Made by a program: the position numbers and the translations under genes. Shown here piece after piece: positions 1-64,000 of a stretch of 64,000 nt of DNA. The stretch is taken from NCBI RefSeq assembly GCF_029223525.1, contig NZ_JARHTQ010000004.1, positions 62,001 through 126,000 on the forward strand, in the 5' to 3' direction. Numbering within the stretch: position 1 is the first letter of the stretch; the number at the start of each line of letters is the position of its first letter. This DNA comes from Streptantibioticus ferralitis. GTDB lineage: Bacteria > Actinomycetota > Actinomycetes > Streptomycetales > Streptomycetaceae. The notes beneath the pieces were generated by a model. The model made no database searches and was not told the DNA's origin. It saw nothing but the letters and a program-made list of their open reading frames with translations.

Positions 1-1
1 G

Positions 2-1750
2 CTGGCCGTCGCCGGGACGTGCTCGCTCACCACCGAGGAGTTGACCGAACGGGCCAGGCGCGTGCGCGGCCTCGCGGCCGTCGAGAGCGAACTGTCCAAA
101 GCCCATGGCAGCTTTCACGTCATCGCCTCCGTCGGTGGCCACACCTACGTCCGCGGGACCCTGTCCGGGGAGCGGCGGGTGTACCTGGCGTCGGTCGAGG
201 GCGGCACCGTGTGCGCCGACCGCGCCCGCACCCTGGCCTGGCTCACCAGTGCCGAACTGGATGCCGCACAGCTCGCCGTGCGCCTCACCGGCTTCACCGC
301 ACCGCACCCACTGGCCGGTGGCGGGTTGTGGCGCGGTGTCCACGGCGTCGTCCCGGGTGAGGCGCTACACCTGGAACCAGGCGGTCAGTGGCATACGGCC
401 TGGTGGTGGCAGGCGCCCGAGAGCGAGCTGCCGCTCGCCGAGGCCGCTCCCGCCCTTCGGCAGGCGCTGCGTGCGGCCGTGGCGCTTCGGGTGCGGCCAG
501 GGGAGGTGCTGGGCGCCGACCTGTCCGGAGGCATGGACTCCACCTCCCTGTGCTTTCTGGCCGCCGAGGCCGGGGCCCGCCTGGTCGCCGCCACCCTGCA
601 CTGGACGGCGCCCGGCAACGAGGACCACGTCTACGCTCGGCACGCGTCCGAACACCTGCCCAGCGCCGAGCACTTGCTGTTCCCCTCCGCCGAGCTGCCC
701 GCCCATTTCACCGGGCTCGATGACCGCCGCGACGCCGGCGACGAGCCGTCGGCCGGCCTGCGAGACCGAGCCCAGCAGCACCACCTGGCGGAGGCGATGC
801 GGCTGCGCGGGGCCGTCCGCCGGCTGTCAGGGCACGGCGGCGACCATGTCGTCCAGCCGCCGGACGCCTACCTGCACGGGCTGCTGCGCCGCTCCCCGCT
901 GGTGGGACTGCGGCATGCCGCCGGTCTGCGGGCCCGCCGCCGCTGGCGACTGACCGCCGGTGTGCGCATGCTGCTCGACCGGCGTTCATACGGGTCCTGG
1001 CTGGCCGGGACGGCCGGGCAGCTGCGGGCCGCGCCGGCACGCGGTGCGGTCTGCGCACCGCAAGGGTGGGGACTGCGGCCACAACTTCCGCCATGGGCCA
1101 GCGACCAGGCCGCCGACCTGCTCGGCGAGCTGTTGCGTGCCGCGGCCCGCGACGCCGAGCCGCTGGCCGCCGAGCGCGGCCAGCACGCCTGGATTCGTCA
1201 GGCACAGGAAGCGGGACGGATTGCCGGGCACCTTGCGTTCGAGACGGTGGCCGCGGGCCTGCCCGCGCACAGCCCGTTCTGTGACGACGCCGTGATCAAC
1301 GCCTGTCTGGCGGCCCGGCCGCACGAGGCGGCGACCCCGTGGTCGTACAAACCACTGCTCGCCGCCGCGATGGACGGCCTGGTGCCCGCTCGCATCCTGC
1401 GCCGGACCACCAAGGACCACTGCGGCGTCGAGTGGCAACAGGGCCTGCGGCTGCACCGGCGCGACCTGGCCGCGTGGGCTGAGGACTCCCGGCTGGTGGC
1501 CGCGGGCGTCGCCGACGAGGAGCTGCTGCGGCGAGTCCTGCTCTCCCCGGGCCTGCTGCGAGGTGGAGCCCCCTCGCTGGAGTCCACGTTGGGTGCCGAG
1601 GCATGGCTGCGGGACCTGGAGGCGCAACCCGTCCCGGCTCACCTGAGTCGACCCGGTGTGGCCCGACCCGATCCGGACCGGGTGGACCGGTCTGCCCCGA
1701 GCACAAGTACACGCACAGAGGAGCACCACGTTGAGCCGACTACGTTCTGA
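2..1750 (+). CDS. Lasso peptide macrolactam synthetase (asparagine synthetase-like), 5' end outside window
   Basis: The reading frame is open to the left edge, so the N-terminus is missing; 582 residues are visible. The ATP-pyrophosphatase (PP-loop) signature SGGMDS is at about visible residue 175, the hallmark of the asparagine synthetase B fold. Lasso cyclases use this fold to adenylate an Asp or Glu side chain of the leaderless peptide and close the ring. The assignment to lasso biosynthesis rather than asparagine synthesis rests on the next two overlapping genes, a small PqqD-like protein and a transglutaminase-like peptidase, which form the typical actinobacterial C-B1-B2 order. The precursor and any exporter are not in the window. 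A primary-metabolism asparagine synthetase is unlikely because the N-terminal half is poorly glutaminase-like. Confidence 0.85.
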   Translation: MAVAGTCSLTTEELTERARRVRGLAAVESELSKAHGSFHVIASVGGHTYVRGTLSGERRVYLASVEGGTVCADRARTLAWLTSAELDAAQLAVRLTGFTAPHPLAGGGLWRGVHGVVPGEALHLEPGGQWHTAWWWQAPESELPLAEAAPALRQALRAAVALRVRPGEVLGADLSGGMDSTSLCFLAAEAGARLVAATLHWTAPGNEDHVYARHASEHLPSAEHLLFPSAELPAHFTGLDDRRDAGDEPSAGLRDRAQQHHLAEAMRLRGAVRRLSGHGGDHVVQPPDAYLHGLLRRSPLVGLRHAAGLRARRRWRLTAGVRMLLDRRSYGSWLAGTAGQLRAAPARGAVCAPQGWGLRPQLPPWASDQAADLLGELLRAAARDAEPLAAERGQHAWIRQAQEAGRIAGHLAFETVAAGLPAHSPFCDDAVINACLAARPHEAATPWSYKPLLAAAMDGLVPARILRRTTKDHCGVEWQQGLRLHRRDLAAWAEDSRLVAAGVADEELLRRVLLSPGLLRGGAPSLESTLGAEAWLRDLEAQPVPAHLSRPGVARPDPDRVDRSAPSTSTRTEEHHVEPTTF

Positions 1751-1988
1751 CGTCACCGCATGCCCGACCGACGACGGCATGGTTCTGCTGGATGAGCGCC
1801 GGGGGTGCTACTGGCAACTCAACGGCACCGGCGCCCTCGTCGTCCAGGCCCTTCTCGACGGCGCCACGCCTCAGCAGGTGGCCGATCAGCTCGCCCGGAC
1901 GCGGCCGGTGAGCCAAGAGCGCGCAGCCGCCGATGTCGCGGCGTTGGTGGACCAGCTCACGCGGGCGAAGCTGGTGACCGCCCCGTGA
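1731..1988 (+). CDS. Lasso peptide leader-recognition protein B1 (PqqD-like RRE)
   Basis: An 85-residue protein with the PqqD/RRE fold pattern: beta strands around MVLLDERRGCYWQLN, then an ALLDG-type helix and a C-terminal VDQLTRAKLV helix. Such proteins bind the leader of a RiPP precursor and deliver it to the peptidase and cyclase. The TTG at 1731 is chosen because AGAGGAG lies 7 bases upstream; an in-frame ATG at 1656 would lie deep inside the cyclase gene. It overlaps the cyclase by 20 bases and the next gene by 4, so the three are translationally coupled. Confidence 0.85.
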   Translation: MSRLRSDVTACPTDDGMVLLDERRGCYWQLNGTGALVVQALLDGATPQQVADQLARTRPVSQERAAADVAALVDQLTRAKLVTAP

Positions 1989-2410
1989 GCCAGGTCCTGG
2001 ACACCAGCGAGAATCGGCCGCCGCTGGGCCGCCGCCTCGCCGCCCGAGCCGCGGTCGCCGCCGCGCATCTCATCGCCCGGCTGCCGCCGCGCCGCATTCG
2101 CGCAGTGCTGCATCTGCTACGCCGTGGGGCCGAGCCCGCCGACTACGCCGAGGCGCTGCGGGCACGGCAGGAGGTGACGGCCACCAGCACGCTGTGCGCC
2201 GGGCGCTATTGCCTGCAGCGTTCGCTGGCCACGGCCCTGCTGTGTCGGCTGGGCGGCAGTTGGCCCACGTGGTGCTCAGGCGTGCGTACGCCGCCGTTCG
2301 CCGCGCACGCCTGGGTGGAAGCCGAGGGCCGACGCGTCGGCGAGCCGGAGGACACCGCGACCTACCGAGCGATGATCAGTGTGTCGCCGCCGGGTGCCAA
2401 CTCCACTTGA
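1985..2410 (+). CDS. Lasso peptide leader peptidase B2 (transglutaminase-like cysteine protease)
   Basis: A 141-residue protein of the lasso B2 family, which removes the leader peptide with a Cys-His-Asp triad of the transglutaminase fold. Cys76 sits in AGRYCLQRSLA and His108 in FAAHAWVEAEG, both at the family's conserved places; an acidic residue at 120-123 (GEPED) is the likely third member. The GTG start overlaps the B1 stop codon (GTGA). The hydrophobic N-terminal part (residues 15-45) is normal for the family. No lasso exporter gene follows, so export must be encoded to the left or elsewhere. Confidence 0.85.
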   Translation: MSQVLDTSENRPPLGRRLAARAAVAAAHLIARLPPRRIRAVLHLLRRGAEPADYAEALRARQEVTATSTLCAGRYCLQRSLATALLCRLGGSWPTWCSGVRTPPFAAHAWVEAEGRRVGEPEDTATYRAMISVSPPGANST

Positions 2411-2700
2411 GCGGAGGCCAGTTGGTGTCCATGGCGTGCTGCCGGACGGTCGTGTCCAGCAGTACGTACCGGCCAGGGTCGGGCTTCGGCGCGACGCCCT
2501 TGAGCGTGACCAGGGGGATGTCGCCTGCCTGCGTACGCGCACAGATCCGGGAGTTCTCGGAGAGTCGATCGAGCTTGATCGTCTGAGTGAAGTGCGTGTC
2601 CTGGCGGCAGGTGTTCAACGAACCCTTCTCAGACTTGTCCAGTAGGACGAGTCGGGTGTTGTACGAACCGAAGTTGCGACTCGACCGGTCGCACAGTCCG
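2376..2700 (-). pseudogene. C-terminal remnant of an unidentified protein
   Basis: The minus strand holds a coherent protein-like reading of about 105 residues (CDRSSRNFGSYNTRLVLLD, then SEKGSLNTCRQDTHFTQ, ending WHPAATH and a stop). It has no start codon: upstream the frame dissolves into an Arg-rich run at about 2700, next to the end of the AraC-type regulator. Four Cys residues and its composition suggest the C-terminal domain of a larger, perhaps extracytoplasmic, protein. It lies tail to tail with the lasso peptidase gene and overlaps its last codons. I do not recognise the family with certainty. Confidence 0.45.
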
Positions 2701-2731
2701 CGTCGCCGACGACAGCTGAGCCCGAAGGCCG

Positions 2732-3688
2732 TCAGATGCCTCGAAGGCTCGTCGTGGTTTTGCCGGTGCGTTCGCGAAGGAGTACGCGCAGGGTGTTGGG
2801 GTGTTCGTAGCCGACTTTGCGGGCGATGGTTTCCAGGGACAGTTCGGTGGTGCGCAGCAGGTGCGATGCTCGTTCGATCCTGAGGTCCTGGACGAAGCGG
2901 ATGGGTGAGGTTCCCAGGGTGCGCTGGACGGAGCGTTGCAGTGTGCGGTTGCTGACGCCGATGGCCTTGGCGGCGTCGGGGATGTTGATGGGTTCGCCGA
3001 GGCGTTCACGGGCCCAGCGTTCGAAGGCCGCGACGGTCGGATCGCTTTGCGCCAGGGCGCTGGGGATGGTGTAGGCGGACTGCGACGGGCGTTCGTCGAT
3101 GACCAGGTAGCGGGCCACCAGGTCGGCCAGCGCGGGGCTGCTGGCCCGGACGATCGACAGGGCGAGGTCGACATGTCCGAAGGCCGCGCCGGCGGTGGTG
3201 ACGCCGTCCGAATCGATGACCATCCGGCTTTGATCGATCTGGACCGCTGGGTACCGCGCGCGGAAGGCCGGTGCCAGCCACCAACTCGTCGTCGCGCGCA
3301 GACCGTTCAGGATTCCCGCCTCGGCGAGGAGGAAGGTTCCGGTGCAGGCGGAGGCGATGGGTGTGCCGCGTTCTCGGGCTTGGGCGATCTGGTTGCGGAC
3401 GGGGAGTGATGGGTCTGCGCTGATGTGGTCGAGCAGTGCTGTGGGGCGGCGCTCGGCCAGGGCGGGGACGATCAGCAGGTCCGCTGCTTCGGCGTGGGCG
3501 AGGGGTTCGGTGTCGACCAGGTGCCCGGCTCCGGTGCGTACCTGGGGTTGGGGGCCGATCGTGGTCACGTTCCAGGATGGTGGTTCGCGGATCTCCTCGC
3601 CCATGGCGTTGGCGCCGTCCAGTACGTCGAGGATCGCCGCGAGTCCGGAGTCGAAGACGCCGTCGTAGACGAGTACCGCTACCTCCAT
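2732..3688 (-). CDS. GlxA-type AraC family transcriptional regulator
   Basis: A 318-residue two-domain regulator. Residues 1-175 form a DJ-1/PfpI-like domain with the nucleophile-elbow segment IASACTGTFLLAEAG. Residues 215-315 hold the double helix-turn-helix of AraC proteins (INIPDAAKAIGVSNRTLQR; ETIARKVGYEHPNTLR). The start at 3688 (MEVAVLVYDG) matches the usual N-terminus of the family; upstream in-frame codons would extend it into the palindromic intergenic region. It is divergent from the small monooxygenase gene at 3802 and likely controls it. Confidence 0.85.
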   Translation of the reverse strand: MEVAVLVYDGVFDSGLAAILDVLDGANAMGEEIREPPSWNVTTIGPQPQVRTGAGHLVDTEPLAHAEAADLLIVPALAERRPTALLDHISADPSLPVRNQIAQARERGTPIASACTGTFLLAEAGILNGLRATTSWWLAPAFRARYPAVQIDQSRMVIDSDGVTTAGAAFGHVDLALSIVRASSPALADLVARYLVIDERPSQSAYTIPSALAQSDPTVAAFERWARERLGEPINIPDAAKAIGVSNRTLQRSVQRTLGTSPIRFVQDLRIERASHLLRTTELSLETIARKVGYEHPNTLRVLLRERTGKTTTSLRGI

Positions 3689-3700
3689 GACGTAAACGCT

Positions 3701-3743
3701 ATCAGTGATGTCGTTTCTGCCACTGATGTGGTTGCTGATCAGC
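3701..3743. promoter_or_regulatory. Divergent operator region with inverted repeats
   Basis: Between the AraC-type regulator and the monooxygenase gene are perfect arms ATCAGTG (3701-3707) and CACTGAT (3721-3727) separated by 13 bases, and a 10-bp palindrome GCTGATCAGC at 3734-3743. The spacing suits a dimeric regulator. That the AraC protein binds here is inference. Confidence 0.45.
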
Positions 3744-3801
3744 GCCGTAGGTTCGCTGTGTGCCGGATACCCGGCAGTTCCCATAGCGAGGAGTGACCAC
3801 G

Positions 3802-4098
3802 ATGAAGATCGGTCTGCTGGCGCGTATCGAGGCCAAGCCGGAGTACGCCGACAAGGTCGAGGCGATGCTGCGTGAGGCGGTGGCGTTGGCCGAGCGGGAG
3901 CAGCACACGGTGACCTGGTTCTCGTTCCGCCAGGACGCCACCACCTTCGGGGTGTTCGACACCTTCAACGACGAGCAGGGTCGTCAAGCACACCTGGAGG
4001 GCCGGATCGCCGCCGCGTTGATGGGTGCGGCGCAGACCATGCTGCGTTCGGCTCCGGTCATCACCCCGGTGGATCTGCTGGGAGTGAAGGTCTCCTGA
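3802..4098 (+). CDS. Antibiotic biosynthesis monooxygenase (ABM) domain protein
   Basis: A 98-residue protein of the dimeric alpha/beta barrel superfamily: it begins MKIGLLARIEAKPEYADK and carries the helix VEAMLREAVALAERE and the segment WFSFRQDATTFGVFDTF. ABM proteins act as small cofactor-free oxygenases or dimeric ligand-binding units; the substrate cannot be deduced. ATG 3802 is preferred to GTG 3793 because GCGAGGAG sits 8 bases upstream. Its only close neighbour is the divergent AraC-type regulator. Confidence 0.8.
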   Translation: MKIGLLARIEAKPEYADKVEAMLREAVALAEREQHTVTWFSFRQDATTFGVFDTFNDEQGRQAHLEGRIAAALMGAAQTMLRSAPVITPVDLLGVKVS

Positions 4099-4798
4099 CG
4101 GCTCGGTGGACCCCGTCTGAGCGAGGAGGCGGAGAGTGCAGATGACAGCGACCACCCGCTTGCACCCACGCGCGTCTCGTTCGAAACGCATCATGTGGTG
4201 ATCGTGATCTCCATGCCGTGTCCGTGTCGCGCACGGACACGGCGGAGAGGTCGGGAACGATCACGTCTGCGCCAAGCTCAAGCTCCGGCGCGCTGTACGT
4301 GGTTGTCAATCCCACGGTGAGGATGCCGCCGACTCGATCGCCTGGGCAGCTGCCTGACCGTGGCTCCGGCGGTTCAGCCCTGGGGGCTCTGCATCACTGG
4401 TCCGGGCCGGGGTCGCCGCCCTCGGCGCGGATCACGGGGCGGTCGCGATGGCGGACCGTCAAGTGAGGTCGCGAACCCGGGCGCACGGTGATCTTCGCCG
4501 CCCGGCAGCGGCCTACGCCACGCGTCCAGGAAATCGGCAGGTACTGCGCTCTGCCCCGGCCGACGGTCCGCCGAGCGGGTCGATGCGATCACTCGGCGGC
4601 GAGGCCGACGAGTCGCGCGCAGGGGTGTACCGGAGCAAATCATTGCAAACTTGAACACCTCCCCCCATGCCGAACCCATTCCCGGTCCGGCGCGGCCATG
4701 GGGCCCGTTCGCGGCATCCCGCTCAGGTGGCACCGTTGGAATGATCAAAAGGGTGGGGCGTTAGCATATGAGCACCGCCTAGCTCGAAAGAGAAACCT
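4099..4798. other. 700-base stretch without an intact gene
   Basis: No reading frame here looks complete. The only protein-like signal is a short minus-strand piece at 4222-4336, listed separately. Start signals for the GAPDH gene presumably lie in its last 100 bases. Confidence 0.6.
4222..4336 (-). pseudogene. Possible C-terminal fragment of a HAD-family phosphatase
   Basis: The minus strand reads GGILTVGLTTTYSAPELE followed by LGADVIVPDLSAVSV. This resembles the last beta-alpha unit of HAD sugar or glycerol phosphatases, where a GVTTTH-like strand is followed by ADxVVPDL. Nothing upstream continues the domain. The match is short and made by eye, so this could be coincidence. Confidence 0.3.
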
Positions 4799-6244
4799 GT
4801 GACTGTCAACGAGGACACGTTCACCGACTGGAAGTGCCGCGAGGAGATCGCGGAGTCGATGATCCCCATGATCGGGAAGCTGCATCGGGAGCGGGACGTC
4901 ACGGTCCTGCTGCACAGCCGCTCCTTGGTGAACAAGTCGGTGGTCAGCATCCTCAAGACCCACCGATTCGCCCGGCAGATCGCCGGTGAAGAACTTTCGG
5001 TCACCGAGACGCTGCCGTTCCTGGAGGCTCTCACCACGCTCGATCTCGGTCCTTCCCAGATCGACATCGGCATGCTCGCCGCGACGTACAAGACCGACGA
5101 CCGTGGTCTCTCGGTGGAGGAGTTCACCGCCGACGCCGTCGCCGGCGCCACGGGTGCCGACAAGATCGAGCGCCGCGAGCCGCGCGACGTCGTCCTCTAC
5201 GGGTTCGGCCGCATCGGCCGTCTCCTCGCCCGCCTGCTCATCGAGAAGGCCGGCTCCGGCAACGGCCTGCGGCTGCGCGCCATCGTCGTCCGCAAGGGCG
5301 CCGGTCAGGACATCGTCAAGCGCGCCTCGCTGCTGCGCCGTGACTCCATCCACGGCCAGTTCCAGGGCACGATCACCGTCGACGAGGCGAACAGCAAGAT
5401 CATCGCCAATGGCAACGAGATCGCGGTGATCTACTCCGACGACCCGACGTCGGTGGACTACACGGCATACGGCATCAAGGACGCCATCCTCATCGACAAC
5501 ACCGGCAGGTGGCGCGACCGTGAGGGCCTGTCGAAGCACCTCCGCCTCGGCATCGCCAAGGTCGTCCTGACCGCGCCGGGCAAGGGCGACGTCCCCAACG
5601 TCGTCCATGGCGTCAACCACGACATGATCAAGCCGGACGAGCAGATCCTCTCCTGTGCGTCCTGCACCACCAACGCGATCGTCCCGCCGCTGAAGGCGAT
5701 GGCGGACGAGTACGGCGTCCTGCGCGGCCACGTGGAGACCGTCCACTCGTTCACCAACGACCAGAACCTGCTGGACAACTACCACAGCTCCGACCGCCGC
5801 GGCCGCTCGGCGCCGCTCAACATGGTCATCACCGAGACCGGTGCCGCCTCCGCCGTCGCCAAGGCGCTGCCCGACCTCAAAGCGAAGATCACCGGTAGCT
5901 CGATCCGCGTCCCGGTGCCGGACGTCTCGATCGCGATCCTCAACCTGCAACTCGCGCGCGAGACCACCCGCGAGGAGGTCCTCGACTACCTCCGCAACGT
6001 GTCGCTGACCTCACCGCTCAAGCGCCAGATCGACTTCATCAGCGCCCCCGACGCGGTCTCCAGCGACTTCATCGGCTCGCGCCACGCCTCGATCGTCGAT
6101 GCCGGCGCGACCAAGGTCGAGGGCGACAACGCGATCCTCTACCTCTGGTACGACAACGAGTTCGGCTATTCCTGCCAGGTCGTCCGCGTCGTCCAGGCCG
6201 TCTCCGGGGTGGAGTACCCGACCTACCCGGCCCCGGCGGTCTGA
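4799..6244 (+). CDS. gap: Glyceraldehyde-3-phosphate dehydrogenase, long form
   Basis: A 481-residue GAPDH that oxidises glyceraldehyde 3-phosphate to 1,3-bisphosphoglycerate with NAD(P). Residues 1-125 are an N-terminal extension not found in the usual 335-residue enzyme. The Rossmann motif VLYGFGRIGRLLARLL follows, then the catalytic SCTTN cysteine motif and the His-containing HSFTNDQ. WYDNEFGYS near the C-terminus is the GAPDH signature. Long forms like this occur in actinomycetes beside a standard Gap. The start is GTG 4799. A perfect hairpin 73 bases after the stop suggests a single-gene transcript. Confidence 0.92.
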   Translation: MTVNEDTFTDWKCREEIAESMIPMIGKLHRERDVTVLLHSRSLVNKSVVSILKTHRFARQIAGEELSVTETLPFLEALTTLDLGPSQIDIGMLAATYKTDDRGLSVEEFTADAVAGATGADKIERREPRDVVLYGFGRIGRLLARLLIEKAGSGNGLRLRAIVVRKGAGQDIVKRASLLRRDSIHGQFQGTITVDEANSKIIANGNEIAVIYSDDPTSVDYTAYGIKDAILIDNTGRWRDREGLSKHLRLGIAKVVLTAPGKGDVPNVVHGVNHDMIKPDEQILSCASCTTNAIVPPLKAMADEYGVLRGHVETVHSFTNDQNLLDNYHSSDRRGRSAPLNMVITETGAASAVAKALPDLKAKITGSSIRVPVPDVSIAILNLQLARETTREEVLDYLRNVSLTSPLKRQIDFISAPDAVSSDFIGSRHASIVDAGATKVEGDNAILYLWYDNEFGYSCQVVRVVQAVSGVEYPTYPAPAV

Positions 6245-6316
6245 CGGACTGTCCGATTCGGTGTTCCGGCAAGCCGGGTGGCAGTGCGGCGGGAACCGGT
6301 CCCGACCGCACTGCTG

Positions 6317-6347
6317 GAAACTACAGGCCATCCTGACCTGTAGTTTC
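6317..6347 (+). terminator. Hairpin terminator of the GAPDH gene
   Basis: Perfect 11-bp arms GAAACTACAGG (6317-6327) and CCTGTAGTTTC (6337-6347) with a 9-base loop, 73 bases beyond the GAPDH stop, followed by a pyrimidine-rich tract. Confidence 0.75.
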
Positions 6348-6776
6348 TCCCCTCACTCTTCGGTGCGTCGTACATGCTCCTGAGGCTTTCGGCGTGATAC
6401 TGGGGAGCACCACACGCACCGCGAAACACCCCATCAGTTGGGACCCGGTACGGACGCCCTTGCCGTCGAGCCACCCGCAGGCGGTGGAGGCGGCGATGCC
6501 GATCGACACCCGTCGGACACCCAACCCAAGGCACGAAGGACCCGCCCAGTCCAGGCTTGACCCCGGATCCGCAGAGGCCCCGCAGCTGCGTCCCACGCGT
6601 CCGCCGTCACTTGCGGCCCGAGGGATCTACGGCTGCCCGATCTGTCCACAACTAGCGTGTTGACCGCCGCTGCGGTTGATTCGGCAGGGGAGGAACACCG
6701 GAAACCGTCCCACCGCGGAGTCCTGCCACCGCCCCTACCGCACCGACGCGGTCAACCCGGCCTGGAGGTGCAGCTC
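6348..6776. other. Intergenic stretch, nothing recognisable
   Basis: No credible gene or motif beyond the terminator at its left edge and the ribosome-binding site (GGAGG, 6764-6768) of the next small gene. Confidence 0.5.
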
Positions 6777-6959
6777 GTGTCCACTTATGCACAACTCCTG
6801 CACGACGCATATGTGTTGGTCGGGGCCACCGGCACGCTGTATGCGGCCACCGTCGCCATTGTGGCCGGTGTCTGCGTACTCGCCAGGAAGCCGCAGCGGC
6901 GTCGCGACGCCCGCGCGACGCTCGAACTGCTCCTTCGGCAGCAGCCGCGCAGCCGCTGA
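6777..6959 (+). CDS. Small single-span membrane protein
   Basis: A 60-residue protein starting at GTG 6777, with GGAGG 8 bases upstream. An N-terminal helix (YAQLLHDAYVLVGATG) leads into one transmembrane segment (TLYAATVAIVAGVCVLA), and a basic tail (RKPQRRRDARATLELLLRQQ) would stay in the cytoplasm by the positive-inside rule. It resembles small actinomycete membrane proteins of unknown function. No neighbour suggests a role. Confidence 0.6.
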   Translation: MSTYAQLLHDAYVLVGATGTLYAATVAIVAGVCVLARKPQRRRDARATLELLLRQQPRSR

Positions 6960-7626
6960 TCCGTTCCTCGTCGAGGTTGGCGATGGGATGGTTGGGGGCG
7001 CCGTGCTCACTGTGGACGGCCAGCGCGCCATCCGCTTCGTCGCGGTCGCCGGGGCAGGCGTTGCGGCGATGCCGGATCCGAACTCGCAGCTGCGGCCCGG
7101 CGACGGGGACGTCGTATGTCGCTTCGTGAGCGAGCTCATGCGCGGCATGCGGACGCCGTGTCGCCCGACGTTCAGCGCCCGGCAACCGGCTCGGCGATGC
7201 CTCGCCAGATGCATTGGCAGCCGTCGGACAGCGGGCCACCGACGATGTCGAGATCGCTGGACGCCGTAGCACGTCCCGAGGCCGCGGAACCGGCCTCCAC
7301 AGCACTGTCACAGGCCCGTCACAGACACGGCGACGGCGAAACCGCGCAGCAGAGCGGCGCGTATGGCCCCTATTGGGAGTTCGATCCTCAGCAGAACCAG
7401 GACATTGATGAAGACACAGCGAATCACCGCAGCCGCCGCGGTTGTCACACCGGCCGCGTCCGCGGCTGCCGTCGGCTTGCGGAGAAGACTTCATCCACCC
7501 AGCGCCCGGGGGGACTAACAGGTGCGCCCAGCAAGGAAGAGAACCCGCCCCGAGCCCGGACGGAGTCGCCAGGACAGCGGAAGCGTCCGAGGCGGGGGCG
7601 TCACCCACGAATGATGGAGCACTGCG
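6960..7626. other. 667-base stretch without a recognisable gene
   Basis: Open frames exist on both strands but none has a convincing start, domain or coding-like residue composition. It may be decayed DNA. The promoter and ribosome-binding site (GGAG, 7616-7619) of the following lipoprotein gene lie at its right end. Confidence 0.5.
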
Positions 7627-8508
7627 ATGACCGCCAACGACACCTTCCGCGCCCGGCGACCGTGGACCGCGGCCATGATGGCCATCGTCGCGGTGGCCGC
7701 GGCCACGCTGTCCGCGTGTGACCCCGCGCGGACGAATACCGACAAGCCAGCCGGTAGCACCGAGTCGGCAATCACCACAGAGTCGGCCAACGCAACCAAT
7801 GTGAAGCTGCCTCCCGTCCACGCGGGCTTCGACTACCAGATCGGTGGCCCCTACGCACCGTCGCCCGGCGTAGCGATCGTCAGTCGCGACCACACGACCG
7901 CCCCGGCAGCAGGGCTCTACAGCATCTGCTACGTGAACGCCTTCCAGGCTCAACCGGGCGCTCAGGGTCAGTGGCCCGCCGACCTGTTGCTGCACGACCC
8001 GAAGGGCCAGGTCGTCATCGACCACGACTGGAACGAGGCGCTGCTGGACATCACCACGTCCGCCAAACGCACCCGCGTGGCGGCCAGGATCGACCACTGG
8101 ATCGACGAATGTGCGGGGAAGGGCTACAACGCCGTCGAGCCCGACAACTACGACAGCTACAGCCGCTCGGACGGCCTGCTCACCGCTGACGACGCCAAGG
8201 CCTTCATGACCCTGCTGGCCACCCACGCCCACGCGCGCGGGCTGGCCATCGGCCAGAAGAACACCGCCGACCTCGCGGGCAGCAAGGGCCGGACCCATGT
8301 GGACTTCGCCGTCGCCGAGGAGTGCGCCGAGTACAACGAATGCGGCACGTACGCTTCAGCTTTCGCCGACCACGTCGTCGTGATCGAGTACACCGACCAA
8401 GGCCTGCACAAGGCATGCTCCGCTTTCGGCAAGCGGCTGAGCATCGTCCGCCGGGACAGGGACGTGACCACCCCGGGCGACGCCGGCTACGTCCGCAAGA
8501 CGTGCTAG
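7627..8508 (+). CDS. Secreted GH114-like glycosidase lipoprotein
   Basis: A 293-residue protein with a lipoprotein signal: basic RARR, a hydrophobic stretch and the lipobox LSAC with Cys31. The mature part resembles the GH114/TM1410 TIM-barrel family (endo-alpha-1,4-polygalactosaminidase type). It has DYQIGGPYAP and ICYVNAFQAQPG near the start, the GYNAVEPDNYDSY segment with acidic residues at the end of a strand, and HVDFAVAEECAEYNECG. Such enzymes are thought to cleave galactosamine-rich exopolysaccharide. GGAG lies 7 bases before the ATG. It stands alone between non-coding DNA and a convergent membrane-protein gene. Confidence 0.8.
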   Translation: MTANDTFRARRPWTAAMMAIVAVAAATLSACDPARTNTDKPAGSTESAITTESANATNVKLPPVHAGFDYQIGGPYAPSPGVAIVSRDHTTAPAAGLYSICYVNAFQAQPGAQGQWPADLLLHDPKGQVVIDHDWNEALLDITTSAKRTRVAARIDHWIDECAGKGYNAVEPDNYDSYSRSDGLLTADDAKAFMTLLATHAHARGLAIGQKNTADLAGSKGRTHVDFAVAEECAEYNECGTYASAFADHVVVIEYTDQGLHKACSAFGKRLSIVRRDRDVTTPGDAGYVRKTC

Positions 8509-8603
8509 ACGTACCCACTCGCAGGGGTGCGGCGGCACGGCATGTTGATGTGGTGCGGCATGAACGTCGCCGTGGCGTCAGCGGGAGGCCTCCGCCCCGG
8601 GCT

Positions 8604-9362
8604 TCACGCCCGTGCGATGTCACCCGCGGGTTCGATCGCGGCGGCTGACGAGATGTGCATTGCCGGGAGGCCCCGGCGCCTGATCATGATCTCTGCGATG
8701 ACGACGTTCGGCAGCCAGCAAAGGAAGGGCAACGGGGCGTACGCCTGCGCGAAGATCCTGTTGAAGGCGTCCCCGCCGTGCACGAAGGGCACCTGCGCGA
8801 AGATCAGCACGCCGAGCCATGTCCGCAGCGTCACGGCGGCATAGGTCAGCGCGAAGTTGCGGATCATCCATGCCTGGTGGCTGCGAACGTCACGCTGTCG
8901 GATGGCACGGTAGCCGCGCCACGCTGTCCATCCCCACAGCACCGCCAACGAGCCGAAGCCGAAGAAGCCGAGGAACCCCACGGAACTGAACATCGACATC
9001 ACGAACGCTGAGACGGCACCGATCGCGACGGTGATCATGTAGGACCGCCCGATGGCGCGGTGGATTCGTATGTGTCGGTTGCGCAGCCTGCGGGAGAACT
9101 GCCAGGGACCCAATGCCAGTGCCAGTCCGGCGAACGCGATGTGAAGGTAGAAGGCCACCTGGATCGGCCATGCCTGGGGAGCGTAGGTGGATGCGAGCCC
9201 CACGTGCTGGTGCGCCAGGGCGTCGAGCGTGCCCTGTCCGTACTGGCCGACGAAGTAGCCGGTGATCGCCAGCGAGGACAGGGCGATCCATGCCCAGCTC
9301 CACTGCGAACGGCCCATCGGGGAACGCTGCTTGCCTCGTGCGGGGGGTGCGGTCAGGGCCAT
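8604..9362 (-). CDS. DUF2306 family membrane protein
   Basis: A 252-residue polytopic membrane protein with about six hydrophobic segments. It shows the DUF2306 pattern in which histidines follow membrane helices: FYLHIAFAGLAL, HRAIGRSYMI and RSHQAWMIRN. Function unknown; the helix and His layout has been compared with cytochrome b561-type proteins. GGAG lies 6 bases before the start. It is divergent from a TetR regulator across a perfect 19-bp inverted repeat, which makes it that repressor's probable target. Confidence 0.8.
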   Translation of the reverse strand: MALTAPPARGKQRSPMGRSQWSWAWIALSSLAITGYFVGQYGQGTLDALAHQHVGLASTYAPQAWPIQVAFYLHIAFAGLALALGPWQFSRRLRNRHIRIHRAIGRSYMITVAIGAVSAFVMSMFSSVGFLGFFGFGSLAVLWGWTAWRGYRAIRQRDVRSHQAWMIRNFALTYAAVTLRTWLGVLIFAQVPFVHGGDAFNRIFAQAYAPLPFLCWLPNVVIAEIMIRRRGLPAMHISSAAAIEPAGDIARA

Positions 9363-9395
9363 CGGTGCTCCTAGGTCTCCTAGTGCAACTCCATG

Positions 9396-9440
9396 ATGTG
9401 AATGCTTCTAACATAGCAGGAATGTTAGAAGCATTCACAT
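9396..9440. promoter_or_regulatory. Perfect 19-bp inverted repeat, probable TetR operator
   Basis: ATGTGAATGCTTCTAACAT (9396-9414) is followed after 7 bases by its exact reverse complement (9422-9440). It lies 34 bases upstream of the DUF2306 start and 73 bases upstream of the TetR start, so a bound dimer could repress both. A hairpin role in RNA is less likely in this position. Confidence 0.75.
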
Positions 9441-9513
9441 TGTCGGGTCGGATGCCCGCCCGCAGAGGATGATGCCCGCCCGCACCCGAGGCTCCGGTTG
9501 CTACCGTGGGCGG

Positions 9514-10104
9514 ATGGGATCCACGCCGGCGACACGCACCAGCTACCACCACGGGGCGCTCCGGCAGGCACTGGTCGACGGAGCAAGGGAGATCCTGGCC
9601 GAACGGGGACACGACCAGTTCAGCCTCAACGAGGTCGCGCGCCGGGTCGGCGTGAGCACGTCCGCGCCGTACCGGCACTTCCGCAGCCGAGACGAGCTGT
9701 TGGCGGCGGTGGCCGAACAGGGCTACGAGGTCCTTCACCAGTGCCTCGAACGGGCGGCAACGGCCACCGCCGACGCGGGCGAGCGGCTGCTGTGCATGGG
9801 TGGGGCGTACGTGCGCTTCGCGCAGGACCATCCGGACCTGTTCGTGACGATGTTCCGCGGCCAGCCGGGTCTCGGTCCGGTCGGTCACGAATCCTTCGAT
9901 GTCCTGCTGTCGGCTGTTGTCGAGGCTCAGCGGTGCGCCGTCATTCCCACGGCCCCGTCCGCCGAGCTGATGGCCAGGTCCGTTTGGGCCACCGTGCACG
10001 GTCTCGCCGTCCTCAGTCTGCGGCAGCCCCACGAGCGCTTCGGCCTGGACGAGCCAGCGGAAGACCTCGCCGCCCGCACCCTGTCAGCACTCCTGGGCCT
10101 TTAG
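9514..10104 (+). CDS. TetR family transcriptional regulator
   Basis: A 196-residue TetR repressor. The N-terminal helix-turn-helix spans about residues 12-58 (REILAERGHDQFSLNEVARR, VGVSTSAPYRHFRSRDELL), and the rest is a helical ligand-binding domain (WATVHGLAVLSL). ATG 9514 begins immediately before the usual TSYHHGALRQALV start of this subfamily. It probably binds the inverted repeat at 9396-9440 and controls itself and the divergent DUF2306 gene. The inducer is unknown. Confidence 0.88.
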   Translation: MGSTPATRTSYHHGALRQALVDGAREILAERGHDQFSLNEVARRVGVSTSAPYRHFRSRDELLAAVAEQGYEVLHQCLERAATATADAGERLLCMGGAYVRFAQDHPDLFVTMFRGQPGLGPVGHESFDVLLSAVVEAQRCAVIPTAPSAELMARSVWATVHGLAVLSLRQPHERFGLDEPAEDLAARTLSALLGL

Positions 10105-10525
10105 GCGGGACGCCGAGCACGGCGCCCGGCCGTACGAACCGGGTTCTCTGCGGCGACGCGGCCGGCCGTCGACGACCTCTTCCCGCTTGATCCGGATCAC
10201 CCCCTGTTTGAGCAGGCGGTCCAGGGCGCCGTTCAGGGCGCCGGCCAGACGCAGCGGGGGAGAGTACCGGCCCTGCGTTACAGCCTCGGTAGATGCCTGG
10301 AGGCGATGGGCAGTGCGGCGCTGTCGCCCAAGCGCGTTGCCCCAACGCGGAGTTGACCTGCGGATGGCGAACGGCGGGGCTCCCCTCGGCATTGCCTGGG
10401 AGGGGTGGTCGTCCTCCCGCTGTTGAGCCGCGCTGGCGCGGCGGGGCCTCGCCCCGTGGCACCGGCGCGAGCCTGGGTGCACGGCACCCAGGCTGGTCGC
10501 CGTGAGCGCGGTTAGCGTGGAGTGC
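10105..10525. other. Gene-free stretch with palindromic element
   Basis: No intact gene. A minus-strand segment (ALDRLLKQGVIRIKREEVVD) near 10200 looks protein-like but is too short to name. The stretch also holds the palindromic element at 10380-10408, similar to one at 23620-23651. Confidence 0.45.
10380..10408. repeat. Palindromic element, copy 1
   Basis: CTCCCCTCGGCATTGCCTGG plus GAGGGGTGG forms an imperfect inverted repeat around CGGCAT/TGCC. A related palindrome lies at 23620-23651. Both are in gene-free DNA, as expected of a small dispersed element. Confidence 0.35.
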
Positions 10526-11467
10526 ATGAGCAGGAACGACCTGGGTGACTTCTTGCGGGCTCGCCGCGATCTGGTGTCTCCGGACGAGGTGGGACTCGTC
10601 TCGCACACCGCGCGCCGGGTCAAGGGGCTGCGGCGGGAGGAAGTCGCGCTCCTGGCCGGAGTGAGCACCGACTACTACGTACGGCTTGAGCAGGGACGTG
10701 AACGGCACCCGTCGGAACAGGTACTGGACGCACTCGCCCGTGCCCTGCGTCTGGACGACGCCGCTTCAACGCATCTGTTCCGGCTCGCCCTGCCGGCGCC
10801 GCAGACCGCCCTGACGGTCCCGGTGCCGGAGGTGAGCCCGCAACTGACGCAGCTGATGGACCACTTCGTGGAGGTTCCGGCCTGTGTGGTGAGCCCGGCG
10901 CTGGACATCCTGGCCGCCAATCCGGTGGCCCGCCAGCTGTACTGCGGCTTCGCACGCACCGACAATCTGCTGCGGATGATCTTCCTGGACCCGGCTGCCC
11001 GGGAGTTCTACAGGGACTGGGACCACGCCGCGCAGGGGGTCGTCGGCAATCTGCGGGCTCTGTCGTCCCCGTTTCCCGACGATCCGCGCGTCACCGAGGT
11101 CATCGGGCAGGTGTCACGGCACAGCCCGGCGTTCGCCACCCTGTGGGCCCGCTACGAGGTGCGGCCCCGCACCAGCGAGGACAAGCACCTGTGGCACCCG
11201 CAGGTCGGCGACCTGCATCTGCACTACCAGGCGTTCACCGTCACCGGCGCTCCCGGCCAGCAGCTGTTCGTGTACTCCGCGCGGCCCGGCAGCCCCAGCG
11301 CGGACGCCCTGGTCCTGCTGCGATCACTCGCCGCGGATCGGGCAGCGGACGGTCCGTCGCATCGGCCACCCCAAGGCGGCACTGCCCGGACACGCCGGAC
11401 GAGCCCGACACGCACCGAAGAGTACGAGGCACAGACCCATGACGACCGGCACACCGATCGCACATAA
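10526..11467 (+). CDS. Xre/MmyB-type HTH transcriptional regulator
   Basis: A 313-residue regulator. Residues 5-75 are an Xre helix-turn-helix ([41 protein letters not shown]), and residues 95-260 form the MmyB-type ligand-binding PAS-like domain ([34 protein letters not shown]). Such proteins usually repress an adjacent oxidoreductase gene. Here the aldo/keto reductase gene starts 29 bases before this gene's stop, so the two are cotranscribed. ATG 10526 is preferred to GTG 10502 because GGAG precedes it, at a short spacing. The Arg/Thr-rich C-terminal tail overlapping the next gene may be non-functional. Confidence 0.87.
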
Positions 11468-12356
11468 CTCCGGCACCTTCGAAATCGCCGGGAAGAAGGT
11501 GGCCAGGCTCGGCTTCGGCGCCATGCGACTGACCGGACGCGGCATCTGGGGCGAGCCCGCCGACCGCGCCGAGTGCCTCCGGGGCGTGCGCCGCGCCGTC
11601 GAACTGGGCGTCCAGCTGATCGACACCGCCGACTCGTACGGCCCGCACGTCAGCGAGGAGATCATCCGGGAGGCGATCCACCCCTATCCCGACGACATCC
11701 TGATCGCCACCAAGGCCGGGCTGACCCGCAACGGCCCCGACGTCATCGAAACGGCAGCGGGTCTGGTACGCCTCGGCCCCAGGGCGTGGCCGCCGGTCGG
11801 CCGTCCGGAATATCTGCGGCAGCAGGCCGAGATGAGTCTTCGGCGGCTCGGCCTGGACCACATCGACCTGTTCCAGTTGCATCGCGTGGACCCGAAGGTG
11901 CCGTTGGAGGAACAGGTGGGCGAGCTGCGGAACCTCCAGGACGAGGGCAAGATCGTCTCGATCGGACTGTCCCAGGTGACCGTCGACCAGATCGACAGGG
12001 CACGTCGGATCGCCCCGATCGCCACCGTCCAGAACCGCTACAACCTCACCGACCGCTCCAGCGAGGGCGTCCTCGACTATTGCGCCCGCGAAGGCATCGG
12101 CTTCATGCCGTGGGCACCGGTGTCCGCCGGTGAACTCGCCCGGCCGGGCGGCCTGGTGGACGACATCGCCCGCCGCCACGACGCCACACCGGGACAGGTG
12201 GCACTGGCCTGGTTGCTGGCCCGTAGCGACAACATCCTGCCGATCCCCGGGACTTCTCGCGTCGCCCACCTGGAGGAGAACCTCGCCGCCGCACAACTCA
12301 CGCTCGACGCGGAGGAGATCACCGGGCTGACGGAGGCCGCGCAAGAGACGGCATAA
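11439..12356 (+). CDS. Aldo/keto reductase
   Basis: A 305-residue NADPH-dependent aldo/keto reductase with the family's catalytic residues: Asp and Tyr in [10 protein letters not shown], Lys in IATKAGL and His in LFQLHRVDP. The C-terminal cofactor-binding segment [14 protein letters not shown] is present. The physiological carbonyl substrate is unknown. The gene overlaps the Xre/MmyB-type regulator by 29 bases, suggesting regulator-controlled coexpression. Two broken genes follow. Confidence 0.9.
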
Positions 12357-12439
12357 GCCGTCGACAGCGTGGGTGGATGACACCCAGGCTCACCCCTTCG
12401 CACACCGCTACCGTGGAATCAGCGGCACGAAGACGCCTC

Positions 12440-12744
12440 GGACAACGCAACGGGTCACGGAAAGCCTTGTCGCGCTCGATGACCACGCACGGTCGCTGGC
12501 CTACGACATCGTCCAATCCCCGTATCCCCTCCAGGGCTACCGATCCACCATGCGCGTCATACCGCTGACCAGCACCGGCGAATCCGTCGTCGAATGGGCA
12601 CTCACCTTCGACTGTGCGCCCCAGGACGCGGAAGAACTGACCGCATCGTTCCGCGATGGTGTCTTCTCCCTCGGCCTGCGTGGCCTTGCCGACTACTTCA
12701 GGGGCACCGAGGACGGCTGCTGTCCTCTGGCGACCACCCCGTAG
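12440..12744 (+). pseudogene. N-truncated SRPBCC (polyketide cyclase-like) protein
   Basis: The frame ending at 12744 reads VTESLVALDDHARSLAYDIV, YRSTMRVIPLTSTGESVVEW and LRGLADYF. This is the second half of an SRPBCC (START-like) domain, which binds hydrophobic ligands. The first 50-60 residues of the domain are missing; upstream the frame has only a short unrelated segment from GTG 12373. The C-terminus is near full length apart from a foreign tail (GCCPLATTP). Confidence 0.55.
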
Positions 12745-13058
12745 TGGTGAACGTCAGCAGCAGCCCGGGCTCACTCGCCCGCGTCACCGATCCCCAGCGG
12801 TTCGAGTCGACGCGGTCGTTCCCGGCCTACAGCTCGTCCAGGAGCGCGGTGAACATGCTCACCGTCCAGTACGCCAAGGCGCTTCCCCAGCTCAGGTTCG
12901 ACGTCGCCCACCCGGGCTGCACCCGGACCCACCTCAACGGGCACAAGGGCACCAAGACGGTCCAGGAGGGCGCCGAGATCATCCTGCGCATGGCCACGAT
13001 CGGCCCCGACGGGCCGACCGGAGGCCACTTCGCCGCCGACGGCCCGGTGCCGTGGTGA
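12745..13058 (+). pseudogene. N-truncated short-chain dehydrogenase
   Basis: The frame ending at 13058 encodes the C-terminal half of a classical SDR: VVNVSSSPGSL with the catalytic Ser, then YSSSRSAVNMLTVQYAKAL with the YxxxK-like centre (here YSSSR, so Lys is replaced by Arg), then VAHPGCTRTHLNG. The Rossmann half with the glycine motif is absent. It directly abuts the SRPBCC remnant, so one deletion may have joined the two. Confidence 0.6.
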
Positions 13059-13066
13059 CCGACCAC

Positions 13067-13987
13067 TTACGTTGTGCGGGGCTGGGGCTGCTGGGGCACG
13101 GGCAGGTCGTACATCTGGGCGCAGCCGACGCTCATGCCCATCACGAGATCTGCGCGCGGGATCGGCCAGGCCTGCTGCACGGCGGCGCGATTGGCGGGCC
13201 CTACGGGCACCAACGGCTGGCCGGACCCCAGGGCCGCGACGGCTTCCGTGGCGACTTGGTGCGGATCCATCAAGGCGACGGGCAAGCCGTCGAGGCGCGG
13301 TTCGGTCGCACGCATGGCCGGGGTGTCAGTGGGACCGACCATGGCCACCATCACATCGACTTGACGCTGACCGAGTTCGATCCACAGCGCTTCGCCGAGT
13401 GTCTGGACGAAGGACTTCGACGCGGTGTACGCGCCGACGTACGCGCAGCCCGCCATCGACCCGGTCGACGTCATCAAGATGATCCCACCACGTGCGCGCT
13501 CGGCCATCGCAGCGCCGAAGTGATGTGCCATCAGGAGCGGGCCGCGACAGTTGAGGTCGATGAGGTACGAGGCTTCCTCAACCGGGCGGTCATGGAACAT
13601 CCCGATGTGCGGCGAAGCCCCCGCGTTGTAGACGAGCAGACCTATCTCGATGTCGCCCACGTGCGGCTTGAGATCGTCCAGAAGCGAGTCCCTGGTCAAA
13701 TCCACGCCGGCCGTTCTCACCTCGACCCCGTACGTCTCGACCAGTTCCGTGGCCAAGCTGGTCAACGGCTCCTTGCGGCGGGCGAGGAGAAGCAGGTTCA
13801 ATCCCCGCTCGGCGAGCAGTCGTGCGTACGCCGCCCCCGTGCCTTCGGAAGCACCGGCAATCAACGCCCAGGGACCGTATCGCCTGACAAATTCATCCTG
13901 AGCATCCAACTGGATCACTACCCTTTCGCTGGGGCTTTCACGGAGACCGCGGATTGCGTCGGACAGCGCGTCTCCGGCTCGTTTCAA
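13067..13987 (-). CDS. Short-chain dehydrogenase/reductase
   Basis: A 306-residue SDR. After a roughly 35-residue N-terminal extension come the cofactor motif ALIAGASEGTGAAYA, NAG in LLVYNAGASP, catalytic Ser in LMTSTGSMAG and YTASK with Tyr and Lys. The C-terminal 90 residues (VGPTDTPAMRATEP onward) vary as usual. The start is TTG 13987; the extension makes this start uncertain, and an internal start near FVRRYGPWALIAGA is possible. It is convergent with the SDR remnant that ends 8 bases away. Confidence 0.82.
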   Translation of the reverse strand: MKRAGDALSDAIRGLRESPSERVVIQLDAQDEFVRRYGPWALIAGASEGTGAAYARLLAERGLNLLLLARRKEPLTSLATELVETYGVEVRTAGVDLTRDSLLDDLKPHVGDIEIGLLVYNAGASPHIGMFHDRPVEEASYLIDLNCRGPLLMAHHFGAAMAERARGGIILMTSTGSMAGCAYVGAYTASKSFVQTLGEALWIELGQRQVDVMVAMVGPTDTPAMRATEPRLDGLPVALMDPHQVATEAVAALGSGQPLVPVGPANRAAVQQAWPIPRADLVMGMSVGCAQMYDLPVPQQPQPRTT

Positions 13988-14424
13988 CGTACCTGACGGG
14001 ACGTCAATGCCGACTGGGCTAGATCATTACGCGCCATGGAAGAGCGTGGTAATTCCCCTTGTCAAGAGCGCGACCATGGCGTCGGTTGTGCCGGAGAGCC
14101 TGCCGTCCCGGGCCGTTCACACGTTCGGGCTATCGGAGTGGCTGGCTCGTCGATACGCGTGCGGAGCGCGCGCCTTTGGGCGTTGCGAACCCGGTCGGCG
14201 CATGTGCGGGCCGTTCGGTTCTCGTGCAGGCGTGCGATGTCCTTGTGTGTGGTATCCACATGCACCTGATTGGGCCCACCTCGGGCTACCGCCGTTCGGG
14301 TTGCTGACCGCGGTGGCGCCGGGCCGGAGGAGGTTGCGGCCTTGAGGTGTTGGTGTTGCTGTTGAGGTGACGAACGCACTGCACCCCTCTCCGCTGATGC
14401 CCAGCCCCAAGGAAAAGAACGGGA
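13988..14424. other. Intergenic stretch, nothing recognisable
   Basis: A 437-base gap between divergent SDR and RclA-like genes. It presumably holds both promoters. I see no convincing gene, hairpin or long palindrome. Confidence 0.5.
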
Positions 14425-14430
14425 GTGAGC

Positions 14431-15825
14431 ATGGACTCCGCGAACCGCAGTCTGCGCGCTGATGTCCTGGTCGTCGGCTATGGCAAGGGCGGCAAGACGG
14501 TGGCCGCGAAGATGGGTCAGCTCGGCAAGCGGGTCGTGCTTGTGGAGCGGTCGGACCGGATGTACGGAGGTACCTGCCCCAACGTCGGCTGTGTCCCGAC
14601 GAAGGCGCTCGTCCATCACTCCAACGAACGCAGACCGGAGGACCCGGCCCAGGAGTGGTACGAGCGTTCCGTCGCCAAGGTCCAAGCGGTGACCAAGATG
14701 ATGCGCGACGGCAACTACCAGGGGCTGAACGGCATGGAGACCGTCACGGTCATCACCGGCCAGGCCGCGTTCATCGACCCGCACACCGTCGGGGTCCAGG
14801 CAGGCGGCGAACGCCTCACGGTCACCGCCGAGACCATCTTGATCAACACCGGCTCCGAGCCGATCATCCCCGACATCCCCGGTCTGCGTGACAGCCAGTA
14901 CACCGTCACCAGCACCGAGCTGATCGAGACCACCGTCCTGCCGGAACGGCTGGTCATCATCGGCGGCGGATACCTCGGCCTGGAGTTCGCCGCGATCTAC
15001 CGCCGGTTCGGCTCACTGGTGACCGTACTGGAGGAAGCCCCCAAGATCCTGGGCCGCCTCGACGACGACGTGGCCGCCGTCGCCCGGGACATCCTCACCG
15101 ACGAGGGCATCGAGATCGTCGAGGGCGCGCAGGTGAGGCAGGTACGCGACGGGGACAGCGGCGCGACCGTCGTCTACGACAAGGACGGCCAACAGCACTC
15201 CGTGGCGGCCGACGCCGTCCTGGCCGCCACCGGCCGCGCCCCGGTCACCCGCGAGCTGGCCCTGGAGGCGGCCGGGGTCCGTACCACCGAGCGGGGAGCG
15301 GTCGAGGTCGACGAGTTCCTGCGCACCAGCCAGCCGCACATCTACGCGCTCGGCGACGTCAACGGCGGTCCGCAGTTCACCTACGTCTCCCTGGACGACA
15401 GCCGTATCGTCCTGGACCAACTCGTCGGCCAGGGCAAGCGTTCCACGGCGGACCGGGTGGCCATCCCGCACACGCTGTTCATGACCCCGCCGCTGGCATC
15501 CGTCGGGATGACCGAGCAGGAGGCACGCGCGGCCGGGCACCGGCTGAAGATCGCCAGCCAACCGGTCGCCGAGATCATCGCCATGCCACGCGCCTACATC
15601 GTCGAGGATCCCCGCGGGGTGATGAAGTTCGTCCTCGACGCCGACACCGACGACATTCTCGGAGCCGTCCTGCTCAGCATCGACGCCCAGGAACTCATCA
15701 ACACCGTGGCGCTCGCCATGCGGCACGGCGTCAAGGCGGCCGAACTCCGTGACGCCGTCTACCAGCACCCCACCTCCACCGAGGCGTTCAACGACGTACT
15801 CGCCACCATCGTGCGAGCCGACTGA
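14431..15825 (+). CDS. RclA-like flavoprotein disulfide reductase
   Basis: A 464-residue class I pyridine nucleotide-disulfide oxidoreductase. FAD motif VLVVGYGKGGKTVAAKMG is followed by the redox disulfide Cys49/Cys54 in GGTCPNVGCVPTKALVHHS. The NAD(P) motif is VIIGGGYLGLEFAA, the second FAD contact IYALGDVNGG, and the dimerisation domain ends QHPTSTEAFNDVL. The TCPNVGCVPTK variant and overall length fit the RclA/mercuric-reductase-like branch, linked in enterobacteria to hypochlorite defence through copper reduction; a role in oxidant or metal stress here is inference. ATG 14431 (GGGAG 5 bases upstream) and GTG 14425 are both possible starts. Confidence 0.85.
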   Translation: MDSANRSLRADVLVVGYGKGGKTVAAKMGQLGKRVVLVERSDRMYGGTCPNVGCVPTKALVHHSNERRPEDPAQEWYERSVAKVQAVTKMMRDGNYQGLNGMETVTVITGQAAFIDPHTVGVQAGGERLTVTAETILINTGSEPIIPDIPGLRDSQYTVTSTELIETTVLPERLVIIGGGYLGLEFAAIYRRFGSLVTVLEEAPKILGRLDDDVAAVARDILTDEGIEIVEGAQVRQVRDGDSGATVVYDKDGQQHSVAADAVLAATGRAPVTRELALEAAGVRTTERGAVEVDEFLRTSQPHIYALGDVNGGPQFTYVSLDDSRIVLDQLVGQGKRSTADRVAIPHTLFMTPPLASVGMTEQEARAAGHRLKIASQPVAEIIAMPRAYIVEDPRGVMKFVLDADTDDILGAVLLSIDAQELINTVALAMRHGVKAAELRDAVYQHPTSTEAFNDVLATIVRAD

Positions 15826-16051
15826 CCACCAGCCGCTCACTCCTGGCGCGTTGCGGTGGCATACACACCGGACACTGGACGATGTTCTCCCAGCCGCGCG
15901 AGCCGGCGCGCGTCCTCGTCGACACGGCCGGGCGGTGAGGCCGCCGCCGCTCTGATGGTCCGGCTCCGTTCGCGCGGTGCCGAGGCGGCCTTGCCGAGCC
16001 AAATTCCATGGCACCACGAACCCGTGCCATGCCGCCCTGGCGGAGCACGGC

Positions 16052-16456
16052 ATGATGGCGCTCATGCGGACGCAACCTGTGCTCGTCTACGACGGTGACT
16101 GCGGCTTCTGCACGACCTCGGTGACTTTCGCCGAGAAGCGGATTCGGCCCCTCTGCGAGGTCACACCCTGGCAGTTCGCAGAGCTGGACCCGCTCGGCGT
16201 GACACAGCGGCGGGCGGAGTACGAACTGCTGTGGATCACTCCCGACGGATCGGTGTACGGCGGCGCCCAGGCCGTCGCGAAGCTCCTGTTGAGCGCGCGC
16301 GGCGGCTGGGCTGTTCTGGGGGCGCTGCTGAAACTGCCGCCGATCCGCTGGGCTGCCCACGGCCTTTACCGGATCATCGCTGACAACCGGGACCGAATGC
16401 CGGGCGGTACGGCGGCCTGTGCCCTGCCCGCCAGCCGAAGGCCCGGAGCCCGCTGA
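16052..16456 (+). CDS. DCC-family thiol-disulfide oxidoreductase (DUF393)
   Basis: A 134-residue protein with the DCC signature at the N-terminus, LVYDGDCGFC, placing a CxxC-like pair in YDGDCGFCTTSV. The rest follows the family: ELLWITPDGSVYGGAQAVAK, then WAVLGALLKLPPIRW and LYRIIADNRDR. These proteins are putative thioredoxin-like oxidoreductases. The start is placed at ATG 16052, with GGAG 6 bases upstream; ATG 16055 and 16064 are alternatives. Confidence 0.83.
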   Translation: MMALMRTQPVLVYDGDCGFCTTSVTFAEKRIRPLCEVTPWQFAELDPLGVTQRRAEYELLWITPDGSVYGGAQAVAKLLLSARGGWAVLGALLKLPPIRWAAHGLYRIIADNRDRMPGGTAACALPASRRPGAR

Positions 16457-16540
16457 GCGGGCTTGACGCTGACGGGCAGGCCCGAATGGAGAACGCCTCG
16501 TCAGCTGAGGGGCCGAATCGGCGAGCGCATTTCTGATGCC

Positions 16541-16610
16541 CTTTTGCATCTTCAGTATATGGCCTTCTTTTTGCGTTGTCTATTTTCGAAAAACTTCACC
16601 CGTTCATATT
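16541..16610. other. AT-rich island
   Basis: Only 25 of these 70 bases are G or C, against roughly 70% around it. It lies just upstream of the truncated hydrolase and may be a promoter region or a scar of foreign DNA. Confidence 0.5.
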
Positions 16611-16666
16611 TGAGGTCGCGTCAATTGCGGGTAAGTTTTATCGCACCGTTCCAGTGGGGAGATGGT

Positions 16667-16957
16667 GTGACGGTGAGCGAAGAGAAGGCTCTGAATGTCG
16701 GCCCGTCGGGTATCGAGGTGGCCTATGAGCGTTTTGGTGACCCGGGGGCGCCGCCCGTGCTGCTGGTGATGGTCGGCGGAGCGCAGATGATCAACTGGCC
16801 GGACGGGTTCTGCGCCGAACTGGTCGGCCGCGGTGTGCAGGTGATCAGGTTCGACAATCGCGACTGCGGTCGTTCGTCGCATTTCCGCGCTGCGCCAGTG
16901 CCCGATCTGCACGATGCGTCGGGCCGGTATCGCCCAGGCCGTGTCAGGATTCCTTGA
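16667..16957 (+). pseudogene. N-terminal fragment of an alpha/beta hydrolase
   Basis: From GTG 16667 the frame gives the first 85 residues of an alpha/beta hydrolase: YERFGDPGAPPVLLVMVGGA with the first strands and oxyanion region, then VQVIRFDNRDCGRSSH. It breaks at about 16915, followed by a short unrelated tail (SGRYRPGRVRIP). The nucleophile elbow GxSxG, acid and histidine are all missing, so no activity is possible. Confidence 0.65.
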
Positions 16958-16989
16958 CAGGCCAAGATGTGTCAGGCTAACCTGACGTC
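16954..16989 (+). promoter_or_regulatory. Leaderless promoter with overlapping operator-like repeat
   Basis: TTGACA (16954-16959) and TAACCT (16978-16983) are 18 bases apart, a good fit to a housekeeping promoter. The expected start point falls at or beside the ATG at 16990, implying a leaderless mRNA. The inverted repeat GTCAGG-CTAA-CCTGAC (16971-16986) covers the -10 element, and a second TGTCAGG lies at 16942-16948. The HTH protein encoded next is the obvious candidate repressor. Confidence 0.55.
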
Positions 16990-17235
16990 ATGAGTGATGC
17001 GGACTCACCGGCCGCCAAACTGGCAGGCCAGGTCACCAACAAGGACCCCGCCATCGGATTGCAGGCTGTCGTCTCGCTGCGGCGCCTGTTGGAAGAACTG
17101 GAACGTCTGCACGTGGACAACGCCCGTGAACAGGGCTGGACATGGCAGAGCATCGCGACGGCTCTGCAGGTCAGCAGGCAGTCCGTCCACGAGAAGCACG
17201 CGAGCAGGCGCAAGGCCATGGGCAAGGAGGACTAA
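16990..17235 (+). CDS. Small helix-turn-helix protein
   Basis: An 81-residue protein with one helix-turn-helix at residues 47-70 (GWTWQSIATALQVSRQSVHE), preceded by a helix LRRLLEELERLHVDNAREQ and followed by a basic end KHASRRKAMGKED. This type is regularly found beside single Clp-N-domain proteins in actinomycetes. It has an apparently leaderless start at ATG 16990. The Clp-N gene begins 5 bases after its stop. It probably represses its own operon through the repeat at 16971-16986. Confidence 0.8.
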   Translation: MSDADSPAAKLAGQVTNKDPAIGLQAVVSLRRLLEELERLHVDNAREQGWTWQSIATALQVSRQSVHEKHASRRKAMGKED

Positions 17236-17240
17236 CCAGC

Positions 17241-17783
17241 GTGTTCGACAAATTCACCGAGCTCGCCAAGCGAGCTGTGATGGCCTCACAAGATGTGGCC
17301 GTCTCCATGGGTCACGACTTCATCGGCACCGAGCACATGCTCCTCGGTCTGGCCCAGACCGCGGGGACGGCAGGTGAAGTGCTCCGCGAACACGGCGTGG
17401 AGTTGTCGCGAGCGCGCCAGGAGACCGTCCGGCTGCTGGAAGAGGCCGGGGTGGTGGCGACCGGTGGTCAGCCGGCGAAGGACGCCCTCGCCTCGATCGG
17501 CATCGACGTCGCCGAGATCCAGCGCCGGGCCGACGACACCTTCGGCCCCGGAGCCTTCCACTTTCCTCGGCCCGCCTACACCCCGCACGCCAAGAAGGCG
17601 CTGGAGCTGACCGTACGCGAGGCGATGACCCTCGGGCAGCAGCACTTCGGCACCGAGCACATGCTGCTCGGCCTCCTCGCGGAGGGCGAAGGCGTCGCGA
17701 TCAAGGTCCTGACCGCACTCGACGTGGACACCGCGGATCTGCGCCAGTCGGTGCTCAACCGCGCGGCTCACCAAGCCTCATAG
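17241..17783 (+). CDS. Clp N-terminal domain protein
   Basis: A 180-residue protein made only of the double Clp-N repeat. Repeat one (residues 1-70) has FTELAKRAVMASQDVAVSMG and FIGTEHMLLGLAQ. Repeat two (about 100-175) has YTPHAKKALELTVREAM and HFGTEHMLLGLLAEGEG. The AAA+ ATPase modules of ClpC/ClpB are absent, so it cannot unfold proteins itself. It may act as an adaptor or decoy for Clp machinery or bind substrates; that is inference. GTG 17241 has AAGGAGG 10 bases upstream. It is coexpressed with the small HTH gene. Confidence 0.87.
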   Translation: MFDKFTELAKRAVMASQDVAVSMGHDFIGTEHMLLGLAQTAGTAGEVLREHGVELSRARQETVRLLEEAGVVATGGQPAKDALASIGIDVAEIQRRADDTFGPGAFHFPRPAYTPHAKKALELTVREAMTLGQQHFGTEHMLLGLLAEGEGVAIKVLTALDVDTADLRQSVLNRAAHQAS

Positions 17784-17809
17784 CTTGACGTAACGCACCC
17801 CAACGCGCT

Positions 17810-17828
17810 GCCCGGCGCTCGTCCGGGC
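17810..17828 (+). terminator. Hairpin after the Clp-N gene
   Basis: Perfect arms GCCCGG (17810-17815) and CCGGGC (17823-17828) with a 7-base loop, 27 bases after the Clp-N stop. It has no U tract, as is common in high-GC actinomycetes. Confidence 0.45.
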
Positions 17829-18130
17829 GGCGCGCACAGGCATGTGTAGCGAGTACGGCCAACCTGTCGTCCCGGTCCCGTCGAACCGTCGCCAGGGAGA
17901 GGCCCTCGGTAACGGGAGCCGGGAGAGAGCGAGCAACATGCCCCGGCGCGGCGTGAGTTGCTTGTCGTCGGCACGGTGCGGCAGAGCCGCCAGGTCATGG
18001 CCTGCGGGCTACCCCTATCGGGTGGCATTTGCCATGAGCACGAAGGGCATGGGAACGCCCGGGCCGTATTGTTCCTGTATATCGCTATTGTGAGGGCTAT
18101 GTTCACGTCGGTCGCGACCATCGCCGGGCC
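17829..18130. other. Intergenic stretch, nothing recognisable
   Basis: No gene-like frame is evident. The promoter of the DUF998 gene should lie in the more AT-rich last 60 bases (TGTATATCGCTATTG near 18075). Confidence 0.45.
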
Positions 18131-18805
18131 TTGACACAGAACTCGCGCCGCCTCACGGCAGCATGGCTGCTAATGGTCGCGTCGGTGGTCTACAACGACT
18201 GGCTCCTCCAGTTCTTCCTGTCCACCGGACTGGACCAGCGAGACTCCTATGTCAGCGAGTTGTTCGCGGCCGACCAGCCCTACCGCACCCTGTTCAGCTG
18301 CATCGAACTGGCCTGTGCCGCGCTGGTGATCACCGCTGCCTTCCTCGCCCGTAGCCTCTTCCCTCAGCTGCTGGCCGCCGGGTGGATGGCGGTCGTCGGC
18401 GTCGGGGTGTTCTCGGCGGCGGACGTGCTGCTGCCCATGCGGTGCGCGCCCTCCATCGAGCGTCACTGTGCGGAAGTCAACCCCTGGCACACCACGACCA
18501 GCGGGGCTGTCCACTTCGCCCTCTTCGCGTCAATGGCACTCTTCATCGTGGCATCACATCAAGGTGCGCCCTGTCTGCCGTTGGTGCGCCAGTGGGGTCC
18601 GTGGCTGCTGCCCACTTCCATGGCGGCGGCGATCGCGACCGTCGGCCCGTTCTTCGGCCACCCCGGCGGGCAGGGGATCGCCCAGCGCATCCATCTGGTC
18701 TCGGTCGGAGTGTGGTTCGTCCTGCTCTCCGCAGAGCTCATCGCCATCAACAACAGGCCTCCGCGGGTCCGGTCTTCCTCACCAGGAGCGCCGATGGTTC
18801 GGTGA
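18131..18805 (+). CDS. DUF998 family membrane protein
   Basis: A 224-residue protein with about six transmembrane segments (AAWLLMVASVVYNDW; LACAALVITAAFLA; MAVVGVGVFSAADVLLP; VHFALFASMALFIVAS; PTSMAAAIATVGPFF; VSVGVWFVLLSAELIAI). DUF998 members have FS-AD-LLPM after the third helix and a conserved H-x-H-like periplasmic segment, here EVNPWHTTTSGAVHF. Function unknown. The start is TTG 18131 without a clear ribosome-binding site; ATG 18173 is a shorter alternative. It is convergent with the LysR gene. Confidence 0.75.
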   Translation: MTQNSRRLTAAWLLMVASVVYNDWLLQFFLSTGLDQRDSYVSELFAADQPYRTLFSCIELACAALVITAAFLARSLFPQLLAAGWMAVVGVGVFSAADVLLPMRCAPSIERHCAEVNPWHTTTSGAVHFALFASMALFIVASHQGAPCLPLVRQWGPWLLPTSMAAAIATVGPFFGHPGGQGIAQRIHLVSVGVWFVLLSAELIAINNRPPRVRSSSPGAPMVR

Positions 18806-18869
18806 CTCCAGTCCCTCAGCGCGAGGGTTTTCGAGGACGCCCATAGGGCAGGCCCATCCCAGGGGATGG

Positions 18870-19727
18870 CTAGCCCGCCGTCGCGTACAAGTCCGACACC
18901 AGCGCGACGGCTGCCGCGGTGCCGGGGTGGGGGTCCTGGCGCGGCCAGATGGCGTGGACGGCGACGCGCGCGGCGCCGCGCAGAGGACGGAAGACGATGC
19001 CCTGGCGGCGGTACTGGGTCGCGGTGCTCTCCGGTGTGATGCCGATGCTGCGTCCCGAGGCAATCGCGGCGAGCCAGTCGTCGATGTCCTTGGTGTACTC
19101 CAGTGCCGGGCGGGCACCGGAGGGCCACAGGTCGGGCGTGGTGGTCCCGGTGCGGCGGTCGATGACGACCGTGCGTTCACGGGCCTCGTCCAGTCCGATG
19201 GAGCGGCGCTTGGCCCACGGATCGTCCGCGGCGAGGGCGACGGTGCGCCGCTCGAGTCCGACGACGGTGCTGGCGAAGCGATGGGTGTCGAAGGCGCCGC
19301 GGACGACCGCGAGGTCACACACGCCCTCGGCCAGGCCTCCGGTGGAGGTGTTGGTGCGGATCAGCTGCAGTTCGATCTCCGGGTGCGCCTCGGCCCAGCA
19401 GCGCTGGAAGGCCGCTGTGTGGCGGCCCATCGCGGACCAGGCGTGGCCGACTCTGAGCCGGGTGTGTCCGGTGGCGGCCTCGCGGACCAGGTCGTCGACC
19501 TCTGCCAGCAGGCGGCGGGCCCGTGCCAGGACCTGGGTGCCGGACATCGTCAGCGCGACGCTGCGGCTGGTGCGGTGCAGTAGCCGCGTCCCCAGGGCGT
19601 TCTCCAGCCCGGCCAACGTGCGCGAGACAGCGGCCTGGGAAACGCCCAGCTCAAGGGCCGCGTCAGTGAAACTGCCGGTGTCGACGATCGCGACCAGGCA
19701 GCGCAGGTGGCGCAGCTCCACATCCAT
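18870..19727 (-). CDS. LysR family transcriptional regulator
   Basis: A 285-residue LysR regulator. The N-terminal helix-turn-helix is FTDAALELGVSQAAVSRTLA within the first 60 residues, followed by the linker and the periplasmic-binding-fold effector domain (LRVGHAWSAMGRHT; LAVVRGAFDTHRF; GRSIGITPES). MDVELRHLRC is the typical family start, so 19727 is chosen over upstream codons. It is divergent from an EamA exporter 68 bases away with a palindrome between them, the classic LysR arrangement. Confidence 0.9.
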   Translation of the reverse strand: MDVELRHLRCLVAIVDTGSFTDAALELGVSQAAVSRTLAGLENALGTRLLHRTSRSVALTMSGTQVLARARRLLAEVDDLVREAATGHTRLRVGHAWSAMGRHTAAFQRCWAEAHPEIELQLIRTNTSTGGLAEGVCDLAVVRGAFDTHRFASTVVGLERRTVALAADDPWAKRRSIGLDEARERTVVIDRRTGTTTPDLWPSGARPALEYTKDIDDWLAAIASGRSIGITPESTATQYRRQGIVFRPLRGAARVAVHAIWPRQDPHPGTAAAVALVSDLYATAG

Positions 19728-19743
19728 GCGTCCAGCGTATAGC

Positions 19744-19759
19744 TGCATGCCGGCATGCA
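19744..19759. promoter_or_regulatory. Perfect 16-bp palindrome, probable LysR site
   Basis: TGCATGCCGGCATGCA is its own reverse complement and lies 16 bases upstream of the LysR start and 37 bases upstream of the exporter start. It fits a dimeric LysR recognition site. Confidence 0.6.
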
Positions 19760-19795
19760 TTTTGTGTATTCGGGATCGGGGCGCATTCTCCGTGC

Positions 19796-20749
19796 ATGAC
19801 GACCTCTGTGCCTGTTCCCGAGGCGACTGCTGGTCGGCCGGCGGATTCAACCCGGCTGTCCGGCATCGCGATGATGCTCAGCAGCGCACTGTCCAACCAA
19901 CTCGGAGCCGCCACCGGTGCGTTGGCGTTTCCGTTGATCGGCCCGGCGGGCGTGGTGGCGGTGCGCCAGTGGGTGGCCGCGATCGTGCTGGTCGCCGTGG
20001 GGCGTCCGCGAATACGTGAGTTCACCGGTCGGCAGTGGTGGCCGGTGCTGTCACTGGCGGTCGTCTTCGCCACCATGAACCTGACGCTCTACACGGCGAT
20101 CGACCGCGTCGGGCTCGGCCTGGCCGTCACGCTTGAGTTCCTCGGCCCGCTCTCGGTCGCGCTGGCCGTGTCCCGCCGGACGGTCGACCTGGTGTGTGCG
20201 CTGTGCGCGGGCACGGCCGTGCTGGCGCTGCTGCGCCCGAAGCCGACCACCGACTACCTCGGCCTTGGCCTGGGCCTTACCGCAGCGGCCTGTTGGGCCG
20301 CGTACATCCTGCTCAACCGCATCATCGGCGCCCGCCTGCCCGGCGCCCAGGGCTCGGGCGCCGCGGCGGGCCTGTCCGGACTGCTGTACGTTCCGGTCGG
20401 CGTGCTGGTGTTCGCCCACCACCCCCCTTCCGCGAAGGCGCTGGGGTGCGCGGCGGCGGCCGGGGTGCTGTCGTCGGCGGTGCCGTTCCTGGTCGACATG
20501 CTCGCGCTGCGCCAGGTGCCCACACGGTTGTTCGGGGTGTTCATGAGCGTTCACCCCGTGATGGCGGCGCTCGTGGGCTGGATCATCCTGGACCAGCGGC
20601 TGCCGATGGCCGACTGGCTCGCGATCGCCGCGATCGTGGCCGCCAACACCGTCAGTGCCCTCGCCGCCGCACGTCGGCCAACCCACCGACCCGCTGAACC
20701 CGCCGTCGACGCGGGTCTGGCGACGTCGCAGAACGCCAACCGCCGGTAG
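19796..20749 (+). CDS. EamA/RhaT-type drug/metabolite exporter
   Basis: A 317-residue inner-membrane transporter with ten hydrophobic segments in two five-helix EamA repeats. The first runs from SGIAMMLSSALSNQLGAATG to LALLRPKP. The second begins LGLGLGLTAAACWAAYILLN and ends WLAIAAIVAANTVSALAAA, with the family hallmark MSVHPVMAALVGWIILDQ before the last two helices. Related proteins (RhtA type) export amino acids or small metabolites. Expression is probably set by the divergent LysR protein. Confidence 0.87.
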   Translation: MTTSVPVPEATAGRPADSTRLSGIAMMLSSALSNQLGAATGALAFPLIGPAGVVAVRQWVAAIVLVAVGRPRIREFTGRQWWPVLSLAVVFATMNLTLYTAIDRVGLGLAVTLEFLGPLSVALAVSRRTVDLVCALCAGTAVLALLRPKPTTDYLGLGLGLTAAACWAAYILLNRIIGARLPGAQGSGAAAGLSGLLYVPVGVLVFAHHPPSAKALGCAAAAGVLSSAVPFLVDMLALRQVPTRLFGVFMSVHPVMAALVGWIILDQRLPMADWLAIAAIVAANTVSALAAARRPTHRPAEPAVDAGLATSQNANRR

Positions 20750-20934
20750 CGGCAGAGGAGCGGCGTCCACGCGCCTACATCGCGGAGTAGCCCATTGTGC
20801 AGACGGGACCATTTCGCGAAGTGCCATCGCCCGCGTACCGCCCCCGCGGCGGCTGGCCGGGCCGCCCCGACCGGCCGCCGCGGGGGGTCAGGCCGTCCTG
20901 GCCTGTCCGCTCACCTGATCACCCGGAGTCTGAA

Positions 20935-21240
20935 TCAGCCGCCGGTGTTGGGCAGGTCCGGAACGCAGAACAGGCCCTGGAGGTAACGGAAGACAATGTG
21001 CTGCCCATCAGGGCACCAACCCTGGTTCGGGTCCTTGTCGAACGGGATGCCGTTGTAGACGCCGCGCTCACAGAACGCCTTGCCGGCGCTGTTGTAGCCG
21101 CCGAAGAAGCCGCCGTTGTTGAAGCACTGGTCGGCGGCGACCGTGGTCGGGGTGGTGGCGACCGCGGCGGTGGCGGTTGCCATCGGTGCGATCGCGAGGG
21201 AAGCCCCCATGGCCATGGTGGCCAACAGGCGATGACGCAT
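20935..21240 (-). CDS. Small secreted protein with four cysteines
   Basis: A 101-residue protein with a Sec signal peptide (MRHRLLATMAMGASLAIAPM then ATATAA). The mature part of about 70 residues has four Cys, in DQCFNNGG, AFCERG, GWCPDG and LFCVPD, spaced to form two disulfides. It has Gly/Asn-rich stretches and ends LPNTGG, which resembles but does not match a sortase LPxTG signal (no membrane helix or basic tail follows). AAGGAG precedes the ATG by 7 bases. Function unknown. Confidence 0.7.
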   Translation of the reverse strand: MRHRLLATMAMGASLAIAPMATATAAVATTPTTVAADQCFNNGGFFGGYNSAGKAFCERGVYNGIPFDKDPNQGWCPDGQHIVFRYLQGLFCVPDLPNTGG

Positions 21241-21467
21241 AGTCAACTCCTTTGGGATAAGAGGGGATTTGGCCGATACGGCGCTCATGCTTTCCGGGGC
21301 GCTGCCGGTACGCCAACCCGGGGTCCCCCTTGCTCGGCCCCTGTCCACCCCTATCGCGAGTGGATACCTCCTCGGTCTCTTGAACACCGGACTGACGGCC
21401 GACCGGCTTCGCCTGCTCCCCGCCACGCATCCCGAGGCCGTCGAGGCGAAGTGCGGCCGCCACACCG

Positions 21468-21932
21468 CTAGGGGAGCGGGTGGACGGCGTAGCCATGCAC
21501 GCCCGCGGGCAGCGGACCCGCCCCGGGAAGCCAGCGCGACAGCACCCAGGCCGACGGTGCGAACATCGGCTCGGGCAGCGCGGCGAGCGCGAATCGCTCC
21601 CACCCGGCGCACGCGTGCGGCTCGGTGACCTCGAAGGCCGCCTCCGACGGCGGCGCCAGCACGGCCGCGGTGAGCCGGGGCCGTCCGTCCAGGTGGTCCA
21701 GCAGCACTCCGAGCACCCGCATCCGCTCGGCGGGCAGCACGACGCCGGTCTCCTCGGCCAGCTCGCGGGCCGCCGCCTGCTCGAAGGACTCGCCGACGTG
21801 GTCCACCTTGCCGCCGGGCAGACTCCAGGTGGGCGGCTCGCCGACGGCGATCCGGCGGCCGAGCAGCACCCGGCCGTCCGCCGTCGGCACGATCACGCCC
21901 GCGCCGATCAGCGGGGGCATCGCCGTCACCAT
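21468..21932 (-). CDS. NUDIX hydrolase
   Basis: A 154-residue NUDIX hydrolase. The Nudix box GGKVDHVGESFEQAAARELA followed by EETGV matches Gx5Ex7REUxEExGU in full, so metal-dependent cleavage of a nucleoside-diphosphate-linked substrate is expected. PTADGRVLLGRR and TWSLPGGK are typical of the MutT branch. ATG 21932 overlaps the end of the upstream zinc-ribbon SDR gene by 7 bases, so the two are translationally coupled and may share a nucleotide-linked pathway. Confidence 0.88.
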   Translation of the reverse strand: MVTAMPPLIGAGVIVPTADGRVLLGRRIAVGEPPTWSLPGGKVDHVGESFEQAAARELAEETGVVLPAERMRVLGVLLDHLDGRPRLTAAVLAPPSEAAFEVTEPHACAGWERFALAALPEPMFAPSAWVLSRWLPGAGPLPAGVHGYAVHPLP

Positions 21933-23440
21933 GGTGAGGGGGCGAAGTCCTTGAGGAAGCACCCGTACAGATCCTCCCCCTGCTCGCCGCGGACGATGGG
22001 GTCGTAGACCCGTGCCGCGCCGTCCACCAGATCCAGCGGGGCGTGGAAGCCCGCCTCGGCCAGACGCATCTTGTCAGGGTGCGGGCGCTCGTCGGTGATC
22101 CAACCGGTGTCCACGGCAGTCATCAGGATGCCGTCTGTCTGCAGCATTTCCTGCGCGCTGGTGCGCGTGAGCATGTTGAGCGCGGCCTTGGCCATGTTGG
22201 TGTGCGGATGCCCCGCGCCCTTGTAGCCCCGGCTGAACTGGCCCTCCATCGCGGAGACGTTCACCACGTACTTGCGCCGGGCGGGCGAGGCCGCCAGCGC
22301 CGGGCGCAGTCGGCTGACCAGGATGAACGGCGCGATGGAGTTGCACAGCTGGACTTCGAGCAACTCGACGGGCTCGACCTCGGAGACGGTCTGCACCCAG
22401 CTGTTGGAGGAGGCCAGGTCGGGGATCAGCCCACCCGCGTCGATCGCCGTCCCGGCCGCGATCCGAGCGGGCGAGGCCGAGCCGGTGACCAGGGCCAGCG
22501 AGGTCACCTCCTGCGCGCCGAGCGTCTCGCGTCCCCCGTTCGCCTGGCCGGGCAGCGCCGGGCGGACGACGCTGCCGCTGCCGAAGCGGCCGATCACCTC
22601 GGAGGTCGGCAGTTCCCCGGTGGGCAGCGGCTCGGACTCCGCGGCGACCAGTTCCGCGTAGGCGGCGGGGGAGCGGCGCACGGTCTGCGCGGCGTTGTTG
22701 ATCAGAATGTCCAGCGGGCCGGCTGCGGCCACCGAGTCGGCGAGTGCGACCACCTGGGCCGGGTCACGCAGGTCGATCCCGACGATCTTGAGCCGGTGCA
22801 GCCACTCGGCGCTGTCCGGCATCGCCTTGAAGCGGCGGATCGCGTCGTTGGGGAAGCGGGTGGTGATGGTGGTGTGCGCGCCATCGCGAAGGAGCCGCAG
22901 CGCGATGTACATGCCGATCTTGGCCCGGCCGCCGGTGAGCAGTGCGCGGCGGCCGGTCAGGTCGGTACGCGCGTCACGGCGGGCGCGGTTCTCGCGGGCG
23001 CAGTCCTGGCACAGCTGGTGGTAGAAGGCGTCCACCTCGACATAGCGCGTCTTGCAGATGTAGCAGGCGCGGGGGCGCTGCAGGATTCCGGCTATCTCGG
23101 TCGTCGTGGGAGTGGTGAGCCCGAAGACGCCCGCGGTCTCGTCGTCGATCCGGCCCGGCGCGCCGGTCGCGGTGGCGGCCGTCACCGCGCGGTCGTAGGC
23201 CGTCTTGCTGGCCCGGCGCTCCTGGCGGCGGCGCTGCTTCACGGTCCGGAAGATGTGCGCCACGGCCTTGCGGACGGTGATCGCGTCCGGATGGTCGAGC
23301 GGCAGGGCGTCCAGCTCGGCGAGTACGTCGAGGCAGAGCTGTAGGCGCTCAGGGCCCAGGCCCGGCCCGTACTCGGATTCTGCGCCGTCCACGGCGTCTC
23401 GCTGGTCCTGGATGTGCTGCTGCTCCGCGGCCGCCGTCAT
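21926..23440 (-). CDS. Zinc-ribbon SDR-family oxidoreductase
   Basis: A 504-residue protein with an unusual plan. Residues 1-115 are helical (LDVLAELDALPLDHPDAITV onward). Residues 125-148 hold a CxxC-CxxC zinc ribbon (ACYICKTRYVEVDAFYHQLC QDC). From about residue 165 comes an SDR domain: nucleotide motif LLTGGRAKIGMYIALRLL, then LDILINNAAQTVRRS and VVNVSAMEGQ. At the position of the catalytic YxxxK the sequence is TNMAK, so the usual Tyr is Thr. The canonical SDR mechanism is therefore doubtful, although NAD(P) binding looks intact. Coupled to a NUDIX gene. Confidence 0.8.
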   Translation of the reverse strand: MTAAAEQQHIQDQRDAVDGAESEYGPGLGPERLQLCLDVLAELDALPLDHPDAITVRKAVAHIFRTVKQRRRQERRASKTAYDRAVTAATATGAPGRIDDETAGVFGLTTPTTTEIAGILQRPRACYICKTRYVEVDAFYHQLCQDCARENRARRDARTDLTGRRALLTGGRAKIGMYIALRLLRDGAHTTITTRFPNDAIRRFKAMPDSAEWLHRLKIVGIDLRDPAQVVALADSVAAAGPLDILINNAAQTVRRSPAAYAELVAAESEPLPTGELPTSEVIGRFGSGSVVRPALPGQANGGRETLGAQEVTSLALVTGSASPARIAAGTAIDAGGLIPDLASSNSWVQTVSEVEPVELLEVQLCNSIAPFILVSRLRPALAASPARRKYVVNVSAMEGQFSRGYKGAGHPHTNMAKAALNMLTRTSAQEMLQTDGILMTAVDTGWITDERPHPDKMRLAEAGFHAPLDLVDGAARVYDPIVRGEQGEDLYGCFLKDFAPSPW

Positions 23441-23724
23441 GCCTGTCTGCTGCTTCCTCGTTCGCTGGTTTCCACCCCGATTACCTGTGAACTGTACGGG
23501 GACCCCGGCCGGCTTCCCACCTGGGCCTGGATCCAGCGGCCATCAGCGACGAGATCTGGAGCGGCGGGGCTTGCCGCCCTTGAGGCGGCCGTCCGTGTCG
23601 GGGGCGGGGCAGGGCCGTCCTCCCTCCCCGGCATCTGCTGGGGAGGGGACGAACGGCGGAGAGACATTGGCGGTGCGGCCGACGCCCGATGACTGCTGGC
23701 GTCAGGCGGCACATCCCAGTGCGG
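23441..23724. other. Gene-free stretch with hairpins
   Basis: No intact gene. Contains a 6-bp hairpin GCCGCC-cttga-GGCGGC (23573-23589) and a palindromic element (23620-23651) related to one at 10380. Confidence 0.5.
23620..23651. repeat. Palindromic element, copy 2
   Basis: CTCCCTCCCCGGCATCTGCT followed by GGGGAGGGGACG resembles the element at 10380-10408 on either strand (shared CCCCTCCC, ATGCCG and GGGGAG blocks). Confidence 0.35.
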
Positions 23725-24384
23725 TCACATGAAGGTCTGCTTCGGGACCGCGTGCACGGCCCTCGGTTCGCCCGTGGCGACGCGGCTGCGCGTGCGCAGC
23801 GGGCTGAGCAGCCATAGCAGGGTGAACCACCCCAGCACGGCGGCTCCGCTGATGACGGCCGGCGCCGCACCGATCACGATGTCAATGATCAACATCACGG
23901 CCGAGCTGAGCGCGAGCGCGAGGAATGCCAGGCCCCCCATCAGGCAGCGGTTCGCGACGGCGACGAGCGCTGTCTTGGCGTGTTCGCCCTGGTTGAACCG
24001 GTGCATGGCAGCGGGGGCGAGCAGCGTCCCGGCCGCGCCGATCGCGCAGGCCAGCGAGGCGCAGTAGAACCACTGCCGAAACGCCGAGGGCGACGAAAGG
24101 GCGGGTGTCACGCCGAGGGTGAGCAGGGAGGCGAAGAGCAACTGGATGCCGCACTGAGCGATCCGCACCTCCTGAAGGATTTCGGAGTACGCACGGTTCA
24201 GCGACTCCGCCCGGGGTTCGGCGGGGTGCAGAGGCCCGGACTGTACTGCGTACTGTCGGCCTGGGAGGGTCAGTTGCAGCGCGGTGCCGGGAGTCGCCAT
24301 CTCCCGGTTCCAGCGTGGCGGTTCCGGTGCGCTGCTCTGTCCGTCGTGCACGGGGTCCGGTGTGCGACGCTGCGTTTCCTGCAT
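23725..24384 (-). CDS. DUF6328-type membrane protein
   Basis: A 219-residue protein. A hydrophilic N-terminal 75 residues is followed by the family motif SLNRAYSEILQEVRIAQCGI and four hydrophobic segments (LLFASLLTLGVTPAL; FYCASLACAIGAAGTLL; LMGGLAFLALALSSAVML; GAAVLGWFTLLWLLSPL). Function unknown; such proteins are common in Streptomyces. The start (MQETQRRTPD) is preceded by GGGAGGCG. It is divergent from the PucR-type regulator at 24760. Confidence 0.75.
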   Translation of the reverse strand: MQETQRRTPDPVHDGQSSAPEPPRWNREMATPGTALQLTLPGRQYAVQSGPLHPAEPRAESLNRAYSEILQEVRIAQCGIQLLFASLLTLGVTPALSSPSAFRQWFYCASLACAIGAAGTLLAPAAMHRFNQGEHAKTALVAVANRCLMGGLAFLALALSSAVMLIIDIVIGAAPAVISGAAVLGWFTLLWLLSPLRTRSRVATGEPRAVHAVPKQTFM

Positions 24385-24759
24385 GGACTTCGCCTCCCTG
24401 AGCGGGTACCCGCGACTCGTGTGCGTCGGGTTCCATCGATTGCCCCGTGCCGAGTCCCGACGCGAGGCGTGCCGGGATCCGCGTCGTCGAGGGGCACGAC
24501 CCGCGGGCCTCCGGCGCAATGGTGCGCGCCGGGGATCTCGGTCGGCTCAAGGTACTTATGGGGCGCAGCTGCGGCTCTGTTCATACGCACAACCTGAAGC
24601 GCTCCGGACTGTGCAGGTGTCGTTCCCTCCTTGTTCAACTGCTGTTGCGATTGACGTACGGGGCAGTGGCGTTCGGCGGCATGAGGGGTGCCGTGCCGAC
24701 TCGTACGGGCCGTCACATGCCGTTCACTCAACGGAAATCGTTCGCTACCCTCCGGACCC
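24385..24759. other. Divergent promoter region
   Basis: A 375-base gap between the DUF6328 and PucR genes. No gene is evident; it presumably carries both promoters. Confidence 0.5.
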
Positions 24760-25989
24760 ATGCCCACGGATCCCAGTGCCGTGTTCGCGGCGCTAGCCAA
24801 TCATGTACTGGAACAGGTCCCGGATCTGGCCCGCCGGATCGTGCGTCAGATCGTGGCGCAGGAGCCGAGGTACCAGGCCGCCGGCGCGGTACCCATGGAG
24901 ATCCTGACGGAGTCGGTCGAGAACAACGTCCGGCAGATTCTCGAGTCATTGGCAGGCGTGCCGCGGACACCGGAAGAGGAACTGGCGGTGGCGCGCACCA
25001 CGGGGCGCCGACGGGCCCAACAGGGCGTTCCGCTGGAGTCCGTACTGCGGGCCTACCGCCTTGCCACGGAACTGGTACTGAACGCCTTGCTGGCCGAGGT
25101 CCGGGGGAGGCCGTACACGGAACTGGCGGAGTCCCTCGAGGTGACGACCGCGGTGATGAAGGTGATGGACCGTCACTCCGAAGCCGTCGTCAACGGCTAC
25201 CGGCAGACCGAGGCCGAGTTGCAGCGCCGCGACGCACAGCGCCAGCAGGCCACGTTCGACGCCCTGATGGAGGGCCGCGGCGGCGACCCGCAATTGGCGG
25301 TCGAGGCACTGGCGACGCTCGGTCTGCCGCCGTCCGGCCCCTATGTGATGGTGGTGGCCACGTTCGACATCGCCGCGCAGCACACCTTCAGCGCTGCCCG
25401 GGACGCCTTGGCTGCCTATTCCTACGCCGCCGCGTGGCGGATACGCGGCGACCGCGAGATAGGTCTGGTGGCCCTGGGCCATTCCTCCGTGCCCCGGCTG
25501 ATGACGGTGCTGAGCCGGAATCCGCCCGGCAGGATCGGCATTTCCGATCCCTTCGGCGCGATGCACGAACTGCCGGAGGCCTACCGCTCGGCGGAGCTCG
25601 CCCTGGGGACGGTTTCCCCCGACGTCAACGAGGTGGTGTGGATCGCCGAGCGGCTACCCGAGGCACTGGTCATCTCCAGCCCGAGCCTCGCCGGTCGACT
25701 GACCAGGCGCGCCCTCGGCCCGGTGCTCGACCTGCCGGAGGAAGAACGGGAGTTGCTGCTGAGGACGCTGGCCGTCTGGTACCAGAGCGATCGCTCCGCC
25801 GCTCGCGCGGCGCGGGTGCTCTACTGCCACCGGAACACGATCCTCAACCGCCTGCGCCGTATCGAGCATCTCTGCGGCCGCTCCCTGGAAGACCACCGAT
25901 TCCTGCTGGCCAGCTACCTGGGTCTGCTGACCCTGCAACTGCTGCCGGCCGCACAACCGGGATCGGGCACGGCCCAACGCCCACGGTGA
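24760..25989 (+). CDS. PucR family transcriptional regulator
   Basis: A 409-residue regulator. Residues 1-150 form an all-helical RsbRD/RsbT-type N-terminal domain (LANHVLEQVPDLARRIVRQ; GVPLESVLRAYRLATELV). A middle GGDEF-like PucR fold (LGLPPSGPYVMVVATF; RIGISDPFGAMHELPEAYR) follows. The C-terminal PucR helix-turn-helix is in LAVWYQSDRSAARAARVLYC and HRNTILNRLRRIEHLCGRSL. ATG 24760 starts 24 codons after an earlier in-frame start that lies in promoter DNA. Its target is unknown; the divergent DUF6328 gene is the nearest candidate. Confidence 0.87.
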   Translation: MPTDPSAVFAALANHVLEQVPDLARRIVRQIVAQEPRYQAAGAVPMEILTESVENNVRQILESLAGVPRTPEEELAVARTTGRRRAQQGVPLESVLRAYRLATELVLNALLAEVRGRPYTELAESLEVTTAVMKVMDRHSEAVVNGYRQTEAELQRRDAQRQQATFDALMEGRGGDPQLAVEALATLGLPPSGPYVMVVATFDIAAQHTFSAARDALAAYSYAAAWRIRGDREIGLVALGHSSVPRLMTVLSRNPPGRIGISDPFGAMHELPEAYRSAELALGTVSPDVNEVVWIAERLPEALVISSPSLAGRLTRRALGPVLDLPEEERELLLRTLAVWYQSDRSAARAARVLYCHRNTILNRLRRIEHLCGRSLEDHRFLLASYLGLLTLQLLPAAQPGSGTAQRPR

Positions 25990-26359
25990 ACGTGGCGGCC
26001 CAAGTCCGAGCATCCACGCTGGACTTGGCGGCACGCGCACAACGCACCACGACGATCTCTGTGCGACCGGCCAACGCACCGTGTGGTTCTGACTGCTTCC
26101 ATCGCTGAGTGAACTCCCGTCATCCGTATCCGTGGGACAGCGTGTGGAGAGTCGCGGGGATCCGCGTGTGTGGGTCACCCCGGCTCGACCACCGCGGCAA
26201 CTCGGTGCGCGGTGTCGCATTCTGCCGCGAGTCGGTCTCCCGCGTCGCATTCCACATGTGTGCGAAGCACGACGGCGCCGAGCCGGGTAAACGGGACCCC
26301 AGACCCAAACGCGTCCCATAGACCTGTCCATCGCACCGCCACCAGGAAGGACAGCACTG
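25990..26359. other. Intergenic stretch, nothing recognisable
   Basis: A 370-base gap with no convincing gene. A 9-base sequence GTCGCATTC occurs twice, at about 26214 and 26245, followed by the palindrome CACATGTG. Confidence 0.4.
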
Positions 26360-27232
26360 ATGCCTTTTCAACACCGCCCGATCGAACAGGATCTGGGGTA
26401 CGGGGACGAAGGAGGATACGAATCGGTTGACCAGGACCCCCGACTCCACCTGTTGTCGCACGTCGGGCGGGTGTACGACCTGCGCAGCGCCCGGCTGCTC
26501 GACCGGCTCGGACTCCGGTCGGGGTCACGGTTGCTGCTGCTGGGCGCGAGCGGCGCCCGGCTGGTGCGGTGGGCGGCCGAAAGGGTGGGACCAGCCGGGG
26601 AAGTCGTCGCCGCCATGGACACGCACATCCGTCCTCCCGGGCCGGCGACCGGCGGCTACGCCAACGTCCGGTACGTTCGGCATGATCCCGGGGCCGAGTC
26701 GCTCCCTGCCGGGCCGCCCTTCGACATCGTGCACACCCGGCTCGTCCTCGGCGGCCTTCGGCATCGGGACAGGGCACTGGCCGCCATGGTCGCGGTGTTG
26801 GCTCCCCATGGCGTGCTGCTCGCCGAGGACTTCGACTGGGGGTCCTACGGACCCGCGGATCCGGATCCGGCGACCAGGGCCACGATGAACACCGTCAAGG
26901 CGTACTTACGGGGCTGCGGCATCGACCTCACTTTCGGTCGGCGCCTGCCCACTTCGCTGCGCGACCTCGGGCTGCGCGACGTGGACGCCGAGGGCCTGGT
27001 GCTCACCCTGCGTGGCGCGGCCTCGCCGCTGGAATCCGGACCCGGCCCGTGTGCCGACCCCACCATCGATCTGCTCCGCGCGTCGGGACTGGTGAACGCC
27101 GCTGCGGCCAAGGCGGTACGCCGACGCCTGAACGACCCCGACCACGACATGATCGCGCCGACACTGATGTCGGTCTGGGGTTCGCGACCCGGTCCTGGCT
27201 CCCCTGTGTCCTTGGCGGCCAGGCGGGGTTGA
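26360..27232 (+). CDS. Class I SAM-dependent methyltransferase
   Basis: A 290-residue methyltransferase. Motif I is degenerate (GSRLLLLGASGARLVRWAAE). An acidic end of strand two appears as VVAAMDTH, motif IV region as PFDIVHTRLVLGGLRHRDRA, and VLAPHGVLLAEDFDWGSYGP is the typical post-motif strand. The substrate is unknown. Codon 183 (26906-26908) is TTA, so translation depends on the bldA leucine tRNA if this is a Streptomyces. AGGAAGGA lies about 9 bases before the ATG. An acyl-CoA ligase follows 212 bases downstream. Confidence 0.82.
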   Translation: MPFQHRPIEQDLGYGDEGGYESVDQDPRLHLLSHVGRVYDLRSARLLDRLGLRSGSRLLLLGASGARLVRWAAERVGPAGEVVAAMDTHIRPPGPATGGYANVRYVRHDPGAESLPAGPPFDIVHTRLVLGGLRHRDRALAAMVAVLAPHGVLLAEDFDWGSYGPADPDPATRATMNTVKAYLRGCGIDLTFGRRLPTSLRDLGLRDVDAEGLVLTLRGAASPLESGPGPCADPTIDLLRASGLVNAAAAKAVRRRLNDPDHDMIAPTLMSVWGSRPGPGSPVSLAARRG

Positions 27233-27444
27233 GCCCCCTCAGCGGTCCGACCGTGTCCGCGCAGGTGGCCCGGCCGAGCCAGGCGATCACCGACCCGGCC
27301 GGGCCACCGGCGTGCGCACCACGGACCAGGGCCCCTGCCCAGGCCGACGGCGCCGACGATGGGCACCCGCACATGGCCTGGACCGGGGGCGATGTCTGAC
27401 TCTTGGGAGGTCGAAGCCCACCGCCCAGCATCCTGGGAGCCGTC

Positions 27445-28932
27445 ATGCAACTGAACGTCTCCGCAATCCTCGACGATTCCGCCCGCCGTCACCCGGACCG
27501 CCTCGCGATCGTGGCGGGCGACCTCCGCCTCGGCTACCGCGAACTGCGGGATGACGCACTGGCCTTCGCGGCCGAACTACGTTCCCGGGGTGTGCGGCAC
27601 GGCGACCGGGTGGCGCTCATGCTGCCCAACGGCGTCGACTTCGCCCGCGCGTACTACGCCGTACTCGCTGCCGGGGCGACCGTCGTGCCCGTGCACGGAC
27701 TGCTCGTCGCCGAGGAGGCCGCGTTCGTGCTGCGGCACAGCGGCGCCGTTGCCGTCGTCTGCGGGGGCGCGTTGCGGTCGGTGGCCGGGATCGCCGCGGC
27801 CGATGCGGGGATCAAGGTGCTGGATGTCGTCACCGGGGGCGGGCGGCTGGATCGACCCGAGCCGACCGAGGCCGGTGACATCGCCGCGATCCTCTACACC
27901 AGCGGCACCACGGGTCGCCCCAAGGGCGCCCAACTCACCCATCTCAACCTGGTGATGAACGCCACCGTCATGGCACGGGACCTGATCGGTCTGATGCCGG
28001 ACGACATGGTCCTCGGCTGTCTGCCGCTCTTCCACAGCTATGGCCAGTCCTGCGCCCTCAACGCGACGTTGCGCGCCGGAGCCGCCCTCGTGCTCGCACC
28101 GCGTTTCACCGGGCCCGGTGCCCTGGACCTGATGGTCACAGAAGGCATCACGGTCTTCATGGGCGTGCCCACGATGTTCCACGCGCTCAACGAGGCCGCG
28201 GCGGCCGATCCGCGGCGGCCCGCAGGGCTGCGCGTCGCCGTATCCGGCGGAGCGGCCCTTCCCGTCGCGCTGCTCGAACGTTTCGAGGCCGCGTACGACA
28301 CGGTGATCCTCGAAGGCTACGGGCTTACCGAGACGTCACCGGCCGCGACGTTCAACCAGCACAGCACCGGGCGCCGCCCCGGCACCGTCGGCCACCCGGT
28401 GTGGGGTGTGGAGGTCGGGATCGCCGACGTGCACGTGCGGGACCGAGTCGTGCCGCTGCCCGACGGCGAGGTGGGCGAGATCGTCATCCGCGGTCACAAC
28501 GTCTTCGATGGCTACCTGGACGATCCTCAGGCCACTGCCGAGGCGGTCGTCGACGGCTGGTTCCGAAGCGGCGATCTCGGCGTACGTGACGCGGACGGCT
28601 TCCTCAGCATCGTCGACCGGAGCAAGGACCTCATCATCCGCGGCGGCTTCAACGTCTATCCGCGCGAGGTCGAGGAGGTGCTGGCCCGGCATCCGTCCAT
28701 CGCCGAGGTCTCGGTCGTCGGCATCCCCGACGACGTCAAGGGCGAAGAGGTCTGTGCCGCTGTGGTGCTTCGCGATGACGCCCCTTACACGTCATCCGAG
28801 GACATCGTGAAGTGGTCCCGGGAGCGGCTGGCCAAGCACAAGTACCCGCGCAAGGTGCGTTTCCTCACCGCACTGCCACTCGGCCCCACCGGCAAGGTCC
28901 TCAAGCGCGAACTGCGCGAGGTGTGCACATGA
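27445..28932 (+). CDS. Acyl-CoA ligase (AMP-binding, fatty-acid type)
   Basis: A 495-residue ANL-superfamily enzyme that adenylates a carboxylic acid and transfers it to CoA. The P-loop is LYTSGTTGRPKGAQLTH, with YGLTETSPAATFNQHSTGRR (A5), WFRSGDLGVRDADGFLSIVD (A7), DLIIRGGFNVYPREVEEVL (A8) and the C-terminal lysine motif GPTGKVLKREL. The layout is that of medium/long-chain fatty acyl-CoA synthetases. ATG 27445 has GGGAG upstream. The methyltransferase upstream and the small coupled ORF downstream give no clear pathway. Confidence 0.9.
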   Translation: MQLNVSAILDDSARRHPDRLAIVAGDLRLGYRELRDDALAFAAELRSRGVRHGDRVALMLPNGVDFARAYYAVLAAGATVVPVHGLLVAEEAAFVLRHSGAVAVVCGGALRSVAGIAAADAGIKVLDVVTGGGRLDRPEPTEAGDIAAILYTSGTTGRPKGAQLTHLNLVMNATVMARDLIGLMPDDMVLGCLPLFHSYGQSCALNATLRAGAALVLAPRFTGPGALDLMVTEGITVFMGVPTMFHALNEAAAADPRRPAGLRVAVSGGAALPVALLERFEAAYDTVILEGYGLTETSPAATFNQHSTGRRPGTVGHPVWGVEVGIADVHVRDRVVPLPDGEVGEIVIRGHNVFDGYLDDPQATAEAVVDGWFRSGDLGVRDADGFLSIVDRSKDLIIRGGFNVYPREVEEVLARHPSIAEVSVVGIPDDVKGEEVCAAVVLRDDAPYTSSEDIVKWSRERLAKHKYPRKVRFLTALPLGPTGKVLKRELREVCT

Positions 28933-29120
28933 CGCCCGGCACCGCCACCGACCCGGTGCCGGTCCGTGATCGAGTCCTGCGGCCGTTGTGGCGTCACAGA
29001 GAGGACCTGCCCAGGAGCCGCTACACCGAAATCCAGTGGCGCATCCGTGGCCACCACCCCCGGTCGCGGCAACGCGCACCGGGCCCGAACCACCGAAAAA
29101 CCTCCAACTCAATGCATTAG
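28929..29120 (+). CDS. Short coupled reading frame, possibly truncated gene
   Basis: ATG 28929 overlaps the ligase stop (ATGA) and opens a 63-residue frame beginning MTPGTATDPVPVRDRVLRPL and containing LPRSRYTEIQWRIRGHH. The coupling suggests that a real gene once started here, but the second half is Arg/His-rich and unstructured. I recognise no domain. It may be the stub of a gene lost in the decayed region that follows. Confidence 0.35.
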   Translation: MTPGTATDPVPVRDRVLRPLWRHREDLPRSRYTEIQWRIRGHHPRSRQRAPGPNHRKTSNSMH

Positions 29121-29339
29121 GCGTTCTCTTCCAGATCCCTTTGATCCATAGCGAGGTGCCGCCCCAGGTCCTTCGGGGCTGGTGCGGCCCCGGGGAGCGG
29201 ATGGGCGCCTTCGGGGCGCAGGCCGTGCAGGTACACGGCCACATGGCGGGCGGCAAGAGTCGCGCCCACCTCAGCCGGTAGGTGGGGCATCCCGCACGCC
29301 ACGCGCAACGCTTCCCAAACCCCGGCGCGGGCACTGCAG

Positions 29340-29498
29340 ATCTCCACACCCGGCGGCTGGGACCAGTTCATGGAGGATCTCTTCGCAGCAGGGCCCGCCG
29401 TCAGGACCACCCAGGGCACGATGGACCTGGAGAAGGTCAACACGATCGGTGCGAGGTACGGCATGCGCTACACCAAGGGCACCATGGCCCTGGACTGA
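29340..29498 (+). pseudogene. C-terminal remnant of a cupin-domain protein
   Basis: The frame ending at 29498 reads ISTPGGWDQFMEDLFAAG, then TMDLEKVNTIGARYGMRY. This is the tail that follows the beta-barrel in many bacterial cupin proteins. The barrel itself is missing; upstream of 29340 the frame is unrelated. Confidence 0.5.
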
Positions 29499-29613
29499 GG
29501 GCCGTCCCGCTCCGAAGCGGCCTTGACACCATCAGTTCGGCCTCCGGCCGTAGCCGGAGGCCGAACTGCGACGGAATTACTTTCCGGGGCCGGGGTATTC
29601 CTTCAGGCCGTCG

Positions 29614-30047
29614 TCATGCTGCATGGGTGGGCGAAGCACCGGGGATTCCGCCGGACAGACCTTGTCCGGTGTCTTCGCCGGATTTCGCCGCACTGCGGGC
29701 GAACGAGAAGATGTTGTCAAACACCACGGCTGCTCACCCTGGTTCGGCTTCTTGTAGAGCTGCTGCTGGTCGTAGGTCAGTGATTCTCTCCCGAAGATCG
29801 TGTGTTCCACGGCGAGAGCGGACGCGATCTCCGCCGATCCCTTCTGGCGGAACTTGCCGCCGCGGACCAGCTCGATATCGCCGATGTTGCGAGCGACGAC
29901 GTTCGCCAACCGGGGGGTGTAGACCTGAGGAGGTGCCAGGACATTGGCCGGCACCGCGTAGTTCACTGCGAAGTGACCGGCGCCGCGCGAACTTGTCCCG
30001 TGCTCCGTGGCCTGCCCGCTGGCAAGCGGAATTAGGGGGCACGGATA
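29614..30047 (-). pseudogene. Frameshifted remnant of an unidentified protein
   Basis: The minus strand has a coherent reading over about 435 bases: GHFAVNYAVPANVLAPPQVY, TPRLANVVARNIGDIELVRG, HTIFGRESLTYDQQQLYKKP. At about 29727 the frame must shift by one base to continue as VVFDNIFSFARSAAKSGE and end HAA at 29614; one missing base in GCAGCCGTGG would explain it. No start codon is found upstream of about 30047. Family not recognised. Confidence 0.45.
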
Positions 30048-30089
30048 TTCGAGCGACGTCGAGCATGTATGCGTGTTAGCTTCCGCATC

Positions 30090-30587
30090 ATGGAACCCTA
30101 CGGCGAAAAAGAGATACGTGCCTGCTTCGTGAACTGCTCGAAGGGCGAGGCTCGCAGGATCAGCCTGCCGAGGGATCTGGCGGAGCTCCCCTGGGCCGAC
30201 CTGGACTTCCTGGGGTGGCGCGACCCGGGAGCGCCCGACCGCGGCTATCTGGTGGTCGAACGGGCGGGTGAGCTAGTCGGTGTCACGCTTCGCACCCCGA
30301 ACAGTGTCAGCAGAAGTTTCACCAAAACCACCGCCTGTGCGATGTGTCTGACCGGCCATCCCGGGTCGGGGGTCTGCCTGCTCGCCGCGCCCAAGGCCGG
30401 TGCCTCTGGCCGCCAGGGAAACACCGTTGGCGCCTACTTCTGCGCCGACCTCGCATGCCCTCTCTATGTCCGCGGCAAGAAGCAATCCGGACTGCTGCGC
30501 TACGAGGAGTCCCTCACCGTGGACGAGCGCATCGAGCGCACGCTGACCAACGTCTATCTGTTCTTGGACAAGGTCATCGCCCCCTGA
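30090..30587 (+). CDS. FBP-domain EF-G-binding protein (FusB-like)
   Basis: A 165-residue protein with the C-terminal four-Cys zinc finger of the FBP/FusB family: CAMCLTG, then CLLAAP, then YFCADLACPLYVRGKK. The N-terminal half is helical-bundle-like (EIRACFVNCSKGEARRISLP; LDFLGWRDPGAPDRGYLVV). In staphylococci FusB-type proteins bind elongation factor G and release it from fusidic-acid-stalled ribosomes; in actinomycetes the role is not established. ATG 30090 is preferred to ATG 30069. It is convergent with the P450 gene. Confidence 0.85.
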   Translation: MEPYGEKEIRACFVNCSKGEARRISLPRDLAELPWADLDFLGWRDPGAPDRGYLVVERAGELVGVTLRTPNSVSRSFTKTTACAMCLTGHPGSGVCLLAAPKAGASGRQGNTVGAYFCADLACPLYVRGKKQSGLLRYEESLTVDERIERTLTNVYLFLDKVIAP

Positions 30588-30807
30588 CGCCACCGGAACC
30601 GGGGCCGCGGTGTCCACCACCCGTCGTGCGCCACCGCGCAGAGCGGAAGGTGTGCAGGCGTCCGCCGCGAAGCCACCGGCAGTGGTAGCGGTAGCGGCGT
30701 CCGAGGCCGGACGAGCGTTCGCCACCGGGCCCGGCGCGCGACGCAGCGGGGCCTGGACACCCAACGCCCACAGGATCGAGACGACGAGACTTCCTGGAGG
30801 CCGCCAG

Positions 30808-30828
30808 ACTCCCCACCCCGTGGGGAGT
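30808..30828. terminator. Hairpin in convergent gap
   Basis: Perfect arms ACTCCCCA (30808-30815) and TGGGGAGT (30821-30828) with a 5-base loop, between the convergent FBP and P450 genes. It could stop transcription from either side. Confidence 0.5.
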
Positions 30829-30939
30829 CACCACGGCTCTCTTCGCCCTCGCGCTCACCCGACTGGCGAGCGGACCACGCCACCCCGCCGCCTTGCCTGC
30901 GCCTCAGGGATCGGCACGAAGTCCGGTGAGATGGATTTG

Positions 30940-30955
30940 CCCCACCGCGGTGGGG
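30940..30955 (-). terminator. Palindrome directly after the P450 stop
   Basis: CCCCACCGCGGTGGGG is a perfect 16-bp palindrome abutting the P450 stop codon (30956-30958). The position suggests a terminator or mRNA 3'-end stabiliser. Confidence 0.55.
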
Positions 30956-32410
30956 TCAGTGGACCATTCCCTCGCCAATGACCGGCACTCCTCGCCGCAG
31001 GCTCGCCATGAAGCGCCGCAGCGCGGGCCGGGGTTGATCCGGCTCCGCGGGAGTTGCCTGGTCATCGTCCCGCGCGGGCGCCACGGTGGCGGAGGCCGCC
31101 GCGGGGCGGGGACCGCCCGCACCGAGCACCGGGCCCGGCAGCTCCCGCATCCGGAACTTGACCGGGAACGACCGCATACCGCGGACGTAGGTCGATGACC
31201 GCCAAGGCAACTGGTCGACGGGCAGGCCGAGTTCGAGGTCGCAGCGCTCGAAGAGCCGCCTGATCGCGGCGCTCACCATCATGTCCGCCAGGCCCCGGCC
31301 CGGGCACTGGTGCGGTCCGGCCCCCCAGGCCAGATGGGCGCGCGAGCTCATCGCGGAGTCCTGGTTGATCGCGTCGGCGAACACCGGGTCGCCGTGCGCG
31401 GCGGCGATCGACGGCATGACCACATCTCCCGCGGCCAGCCGGAAGTTCCCCAGTACGGTGTCGGACACCGGGTAACGGAAGGTGAGGTTGGACCACGGCG
31501 GCGACGCGATGTGTACCCGGTTGACCAGTTCACTGATGATCCCGGCCGTCAGGCTGGCCCGTGCTCCGCTGTTGCCGGTCAGAACCTCCAGCACGCCGTT
31601 GGTGATCGAGTGGCTGGTGGTGTCGGCGATGGCGACGAGTATCGCGTACAGCTCCAGGCCGACCTGGTCCACCGTCATTGACGGGTCGGCGGCCAGCAGC
31701 CGACTGGTCAGGTCCTCGCCCGGGTGGGCCTGCTTGTGCGCGGCCAGTTCGGTGGTGGCGGTCAGCAGTCGCTCGATGGCGGCTGCCGCGTCCGGACCGG
31801 AGTCCATCATCCGCCAGGCGTCCATGAATATCTCGTCGCCCTGCTCGACCGGGAAGCCGAACAGCCGGTTGACGACCATCAGCGGCAGCGGCCGCGAGAA
31901 CTGGGCGCACAGGTCCACCCACCCGGTGCTGCCGCCATCGGCGAAGAACGTGATCAGCTCGTCCACCTGCCGCGCCACGGCGGACACCAGGCTGCGGCCC
32001 TGCGGCTGCCGCGGATCCTGAAACGGCTTCAGCGCCGCGTCCACCGCGGTCCGCGTCGCCGCGTGCTGCTGGTCGTCCTGGAGCAGCATGTGGTTGACGC
32101 GATACGCGGGCAGTAGCGGCCAGTCTTCCGGTACGCGGCCGTCCCGCAGGCCCCGCCAGTGCCGGACGTCCTTCTTCCACCGGCTCTCATCGCGCAGGAC
32201 GTCCAGCACCTCCCGGAAGCCGAGCACCAGCCACACCGGAACCCCGAACACCTCCACCGGTGCCACCGGACCGTACCGCGCGCGCAATCGCTCGTAGACC
32301 AGGGCGGGTCGTGCGTCGAAGTCCCTTGTCATCAGCGGTTCGACGGGCAGTGACTCCAGCTGGGAGGCCGCCCGGGTGGCGCCCGAAGCAGGAGGCAGGT
32401 GCGATTCCAT
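30956..32410 (-). CDS. Cytochrome P450
   Basis: A 484-residue P450 monooxygenase. The heme-ligand motif is AWGAGPHQCPGRGLA with the proximal Cys. The ExxR pair corresponds to ELVNRVHIASPP, where a full K-helix ExxR is not obvious (EL-VNR fits loosely). The I-helix oxygen-binding segment is AIADTTSHSITNG with Asp-Thr-Thr. An unusual 50-residue Pro/Ala/Asp-rich C-terminal tail follows the last strand. The start MESHLPPAS is preceded by AAGGAC. Redox partners are not encoded nearby. It is divergent from the MFS gene, so the two may be coregulated. Confidence 0.88.
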   Translation of the reverse strand: MESHLPPASGATRAASQLESLPVEPLMTRDFDARPALVYERLRARYGPVAPVEVFGVPVWLVLGFREVLDVLRDESRWKKDVRHWRGLRDGRVPEDWPLLPAYRVNHMLLQDDQQHAATRTAVDAALKPFQDPRQPQGRSLVSAVARQVDELITFFADGGSTGWVDLCAQFSRPLPLMVVNRLFGFPVEQGDEIFMDAWRMMDSGPDAAAAIERLLTATTELAAHKQAHPGEDLTSRLLAADPSMTVDQVGLELYAILVAIADTTSHSITNGVLEVLTGNSGARASLTAGIISELVNRVHIASPPWSNLTFRYPVSDTVLGNFRLAAGDVVMPSIAAAHGDPVFADAINQDSAMSSRAHLAWGAGPHQCPGRGLADMMVSAAIRRLFERCDLELGLPVDQLPWRSSTYVRGMRSFPVKFRMRELPGPVLGAGGPRPAAASATVAPARDDDQATPAEPDQPRPALRRFMASLRRGVPVIGEGMVH

Positions 32411-32739
32411 GACTGTCCTTGGTTGTCTGTGCAACAACGATGGTCTGGTCTACTGCTGCTCCGTCCCGGCGCGGGATCGGGGCCCTCCACGCGGCAGCGG
32501 CGCCGCGCGATGGGGCAGGAAGCAACCCTCCGTGGCGGGACAGACTAATTGGTGGTGACCAGAAGTGATAGGCGCTCACAAAGCTTAACGTCGCGTGCGC
32601 ATGTTCGAATGATGCGGGCGGGGAGCGCCTACGCAAAGATCCGGAACTTCACCAGTCCGTCATGAACATGGGCTTGTTGAGCCATGTCTGATCTCCCTAG
32701 GGTGTCATGTACGCCGTCACTTCTGCATGAAGGTCGTAC
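32411..32739. other. Divergent promoter region P450/MFS
   Basis: A 329-base gap with no gene evident. It must hold the promoters of the P450 and of the MFS carrier; GAAGG lies 7 bases before the MFS start. Confidence 0.5.
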
Positions 32740-34122
32740 ATGGCACTGCTTGCCCCCACCGGAGTGCTCGCCCGCTCCCGTACCGTCGCGCCCGCGTCCT
32801 GGAACCGCTGGCTCGTACCGCCTGCCGCGCTCTGCATCCATCTGGCCATCGGGCAGGCCTACGCATGGAGCGTCTTCAAACCTCCGCTGGAATCCTCGTT
32901 GCACCTGAACGGCACGGAGAGCGCGCTGCCGTTCCAGTTCGCGATCGTGGTACTCGGGCTGTCCGCAGCGTTCGGGGGCACGCTCGTCGAGCGCAACGGG
33001 CCCCGCTGGGCGATGGTGGTGGCCACGGTCTGCTTCTCCGCCGGCTTCCTGGTCGCCGCGATGGGGGCGGCAACGAGTCAGTACTGGTTGGTGGTGGTCG
33101 GCTACGGCGTGATCGGCGGCATCGGCCTGGGCATCGGCTACATCTCCCCGGTCTCCACGTTGATCGCCTGGTTCCCCGACCGGCCGGGACTGGCGACCGG
33201 CATCGCCATCATGGGATTCGGCGGCGGAGCGCTGATCGCCTCTCCGTGGTCGACCTGGCTGCTCGGCCAGTTCGGCACCCAGCCGGCCGGGATCAGCTCG
33301 ACCTTCCTGGTCATGGGTCTGGTCTACGCGGTGTTCATGACGCTGGGCGTCCTGCTGGTGCGCGTACCGCCGCCGGCGTGGCGGCCGCCGGGCTACCAGC
33401 CCGTGGCGGCGGTCTCCCGCCCGCTGGTGACCACCGGACACGTCTCGGCGCACAACGCCGTGCGCACACCGCAGTTCTGGATGCTGTGGGTGGTGCTGTG
33501 CCTCAACGTCACCGCGGGCATCGGCATCCTGGAGAAGGCCGCTCCCATGGTGATGGACTTCTTCTCCGGTACTTCGACGCCGGTCAGCACAGCGGCCGCT
33601 GCCGGTTTCGTCGCCCTGCTGTCGTTGGCGAACATGATCGGGCGCATCTTCTGGTCCGCGCTGTCCGACCTGGTGGGACGGAAGAACATCTACCGTTGCT
33701 ACCTGGGCTTCGGAGCACTGATGTATCTGGTGATCGCGCTGGTCGGCAACGGGTCCAAACCGCTGTTCATCATCGCCGCGATGGTGGTCCTCTCTTGCTA
33801 CGGCGGCGGCTTCGCGACCGTCCCGGCCTACTTGAAGGACCTGTTCGGCACCTACCAGGTGGGCGCCATCCACGGACGCCTGCTGACCGCCTGGTCGGTC
33901 GCGGGCGTGGCGGGCCCGCTCATCGTCAATGCCATCGCGGACACGGAAAAGCATGCCGGGCGGACCGGTCCAGGGCTCTACACCACCTCGTTGTCGGTCA
34001 TGATCGGGCTGCTGGTGGTCGGCTTCGTCGCCAACGAACTGATCCGGCCGGTGGACGCCCGGTTCCAGGAGCCGTCGACGCAACTGCCCGCAACGGCGCG
34101 GACATCGGGAGCGGACGTATGA
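32740..34122 (+). CDS. MFS transporter of the oxalate/formate antiporter family
   Basis: A 460-residue, twelve-helix carrier of the OFA branch: the start LCIHLAIGQAYAWSVFKPPL is diagnostic, with GGIGLGIGYISPVSTLIAWF and PDRPGLATGIAIMGFGGGAL as the conserved first-half loops, and WSALSDLVGRKN as the second-half MFS motif. Transport of a small monocarboxylate or dicarboxylate is expected. The stop overlaps the start of a 37-residue partner gene (ATGA). Confidence 0.9.
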   Translation: MALLAPTGVLARSRTVAPASWNRWLVPPAALCIHLAIGQAYAWSVFKPPLESSLHLNGTESALPFQFAIVVLGLSAAFGGTLVERNGPRWAMVVATVCFSAGFLVAAMGAATSQYWLVVVGYGVIGGIGLGIGYISPVSTLIAWFPDRPGLATGIAIMGFGGGALIASPWSTWLLGQFGTQPAGISSTFLVMGLVYAVFMTLGVLLVRVPPPAWRPPGYQPVAAVSRPLVTTGHVSAHNAVRTPQFWMLWVVLCLNVTAGIGILEKAAPMVMDFFSGTSTPVSTAAAAGFVALLSLANMIGRIFWSALSDLVGRKNIYRCYLGFGALMYLVIALVGNGSKPLFIIAAMVVLSCYGGGFATVPAYLKDLFGTYQVGAIHGRLLTAWSVAGVAGPLIVNAIADTEKHAGRTGPGLYTTSLSVMIGLLVVGFVANELIRPVDARFQEPSTQLPATARTSGADV

Positions 34123-34232
34123 AACGCGGTCAGTCAGCACTCATGGTGTTCAGCTGGGCATGGGTGACCGTTCCGTTCGCCTATGGCGTCTACGAGCTGG
34201 TGCTCAAGCTACGGCAACTCTTCACGGGCTGA
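34119..34232 (+). CDS. MFS transporter small subunit
   Basis: A 37-residue single-span protein, MKRGQSALMVFSWAWVTVPF then AYGVYELVLKLRQLFTG. Its ATG overlaps the carrier's TGA. Short proteins of this type regularly follow OFA-family carriers and are thought to pack against them. Too short for routine gene finding, but the coupling and the W-V-PF-YG-YE pattern support it. Confidence 0.75.
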   Translation: MKRGQSALMVFSWAWVTVPFAYGVYELVLKLRQLFTG

Positions 34233-34321
34233 CGTCGCCCGCGCATGCACTCGCCGCAGGGTCGGCAGGGCCCGTAGTAGCCTCGAAGGCGCCCATCGCG
34301 CCTTTGTGGAGAGGACCCACG

Positions 34322-35377
34322 TTGCCCAAGCACCGGATTCCCGTCGTCATCCTCGCGGGGTTCCTGGGCTCGGGTAAGACGACGTTGCTCAATCACCTCC
34401 TGAGGAACAGCGGGGGAGTGCGTATCGGGGTGATCGTCAACGACTTCGGCAGCATCAACGTGGACGCCCTGAGCGTCGCCGGCCAGGTCGATTCGATGAT
34501 CTCGCTGGGGAACGGCTGTCTGTGCTGCGCGGTGGACACCGGTGACATGGACGAGATGCTCCAGCGACTCACCCGGCCGAGCGCGGGCATCGACGTCATC
34601 GTCATCGAGGCGAGCGGCCTTGCCGAACCCCAGGAGGTGATCCGTATGGTCCTGGCCAGTGACGACCGGCGGATCACCTACGGGGGGCTGGTGGAGGTGG
34701 TCGACGGGGTGGAGTTCGAAGAGACCCGCACCCGTCATCCGGAGGTCGAAAAGCACCTGAGGTGTGCCGACTTGATCGTGCTCAACAAGAGCGATCGTCT
34801 CGGCGAGCCGGAACTCGAAGAGCTGCTGGCGGCCGTCGCCCGGATCACCCCGGGAACCCCGGTGGTATCCACGGCGCACGGCCGGATTGATCCGGAGCTG
34901 CTGTTCGACCGGAGACGGCGGACCTCACGGGAGCCTGCGGTACGGCAGTTGTCCTTCGATGATCTGCGCACCGACGATCACGAACACGCCCCTGATCACG
35001 CCGACGGTTGCGATCATCTGCATTCCGCCTACCAGACGGTCACCTTCGTCTCCGAACGGCCGGTCAATCCACGTAAGTTGATGGACTTCCTGGACGGCGG
35101 ACCCGCGGGCATCTACCGCATCAAGGGGTTCCTCGACTTCGGCGAACCCGGGGACAAGCAGAAGTACGCCCTGCACACCGTCGGCAGATACCTCCGTTTC
35201 CGCCCGGGCCGGTGGGCTGCGGACGAGCCGCGCAGCACACGGCTCGTCCTCATCGGTACCGGTCTGGACGCGGAGACCGTCACCGAGCAACTCAACCGCT
35301 GTGTCGAGACGGGGGACCCGTCCACCGAGGACGACCTGCGGATGATGCCCGTGCTGCGTTACGCCGAGTCCCCCTGA
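34322..35377 (+). CDS. CobW/COG0523 G3E-family GTPase (putative metal chaperone)
   Basis: A 351-residue GTPase with Walker A in VVILAGFLGSGKTTLLNHLL, the metal-binding CxCC motif in GNGCLCCAV at about residue 64, Walker B-type EASGLAEP, and the base-specificity motif LIVLNKSD. A His/Asp-rich stretch (DDHEHAPDHADGCDHLHS) before the C-terminal domain (GIYRIKGFLDFGEPG) is typical of zinc-handling members. TTG 34322 has GGAGAGG 7 bases upstream. It follows the MFS pair by 89 bases; a functional link is uncertain. Confidence 0.9.
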   Translation: MPKHRIPVVILAGFLGSGKTTLLNHLLRNSGGVRIGVIVNDFGSINVDALSVAGQVDSMISLGNGCLCCAVDTGDMDEMLQRLTRPSAGIDVIVIEASGLAEPQEVIRMVLASDDRRITYGGLVEVVDGVEFEETRTRHPEVEKHLRCADLIVLNKSDRLGEPELEELLAAVARITPGTPVVSTAHGRIDPELLFDRRRRTSREPAVRQLSFDDLRTDDHEHAPDHADGCDHLHSAYQTVTFVSERPVNPRKLMDFLDGGPAGIYRIKGFLDFGEPGDKQKYALHTVGRYLRFRPGRWAADEPRSTRLVLIGTGLDAETVTEQLNRCVETGDPSTEDDLRMMPVLRYAESP

Positions 35378-35404
35378 GGCGCAGCGGCCGAGCTTCTCTG
35401 TCCG

Positions 35405-35738
35405 AGGCTCCACGCACCCGCGTGCACGCTGTTCGCCGGCGCCGCCGCGACCGGCCTTCGAGTCGTGCTCGCGGCACTGCTCGCCACCGGCGGCGTGCTC
35501 GGAGTCATGGAGATCAGCACCGTCGGCTTCGCGGATGCCCATCACCACAGAGCCGACGCAAGTCTCGTCCTCGCCTGCTACGCGCTCGGATCGTGCCCGG
35601 CAGGCCTGGCCTTCGGCGTCTGGCGGCCCAGGGGCAGCCCTGCCGGGCTACCGCATTCCACTGATGGCCAGTGCTCTGGCCCTGCTGACCGCACTTGTCG
35701 GCTCCCGCAGGTCGTCCGTTTGGGACACATGCATGTAA
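35405..35738 (+). pseudogene. C-terminal remnant of an MFS transporter, frameshifted
   Basis: One frame reads LRVVLAALLATGGVLGVMEI and ADASLVLACYALGSCPAGLA FGV, the ninth and tenth helices of an MFS exporter. After about 35630 the sense continues in another frame as ALPGYRIPLMASALALLTAL. The N-terminal two-thirds is absent and the end is cut at 35738. Confidence 0.5.
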
Positions 35739-35754
35739 CGATCGGTTGCGCTCC

Positions 35755-35771
35755 TGCAGAAATTTTCTGCA
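35755..35771. promoter_or_regulatory. Palindromic operator upstream of the sugar-binding gene
   Basis: TGCAGAAATTTTCTGCA has perfect 8-bp arms around one base, 127 bases before the binding-protein start. It resembles LacI-family sites in composition and is the likely target of one or both LacI proteins at the end of the operon. Confidence 0.6.
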
Positions 35772-35898
35772 AGACCTTTCCGTCCGGTCACTCCACTGTT
35801 ACGTTCCTGCCCGACCCGACGGCCCGCGACGGTGCGGTCGAGGTGGGAGTGTCCCTGTGGTGCCCATCGTTCGGGCATCCACCCCCGAAGGAGTACAC

Positions 35899-37176
35899 AT
35901 GCGTCGTGGCATTGCGGCGGCCGCTCTGGTGGCGGCGATGACGGTTTCTGCAAGCGCTTGCAACAGCGGCGGAAGCTCATCCGCCAAGTCGAACGGACCG
36001 GTCACCATCACCTGGTGGGACACATCGGACGCCACCAACGAGGCCCCCGCATACCAGGCGCTGGTTGCCGACTTCGAGAAGGCAAACCCCAACGTCAAGG
36101 TCAAGTACGTCAACGTCCCCTTCGCCAGCGCGCAGACCAAGTTCCAGACCGCCGCCGGCAGCAGCGGCGCGCCGGATGTGTTCCGCTCCGACGTCGGCTG
36201 GACCCCGGGCTTCGCGAAGGCGGGCTACCTCGCCCCGCTGACCGGCACTCCGGCTGACGCCGACACCTCGCACTTCGAGAAGCAGCTGATCACCCAGGCC
36301 AGCTACAACGGCAAGCTCTACGGTGTGCCGCTGGTGACCGACACCCTCGGCCTGATGTACAACAAGCAGCTCTTCGCCAAGGCCGGGATCGCCAAGGCGC
36401 CCACCACCTGGGACGAGCTCAAGGCCGACGCCGCGCTGGTCAAGCAGAAGGACGGCGTCGACGGCTTCGCCTTCAACCCCGCGTCCTACTACGCGATGCC
36501 CTTCCTCTACGGCGAGGGCACCGACATGGTGGACGCCGCGGGCAAGAAGATCACCATCAACTCGACCGCCGCCGCCAAGGGCATCGACACCCTGAAGGGC
36601 GTGATCGGTGCTTCGGGTGTCTCCAAGCTGGACATCACCGCCAACGGCTACGCCAACATCATGGACGCCTTCGACAGCGGAAAGCTCGCCGCCATCATCC
36701 AGGGTCCCTGGGAGATCAACAACGTCTACAAGGGCTCGGCGTTCAGCGACCACACCAACCTGGGCATCGCCGCCGTCCCGGCCGGCGCCACGGGGAAGGC
36801 GGGCGCGCCCATCGGCGGCCACAACCTGGTCGCGTACGCGGGTTCCGACGCCGCACACCAGGCCGCCGCGGAGAAGTTCATCGCCTTCATGACCTCGGCG
36901 CAGTCGCAGACCACCCTCGCGCTGAAGAACTCGACCCTGCCGACCCGCGGTGACGCCTACACCGCGAAGGTCACCTCCAGCCCCGGTATCGCCGGTTTCC
37001 AGTCGATCCTGTCCTCCGGCGTGCCGCGCCCGGCGGTCCCCGAATACAGCTCCCTGTACGACCCGTTCACCAAGGAGCTGACCAAGATCCTCAGCGGACA
37101 GGAGAGCACGCAGGACGGCCTGAAGAACACCTCCATCCAGTTCCAGAAGCTGCTCTCCGGCTACGCCAGCCAGTGA
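35899..37176 (+). CDS. Sugar ABC transporter substrate-binding lipoprotein
   Basis: A 425-residue family 1 (MalE-type) binding protein. The signal peptide MRRGIAAAALVAAMTVSASA ends in a lipobox with Cys21. PVTITWWDTSDATNEAPAYQ starts the mature fold, with APDVFRSDVGWTPGFAKAGY and YGVPLVTDTLGLMYNKQLFA as conserved strands. AAGGAG precedes the ATG by 5 bases. It heads an operon with two permeases and an alpha-glucosidase, so an alpha-glucoside (maltose, trehalose or similar) is the likely ligand. The lipobox codons contain a perfect palindrome, listed separately. Confidence 0.92.
   Translation: MRRGIAAAALVAAMTVSASACNSGGSSSAKSNGPVTITWWDTSDATNEAPAYQALVADFEKANPNVKVKYVNVPFASAQTKFQTAAGSSGAPDVFRSDVGWTPGFAKAGYLAPLTGTPADADTSHFEKQLITQASYNGKLYGVPLVTDTLGLMYNKQLFAKAGIAKAPTTWDELKADAALVKQKDGVDGFAFNPASYYAMPFLYGEGTDMVDAAGKKITINSTAAAKGIDTLKGVIGASGVSKLDITANGYANIMDAFDSGKLAAIIQGPWEINNVYKGSAFSDHTNLGIAAVPAGATGKAGAPIGGHNLVAYAGSDAAHQAAAEKFIAFMTSAQSQTTLALKNSTLPTRGDAYTAKVTSSPGIAGFQSILSSGVPRPAVPEYSSLYDPFTKELTKILSGQESTQDGLKNTSIQFQKLLSGYASQ
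35949..35962. promoter_or_regulatory. LacI-type palindrome inside the signal-peptide codons
   Basis: TGCAAGCGCTTGCA is a perfect 14-bp palindrome with the CG centre typical of LacI-family operators. It lies within codons 17-22 of the binding protein and uses GCA and GCT alanine codons, which are uncommon at this GC content. It may work with the site at 35755-35771 through looping. Confidence 0.6.
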
Positions 37177-37267
37177 TCGCCCGGTGGGCCGCCGCTGCCG
37201 ACCTCCGGCAGTCGTGCGGCCCACCGCCCGCAGCCGTATGCCGCGTCTCCTGAAGAGGTGTCAGAAG

Positions 37268-38266
37268 ATGACCGTCGCCGTCCAGGGCAAGCCCCTGAAG
37301 CAGCGCCGCGACCGCTCACCCCGCCCCGGCCTGGTCAGCCGGATCCGGCGCTCCTACGACCGGCACTGGTACGCCTGGGCCATGGTGGCCCCCGTCGTGG
37401 TCGTCCTCGGACTGCTCGTCGGCTACCCGCTGGTGCGCGGCATCCTGCTGACCTTCACCGACGCCAACAGCCTCAACGTGGGCCGCACCATCGGCGTCAA
37501 CCACATTCCCGACAGCTACAACTGGGTCGGTCTGAAGAACTACACCGAGATCCTGACCGGCCCGGACAACCAGTTCTGGCCGCACTTCGTGTGGACCGTC
37601 ATCTGGACCACCGTCTGCGTGGCCCTCACGTACGGCGCGGGACTCGGCCTCGCGGTGCTGCTCAACCGCCGGATGCGGGGCCGTACCTGCTACCGGATCC
37701 TGTTGATCCTGCCGTGGGCGGTGCCGACTTTCGTGACGGTGTTCTCCTGGCGGCTGCTGTTCACCGACGGGGGTGCCATCAACTCCGTACTGGGCGCGCT
37801 GCACTTGCCGCAACCCGCCTGGCTCAGCGATCCCACCTGGCAGAAGGTCGCCGCGATCGCGGTGAACGTCTGGGTCGGAGTGCCGTTCATGATGATCTCC
37901 ATGCTCGGCGGCCTCCAGGCCATTCCCGGCGAACTCTACGAAGCCGCCGAGATGGACGGTGCCAGCCCCTGGCAGCGGTTCCGCCATGTCACCCTGCCGG
38001 GGCTGCGCCCGGTCAGCAACACGGTGATCCTGCTGGGCATCATCTGGACGTTCAACCAGTTCAACGTCATCTTCCTGCTGTTCGGTTCGAGTGGTGCGGA
38101 CAGCGCGCAGATCCTCGTCACCTACGCCTACCAGCTCTTCTTCGGCCAGATGCCGCAGGACTTCGCCCGCTCCGCCACGGTCGGCATCCTGTGCCTGTCC
38201 CTGCTGGTCGTCTTCACCTCCTTCTACCGGCGCTGGCTGAACCGCAACGAGCAGGTGCGGGCATGA
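37268..38266 (+). CDS. Sugar ABC transporter permease (MalF-type)
   Basis: A 332-residue permease with six transmembrane helices starting at MVAPVVVVLGLLVGYPLVRG. The EAA loop that docks the ATPase reads ELYEAAEMDGASPWQRFRHV followed by TLPGL. AGAGGTG lies before ATG 37268. Its stop overlaps the start of the second permease (ATGA). No ATPase gene is in the operon, so a shared MsiK-type ATPase is presumed. Confidence 0.92.
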   Translation: MTVAVQGKPLKQRRDRSPRPGLVSRIRRSYDRHWYAWAMVAPVVVVLGLLVGYPLVRGILLTFTDANSLNVGRTIGVNHIPDSYNWVGLKNYTEILTGPDNQFWPHFVWTVIWTTVCVALTYGAGLGLAVLLNRRMRGRTCYRILLILPWAVPTFVTVFSWRLLFTDGGAINSVLGALHLPQPAWLSDPTWQKVAAIAVNVWVGVPFMMISMLGGLQAIPGELYEAAEMDGASPWQRFRHVTLPGLRPVSNTVILLGIIWTFNQFNVIFLLFGSSGADSAQILVTYAYQLFFGQMPQDFARSATVGILCLSLLVVFTSFYRRWLNRNEQVRA

Positions 38267-39234
38267 GCGCCGACCAGAGCCCGAGCACACCCGGTACGGG
38301 AGGAACGGCACCGATGACCACCGCAGTCCAGCAGGCCACAGCGGACGTGGCGGACGTCCCGCAGACGAGAACCCTCTCCGCCGAGACCCGCCACCACCGG
38401 CGGCGCGGCGAGCGCAGCCGCGGCGCCTCGGCGGCGCTGCACGGCAGCCTCGCCGTCGCGGCGTTCATCGCGGCCTTTCCGGTCGCCTGGATCTGCTACA
38501 TCGCGCTCGGCCCGGACGAACACGACTACCTGCACCCCGGAAAGATCCTCGGCAAGGCGTCGCTGTCGAACTTCGGTTACGTGATCCACCACACCGGATT
38601 CGTCAGCTGGCTGCTGAACTCGGTCATCGTGGGCGTCGGCACCATGTTCGTCGGCGTCCTGATCGCCGCCAGCGCCGGATACGCCGTCTCCCGCATGCGC
38701 TTCCCCGGCCACCGCAAGCTCATGTACACCTTCCTGCTCACCCAGATGTTCCCGGCCGCGATCCTGATGGTGCCGCTGTACAAGATCATGAGCGACCTCC
38801 ATCTGCTCGACTCGTACCTCGGCCTGATCCTGATCTACTGCACCACCGCGGTGCCGTTCTCCGCCTGGCTGCTCAAGGGGTACTTCGACACCATTCCGGT
38901 GGACATCGACGAGGCCGGACGGATCGACGGCCTCACCCCGCTCGGCACCTTCTGGCGGCTGATCCTGCCGCTGGCCAGGCCCGGCCTGTCGGTCGCCGCC
39001 TTCTACACCTTCATCACCGCCTGGGGCGAGGTGGCCTTCGCCTCGCACTTCATGCTCTCCGCGGGCAAGTACACCCTCGCGGTGGGCCTGCAGACGTACA
39101 TCAGCCAGTACAACTCCCAGTGGAACTACATGGCGGCGACCTCGGTGCTCATCGCCATCCCCGCGGGAGTCGTCTTCTACCTCGTCCAGAAGCATCTCGT
39201 CGCCGGGCTCACCGCCGGCGGCACAAAGGGATGA
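38263..39234 (+). CDS. Sugar ABC transporter permease (MalG-type)
   Basis: A 323-residue permease with six helices after a 60-residue cytoplasmic N-terminus. The EAA loop is DIDEAGRIDGLTPLGTFWRL followed by ILPLARPGL. SRMRFPGHRKLMYTFLLTQ MFPA is characteristic of MalG proteins. Translation is coupled to the first permease by the ATGA overlap. Confidence 0.92.
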   Translation: MSADQSPSTPGTGGTAPMTTAVQQATADVADVPQTRTLSAETRHHRRRGERSRGASAALHGSLAVAAFIAAFPVAWICYIALGPDEHDYLHPGKILGKASLSNFGYVIHHTGFVSWLLNSVIVGVGTMFVGVLIAASAGYAVSRMRFPGHRKLMYTFLLTQMFPAAILMVPLYKIMSDLHLLDSYLGLILIYCTTAVPFSAWLLKGYFDTIPVDIDEAGRIDGLTPLGTFWRLILPLARPGLSVAAFYTFITAWGEVAFASHFMLSAGKYTLAVGLQTYISQYNSQWNYMAATSVLIAIPAGVVFYLVQKHLVAGLTAGGTKG

Positions 39235-39311
39235 CCCCGGGCCTCCCGGTCCCTCTTCCACCACCTCAGCAACGGGCGGCCACCGCCCACTCGCCGATTC
39301 CAAGGGATTCC

Positions 39312-40982
39312 ATGACCCAGCACCTGACCGAACTGCCCCGGCCTGCCGACGCCGACGCTCGCGGCGGCTGGTGGCGCGATGCGGTGATCTACCAGGTGTA
39401 CCCACGCAGCTTCGCCGACGGCAACGGAGACGGCATCGGCGACCTGTCGGGCATCCGTGCCCGTCTGCCGTACCTGAAGGACCTGGGCGTCGACGCCGTG
39501 TGGCTCTCCCCCTTCTACGCCTCCCCGCAGGCCGACGCGGGCTATGACGTCACCGACTACCGTGCCGTCGACCCGATGTTCGGCACCCTCGCCGACGCCG
39601 AGGGCCTGATCCACGACGTCCACGCCCTGAGCCTGCGGATCATCGTCGACCTCGTCCCCAACCACTGCTCCGACCAGCACGCCTGGTTCCAGCAGGCGCT
39701 GCGCGAGGGCCCCGGCTCACCGCTGCGAAGCCGATTCCACTTCCGGCCCGGCAAGGGCGCCGATGGTGAACTGCCGCCCAACGACTGGGAGTCGGTGTTC
39801 GGCGGGCCCGCCTGGACCCGCACCCGCAATCCCGACGGCAGCGACGGCGAGTGGTACCTGCACCTGTTCGCCCCCGAGCAACCCGACTTCAACTGGGAAC
39901 ACCCCGCGGTGGCCGACGAGTTCCGCTCGGTCCTGCGCTTCTGGCTCGACCTGGGCGTCGACGGCTTCCGCATCGACGTCGCCCACGGCCTGGTCAAGGC
40001 GGCGGGCCTGCCGGACGTCGGACGGAACGACCAGATCACCCTGCTGGGCAACGCCGTCCTGCCGTTCTTCGACCAGGACGGCGTCCACGACATCTACCGC
40101 GGCTGGCGCAAGATCCTCGACGAGTACAGCGGCGAACGCATAGCGGTCGCCGAAGCATGGACCCCCACGGTGCGGCGTACGGCGAACTACCTGCGCCCCG
40201 ACGAACTGCACCAGGCCTTCAACTTCCAGTATCTGAGCGCGGATTGGGACGCAACGGCACTGCGCGAGGTCATCGACGCCTCGTTGGACGCCATGCGCCC
40301 GGTCGGCGCGCCCACCACCTGGGTGCTGTCCAACCACGACGTGGTGCGCCACGCCACCCGGCTCGGCACCGCCGACCCCGAGCAGACCTTGCGGCGCGCC
40401 AGGGCCGCCAGCTTGCTGATGCTCGCCCTGCCCGGCTCGGCCTATCTGTACCAGGGCGAGGAACTGGGCCTGCCGGAGGTCACCGACCTGCCCGACGCCG
40501 TGCGCCAGGACCCGGCGTTCCGCCGGGCCAAGGGCACCGCGGTGGAAGGCCAGGAGGGCATGCGGGACGGCTGCCGGGTGCCGATCCCGTGGTCCGGCGA
40601 CCAGGCCCCGTACGGGTTCGGCCCGACGCCGGGCGGCCCCAGCTGGCTTCCGCAGCCCGCCGAGTGGTCCGAACTCAGCGTCGAGGCGCAGACCGGTGAC
40701 CCGGCATCGACCCTTGAGCTCTACCGCACCGCCCTGACCGTCCGCCGTGAGCACCCGGCGCTGGGCGGGGGGGAGTCGGTGCGCTGGCAGGACGCCCCGG
40801 AGGCGGTGCTGTGCTTCCGCCGGGACAGCGCCGACGGTTCCTTCGTCTGCACCGCCAACACCGCCGCGCAGCCGGTCCGACTGGCCGCTCCCGGCCGCGT
40901 GTTGCTCTCGTCCAGCCCGGTCGTCGTCCTTGACGGCGAGGTCATCCTGCCTGGTGACACCACGGTCTGGTGGGCCGTCTGA
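39312..40982 (+). CDS. GH13 alpha-glucosidase
   Basis: A 556-residue cytoplasmic glycoside hydrolase of family GH13, exo-acting alpha-glucosidase type. Catalytic residues are visible: nucleophile Asp222 in GFRIDVAHG, acid/base Glu281 in VAEAWTP and transition-state Asp343 in SNHDVVRH. The (beta/alpha)8 start DAVIYQVYPRSFADGNGDGI and the loop YDVTDYRAVDPMFGTLAD are typical. ATG 39312 follows weak GGGAT. It would hydrolyse the glucoside taken up by the upstream transporter. The LacI gene begins 1 base after its stop. Confidence 0.92.
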   Translation: MTQHLTELPRPADADARGGWWRDAVIYQVYPRSFADGNGDGIGDLSGIRARLPYLKDLGVDAVWLSPFYASPQADAGYDVTDYRAVDPMFGTLADAEGLIHDVHALSLRIIVDLVPNHCSDQHAWFQQALREGPGSPLRSRFHFRPGKGADGELPPNDWESVFGGPAWTRTRNPDGSDGEWYLHLFAPEQPDFNWEHPAVADEFRSVLRFWLDLGVDGFRIDVAHGLVKAAGLPDVGRNDQITLLGNAVLPFFDQDGVHDIYRGWRKILDEYSGERIAVAEAWTPTVRRTANYLRPDELHQAFNFQYLSADWDATALREVIDASLDAMRPVGAPTTWVLSNHDVVRHATRLGTADPEQTLRRARAASLLMLALPGSAYLYQGEELGLPEVTDLPDAVRQDPAFRRAKGTAVEGQEGMRDGCRVPIPWSGDQAPYGFGPTPGGPSWLPQPAEWSELSVEAQTGDPASTLELYRTALTVRREHPALGGGESVRWQDAPEAVLCFRRDSADGSFVCTANTAAQPVRLAAPGRVLLSSSPVVVLDGEVILPGDTTVWWAV

Positions 40983-40983
40983 C

Positions 40984-42048
40984 ATGGCACCCATCTCCAC
41001 CGACCCCGCCCCCACCGCGCGACTGGCCGACATCGCAGCGCAGGCGGGGGTGAGCGAGGCCACCGTCTCCCGGGTGCTCAACGGCAAGTCGGGGGTCTCC
41101 GCGGCCACTCGGCAGGCGGTACTGGCCGCGCTGGACGTGCTCGGGTACGAGCGTCCGGTACGGCTGCGCCAGCGCAGCGCCGGTCTGATCGGGCTGATCA
41201 TCCCTGAGCTGAACAACCCGATCTTCCCGGCCTTCGCCCAGGCCATCGAGCAGGTTCTCAGCCGCCACGGCTACACACCGCTGCTGTGCACCGCGGCCCC
41301 CGGCGGGTCCACCGAGGACGAACTGGTCGAGACGCTCGTCGAGCGAGGCGTCGCCGGTATCGTCTTCGCCTCCGGACTGCACGCGGACACCACGGCGGAC
41401 ATGGAGCGCTACGCCCGGCTGGTGGGCCGTGGTGTGCCGTTCGTGCTCATCAACGGCTACAGCGACAAGATCAGCGCACCGTTCATCTCGCTGGACGACG
41501 GGGCGGCGATGTGGATGGCGGTGCGCCACCTGGCGGAACTGGGCCATGAACGGATCGGCTTGGCCGTCGGTCCTGCCCGGTTCGTCCCCGCGCGGCGCAA
41601 GTTGGAGGGCTTCACCGCGGCGTGCCGGGACATCCTCGGTGTCGCGGCGGCCGAGTCGGAGCGACTGGTCCAGCACACCCTGTTCAGTGTGGAGGGCGGG
41701 CACGCCGCCGGTGTGCTGCTGGACCGCGGTTGCACCGCGGTGGTCTGCGGAAGCGACATGATGGCCTTCGGTTTGATCCGGGCGGCCCGCCAGCGCTGTC
41801 TGAGCGTCCCCGGGGACGTGTCCGTCGTGGGCTTCGACGACTCGCCCCTGATCGCCTTCGCCGACCCGCCGCTCACCACCCTCCGGCAGCCGGTCGAGTC
41901 CATGAGCGCGGCCGCCGTCGACGCGCTCCTGGAGGAGATCGGCGGAAACCCCGCCCACCGCGCGGAGTTCGTCTTCCAGCCGGAACTGGTCGTCCGCGGT
42001 TCGACCGGCGCCGCCCGAGGCTCTGGTGGAGCCGACGGATCCACCTAG
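40984..42048 (+). CDS. LacI family transcriptional regulator 1
   Basis: A 354-residue LacI repressor. The N-terminal helix-turn-helix and hinge are LADIAAQAGVSEATVSRVLN and YERPVRLRQRSAG, followed by the periplasmic-binding-fold domain (GLIIPELNNPIFPAFAQAIE; ALTTLRQPVE motif as PPLTTLRQPVE). It starts one base after the alpha-glucosidase stop and so is part of the sugar operon. Its probable sites are the palindromes at 35755 and 35949. It is nearly identical to the next gene in the DNA-binding part. Confidence 0.92.
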   Translation: MAPISTDPAPTARLADIAAQAGVSEATVSRVLNGKSGVSAATRQAVLAALDVLGYERPVRLRQRSAGLIGLIIPELNNPIFPAFAQAIEQVLSRHGYTPLLCTAAPGGSTEDELVETLVERGVAGIVFASGLHADTTADMERYARLVGRGVPFVLINGYSDKISAPFISLDDGAAMWMAVRHLAELGHERIGLAVGPARFVPARRKLEGFTAACRDILGVAAAESERLVQHTLFSVEGGHAAGVLLDRGCTAVVCGSDMMAFGLIRAARQRCLSVPGDVSVVGFDDSPLIAFADPPLTTLRQPVESMSAAAVDALLEEIGGNPAHRAEFVFQPELVVRGSTGAARGSGGADGST

Positions 42049-42128
42049 CCCGGCGGAAGGCGGGTGGCCGCCAGGCGTGGCAGGGGATCCGGTAGGAGCC
42101 CGTGCCGCGGTGCAATAGGCTCCGTTGT

Positions 42129-43151
42129 GTGACTACGGCGCGACTGGTTGACATCGCAGCGCAGGCGGGGGTGAGCGAGGCCACGGTCTCCCGGGTGCTC
42201 AACGGCAAGTCGGGAGTCTCCGCGGCGTCCCGGCAGGCGGTGCTGGCCGCGCTGGACGTGCTCGGGTACGAGCGTCCGGTACGGCTGCGCCAGCGCAGCG
42301 CCGGTCTGATCGGGCTGATCACGCCGGAGCTGAGCAACCCGATCTTCCCGGCTTTAGCCCAGGTCATCGAGCAGGTGCTGACCCGCTATGGCTACACCCC
42401 CGCGTTGTGCACCCAGACTCCTGGCGGCTCCACCGAGGACGAACTGGTGGAGATGCTGGTGGAGCGCGGCGTGACCGGCATCGTGTTCATGTCCGGTCTG
42501 CACGCGGACACCACGGCCGACACGGAGCGCTACGCCCGGCTGGTGGGCCGTGGTGTGCCGTTCGTGCTCGTCAACGGCTACAGCGACAAGATCAGCGCAC
42601 CCTTCATCTCCGTCGACGACCGGGCGGCGATGTGGATGGCGGTGCGCCATCTCGCCGGGCTCGGCCATCAACGCATCGGCCTGGCCGTAGGTCCCGCCCG
42701 ATTCGTTCCGGTGCAACGCAAGCTTGAGGGATTCACCGCCGCCATGGAGTCGGTGCTCGGGCTGGACGCCGAGGCTGCCGGAGCGCTGGTGCGGCACTCG
42801 ATGTTCAGTGTGGAGGGTGGACAGGCCGCGGCGGGCGAGCTGTTGGGCCGCGATTGCACCGCGATCGTCTGCGGCAGCGACCTGATGGCGTTCGGTGCCG
42901 TCCGCGGCGCCCGAGCCCGCGGGCTGAGCGTTCCGCGCGACATATCGGTGGTCGGTTTCGATGACTCCCCGCTGATCGCCTTCGCCGACCCGCCGCTCAC
43001 TACCATCCGACAGCCCGTCGAGTCCATGGGCGCCGCCGCGGTCGGCGTCCTGCTGGAGGAGATCAGCGGAAACCAGGCCCAGCGTGCGGAGTTCGTCTTC
43101 GAGCCCGAACTGGTGGTACGCGGCTCGACGGCCGCGGTACGCGCGAAATAG
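42129..43151 (+). CDS. LacI family transcriptional regulator 2
   Basis: A 340-residue paralogue of the preceding LacI protein with the same helix-turn-helix (VDIAAQAGVSEATVSRVLN). A 79-base block (42243-42321) is identical to 41122-41200 of the first gene. The ligand domain has drifted further (ALCTQTPGGS versus LLCTAAPGGS; MESVLGLDAEAAGALVRHS). Start GTG 42129. Codon 76 (42354-42356) is TTA, where paralogue 1 has TTC (Phe), so this copy alone would need the bldA tRNA. Confidence 0.9.
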   Translation: MTTARLVDIAAQAGVSEATVSRVLNGKSGVSAASRQAVLAALDVLGYERPVRLRQRSAGLIGLITPELSNPIFPALAQVIEQVLTRYGYTPALCTQTPGGSTEDELVEMLVERGVTGIVFMSGLHADTTADTERYARLVGRGVPFVLVNGYSDKISAPFISVDDRAAMWMAVRHLAGLGHQRIGLAVGPARFVPVQRKLEGFTAAMESVLGLDAEAAGALVRHSMFSVEGGQAAAGELLGRDCTAIVCGSDLMAFGAVRGARARGLSVPRDISVVGFDDSPLIAFADPPLTTIRQPVESMGAAAVGVLLEEISGNQAQRAEFVFEPELVVRGSTAAVRAK

Positions 43152-43606
43152 CGTCCCGCACCAGGGGCGAAGCCGCTGCGATGGGTAGGGGCCGCTTTTG
43201 CGGCCCGGTCAGGATCCCAGTGCACCGTGCGACGGGGTCGGCCGCGGAGGCGGCGCGGGCGGCTTCCCCGGAGTTGCGCGAGCGGTCTGCGCGGACGCCG
43301 ACGCTCTGGACGGCCCAGGTGCACGTCGGGTCCTGAGTTCCCCGTGTCCCGCACACCGACGCGACAGGACCGCTGGATCTCCCCGGTTCCTCCCGAACGG
43401 CATGCCCGCGAGGACCCGGCGTTTGCCACGATGCGGGTGTTTCGGCGATCCTCGCCCGGGAACTGCCCGTCATCCCGGCGGCGTCCCATGATCTGACCGG
43501 CGCGACGCCAACGGTCGTACGCCGCGATGCCCCACGGCCCGGTCGCCACACCGGTCAGAAGGCCGGTCGAAAACCCGGTCATGAGGCTGAGGAACAGCGG
43601 AGACAG
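43152..43606. other. Gene-free stretch
   Basis: A 455-base gap with the LacI terminator at its left edge and no convincing gene. A promoter for the permease pair should lie in it. Confidence 0.5.
43189..43206 (+). terminator. Terminator of the alpha-glucoside operon
   Basis: Perfect arms GGGCCGC (43189-43195) and GCGGCCC (43200-43206) around a TTTT loop, 37 bases after the second LacI stop. Confidence 0.65.
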
Positions 43607-44665
43607 ATGACGGACGAGATGACCATCGCCCCGGAGCGGGCGCGGGGAGGCGTGCCGGACCCCGCGCCTGCGCCGAGGCGGTCACGAAGACGGGCGGCGC
43701 CGCGTTCCCGCTGGCAACGGATCGGCTCCCTCGAAGTGCTCGTCGCCGGGATGGTGGTGCTGCTGGGCGGCCGGGTCTGGCTGGGCCGGTGGCTGCACGC
43801 CGGCTGGTTGGAGACCTGGTCGACGGTGTTCGTCGCCATTTGCGTGCAGGCGCTGCCGTTCCTGGTGCTGGGCACGCTGCTGTCCGCCGCGATAGCCGTG
43901 TTCGTACCGGCCTCGTTCCTGCAACGGGCGCTGCCGAAGCGCCCGGCGCTGGCCGTGCCGGTCGCCGGGATCGCGGGGGCGGTGCTGCCGGGGTGCGAGT
44001 GCGCCTCGGTGCCGGTGGCGGGCGGGCTGATCGCCCGGGGCGTGGCGCCCGCCGCGGCGCTGACGTTCCTGCTGTCCGCGCCGGCGATCAATCCGGTGGT
44101 GCTGACGGCGACGGCCGTCGCCTTCCCCGGGCACCCCGAGATGGTGTTGGCCAGGTTCGCCGCGTCGTTGGCCACCGCCGCGGTGATGGGCTGGCTGTGG
44201 GCCGGGTTCGGCCGCCCCGAGTGGCTACGGCCGCCCGTCCGGCGCGATGTCGCGGCCGGGGCGGCGCGGTGGCCGGCCTTCCGAGCCGCCCTGCAGCATG
44301 ACTTCCTGCACGCCGGGGGCTTCCTGGTGATCGGCGGGATCACCGCGGCCACCCTCAATGTGCTGGTGCCCCGCCAAGTACTGGGCGGCCTCGGCTCGGT
44401 GCCGGTGGTGTCGGTGGTCGTGCTGTCGGTACTCGCGGTACTGCTGGCGGTGTGCTCTGAGGCGGACGCGTTCGTCGCCGCCAGCCTGAGTGCCTTCCCG
44501 CTGACCGCACGGCTGACGTTCATGGTGCTCGGGCCGATGGTCGACGTGAAGCTGGTGGCACTCCAAGCGGGCACCTTCGGGCGGCTGTTCGCGTGGCGGT
44601 TCTCCGGCGCGACGTTCGTGGTCGGCATCGTGGTCTCCTCGCTGGTGGGGTGGTGGCTGCTGTGA
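43607..44665 (+). CDS. DUF318/UPF0718 family permease
   Basis: A 352-residue membrane protein with about eight helices and the family signature around VLPGCECASVPVAGGLIARG, which has the conserved Cys-x-Cys next to a Pro-Gly turn. The second-half repeat is AVCSEADAFVAASLSAFPLT with the matching Cys. Members include the arsenical efflux ArsP, but substrates are usually unknown. GGAG lies before ATG 43607. Its stop overlaps the start of a TIGR03943 gene (GTGA), the usual partner. Confidence 0.87.
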   Translation: MTDEMTIAPERARGGVPDPAPAPRRSRRRAAPRSRWQRIGSLEVLVAGMVVLLGGRVWLGRWLHAGWLETWSTVFVAICVQALPFLVLGTLLSAAIAVFVPASFLQRALPKRPALAVPVAGIAGAVLPGCECASVPVAGGLIARGVAPAAALTFLLSAPAINPVVLTATAVAFPGHPEMVLARFAASLATAAVMGWLWAGFGRPEWLRPPVRRDVAAGAARWPAFRAALQHDFLHAGGFLVIGGITAATLNVLVPRQVLGGLGSVPVVSVVVLSVLAVLLAVCSEADAFVAASLSAFPLTARLTFMVLGPMVDVKLVALQAGTFGRLFAWRFSGATFVVGIVVSSLVGWWLL

Positions 44666-45396
44666 AGCGCGAAGTGCAGGCCGTCCTGCTGGTGCTGTTC
44701 GGCGCCACGGTGCTCCGAATCTCGCTGTTCAGCGACGACTACCTGAGGTACGTACGGACGACGCAACGCCCGTATCTGATCGCCGCCGGTGCGGTGTTGG
44801 TGCTGCTCGGCGTGGTGAGCGCGGTCGTGGCGATGGGCGCTCTGGTACGCGGCGACACGAGCGGCGGCGAACACCCCGCGGGGCACGACCACCGCCACTC
44901 GGGCCACGGAGGACCGCGTATCGCCTGGTTGCTGACGCTGCCCGTGCTGGCGGTGTTCCTGATCGCGCCGCCCGCGCTCGGCTCGTACACCGCTGGGCGG
45001 TCCGACAACGCGGCGCCCAAGCCCACCGCCGACTCCGGATTCCCGCCGCTGGCCGCGGGCGATCCGCTGGCGATGCCGCTCGCCGACTTCGACTCCCGGG
45101 CGGTCTGGGACAAGTCCCATTCGCTGAAGGGCCGTCGGGTGAAACTCACCGGCTTCGTCACCCCCGAGAAGGGCGGCGGCTGGTTCGTCACCAGGCTCTA
45201 CATCAGTTGCTGCGCCGCCGACGCCCAGACGTACAAGGTCGAGGTGCGCGGTACGGACGCACCGCCCGCGAACGCCTGGGTGGAGGTCACCGGGGTGTGG
45301 CAGCCCAACGGGCAGGCGGGCCGGGACGACGCGGTCCCCGCACTGACCGCGCAGCGGGTGACCCGTATCCAGCAGCCCCGTGATCCGTACGAGTAG
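44662..45396 (+). CDS. TIGR03943 family permease-associated membrane protein
   Basis: A 244-residue protein with two or three transmembrane helices at the N-terminus (AVLLVLFGATVLRISLFSDD; LIAAGAVLVLLGVVSAVVAM; IAWLLTLPVLAVFLIAPPAL), a His-rich loop (HPAGHDHRHSGHGG) and an extracytoplasmic OB-like domain (GRRVKLTGFVTPEKGGGWFV; LYISCCAADAQTYKVEVRG). Coupled to the DUF318 permease by a GTGA overlap. The His-rich loop and Cys-Cys pair suggest metal handling, which is inference. Confidence 0.87.
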   Translation: MKREVQAVLLVLFGATVLRISLFSDDYLRYVRTTQRPYLIAAGAVLVLLGVVSAVVAMGALVRGDTSGGEHPAGHDHRHSGHGGPRIAWLLTLPVLAVFLIAPPALGSYTAGRSDNAAPKPTADSGFPPLAAGDPLAMPLADFDSRAVWDKSHSLKGRRVKLTGFVTPEKGGGWFVTRLYISCCAADAQTYKVEVRGTDAPPANAWVEVTGVWQPNGQAGRDDAVPALTAQRVTRIQQPRDPYE

Positions 45397-45420
45397 GGAA
45401 GTACCGAAAAGCACGCAGGG

Positions 45421-45455
45421 CCCCGGCAGCAGGGAACCAGCCCGCTGCCGTGGGC
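45421..45455 (+). terminator. Hairpin after the permease pair
   Basis: Arms CGGCAGC (45424-45430) and GCTGCCG (45444-45450), extended imperfectly by flanking GCCC/GGGC and followed by GTTTCTTCC. Confidence 0.5.
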
Positions 45456-45559
45456 GTTTCTTCCTGCGGCCGGGTATATGCGTCACATCATCGGAATGCG
45501 ACGTCTATGGCGGCCCAGCACGTTCGGGCCCGTGAACGCACCAAGGCCCGTGGCACGGA

Positions 45560-46819
45560 ATGAGGTTGATGGTGAAGACCGCGCACGGCGCAGCCGCTCT
45601 GACCGCAGTGGGCGTCGTCCTGGCGCTCGCCTTCGCGTTGACCACCGGGGGGTCCAGCGCCGGTGACGAGGGTGGCACCGGCACGCAAGGACCTTCTCCG
45701 TCCTCAGGCGGCAGCGGCGGCAAGGGCTCCGCCAGCGGGCCCGCCTGGGACGGCAAGGTGAAGGTGATCGGCGACGGTTCCACCTCGTACACCGGCCCGC
45801 AGCCCAAGCAGCCCAAGGCCGAGAAGCTGAAGCCGGGGGAGAGGCCACCGCAGTTCGTCGTCTTCTCCTGGGACGGCGCCCTGGAGGGCGACGACCACAT
45901 GTTCTCCCACTTCCGGCAGGTGGCCAAGGACAACAACGCGCAGATGACGTTCTTCCTGAGCGGGATGTATCTGCTGCCGAAGTCCAAACGGATGCTCTAC
46001 CACCCGCCGAAGCACGACGCGGGCAGCGCGGCGATCTCGTTCGCCACCGACCAGCACATCCGCGACACCCTGGAGCAGTTGCGCCAGGCGTGGCTGGACG
46101 GCGACGAGATCGGCACCCACTTCAACGGGCACTTCTGCGGCTCCGGCGGCGGCAAGGACTGGAGCACCGCGGAGTGGACGAGCGAGACGAAGCAGGCGTA
46201 TTCGTTCGTCGAGAACTGGAAGACGAACACCGGATACAAGGACATCCCACCGCTGCCGTTCGACTACCAGAAGGAGTTGGTGGGCGGTCGCGCACCGTGC
46301 CTGGAGGGACAGAAGACGCTTCTCCCGGCGGAGAAGGCGATGGGCTGGCGCTACGACGCCAGCTCGCCCGGTGACTTCCAGGTCTGGCCGTCGAAGAAGG
46401 ACGGCATCTGGAACTTCCCGATGCAGCTGATGCCCTATCCGGGCAAGGACTTCCAGGTGCTGTCGATGGACTTCAACTTCCTTTACAACCAGTCCGGTGA
46501 CAACACCGAGGGCGATCCGTCCAAGTACGCGCAGTGGGAGAAGGAGACCCGCGAGGGCTATCTGAACGGCTTCGAACGCGTCTACAACGGAAGCCGGGCC
46601 CCGATGTACATCGGCAACCACTTCGAGAACTGGAACGGCGGCATATACATGCAGGCCATCGAGGACGTGGTGAAGGACGTCTGCCGCCGTGACGGGGTTC
46701 GCTGCGTCACCTTCGCCCAGCTCACCGACTGGCTCGACGCCCAGGACCCGAAGGTGCTCGCCCGACTCCGGCTGCTGGACCCGGCGCAGGCACCTGACTG
46801 GAAGACCATCATCAAGTGA
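45560..46819 (+). CDS. Secreted polysaccharide deacetylase-like protein
   Basis: A 419-residue protein. A Sec signal or membrane anchor (AALTAVGVVLALAFALTTGG) is followed by a Gly/Ser-rich linker, then a deacetylase-like barrel from about residue 95: VVFSWDGALEGDDHMFSHF with Asp, MTFFLSGMYLLP, and EIGTHFNGHFCG giving an H-x3-H pair. The canonical first motif TFDDG reads SWDGA and the Arg/Trp motifs are altered, so it is a divergent member. A carbohydrate substrate is likely but unproven. ATG 45569 is an alternative start. It is convergent with the PBP gene. Confidence 0.72.
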   Translation: MRLMVKTAHGAAALTAVGVVLALAFALTTGGSSAGDEGGTGTQGPSPSSGGSGGKGSASGPAWDGKVKVIGDGSTSYTGPQPKQPKAEKLKPGERPPQFVVFSWDGALEGDDHMFSHFRQVAKDNNAQMTFFLSGMYLLPKSKRMLYHPPKHDAGSAAISFATDQHIRDTLEQLRQAWLDGDEIGTHFNGHFCGSGGGKDWSTAEWTSETKQAYSFVENWKTNTGYKDIPPLPFDYQKELVGGRAPCLEGQKTLLPAEKAMGWRYDASSPGDFQVWPSKKDGIWNFPMQLMPYPGKDFQVLSMDFNFLYNQSGDNTEGDPSKYAQWEKETREGYLNGFERVYNGSRAPMYIGNHFENWNGGIYMQAIEDVVKDVCRRDGVRCVTFAQLTDWLDAQDPKVLARLRLLDPAQAPDWKTIIK

Positions 46820-46856
46820 GCGCCGGGGCCTGTCCGTCGGCCGACCGCCCGACCGC

Positions 46857-48950
46857 TCAGCCGACGGCCTTCTCGTAGTCGGCCCACGCCGTGGCGGGCC
46901 AATCGGTGCGGAACTGTCCCGTCGGTGCCCCGCCCAGACCGTCCAGCGAGACCAGCAGTTGTGTCTTCGGGTCCACCCGGAACAACGACACGGCCGTGGA
47001 CAGGTGCTTGGTGTAGCCGACGAACCAGGCCGAGGTGTTGTCCTGCACGGTGCCGGTCTTCCCCGCCACCTGACCGTCCCTGGTCGTCGTCCCGCCGAGG
47101 GCGTCCCGCGCGGCCGTCGCGCTGCCGCGCTGTACGGCGCCTTCCAGGGCCTGGGTCACGGCGCCCGCGATCTGGGGGCTGAACGGCTGGGTGACGGCGG
47201 GCTTGTCGAGGCTGACCGCCGCGCCGCCGTGCACGATGCGCAGCACCGAGTACGGCTCGGTGTGCGTGCCACCAGCGGCGAACGTTCCGTAGGCGTCCGC
47301 CATCCGGATCACACTGGGCGTGGAGTTGCCCAGCGCGAACGCCGGTACCTGAGCGCCGAGTGTGTCGGGCAGCAGCCCGGCGTCCACGGCCGCCTTGCCC
47401 ACGTGGTCAAGGCCCACGTCCATGCCCAACTGCGTGTAGGGGCCGTTGACGGACTGGGCCATCGCCTCGCGCAGGCTGATGCGGCCCCAGGACTTTCCTC
47501 CGTCGTTGGCGGTCTTCGCCATCTTCCCGCCGCGGTCCCAATAGGGGCCTTCGGGTGTTTTGACGGGCACCTTGTCATCGCCGTTGTACACGGTGTCGGG
47601 GGTCACCGGTGTCCGTGCGGCGCCCCGCTGCAGCTGTACGCCGTCCCGCAGTGCCGCTGCGTACACGAACGGCGTGAACGCCGAACCCGCCGGTACGGTT
47701 GCGGCGTTGGCGTCGTTGAACCCCTGTTTGAGGTAGTCCTCACCGCCGTAGAGTGCGACGATGCGCCCGTCGGGCACAACGGATGCGGCACCGACCCGCA
47801 CATTGCGGTCCGCTTCGCGCTGCTCCGGTTTGAGTCCCGACTTCATGTTCTGCACGGCGCTGGTCAGCGCCTTTTCTTTCGGCTTGTCGAAGGTGGTGTA
47901 GATCTGGTAGCCGCCGAGGTCGAACTGGGCGGGGGAGATCTTCGTGTGGGCGGCCGTGTACGCCTTGGCGGTCTCCACCAGATAGCCCGTCTGGCCGCTG
48001 AGGCCGATCGTCCGCTTGGGCTCGATCGGCTCGGGGAAGACCGTGTACTTCGCCCGCTGTGCGGCGGACAGTTCGCCGTTCGCGACCATCCGGTCGAGCA
48101 CCCAGGCCCAGCGCACCTTGGCCCGGTCATGATTGGCCCGGCTGATCGCCGGATCGTAGTCACCGGCGCCCTTGAGCAGCGTGGCCATGAACGCGGCCTG
48201 ACTCGGGTCGAGTTGGGACACGTCCTTGCCGTAGTACGCCTGCGCGGCCCGTGCGATGCCGTAGGTGCCGCGACCGAACCAGCTGGTGTTGAGGTAGTTC
48301 TCCAGTATCTGCTGTTTGCTCAACTTGCTGTCCAGCTTGATGGCGATGAATATCTCGCTGATCTTGCGGGAGAGCGTCTGGTCCCGGTTGAGATAGGCGT
48401 TCTTCACGTACTGCTGGGTGATGGTGGAGCCGCCCTGGGTGTCACGGCCCTGCACCATCTCGTAGACGGCGCGCAGCATCCCGGAGGGCGAGACGCCGGA
48501 GTCGGTGTAGAACGTGGCGTTCTCGGCCGACAGCACCGCCCACTGCACCGACGCCGGTACCTTGCTGAGCGGCAGCGCCTGCCGGTTGACCTGCCCGGTG
48601 CGGCCCATCTCGGTGCCGTCGGCCCAGTAGTAGACGTTGTCCTGCTGGGTGGCGAACGAGTTGAGGTCCGTGGGTATCTGCGTCCGCTCGTAGGCGAACG
48701 CGATGACCCCGGTCAGCAGGCCGAGGGTGCCCACCACGAGGGTCAGCAGCTGCCGCCAGGAAGGCAGCCAGCGGCGAATGCCCTGCCGTCCGGGCCGCGG
48801 GTACCCCCACCGCAACCGCCGGACGGCAGCCGCCAACCGAGGTGAGCGGGCGACGAATCCGCGCACCGAGCGGACCATCGCTTGGGCACGGAGCCGCCCC
48901 GCCACGAGTATGGAACTCTCGCGTGGCACCGCGCGTCTGTGACGGCTCAT
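46857..48950 (-). CDS. Class A penicillin-binding protein with SxxT in place of SxxK
   Basis: A 697-residue bifunctional peptidoglycan synthase. A basic cytoplasmic tail precedes the membrane anchor LLTLVVGTLGLLTGVIAFAY. Then comes the GT51 transglycosylase domain, with catalytic Glu in VLSAENATFYTDSG, then GGSTITQQYVKNAYL and KISEIFIAIKLDSKLSKQQI, and the transpeptidase domain with SVN and KTGT motifs. The active-site motif reads GSAFTP: Ser423 is present but position 426, normally the catalytic Lys, is Thr (codon ACG, 47673-47675). Transglycosylation should work; transpeptidation is doubtful. It is monocistronic. Confidence 0.92.
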   Translation of the reverse strand: MSRHRRAVPRESSILVAGRLRAQAMVRSVRGFVARSPRLAAAVRRLRWGYPRPGRQGIRRWLPSWRQLLTLVVGTLGLLTGVIAFAYERTQIPTDLNSFATQQDNVYYWADGTEMGRTGQVNRQALPLSKVPASVQWAVLSAENATFYTDSGVSPSGMLRAVYEMVQGRDTQGGSTITQQYVKNAYLNRDQTLSRKISEIFIAIKLDSKLSKQQILENYLNTSWFGRGTYGIARAAQAYYGKDVSQLDPSQAAFMATLLKGAGDYDPAISRANHDRAKVRWAWVLDRMVANGELSAAQRAKYTVFPEPIEPKRTIGLSGQTGYLVETAKAYTAAHTKISPAQFDLGGYQIYTTFDKPKEKALTSAVQNMKSGLKPEQREADRNVRVGAASVVPDGRIVALYGGEDYLKQGFNDANAATVPAGSAFTPFVYAAALRDGVQLQRGAARTPVTPDTVYNGDDKVPVKTPEGPYWDRGGKMAKTANDGGKSWGRISLREAMAQSVNGPYTQLGMDVGLDHVGKAAVDAGLLPDTLGAQVPAFALGNSTPSVIRMADAYGTFAAGGTHTEPYSVLRIVHGGAAVSLDKPAVTQPFSPQIAGAVTQALEGAVQRGSATAARDALGGTTTRDGQVAGKTGTVQDNTSAWFVGYTKHLSTAVSLFRVDPKTQLLVSLDGLGGAPTGQFRTDWPATAWADYEKAVG

Positions 48951-49233
48951 ATGTCACATTCCCCAGGTCACGAGTTGGAAGGACGCCTGACCTGTCCCTC
49001 CCCGACTTCCTGATGAGCCTAAGGCCACAGTCGAACATTCTTCGCAGCGCAAGCACTCAAGTGTGTAACAGGACAACGGGCGAGCGCATGGGGCAAGTCT
49101 GGCGGCACCTGGCGGATCGACTCGGTAGGTCCGGTGGTTGCCACGGACAGGGCGAGACAGACGCCGCCGCCGTGGCCGCCGGGACTTCTTATGGGGGTGC
49201 GTGGTCGACACGGTATGGCATCAAATCGATACA
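48951..49233. other. Intergenic stretch, nothing recognisable
   Basis: A 283-base gap between the PBP gene and the MerR stub, without a convincing gene. Confidence 0.45.
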
Positions 49234-49290
49234 TGACTCAATCGATGCTGACGATCGGTGAGACCGCCGCGAAGTTCGGCCTGGCGACGT
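49234..49290 (+). pseudogene. N-terminal stub of a MerR family regulator
   Basis: The frame from ATG 49234 reads MTQSMLTIGETAAKFGLATS, the first helix-turn-helix segment of a MerR regulator. At about 49290 it runs without a break into the middle of an MFS transporter gene in a different frame, so everything after the first 18 or so residues is lost. Confidence 0.6.
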
Positions 49291-50712
49291 CGACGCCTAC
49301 ACCCTGTGCCTGTCCGCGTTCGTTCTCTCCTGCGGATCGCTCAGCGACCGGTACGGCCGGCGCCGAGCCTTCCTCACCGGCGTCGCCGTGTTCACCATCG
49401 GGTCCGCGATCTGTGCGTTCGCGCCCGGAGTGGGTGTGCTGATAGCCGGGCGCGTCGTCCAGGGAGTGGCAGCCGCGACGATCACTCCCGGAGCGCTCTC
49501 GTTGCTCGCGCAGGCCTTCCCGGATCCCGCGACCCGCGCCCGGGTGATCGGCATGTGGGGGACGTGCAGTGGTCTGGCCGTGGTGCTGGGGCCGGTACTC
49601 GGCGGAATCCTGGTCGACCGGTTCGGCTGGGCCAGCATCTTCCTGGTGAATCTCCCGCTCGGCGTCCTCACCCTCGTCCTCGGTGTGCGCTGCATCCCGG
49701 AATCCGCTGATCCGGACCACGCCGCGCTGGATCCGGCCGGTCAGGTCATGGGCGTGATCTGGCTGGGCGCGCTGTCCTACGCCCTTGTCGAGGGCGGCCA
49801 CCGCGGATGGGGAGCCGCATCCACACTGACGACGCTCGCGGTCGCCGCGGTGGGGCTGACCGTCTTCCTCGTGCTGGAGCTGCGCCAGAGTCATCCCATG
49901 CTGCCGGTAAGGCTGTTCGGCAGAGCGGCTTTCGCCGTCATCAACGCGGCGTCGTTCCTCCTCGGCTTCGGCGCCTACGCGGTGTACTTCCTGCTCTCCC
50001 TCTACCAACAGCAGGTCCGTGCGAACAGCCCGACCATGACCGGCCTGGAATTCCTTCCGCTGTCGGTAGCGATCGCGGTCGCCGCAACCTACGCCGGGCG
50101 CCTCACCGGCCGCTTCGGACCTCGGCGTCCGCTACTGGCCGGGTACGGCCTGGTCGCCGTGTCACTCCTGGCGATGCTGACCCTCGGGCCCGACACCGGG
50201 TATCCGCTGCTGGCCCTGCTCTTCGCCGTCCTCGGCGTCGGCATGGGTCTGGCGATCACGCCGACGAACCCGCCGTCCTCACCGCCGTTCCCCGGGAGCG
50301 CTCCGGTATCGCCTCGGCCACGGTCAACGCCACGCGCCAGACCGGAACCGCCATGGGCATCGCCCTGCTGGGCTCGATCCTCAGCACCCGTGCCACGTCG
50401 AAGCTGGACTCCGCATTCCAACGGGCCGATGCCAACTCGTCTCACCGGCACCAACTCAGCGGACAAGTCGTAGCCGACGGCGGCCACGATCGGGCACACG
50501 CCGTGCACCTCGCCCCCGCAGAGCTGCACCGTCTGTTCAGCGACGCCTTCAGTGCGGGGCTGCACCTTGCGGTCCTCATCCCCGGTGTGGCGACCGCGGC
50601 GGCCGTCGCGCTGGCCGCGCTCTTCCTGCCGCGAAGGCCGCCGGAGCGGTCCCCGGCGCCGCATCGGGTGCCGGATTCAGTCACCGGCGCCGAAGGTGAC
50701 GTGCGCGGCTAG
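49291..50712 (+). pseudogene. MFS transporter (DHA2 type), N-truncated and frameshifted
   Basis: The protein sense begins in mid-helix with VDAYTLCLSAFVLSCGSLSD RYGRRRAFLTG and continues through the 14-helix drug-exporter pattern (GVLIAGRVVQGVAAATITPG; WGTCSGLAVVLGPVLGGILV). The first helix is missing. At about 50270 one base appears lost, moving the sense from GLAITPTN to AVLTAVPRERSGIASATVNA in another frame, which ends at 50712. Not functional as it stands. Confidence 0.75.
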
Positions 50713-50729
50713 TCCGGTCCTCCGCACAT

Positions 50730-51164
50730 GACCGATTCGGAGCACTCACCGAAGAGCAGGCCAGCGCCGAAGAGGTTTTCCTGCGCTACCAGGGCCAAGC
50801 CGTCCTCGAGCGCCGCTACCACGACTTCAAGGGCCCGCTCGCGGTCGCCCCGATCTTCCTGCAGCACAACCGGCGCATCCAGGCCCTGATCAGCGTGATC
50901 TGCCTGGCCCTGCTCGTGTTCTGCCTGATCGAACGGCAGGTCCGCCGGGCCCTGGGCCCCGACCAGACCATGCGCGGCCTCTACCCCGACAACCGCGCCG
51001 TCCGCCCCACCGGCCGCATGATCTTCTACCACCTCGCCAGCCTGATGATCCGGCCCGGCACCAGCACCAGTCCACCCGTCGTCCTGATCAACCGAGGAGT
51101 CCAAGCACACCTACTCGAACTCCTCGGCATCGACGAAACCCGACCCCGCTGGCTGGAGACCTAA
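50730..51164 (+). mobile_element. C-terminal remnant of an IS1634-type transposase
   Basis: The frame ending at 51164 reads FGALTEEQASAEEVFLRYQG, HDFKGPLAVAPIFLQHNRRI and ALISVICLALLVFCLIERQV, the last third of a DDE transposase of the IS4-related IS1634 group. The conserved catalytic Glu region is FKGP with Y-RYHDFK upstream. The N-terminal two-thirds and inverted repeats are not visible. Inserted beside the broken MFS gene. Confidence 0.65.
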
Positions 51165-51224
51165 CTCCGCACGTGCGAAGTGTGGGGCTAGCATGGTCTT
51201 TGCACACAATCGAGGAAGACCACC

Positions 51225-51851
51225 ATGAACACACACCACGTCATCGGCGTACTCGGCGCGGGAGAGGTGGGGCAGGCGGTCGCCGGCCAGGCGGTCCACC
51301 ATGGCCATGAGGTGCTCATCGGCAACCGTCGGGGCCCCGAGACTCTCGAAGCCCTAGTGGGCGGGCTCGGGGGGAAGGCCCGCGCGGTAACGGCCGAGGA
51401 GGCCGCGAAGCCGGAGCTCGTTTTCCTCTCGGTGCCGTTCTTTGTCGTGCCGGACCTGACGGACCTCACCGACTGGTCCGGGAAGATCGTTGTGGACACG
51501 ACGAATCAGTTCGCGGCGGCCAATCCCTGGCGAGGCCGGTACGACGTCGGTGACCTCACGGGCAGCGAGTGGGTGGCGCGCCATCTTCCCGGCGCCCGGG
51601 TCGTCAAAGCTCTCAACACCCTGTTCGCGTCGTACATCGCCGGGAACACCCAGGGGGCCGAGGGACGGCTTGTGGCCTTCTACGCCGGCGACGACGCCGA
51701 CGCGAAGGCGGCCGTAGCCGCCCTGCTTGACGAGTTCGGGTTCGCCGCCCTGGACCTTGGCGGTCTGCGCGAAGGCGGGCGGCTGATGCAGCTCGACGGA
51801 GCACTCAGCGCGAACCACGCGAAGCTCTTGCTGCAGATGGACGTCGGCTGA
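51225..51851 (+). CDS. NADPH-dependent F420 reductase-like protein
   Basis: A 208-residue Rossmann protein with IGVLGAGEVGQAVAGQAVHH and VLIGNRRGPETL, the NADP-binding pattern (Arg-Arg after strand two) of the F420H2:NADP reductase family, and VVKALNTLFASYI in the second half. It would move hydride between NADPH and F420 or act on another small substrate. ATG 51225 is preceded by GGAAG. It is the first gene of a three-gene redox group; a near-palindrome CTCCGCACGTGCGAAG (51166-51181) lies upstream. Confidence 0.82.
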   Translation: MNTHHVIGVLGAGEVGQAVAGQAVHHGHEVLIGNRRGPETLEALVGGLGGKARAVTAEEAAKPELVFLSVPFFVVPDLTDLTDWSGKIVVDTTNQFAAANPWRGRYDVGDLTGSEWVARHLPGARVVKALNTLFASYIAGNTQGAEGRLVAFYAGDDADAKAAVAALLDEFGFAALDLGGLREGGRLMQLDGALSANHAKLLLQMDVG

Positions 51852-51894
51852 CCCCCGGGGCGAGCCCCAGACCGACCTCCGCAAGAGGAGAATC

Positions 51895-52896
51895 ATGAAC
51901 CGTCGTGTGGTCTACACCCGTGGCGGGCCGCCCTCCGACGTTCTCACCGTCGTCGAGGAGCCGGAGCCGGCGCCCGACGGCGGCCAGGTCCTCATCCGTA
52001 CCACGGCCTTCCCGATTCACCCTGGTGATCTCCTGGCCGTCGATAACTACCCAGGGGAGGCGGGGGATCCGGTTCCGGCCGGGGCTGAGGCCACCGGCGT
52101 AGTGGAGGCGATCGGCCCGGGAACGACCGTGGCGCCGGGTGTCGAGCCCGGCAGTCGGGTAACGGTCTTCAGTCCGGGGGCGTGGTCCCAGTGGATCGTG
52201 GCGGACGCTGAGGAGGTCGTCGCCGTACCTGAGGAGTTGTCGGACGAGGTTGCCGCGCAGATGGTGGTGAACCCCCTCACTGCGGTCATGCTGCGCCGTG
52301 AGGCGGAGGAGCACCCGGTCTTCGCATACGAGGGCGTTATGGTGCAGACGGCCGCGGGCTCGTCGGTCGGACGGCTGCTGACGGGGATGTGCCAGTTCCA
52401 CAGCCTGCCGCTCGTCAACATCGTCCGCAGCGATGGCGGTGCCGCCGAACTGCGCAAGCGGTTCCCGGACGTGCCAGTCGTGTCGACGCAGCACCCGGAC
52501 TGGGCAGACGAGGTACGCGAGGCGGCAGGCGGCCGCCCCATATGCGTGGCCCACGACCCGGTCGGGGGGAAGCTGGCGGAGAGGCTTCTGGACCTGCTGT
52601 CGCCGGGAGGGAAGCTGGTGATCTACGGGCCGCTCGCCGAGGAGCCGATCACGGTGCATGCGGCGAAGGTCCTGTACCAGGCGCTGATCGTGAAGGGCGC
52701 GAACCTTGGGCGTTGGCGCTTGGAGGTCTCCGCCGAAAGGCGGGCAGCCGACGTCAGCGCCGCGAAGCAGATCGCGCTGGCGCTCGCGGACCAGTTCGAC
52801 GTACCCGCGACATACGGCCTGGGCGAGCTGGCCAAGGCCGTCGAGCACGCAGGCCGGCCCGGCAAGATCGGTACCGTCCTCGTCCGCCCCTGGTAG
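51895..52896 (+). CDS. Zinc-independent MDR oxidoreductase (quinone reductase type)
   Basis: A 333-residue medium-chain dehydrogenase. GroES-like N-terminal domain (RTTAFPIHPGDLLAVDNYPG; AGAEATGVVEAIGPG), then the nucleotide-binding half with MVQTAAGSSVGRLLTGMCQF in place of the usual AAAGGVG motif and GKLVIYGPLAEEP. The cysteine ligands of zinc alcohol dehydrogenases are absent, matching quinone oxidoreductase or trans-2-enoyl-CoA reductase (MECR) types. AGGAG precedes the ATG by 5 bases; it follows the F420-type reductase by 43 bases. Confidence 0.87.
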   Translation: MNRRVVYTRGGPPSDVLTVVEEPEPAPDGGQVLIRTTAFPIHPGDLLAVDNYPGEAGDPVPAGAEATGVVEAIGPGTTVAPGVEPGSRVTVFSPGAWSQWIVADAEEVVAVPEELSDEVAAQMVVNPLTAVMLRREAEEHPVFAYEGVMVQTAAGSSVGRLLTGMCQFHSLPLVNIVRSDGGAAELRKRFPDVPVVSTQHPDWADEVREAAGGRPICVAHDPVGGKLAERLLDLLSPGGKLVIYGPLAEEPITVHAAKVLYQALIVKGANLGRWRLEVSAERRAADVSAAKQIALALADQFDVPATYGLGELAKAVEHAGRPGKIGTVLVRPW

Positions 52897-53052
52897 GCGA
52901 GCGGACCTCACGACCAGCGGAGGGCGCTCCCGCCGGTTGCGGCGCCCCAAAGCGGGTTGTTGACTGAGTATTAAAGGCACGAAAGCGGCTAGGCGGGCAT
53001 TCGCCGTCGCGGGAGTACCGGAGAATCCCGTCGTCGGCTGGAAAGGGAGATC

Positions 53053-53802
53053 ATGGGACAGCTCGATGACAAGGTCGCTCTGGTGACTGGCGGGTCGACC
53101 GGGATCGGTCTGGCCATCGCCCAGCGGTTCGCCGCCGAAGGTGCCACAGTTTACCTGACCGGTCGGCACAAGACCGAGTTGGAGGACGCCGCAGAAGCCA
53201 TCGGCGACCGCGCTATCGGCATCCAAAGCGATGTCTCCCATCTCGACGACCTCGATCGCCTCTTCGCGATCATCGAGGGGCGCAGCGGACGAGTGGACAT
53301 TATCGTTGCCAACGCCGGCGTCGCCGGAATGGCGCGACTGGGGGAGATCACCGAGGAGCAGTACCACCTGATCTTCGACATCAACGTCAAGGGGACGATC
53401 TTCACCGTCCAGAAGGCGCTCCCCCTGGTGCCGGACGGGGCTTCGGTGATCCTGCTCTCGTCCACTAATGCCTCGACGGGTGTCGGGGCCATGGGCGTCT
53501 ACAGCGCCACGAAGGCCGCCAACCGCAGCCTGGCTCGAACCTTCGCCGCCGAACTCGCCCCCCGGGGAATCCGGGTCAACGCCATCAGCCCAGGCCCGAT
53601 CGAGACACCCGGCATCCGCGGGCTGGGGAGTCAGGAAGCCGGCGGAGACCCACTGGCGGACAGCCTCTCCCAGAGGATCCCGCTCGGCCGGATAGGCCGC
53701 GCCGAAGAAGTAGCCGCCACGGCCCTCTTCCTGGCCTCGGACCAGAGCTCGTTCACCACGGGAGCCGAACTCTTCGTGGATGGCGGCCTCGTCCAGATCT
53801 GA
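53053..53802 (+). CDS. Short-chain dehydrogenase/reductase
   Basis: A 249-residue classical SDR: cofactor motif ALVTGGSTGIGLAIAQRFAA, NAG in IIVANAGVAG, catalytic Ser in VILLSSTNASTG, YSATK with Tyr and Lys, and the C-terminal FTTGAELFVDGGLVQI. It is full length and all catalytic residues are present. GGGAG precedes the ATG. The 156-base gap after the MDR gene has an AT-rich patch (TGAGTATTAAAGGCACGAAA), so it may have its own promoter. Confidence 0.92.
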   Translation: MGQLDDKVALVTGGSTGIGLAIAQRFAAEGATVYLTGRHKTELEDAAEAIGDRAIGIQSDVSHLDDLDRLFAIIEGRSGRVDIIVANAGVAGMARLGEITEEQYHLIFDINVKGTIFTVQKALPLVPDGASVILLSSTNASTGVGAMGVYSATKAANRSLARTFAAELAPRGIRVNAISPGPIETPGIRGLGSQEAGGDPLADSLSQRIPLGRIGRAEEVAATALFLASDQSSFTTGAELFVDGGLVQI

Positions 53803-54063
53803 CGCCGCACCACTGCCCGGCGGCCCTCAGATGACGGGACCCTCAGGTGACCGGCCCCTCAGGTGACTGCCTCTCAGATATCGGGCCCGGTAAGCCTCGA
53901 CCAGCCCAGCACCCTGTTCGCGTCGCTGGGCAACCCCGACATCAGCGCAAGTGGGTCGTGAGCTCGACGGCTATGTCGCGGAACTGCTGACGGCCCTGGG
54001 CGCCGAGGTCCCGGCGGAACTTGAATCGTGACGATGGGTGTGGACAGGACGCTGGAGGGTCGG
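53803..54063. other. Decayed stretch with short repeats
   Basis: No gene. It contains the 16-base tandem repeat at 53824 and short coding-like scraps (LDQPSTLFASLGNPDIS; RELDGYVAELLTALGAEVPA) in different frames, ending at about 54030. Confidence 0.5.
53824..53887. repeat. Four-copy 16-bp tandem repeat
   Basis: CCCTCAG-type units start at 53824, 53840, 53856 and 53871. The consensus is CCCTCAGRTGACSGGN. The units differ by a few bases, and the last is the most divergent. Confidence 0.6.
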
Positions 54064-54240
54064 ATGAGCAGCGACGTGATCACCCGATAGCACGGGAAGC
54101 CGCGCTGTGCGTGGGCCGGCGCCGACGACACCGCACTGAGCCGCTACCACGACGATGTATGGGGGACCCGCTCTCGCGACGGGTCGGCGATGTTCGAGGC
54201 GCTGACCCTCGGCGTTTTCCAGGCCGGTGCCCGATCTTGA
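54064..54240 (+). pseudogene. tag: DNA-3-methyladenine glycosylase I fragment
   Basis: After ATG 54064 (MSSDVITR) comes an in-frame TAG, then RCAWAGADDTALSRYHDDVW and MFEALTLGVFQAG, the N-terminal zinc-ligand and substrate region of Tag glycosylases. It stops at 54240; the rest of the roughly 190-residue enzyme is missing. The nonsense codon plus truncation make it a clear pseudogene. Confidence 0.65.
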
Positions 54241-54633
54241 TGGTTGATTCCAACTTTCAGGCTGTTAGGGAGAGCTGGAGTCCGGCGAGGTGGCTGTGGT
54301 CGATTGCCGCCATCAGCGGACGGATCCAGCGGCGCGGCGCATGGCGGGTACCTCGGATCCTCAAGGTCGAGTCCGCACTTGGAAAGGTGCACCTGGACCT
54401 GTCCCGGGCGGTCATCGAGCATCCGGTAGTCGACATCGAGTTGCAACTCGGCACCGGCAGGGCCAAGATCACGGTGCCGCGCGACGCGATCGTCGACGTC
54501 GAGGATCTGCGGACCGTGTGGAAGGCCCCGCTCTACAAGACCCGTCGGCGCTCCCGCCCCGGGCGGACCGAGGATACGGATCTCCGAGGCCATGGGGTTC
54601 GGACGGTTGAAGATCCGCCACGCGCGGCGTTGA
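54241..54633 (+). pseudogene. C-terminal fragment of a DUF1707-like protein, frameshifted
   Basis: The frame reads VESALGKVHLDLSRAVIEHP, VVDIELQLGTGRAKITVPRD and AIVDVEDLRTVWKAPLY, the beta-rich C-terminal region found after DUF1707 domains and in cell-wall-active-antibiotics response proteins. The expected ending (GPRIRISEAMGFGRLKIRHA) appears in another frame after about 54563 and stops at 54633, so there is one frameshift. The N-terminus is absent. Confidence 0.6.
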
Positions 54634-55083
54634 GGCCCGACCCGCCACCAGGACCGTCTGTCCGGCACTTCTTCGTCCCCGCTCGACTGCTGGTGCTGTG
54701 ACCGCACAGGTTCGCCGGGTTGGGTCAGGCTGCGGTTTGGAGAGGGCGTCCGCCCCAGCGGATGCCCTGCCTGGGAGCCATGGTGCTGCCCGAATTCAGC
54801 GTCATCGGCGGCCCGTTGGAGCAGTGCGGCACGATCACCTCTGGCCGCTCGCCGGGGACGGCGCCGATGTGCCGCTGGTCATCCAGCGCCGCCTCTCGGC
54901 TCCGTCCCCCGAGCCGCCCGCGACCTGCACCAGCTCTTCGTACGACGCGCCCACGCGTACCGAGCCACGCGGTGACGCAGGACGCGGGCCGCTCCGGTCC
55001 GCTCAGCGGCGGCAGTCGAACTCCCACAAGGCGGACGGGACTTGCACCACGCTCAACGGTTCAGTGAGAGCGGTTTGCCAGTG
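54634..55083. other. Gene-free stretch
   Basis: Open frames on both strands lack starts, domains or coding-like composition. I see nothing recognisable. Confidence 0.5.
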
Positions 55084-55160
55084 AACTCACCTGTTTCGTG
55101 GATGTATTCACCGAGGCTTTACGCTGTTCACCCTGTCGTAGTGCGATGTCGGCGTTCACC
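55084..55160 (+). promoter_or_regulatory. PHO-box-like repeats before the phosphoesterase gene
   Basis: ATTCACC (55106-55112), GTTCACC (55126-55132) and GTTCACC (55154-55160) lie just upstream of the phosphoesterase. Streptomyces PhoP binds 11-base direct repeats of GTTCACC type; CTTTACG at 55117 is 11 bases from the first unit. Spacing of the rest is imperfect, so this is a candidate only. Confidence 0.4.
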
Positions 55161-55169
55161 ATGTGATCT

Positions 55170-56711
55170 ATGAGATTCAGGGGACTACGGTTCGGCCGGA
55201 CCAGCCGGACCAACGAGGGAGGCGGCACACGCCGCTGGCGGATGATCGCCTTGGCGAGCGCCGGTGTGCTGGCCGCCGCTGGACTGACGGCCACCGCCGA
55301 CACGGGCGTGGCGTCGGCGCACACGGAGGCGTTCCATCCACCGAAGATCAAGCACGTGTGGATGATCATGCTGGAGAACAAGTCGTACGAGGCGGCGTTC
55401 ACCGGGCTCAACCAGAACAGCTACCTGTGGAAGACCCTGCCGCAGTACGGCGAGTTGCTGCGCCAGTACTACGGCACCGGGCACTACAGCCTCGACAACT
55501 ACATCAGCGCCGTCAGCGGCCAGGCCCCGGCCCCGGACAACCAGAACGACTGCCCGCAGTACAAGAACGTGGCCCTCGGCTATCCGGCGGCTGACGGCCA
55601 GACCTACGCCGCCACCGGCTGTGTCTACCCCAAGTCCGTGCCGACCCTGTTCAACCAGCTCGACGCCAAGCACGTCGGCTGGAAGGCGTACATGCAGGAC
55701 ATGGGCAAGACCCCGGGGCGTGAGGACCCGTACCACTGCGGCATCCCGGGCGACCCGACCGGCAACGGAGTTCCCGACCCCGGCGGCGCCACCCCGGCCG
55801 ACCAGTACGTGCCCAAGCACAACCCGACCGCCTGGTTCCACTCGGTCACCGACAACGCCGCCGACTGCAAGAACGTCGTGCCCCTCGACGGGCGGGCCGC
55901 CCAGCCCGGCCACCCGGCCCAGAGCGGCCTGGCCCAGGACCTCAAGAGCGAGGCCACCACCCCGGCCTTCTCCTGGATCACGCCCGACAACTGCTCGGAC
56001 GCGCACGACTCGACCTGCAAGGGCGACAACGGCTCCGGTGACCCGAACAACCACCAAGGCGGCCTGTACGCCTCGGACTTGTTCCTGGAGAAGTGGATCC
56101 CGCAGATCATGGCCTCGCCCGCGTTCCAGGACGACGGCCTGATCGACATCACCTTCGACGAGGCGTTCCCGCCGTACAAGCTCTACGGCAACTCCACCGC
56201 CGACTACCAGGGCAACTCCGACCAGAGCCTCAACACTCCGACGGACACCTCGCAGTCGATCGTCGCCTGCTGCAACGAACTCCCCGGCCCGAACACCAAC
56301 CAGCCGGGCTTCCAGGCGTTCGGCCAGGACACCACCCCGGGCGGCGGCATCACCGGATCCGTGCTGATCTCCCGTTACATCAAGCCGGGCACCATCAGCG
56401 ACCAGCCGTACAACCACTACTCCTGGCTGCGCAGCATGGAAGACCTGTACGGCATCCACGGTGGCGGCACCGACGGCCACGGTCACATCGGCTATGCCGC
56501 CATGCAGGGGCTACGTGCGTTCGGCCCGGACGTCTACAACAACCCCGGCGGGCACGCGATGGCACCGGCCGCGCTGGGCACCCGGGGCGTCTACTCGGCG
56601 ACCTCCACGCCCGCACAGGACCAACCGGCGCTGGTGACACCGCAGTTCACCGGGGCCAACGCGGTCCGCGACAGCCTACGGCCCGGCGCCGCCGCGGGAG
56701 CGGGCAAGTGA
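55170..56711 (+). CDS. Secreted phosphoesterase (phospholipase C/acid phosphatase family)
   Basis: A 513-residue exported protein. The signal region carries basic residues then MIALASAGVLAAAGLTATAD. The catalytic domain starts IKHVWMIMLENKSYEAAF, the metal-binding start of the PF04185 family, with HYSLDNYISAVSGQ, LIDITFDEAF and NHYSWLRSMEDLYGI as the other conserved blocks. It would hydrolyse phosphodiesters or phosphomonoesters outside the cell. Its stop overlaps the next gene (GTGA). Upstream GTTCACC repeats suggest phosphate control. No clear ribosome-binding site precedes ATG 55170. Confidence 0.88.
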   Translation: MRFRGLRFGRTSRTNEGGGTRRWRMIALASAGVLAAAGLTATADTGVASAHTEAFHPPKIKHVWMIMLENKSYEAAFTGLNQNSYLWKTLPQYGELLRQYYGTGHYSLDNYISAVSGQAPAPDNQNDCPQYKNVALGYPAADGQTYAATGCVYPKSVPTLFNQLDAKHVGWKAYMQDMGKTPGREDPYHCGIPGDPTGNGVPDPGGATPADQYVPKHNPTAWFHSVTDNAADCKNVVPLDGRAAQPGHPAQSGLAQDLKSEATTPAFSWITPDNCSDAHDSTCKGDNGSGDPNNHQGGLYASDLFLEKWIPQIMASPAFQDDGLIDITFDEAFPPYKLYGNSTADYQGNSDQSLNTPTDTSQSIVACCNELPGPNTNQPGFQAFGQDTTPGGGITGSVLISRYIKPGTISDQPYNHYSWLRSMEDLYGIHGGGTDGHGHIGYAAMQGLRAFGPDVYNNPGGHAMAPAALGTRGVYSATSTPAQDQPALVTPQFTGANAVRDSLRPGAAAGAGK

Positions 56712-57292
56712 CCCATCGCACCACCTGCCGGGGCCGTACCCGTTACGGGTACGGCCCCGGCGCCCGCCGTCCGCTGGCCGCCGTGGCGCTCCTCACCCTG
56801 GGCCTGGCCGCAACCGGCTGTGCGCACAAGTCGGACGCCCCGCAGGACCTGGGGCGTGTCCCCATTCCGTCGGCGCCCGCCTCACCCGTGGTGCCGACCG
56901 CGTCGGCGGGGCATGCCCAACTCGTCGCGATGGGCGACGCGGTCCGGGTCAGTACCGGCAGCGACCAGGCGCTGATCACCGCCGCCGGTCCCGACCTACG
57001 GCTCCCCAGCACCGCCAGCGGCAGGCCGCCCGACTCCGCACCGGGGACGATCACCGTCACCGTGCGGCCGGTGAGCGGCAGCACCGCCCTGCGCGCCGAC
57101 GACCTCACCATCACCGATGAACTCGGCCACTCCGTGCGCTTCACATCGGACCGGCCCGCCGCCGACGCGAGCCAGGGCCAGGCAGCGGTGCTGCACCTGG
57201 CCGCGACCTACGCCGCCGGGCACTCCACCATCACCTGGAAGCCGGCGGGAAAGCCCGTGGTCACCTGGGACTTCGAGGTGGAACTCGACTGA
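56708..57292 (+). CDS. Putative lipoprotein coupled to the phosphoesterase
   Basis: A 194-residue protein with a lipoprotein signal (LAAVALLTLGLAATGC, lipobox Cys) and a beta-rich extracytoplasmic domain (GTITVTVRPVSGSTALRADD; DELGHSVRFTSDRP; STITWKPAGKPVVTWDFEVE). Its GTG start overlaps the phosphoesterase stop codon, so the two are made together. No family recognised; a role beside the secreted phosphoesterase is inference. Confidence 0.75.
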   Translation: MTHRTTCRGRTRYGYGPGARRPLAAVALLTLGLAATGCAHKSDAPQDLGRVPIPSAPASPVVPTASAGHAQLVAMGDAVRVSTGSDQALITAAGPDLRLPSTASGRPPDSAPGTITVTVRPVSGSTALRADDLTITDELGHSVRFTSDRPAADASQGQAAVLHLAATYAAGHSTITWKPAGKPVVTWDFEVELD

Positions 57293-57501
57293 CCCCGGCC
57301 CGAGTTCGGCGGTTGGGGCGCATCGGCGGGGCCGATCCGATGGATGCCTCCGTGATGTGTGGCCACTCGGCCGCCAAGCTCGTCACGGCCGGGATGCGCC
57401 GAGCCAGGCGAGGCACGCGGCGACCATGGTGGTCGCCCTGAACGCCGGTGGCCGGGCGACGGTGAGTCCGTCGCCCGGCCGCTGATCCGCGTCGTCTGCC
57501 G

Positions 57502-58650
57502 TTACGAGACGGTCTGGGCCCACTTCGCGATGACGGTCTTCTTGGCGGTGTCCAGCTGGTCCTCGGTCGGGAAGGCGGGCGAACCGGTGACCGCGGGGAG
57601 CTTGCCTGCGGCGACGGCGTCCAGGCTGCCGTCCACCTCCATGGAGTCCATCAGCGCCGGGCGGGCGTAGCCCTTGAGGAAGAGGTTCTGGCCCTCGGCG
57701 CTGTACAGGTACTCCTCCCAGAGGCGGGCGGCCGCCGGGTGCGGGGCGGAGGCGTTGATCGCCTGCGAGTAGTACTGGGCGTACACGCCGTCGGAGGGGA
57801 CGGCCACCTGCCAGTCCAGCCCCTTGCTCTTGAACGCGTCCGCGTAACCGGCGTTCAGGTAGTCCCAGTCGATGGTGATCGGCGTCTGGCCCTTCTGGAT
57901 CGTCGCCGGAGTGGCCGGCGTCGGGTTGAAGTTGCCAAGCCGCTTCAGCTTGCCGAAGAAGTCGAGTCCGGGCTGGATCTGGACGAACGAGCCGCCGTTG
58001 GCCATCGACGCCGCGTACACCCCGCCGAACGCGGCACCCGACTTGGTCGGGTCGCCGTTGAGCGAGACCTCGCCCCGATAGTCCGACTTGAGTAGATCCA
58101 TGAAGGTCTTCGGGCACACCTTGACCCGCTTGGCGTCGCAGCCGATGGAGATGTAGCCGCCGTAGTCGTTGTACCAGGCGGCGCCGGAGTCCTTCTGGGC
58201 GGCGGGGATCTTGTCGAACCCGGCCACCTTGTAGGAGGCGAACAGGCCCTGCTGTGCGCCGCTGAGCGCGAAGGACGAGCCCAGGTCGACGACGTCCGGG
58301 GCGTTGCTCTGGCCCTTGCGGGAGGTGATGGCGTTCACCTCGTCCTGGCTGGAACCGGGCGGGTTCTCGTCCTGGACCTTGATGCCGTACTTCTTGGTGA
58401 ACCCGTCGATGATCGCGCCGTAGTCGGCCCAGTCGCGCGGCAGGGCTATGGCGTTGAGCGTGCCTTCCTTCTTCGCGGCGGCGGCCAGGGCGTCCATACC
58501 GCCGAGGTCGGCCGCGGAGGTGGCGGTGGCCGCGCTCTTGTCGTTCGCCGTGGTGCTCGTGGCGGGCGTGGAGCCGCAGGCGCTCAAGGTCAGCGCCGCC
58601 GCCGCCAGGACGCCGGTGGCGCCGATTGCCCGGGTACGGGGCACGTTCAC
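57502..58650 (-). CDS. ABC transporter substrate-binding lipoprotein
   Basis: A 382-residue binding protein with signal GATGVLAAAALTLSAC (lipobox Cys). The mature part begins LAAAAKKEGTLNAIALPRDW and has SNAPDVVDLGSSFALSGAQQ and DWDYLNAGYADAFKSKGLDW, the fold of the iron, polyamine and phosphonate class rather than sugar binders. GTG 58650 has GGAG upstream. No permease or ATPase gene is adjacent within the window. Confidence 0.82.
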   Translation of the reverse strand: MNVPRTRAIGATGVLAAAALTLSACGSTPATSTTANDKSAATATSAADLGGMDALAAAAKKEGTLNAIALPRDWADYGAIIDGFTKKYGIKVQDENPPGSSQDEVNAITSRKGQSNAPDVVDLGSSFALSGAQQGLFASYKVAGFDKIPAAQKDSGAAWYNDYGGYISIGCDAKRVKVCPKTFMDLLKSDYRGEVSLNGDPTKSGAAFGGVYAASMANGGSFVQIQPGLDFFGKLKRLGNFNPTPATPATIQKGQTPITIDWDYLNAGYADAFKSKGLDWQVAVPSDGVYAQYYSQAINASAPHPAAARLWEEYLYSAEGQNLFLKGYARPALMDSMEVDGSLDAVAAGKLPAVTGSPAFPTEDQLDTAKKTVIAKWAQTVS

Positions 58651-59054
58651 GGGGTCTCCTTGCGGGGGTCTGAAGGGGTCAGGCTGGCCGTGCAACTTGA
58701 CGGGCTCAGTACGTAGCAGTTCGGTGGCTGAAAAGTGAACAAGTGGCCGAGAAGCGATGACGGTAGCCGGAACGGAGCGGGCCGTCCAGAGCGGACAGGC
58801 CCCATACGGTGGGTCTTTGCCGGTTTGCGGTCGGTTTGATACCGCCGGTCGGCACTGATCGTCTCCACTCCGTTACAGAGGCAAGATCCTTTTGCGTCGT
58901 CCTGGATGGGACCGGGGTCGCCTGCCGCTGTACGAGATAGCCCCCGAGGCCCCTAACCGGGGCGATCGGGGGCGAGAGGTGCGAACGGGCAGCAGTCGAT
59001 ACACCGCGAGGCGGCGGACGTTCACTCCGATCGCGCTGCCGGTGTTCTGAGGCC
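58651..59054. other. Upstream region of the binding-protein gene
   Basis: A 404-base stretch with no gene. On the minus strand GTTCACTTTTC occurs at about 58730, another PHO-box-like sequence. It also contains the nested hairpin at 58941-58972. Confidence 0.45.
58941..58972. other. Nested hairpin
   Basis: Outer arms CCCCCGA (58941-58947) and TCGGGGG (58966-58972) enclose an inner hairpin GCCCC-TAACC-GGGGC (58949-58963). It could be a terminator for either strand or an RNA structure. Confidence 0.4.
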
Positions 59055-59068
59055 TCAGCCCCGGGACG

Positions 59069-59390
59069 TCACACGGGGCGTGTGTGCAACCCGGCGGCGA
59101 CGGCCCGTCCGCTCACCACTGCCGTGACGTACGGCTTCACATCGTGGGCCTTGGCGCCGTTGTTCACGAGGAAGTCGGTGATCCGGTCGCCGAACGAGGG
59201 CGCGAACGCCTTGGACAGGGCCACGACGTCGCCCTGATCCGCGACGTGTTCGCTGGCTGCGAGATGGCAGTAACGAGCGCTGCCCAGCGCAATGAAGAAC
59301 CGACGCCCCACGTGTTGCCCCACCGCCGTCTGCCCACCGGCTCCCTGGAACTGTAGCGGGACCAGCGTGGTTGCCGAGGCCGATGTCGAT
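59069..59390 (-). pseudogene. Unidentified coding-like remnant
   Basis: The minus strand reads LVPLQFQGAGGQTAVGQHVG, RRFFIALGSARYCHLAASEH and VADQGDVVALSKAFAPSFGD before a stop at 59069. The composition is that of a folded protein, but there is no start codon upstream and I do not recognise the family. Confidence 0.4.
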
Positions 59391-59556
59391 CCAGCACGAC
59401 CAACTCCATGTGGGACGGCACTGGATGAGCCTTCGGGGCGACTGCCCGGCTGAGGTCTGATGTGCCGTAACGAAAGGGCCGCGCAAGGATGTTGACGGCA
59501 CGGCAGGCTGTCCCATGCCGAGCAAGGTCATCCCAGGAAGCAGGAGCAAACACGAC
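59391..59556. other. Intergenic stretch
   Basis: No gene evident; it precedes the truncated SDR. Confidence 0.4.
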
Positions 59557-59787
59557 ATGGCTGGTTGTCCCGTCACCCTGATCACGGGCGGTTCGAGCGG
59601 CATCGGCGCGGCGAGGGCGGGCCGGCTGCTCGCAGCAGGGCACCGCGTCACCGTCACCGGGCGCGACAGCGACCGCCTGGCCCGCTTCGCCGAGGAGGCG
59701 GAGGCGAAGCCGGACACGCTGCTGACGGTCGTCGCAGACGCCTGCGACTACCCGGCGGTCGAAGCCGCGGTACAGGCCGCGTCGTGA
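59557..59787 (+). pseudogene. N-terminal half-domain of an SDR
   Basis: From ATG 59557 the first 76 residues of a classical SDR are readable: CPVTLITGGSSGIGAARAGR, VTVTGRDSDRLARFAEEAEA. It then stops after AVEAAVQAAS at 59787. The NAG, Ser and YxxxK segments are absent. Its stop overlaps the thioesterase start (GTGA), so the truncated gene could still feed translation of the next gene. Confidence 0.6.
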
Positions 59788-60589
59788 CCGCCACCCCGAG
59801 ATGCCTGGTGATTCCGCATCCCCGGCCGACGGCGGGCCGACGACTTGTCGTCTTTCCGCACGCGGGAGGGGGTGCGAACTTCTACCGGCCCTGGAGCGAA
59901 CTGTTCGGCCAGGACACCGAGGTGCAGATCGTCCAGTACCCGGGCCGCGAGACCCGCATGGCCGAGCCGTTGGTCAGCGATCCGGCCACGTTGGTGGGCG
60001 AAGTGTCCGAAGCCCTGCGCGCGACGGACAACGGCTCGATGACCACGGCCCTCTTCGGCCACAGCATGGGGGCGATCATCGCCCACGAAGCCGCCTTGGC
60101 GCTGGAGAGCTCGGGCGGCGTCCGCCTCACCGACCTCTTCGTCTCCGGCCGCCGGGCACCCGGAAGCCACTCGCCCGTGGAGGATCCCGGAAGCGGGCCG
60201 CCCCGTCCCCGTACCGACGAGGAGATCCTTGAGTCGCTGCGGCGCCACGGCGGGACCCCGATGGCGCTCTTCGACCAGCCGTTCGCACGCGAGCTGTTCC
60301 TCCCGTGCTGCGCAACGACTACCTGCTGGTCGACTCCTACCGGCCGCCGACCGGGCGGCCGGTTATGGCGGCGTGGATCACCGCCCTGTGGGGCTGTCAG
60401 GATGCCGCTGTCAACCATGAGTTGATCCGCGGGTGGGACCGCTGGACCGCCGGCCGGTTCCGTGAGCATGTCTTCGATGGCGGCCATTTCTACCTGGTAC
60501 CGCAGCTGGAGCGCGTGGTTGACGTGATGCGTGCACAACTGCGCGATTGCCCTCTTTACGGGAGGTCTTCCATGCGCTGGAATGCGTGA
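59784..60589 (+). pseudogene. Type II thioesterase with one frameshift
   Basis: From GTG 59784 the sense is a type II thioesterase (GrsT/TesB-like), which removes misprimed acyl groups from NRPS or PKS carriers: RLVVFPHAGGGANFYRPWSE, QIVQYPGRETRMAEPL and the nucleophile FGHSMGA. At about 60304 one base is missing in CTCCCGTGCTGC; the sense resumes in another frame as VLRNDYLLVDSYRPPTGRPV and ends with the catalytic His in DGGHFYLVPQLERVVDVM. No NRPS or PKS gene is in the window. If the indel is a sequencing error, the gene is intact. Confidence 0.7.
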
Positions 60590-60682
60590 GCTTGTCGGGA
60601 CGGGTGTTCCAGAAGCATGCACGCGTCCGACACCGGTACGTGCGCCCTGGCAATACCCCCTGACGTCTAATCAGACGAAAGG

Positions 60683-63600
60683 ATGTCAATGTTCGGCTGG
60701 CGCAAACCGCAGCTAGCAGGCGTCACTCTCACCGCCGCGTCCATGGTCCTGGCCTTCGGCACGGCCGCGAACGGCACCCCGCTGACGCTGACTTCTGCAC
60801 CGAACGCCCAGGCGGTCTCGGACAACAGAGCACCGACACCTGTGATCGTGATCCTGAAGGACCAGATACCGAGCGTCCCGGCCGACGCCGGGCATCTGAA
60901 GTCGCGGGCGCGGCAGACCGCGTCCGCGCAGGCTCCGTTGCTGGCGAAGGTCAAGGCGAGCGGCGGCACCCGGATCAAGAGCTTCGTGGTCGGCAACGCC
61001 TTCTCCGCGACGGTCAGTCCGGCGCTACGGGCAGCCCTGGCGGCCGACCCCGCGGTCGCCTCGGTGGTCCCCGACGAGACGGTGACGGTGAACCCGCCGC
61101 ACGCCGCCCCGCCGGTGGCGCCGGGTGGCACGAAGGGCCCCAGGGCCAGCACGCCCAAGGCCCAGGGCTCCGCCCACAACGGGCAGCAGGACCCGAACGC
61201 GATCTGCCCGAGCGACCCGTCCAAGCCCCTGCTGGAGCCCGAAGCGCTCTACTCGACGCATGTCGAGAGCACCCCCGGCTCGCCGGGCGCCCAGGACATC
61301 GCCGACGGCAGGGGCGTCAAGGTCGCGTACATCGCCGACGGGCTGGACCCCGACAACCCCGACTTCATACGGCCTGACGGCTCGCACGCGGTCATCGACC
61401 ACCAGGACTTCTCGGGCGATGGCTGGGACGCGCCCAGCGGTGCAGCGGAGGCGTTCGGCGACGCCTCGGCGATGGTCGCGCAGGGCACCCAGAGCTACGA
61501 CCTGTCGAAGTTCGTCAACCCGACGCACCCGCTGCCCGCCGGATGCAACATCCGCATCAAGGGCATCGCACCCGGCGCCTCCCTGGTGGCCCTCAAGGCA
61601 GGCGGCAGCACGTTCCCGAACTCGGCGATCCTGCAGTCCATCGACTACGCCGTCTCGGAGGCCCATGTCGACGTGCTCAACGAGTCGTTCGGCAGCAATG
61701 TCACCCCGGACAGCAGTGCGCACGACACCATCTCGCTCTTCAACGACCAGGCGGTGGCCGCCGGTGTGACCGTGACGGTGTCCAGCGGTGACGCCGGCAT
61801 CAACAGCACCATCGGCACACCGTCCACCGATCCGCATGTGATCTCCACCGGTGCCTCGACGGACAACCAGTCCTACCTGCAGACCGGTTACGCGGCGGCG
61901 CAGTTCTCCAATGGCACCTGGGCCGACAACAACATCTCGGCGCTGTCCTCCGGAGGCTTCACCCAGGCAGGACGCACCGTGGACCTGGTCGCCCCGGGCG
62001 AGGCGGACTGGGCGCTCTGCTCGCCCAAGATCTCCGAGTACACCGAGTGCACCAACTTCAACGGCACCGGCAGCCCGATCCAGCCGTTCGGCGGCACCAG
62101 CCAGTCCGCGCCGCTGACCGCCGGTGCGGCGGCCCTGGTGATCCAGGCCTACCGGGACGGCCACCAGGGCAAGTCCCCGACGCCGGAACTGGTCAAGCAA
62201 CTCCTCACCGGTACCGCCCAGGACCTCGGCCTGCCGGCCCAGGAGCAGGGCGCGGGCCTGCTGAACGTCCGCGGCGCCGTCGAGGCCGCCCGCGGCTACC
62301 AGAACTCCTCGGGCGCGCGGCAGAGCGACACCCTCGCCGTCACCACCGGCCAGGTGGACATCACCGGCCACCCGGGCTCGGACCACACCGCGAACGTCAC
62401 CGTGGTCAACACCGGCCACACCACCCAGACGGTGAACGGCGCCACCCGTACCTTCGCGCCGCTGGCGGACGCGCGGCAGACCGTGGCGCTGAACTCCTCC
62501 ACCGACCAGCAGTTCGCGTACGCCACCAACGGCGCGCCGTGGGTACACCACGACGTGAAGTTCACCGTCCCGCCGGGTGCCGACCGACTCGCCGCGTCGA
62601 TCGCCTGGAAGGGCGCCGCACAGCGCTCGGGCGCCAACACGGTGACCCCGGTGGTCCGGCTGACCCTGCTGGACCCCTCCGGCCGACTGGAGACCAACAC
62701 CCGTCCGCAGGGCGGCCCGGTCTCGGCGAACTTCGGCATCGCCGATGTTCCGCACCCGGTCGCCGGTGAGTGGACCGCGATCCTCTACACCCCGGTCGGC
62801 AGCAACGGCTTCACCGGCCCGGTGCAGTTGGACACCGCCACCCAGCGTGCGGTGCAGGCCGGTTCGGTGAGCCCGCAGGTGACGCAACTGGCGCCGGGCC
62901 AGAGCAAGACCCTGCACGTCCACCTCACCACTCCGGCGACCAGCGGTGACAGCGCGGAGTCGATCACCGTCGCGGGCTCGAACGGCCACACCACCAGCGT
63001 TCCGGTGATCCTGCGCAGCCTCGTCGACCTGTCCGGCGGTCGCGGTGCCTTCAGCGGCGCGGTCACCGGCGGCAACGGCCGCGATGCCTCGCCCGCGCAG
63101 TCCTTCACCTATGCGTTCGACGTGCCGCGCGGCCACCGCGACGTCCGGGTCGGCGTCACGCTCAGCGATCCGAACGGGCTGGTGCAGGGCACACTGATCA
63201 GCCCCAACGGCACGCCGATCGACATCGAGAGCAACGCCCTCATCAACCCGGCCGGTGACCTCACCGGTACCACCCGGGGCGTCTCGGCCACCACGCTCAA
63301 CCCGGCCGCGGGCCGCTGGCGCTTCGTCCTGGTGGTGATCAACCCGGTCAGCGGTGCCGAGCTCAACGCGCCGTTCCACGGCACGATCGGCCTGGACCAG
63401 GACCGGGCGACCGCCACCGGCCTGCCGAACAACGCGGCCGCCAAACTGGCGGCGGGCAAGCCGACCACGGTGAACGTGACCTACACCAACAACACCGCGG
63501 CCACCCAGATGCTGCACGCCGACGGCCGGCTCGCCACCATGGTGGACCTGCCGCTGGTGCCGCAGGTCACCTCGGGCACCGTCGCACTGCCGCTGCACCC

Positions 63601-64000
63601 GACCTCGACGGTCCCCGGCTTCCTGGTGCCCCCCGGCACCGACAAGCTGACCGCCGTCGCGGCCTCCTCGGTTCCCGCGCAGCTGGAACTGGGCGCCACC
63701 AGCGGTTCGCCCGACGCGTTCGGCGATCTCAAGCAGGCGCAGGACGGCTCGACCGTCTCGGTAGTCAAGGACGAAGGCAGCACCTCGCAGCCGGTCGTCC
63801 CGGGCTTCTGGAGCAGCTACGTGCAGCAGATCGGCCCGTTCCCGGCCGCCGGGGCGCCGGCGGGCACCTCGACGATCACCGCGAGCGCTCACACCCAGGC
63901 GTTCGACCCGGCGATCACCTCCAGCACCAACGACCCGTTCGCCGCCGCCGCGAACGCCTCGGCACCGGCGCTCAAGCCGGTCGCCGTCAAGCCCGGCGCC
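60683..64000 (+). CDS. Large secreted serine protease, S8-like with sedolisin-type residues, 3' end outside window
   Basis: At least 1106 residues, open to the right edge. A signal peptide (AGVTLTAASMVLAFGTAANG) is followed by an I9-like propeptide (VIVILKDQIPSVPADAGHLK to VASVVPDETVTV). The catalytic domain has Asp219 in VAYIADGLDPDNPDF, no HGT-type His motif but EAFGDASAMVAQG (Glu256, Asp260), SSGDAG with Asp370 at the oxyanion place, and Ser473 in GGTSQSAPLTAG. After about residue 540 come beta-sandwich domains of the kind that follow large subtilases. AAAGGA precedes ATG 60683/60689; both are possible starts. Confidence 0.85.
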   Translation, partial: MSMFGWRKPQLAGVTLTAASMVLAFGTAANGTPLTLTSAPNAQAVSDNRAPTPVIVILKDQIPSVPADAGHLKSRARQTASAQAPLLAKVKASGGTRIKSFVVGNAFSATVSPALRAALAADPAVASVVPDETVTVNPPHAAPPVAPGGTKGPRASTPKAQGSAHNGQQDPNAICPSDPSKPLLEPEALYSTHVESTPGSPGAQDIADGRGVKVAYIADGLDPDNPDFIRPDGSHAVIDHQDFSGDGWDAPSGAAEAFGDASAMVAQGTQSYDLSKFVNPTHPLPAGCNIRIKGIAPGASLVALKAGGSTFPNSAILQSIDYAVSEAHVDVLNESFGSNVTPDSSAHDTISLFNDQAVAAGVTVTVSSGDAGINSTIGTPSTDPHVISTGASTDNQSYLQTGYAAAQFSNGTWADNNISALSSGGFTQAGRTVDLVAPGEADWALCSPKISEYTECTNFNGTGSPIQPFGGTSQSAPLTAGAAALVIQAYRDGHQGKSPTPELVKQLLTGTAQDLGLPAQEQGAGLLNVRGAVEAARGYQNSSGARQSDTLAVTTGQVDITGHPGSDHTANVTVVNTGHTTQTVNGATRTFAPLADARQTVALNSSTDQQFAYATNGAPWVHHDVKFTVPPGADRLAASIAWKGAAQRSGANTVTPVVRLTLLDPSGRLETNTRPQGGPVSANFGIADVPHPVAGEWTAILYTPVGSNGFTGPVQLDTATQRAVQAGSVSPQVTQLAPGQSKTLHVHLTTPATSGDSAESITVAGSNGHTTSVPVILRSLVDLSGGRGAFSGAVTGGNGRDASPAQSFTYAFDVPRGHRDVRVGVTLSDPNGLVQGTLISPNGTPIDIESNALINPAGDLTGTTRGVSATTLNPAAGRWRFVLVVINPVSGAELNAPFHGTIGLDQDRATATGLPNNAAAKLAAGKPTTVNVTYTNNTAATQMLHADGRLATMVDLPLVPQVTSGTVALPLHPTSTVPGFLVPPGTDKLTAVAASSVPAQLELGATSGSPDAFGDLKQAQDGSTVSVVKDEGSTSQPVVPGFWSSYVQQIGPFPAAGAPAGTSTITASAHTQAFDPAITSSTNDPFAAAANASAPALKPVAVKPGA

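Follow-up and report, generated by a model that had tools for sequence, protein, structure and literature searches.

Which residues would a subtilase use for catalysis once its histidine block is gone? This question is raised by a protease gene at the end of the window (i.e. the whole stretch of DNA analysed, 64,000 nt), whose product matches the subtilisins (family S8) by profile and carries residues of the kind found in sedolisins (family S53). Both families share a common fold and differ in their catalytic sets.

The gene and its scaffold

The protease gene lies at 60683..64000 on the + strand, as do all features described below. The window holds the 5' 1,106 of its 1,161 codons, and the stop follows at about 64168, beyond the window (full ORF of 1,161 codons, locus L001:1495-4980). 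Its GC3 is 0.92 and its codon make-up is in line with that of the host, whose genome contains the family in a single copy. It also yields four matches to the S53 profile and encodes five S8 proteins possessing an HGT block. Among ORFs of at least 120 aa that passed the GC filter, none in the neighbourhoods of the 12 flanked loci recurred in at least three other loci, save the protease itself and antisense frames inside it.

With residues counted from the MSMF... start, the protein begins with a basic-then-hydrophobic stretch (60689..60776) that on inspection resembles a signal peptide, and it is probably secreted. Then follow an I9-like, i.e. S8-type, propeptide core (residues 86-135, 60938..61087), placed by Pfam and predicted secondary structure, and a peptidase S8-like catalytic domain (61307..62257), which matches PF00082 with 90.9 bits (cut-off 21.8). 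A beta-rich region of about 600 residues makes up the C-terminal part (62324..64000 in the window). It gives Ig-, Fn3- and PPC-like matches, all of them below the cut-off in the three family members searched against Pfam, and a profile of this region found no match outside the protease family in the frames of loci L001-L122 (E up to 1).

Several lines of evidence place the scaffold with S8. The Pfam S8 profile matches 33/33 family members, and the I9 profile matches 32/33 at E up to 1 (best 5.8e-10), which bears out the I9-like propeptide of the first-pass annotation, even if the window protein itself stays just short of the I9 cut-off (20.0 vs 21.2 bits). In turn, a profile of the family propeptide finds three S8 loci (four frames, E 1e-5 to 0.003). 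With the same limit of E up to 1, the 33 members together match six Pfam families, and Pro-kuma (PF09286) is not one of them. In two profile searches of solved structures, all of the 60 matches listed of 189 and of the 60 listed of 149 were S8, as were the 50 listed of 573 in a Foldseek search with the AF2 model of the family (pTM 0.83, moderate mean pLDDT of 76). Vpr (8jmw), Tk-SP (3afg) and pro-subtilisin E (3whi) ranked high among the structure matches. The hhalign score is 221 for family against S8, compared with 88 for family against S53 and 85 for S53 against S8.

A profile comparison between the two families had been suggested at the outset: none of the family loci searched matched the S53 profile at E 1e-3. 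As a control, an S53 protein encoded by the host genome was called S53 both by the profile search of solved structures and by Foldseek (first 17 matches). True S53 membership is therefore ruled out by profiles, propeptide and fold search, and the scaffold outside the active site is S8-type.

Residues at the active site

The absence of the catalytic His block, noticed at first reading, is confirmed: the only HGT in the frames of the gene is in 'PFHGTIG' in the C-terminal part, and there is none in the catalytic domain. In joint MAFFT alignments, the His64 column is occupied by Glu256 (61448..61450), with which EAFGDASAMVAQG begins and which is Glu in 22/22 family rows of the 75-row alignment. 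Asp260 (61460..61462) follows four residues and four columns later. The segment SSGDAG supplies Asp370 (61790..61792), which falls in the column of the oxyanion residue Asn155, and GGTSQSAPLTAG supplies Ser473 (62099..62101, GGTSQSAP) in the column of the nucleophile. From these columns and their invariance, we propose Glu256 as a candidate catalytic base in place of His64, Asp370 as the oxyanion-hole Asp in place of Asn155 and Ser473 as the nucleophile. Asp260, one helical turn past Glu256, would be the catalytic acid according to its invariance, the alignments and a predicted helix.

The family alignment comprises 55 rows including the window's, two of them half-length, so that each site is represented by 54 rows. 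Glu256, Asp260, Asp370 and Ser473 are each identical in 54/54 rows, the window's row included. Since some of these rows are near-copies, it is relevant that the four residues remain invariant in the 41, 23 and 17 rows left by identity filters of 95, 80 and 70 % (sets that omit the two half-length rows), with a lowest pairwise identity of 35 % in the 80 % set. Glu256, Asp260 and Asp370 are the only acidic residues of the window protein invariant in all rows; Asp222 (52/54), Asp242 and Glu334 come close. Gln267 and His494 are likewise invariant (54/54), and Thr472 and Gly471 are kept in 42/42 rows.

One part of the first-pass annotation has to be revised, i.e. that the subtilisin Asp block is kept at Asp219. 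The strand ahead of the site aligns without a gap (GVKVAYIADGLD in the family, GVKVAVLDTGVD in S8), and the counterpart of Asp32 is therefore Ala218 (61334..61336), one residue earlier. This column holds A50, P2 and G2 in the 54 family rows vs D in 38/38 S8 rows. Asp219 (61337..61339) sits at subtilisin Ser/Thr33 and is variable (D 37, E 7, other 10; n=54), which rules it out as a retained subtilisin acid. The remainder of that annotation, i.e. the Glu/Asp pair with S53-like spacing, the oxyanion Asp, a Ser block that suits both families, the S8 fold and the propeptide, stands. With Ala218 at the Asp32 place, Ser is the one member of the Asp-His-Ser triad still present, which strengthens the case for a Ser-Glu-Asp enzyme.

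A His elsewhere in the domain that completes an ordinary triad had been named beforehand as one of two findings that would overturn this idea, and none was found. His494 (62162..62164) is the sole invariant His of the domain; it lies 21 residues past Ser473, directly beyond the end of the helix that Ser473 starts in the AF2 model, and is too distant. The second such finding, Glu256 and Asp260 remote from Ser473, is not suggested by the model so far as its secondary structure shows, since both residues are on a predicted helix that occupies the position of the subtilisin His64 helix.

All 38 S8 rows of the 75-row alignment carry Asn at Asn155, as well as His and Ser at their respective places, although the His count is uninformative because these rows were picked for their HGT string. 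The family thus differs from S8 by Ala, Pro or Gly at Asp32, Glu in the His64 column and Asp in the Asn155 column (54/54), and it is without the S8 triad and the S8 oxyanion Asn. Asp is also present in the oxyanion column of the first joint alignment for L078, an HGT-block S8 protein encoded by the host genome; this row was omitted from the 75-row set as a long branch.

The register around Glu256 depends on the method. HMMER alignments to solved S8 proteins set Gln267-Gly268 on His-Gly and would thus place Gln267, equally not a His, at His64. The hhalign alignment matches MAFFT at Asp260, four after the His, yet it opens a gap opposite the S8 HGTK and leaves Glu256 four residues ahead of the S8 His. 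We favour the MAFFT register, as it leaves HGTK ungapped and agrees with the predicted helix: in the AF2 model, Glu256 and Asp260 lie one turn apart on a single helix of residues 255-265 (61445..61477; model residues 208-218). By order of elements, this helix is the counterpart of the subtilisin helix, which we take to begin at His64.

The relation to S53 is close in several respects: the family shares with sedolisin, kumamolisin and TPP1 the E-x3-D pair on one helix, the oxyanion Asp and the Ser in GTS. The Asp370 and Ser473 columns are the same as the oxyanion Asp and Ser columns in 15/15 S53 rows (MAFFT). An E-x-x-L-D motif is invariant in all 22 S53 proteins compared, and in the AF2 model of the S53 control (mean pLDDT 72) the invariant Glu119 and Asp123 lie on a helix (residues 113-130) that takes up an equivalent position among the strands. 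At the sequence level, none of the alignments pairs Glu256 with the S53 Glu, as MAFFT misplaces the S53 ExxLD in the joint alignments and the hhalign alignment of family and S53 begins past the helix; the match of Glu256 and Asp260 to S53 therefore consists of motif, invariance and predicted structure. At the Asp32 position, an acidic residue (Asp or Glu) is kept in 14/15 S53 rows vs 0/54 family rows, and S53 enzymes are set apart further by their Pro-kuma propeptide and S53 profile. The alignment of family and S53 is unreliable in the region of the S53 C-terminal calcium site.

A candidate Ser-Glu-Asp protease

Taken together, a protease that combines a subtilase scaffold with a Ser-Glu-Asp site, as first proposed from the sequence, is a well-supported candidate, since S53-type residues are invariant, only Ser is left of the S8 triad, and the fold and propeptide are those of S8. 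It seems that the chemistry of one enzyme has been set on the frame of another. We consider it likely that the gene encodes a putative secreted, propeptide-activated serine endopeptidase of S8-type fold with a Ser473-Glu256-Asp260 triad and Asp370 as oxyanion residue. After export, the I9-like propeptide would act as chaperone and inhibitor and be cut in cis. By analogy with sedolisins, Ser473 would be the nucleophile, and Glu256 would act as base and proton donor in a proton relay among Ser473, the leaving group and water, supported by the neighbouring acid Asp260. Asp370 may serve as oxyanion stabiliser and general acid, either stabilising or protonating the tetrahedral intermediate.

Published descriptions of S53 agree with such an arrangement: the Glu base and the Asp acid occupy positions one and five of a single helical segment, with the oxyanion Asn changed to Asp (PMC11593635), the sedolisin Glu takes the place of His (PMC6278154), and the kumamolisin mechanism names Ser278, Glu78 and Asp164 (PMC8004986). 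Judging by the titles of structure entries, the kumamolisin-As mutants E78H and D164N, i.e. changes in the opposite direction, exist as solved structures.

The pH at which the enzyme works is a separate matter. Best activity at acid pH would be expected from a kumamolisin-like carboxylate mechanism, and the enzyme is, by this analogy, probably acid-working. A Ser-Glu-Asp enzyme with carboxylates tuned near neutral pH, which is a sub-case of the reading above and compatible with it, appears unlikely. In favour of such tuning, near-neutral conditions suit the growth of many soil actinobacteria. The isoelectric point is of little help, since the family domain has a low pI (median 4.31) yet the S8 rows are acidic also (4.83); acid adaptation by charge was discarded as an argument, given that the S8 and S53 ranges overlap the family values. 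Against near-neutral tuning stand the presence of bog and palsa among the sources and the co-occurrence with S53 propeptides, which were detected in 16/16 family-bearing genomes vs 16/25 without the family (Fisher p 0.007, kinship ignored; genomes scanned for both), as well as the description of sedolisins as acid proteases (PMC6278154).

Loss of two of the three S8 triad residues would also fit a pseudoprotease, i.e. a subtilase without Asp and His that only binds, like CspC of Clostridioides. CspC-type pseudoproteases have the S8 fold and lost triad residues, a likeness that the family shares, and weak matches to NCBIfam CspC_non_triad occur in 22/33 members (E up to 1). All of these matches are below the cut-off, however, and the window protein reaches 14.7 bits vs a cut-off of 675. 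Moreover, Ser473, Thr472 and Gly471 are invariant together with the S53-type set at identities as low as 35 %, and there is no evident reason for a dead site to retain E-x3-D and the oxyanion Asp. To our knowledge, CspC-type pseudoproteases do not retain a complete alternative triad. Invariance of Glu256, Asp260, Asp370 and Ser473 would be compatible with another role too. We regard a binding-only protein as improbable.

Finally, a degenerate S8 enzyme in the HMMER register, with the invariant Gln267 at the His place and Asp219 or Asp222 (52/54) as acid, is very improbable, as Gln is no base, position 219 is without D or E in 10/54 rows, merely three helical residues follow soon after Gly268 in contrast to the predicted helix at 255-265, and MAFFT sets Glu256 at His64 with hhalign concurring for Asp260.

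A Ser-Glu-Asp site on an S8-type scaffold may have precedents. Siezen, Renckens and Boekhorst reportedly described in 2007 (Proteins 67:681) a novel subset of sedolisin-like prokaryotic subtilases in which catalytic residues are altered, with a Glu among them as base; the Asp in this subset is said to lie on a beta-strand and not on the Glu helix. The Asp of the present family is on the Glu helix. In the literature searched, with thin coverage of subscription journals, no description of the family was found, and an overlap with the 2007 subset is possible.

The combination of S8 scaffold, S8-type propeptide and S53-type site makes the switch between S8 and S53 approachable by mutagenesis and structure determination. 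It also means that annotation as S8 by profile would misreport mechanism and expected pH, and could conceal acid proteases useful to biotechnology.

Spread and possible origin of the family

Two trees were calculated, with S8 sampling limited to actinobacteria. The first (68 rows) was obtained by reducing 105 rows to 70 with a redundancy filter and removing two short S8 rows. The second (75 rows) leaves out 11 S8 and 7 S53 rows for length, redundancy or long branches, and adds 6 family rows and 17 S8 rows, the latter from loci L136-L164 after filtering for redundancy, length and the presence of an HGT string. Masking covered five columns of the active site, and the Ala218/Asp32 column was kept. 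Three clades appear in both trees (support in the 75-row tree: family 99/99, S8 95/79, S53 100/100), and by path length the family is much nearer to S8 than to S53. The topology test did not reject nesting of the family within S8 (p-AU 0.17 and 0.295 for two groups named post hoc). Being unrooted, the trees fit a second origin as well as a lineage left over from the time when S8 and S53 parted. Our confidence is evenly balanced that the family represents either a second, independent emergence of the complete sedolisin set (Glu base, same-helix Asp acid and oxyanion Asp) inside the subtilisin lineage, with Asp32 and His64 fully lost, or a relic of the S53/S8 switch.

The family was found in 3/396 genomes phylum-wide and in 20/61 relatives (E 1e-20), as well as in 8/296 genomes of its own class and in 5/198 and 1/24 of two further classes (E 1e-40); these genome sets overlap, and the host genome is counted in 3/396, 20/61 and 8/296. 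A profile search of the phylum gave matches in 10/396 genomes at E 1e-25, of which three, at 2.5e-140 or below, are family; E-values of 7.8e-26 to 8.7e-28 were obtained for the remaining seven, each of which possesses an HGT block. Given the few matches and the wide gap in E-values, the family has sharp limits and a patchy distribution. A genome scan yielded 13 family loci, 12 of them from actinobacterial sources. The 13th is on a contig labelled Candidatus Melainabacteria, from bog, which may be mis-binned; its row groups with two actinobacterial rows in the 68-row tree (81/91), its place being unresolved in the 75-row tree. Bog and palsa both occur among the source names of the family loci.

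Conserved residues besides the proposed catalytic ones

Glu334 (window position 61682), located within an NES stretch, is near-invariant among the window protease and its relatives (52 of 54 rows), while the same place is taken by Leu or Met in most subtilisin (S8) rows and by Asn in most sedolisin (S53) rows. A published account (PMC11593635) describes the stretch holding this residue as being in contact with the catalytic base, and indicates that it may influence specificity.

Four cysteines are invariant in the family, i.e. C175 (61205; 33/33 rows), C288 (61544; 55/55), C446 (62018; 54/54) and C456 (62048; 54/54). Therefore, the probably secreted protein possibly contains two disulfides.

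Variation around the proposed catalytic residues

In a subgroup of the family (loci L034, L035 and L038–L043), the EAFGDAS motif is replaced by ESxLDDG, which retains the E-x3-D spacing of the proposed Glu256 and Asp260, and position 219 carries no acid. The subgroup member is an extra copy in six genomes and the sole copy in two.

An S8 protein encoded elsewhere in the window's genome (L078, C11) harbours an HGT block, yet reads PAGDDG in the oxyanion stretch, and is therefore perhaps another subtilase with Asp in this place.

Genomic context and copy number

Downstream of the window's end, the minus-strand ORF at positions 5382–6308 of the window protease's locus (L001) reads, by inspection, like the ATPase of a peptide-exporting ABC transporter; among the 12 related loci compared, it was matched only in L002.

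Two part-length family sequences (L132 and L135) were located on two contigs of one incomplete genome (G715), reflecting either an assembly break or two copies. Judging from matches to the S53 propeptide (Pro-kuma), of which there are 8 to 10 per genome, the sedolisins are strongly expanded in the related genomes G414, G430, G431, G433–G435, G438 and G441.
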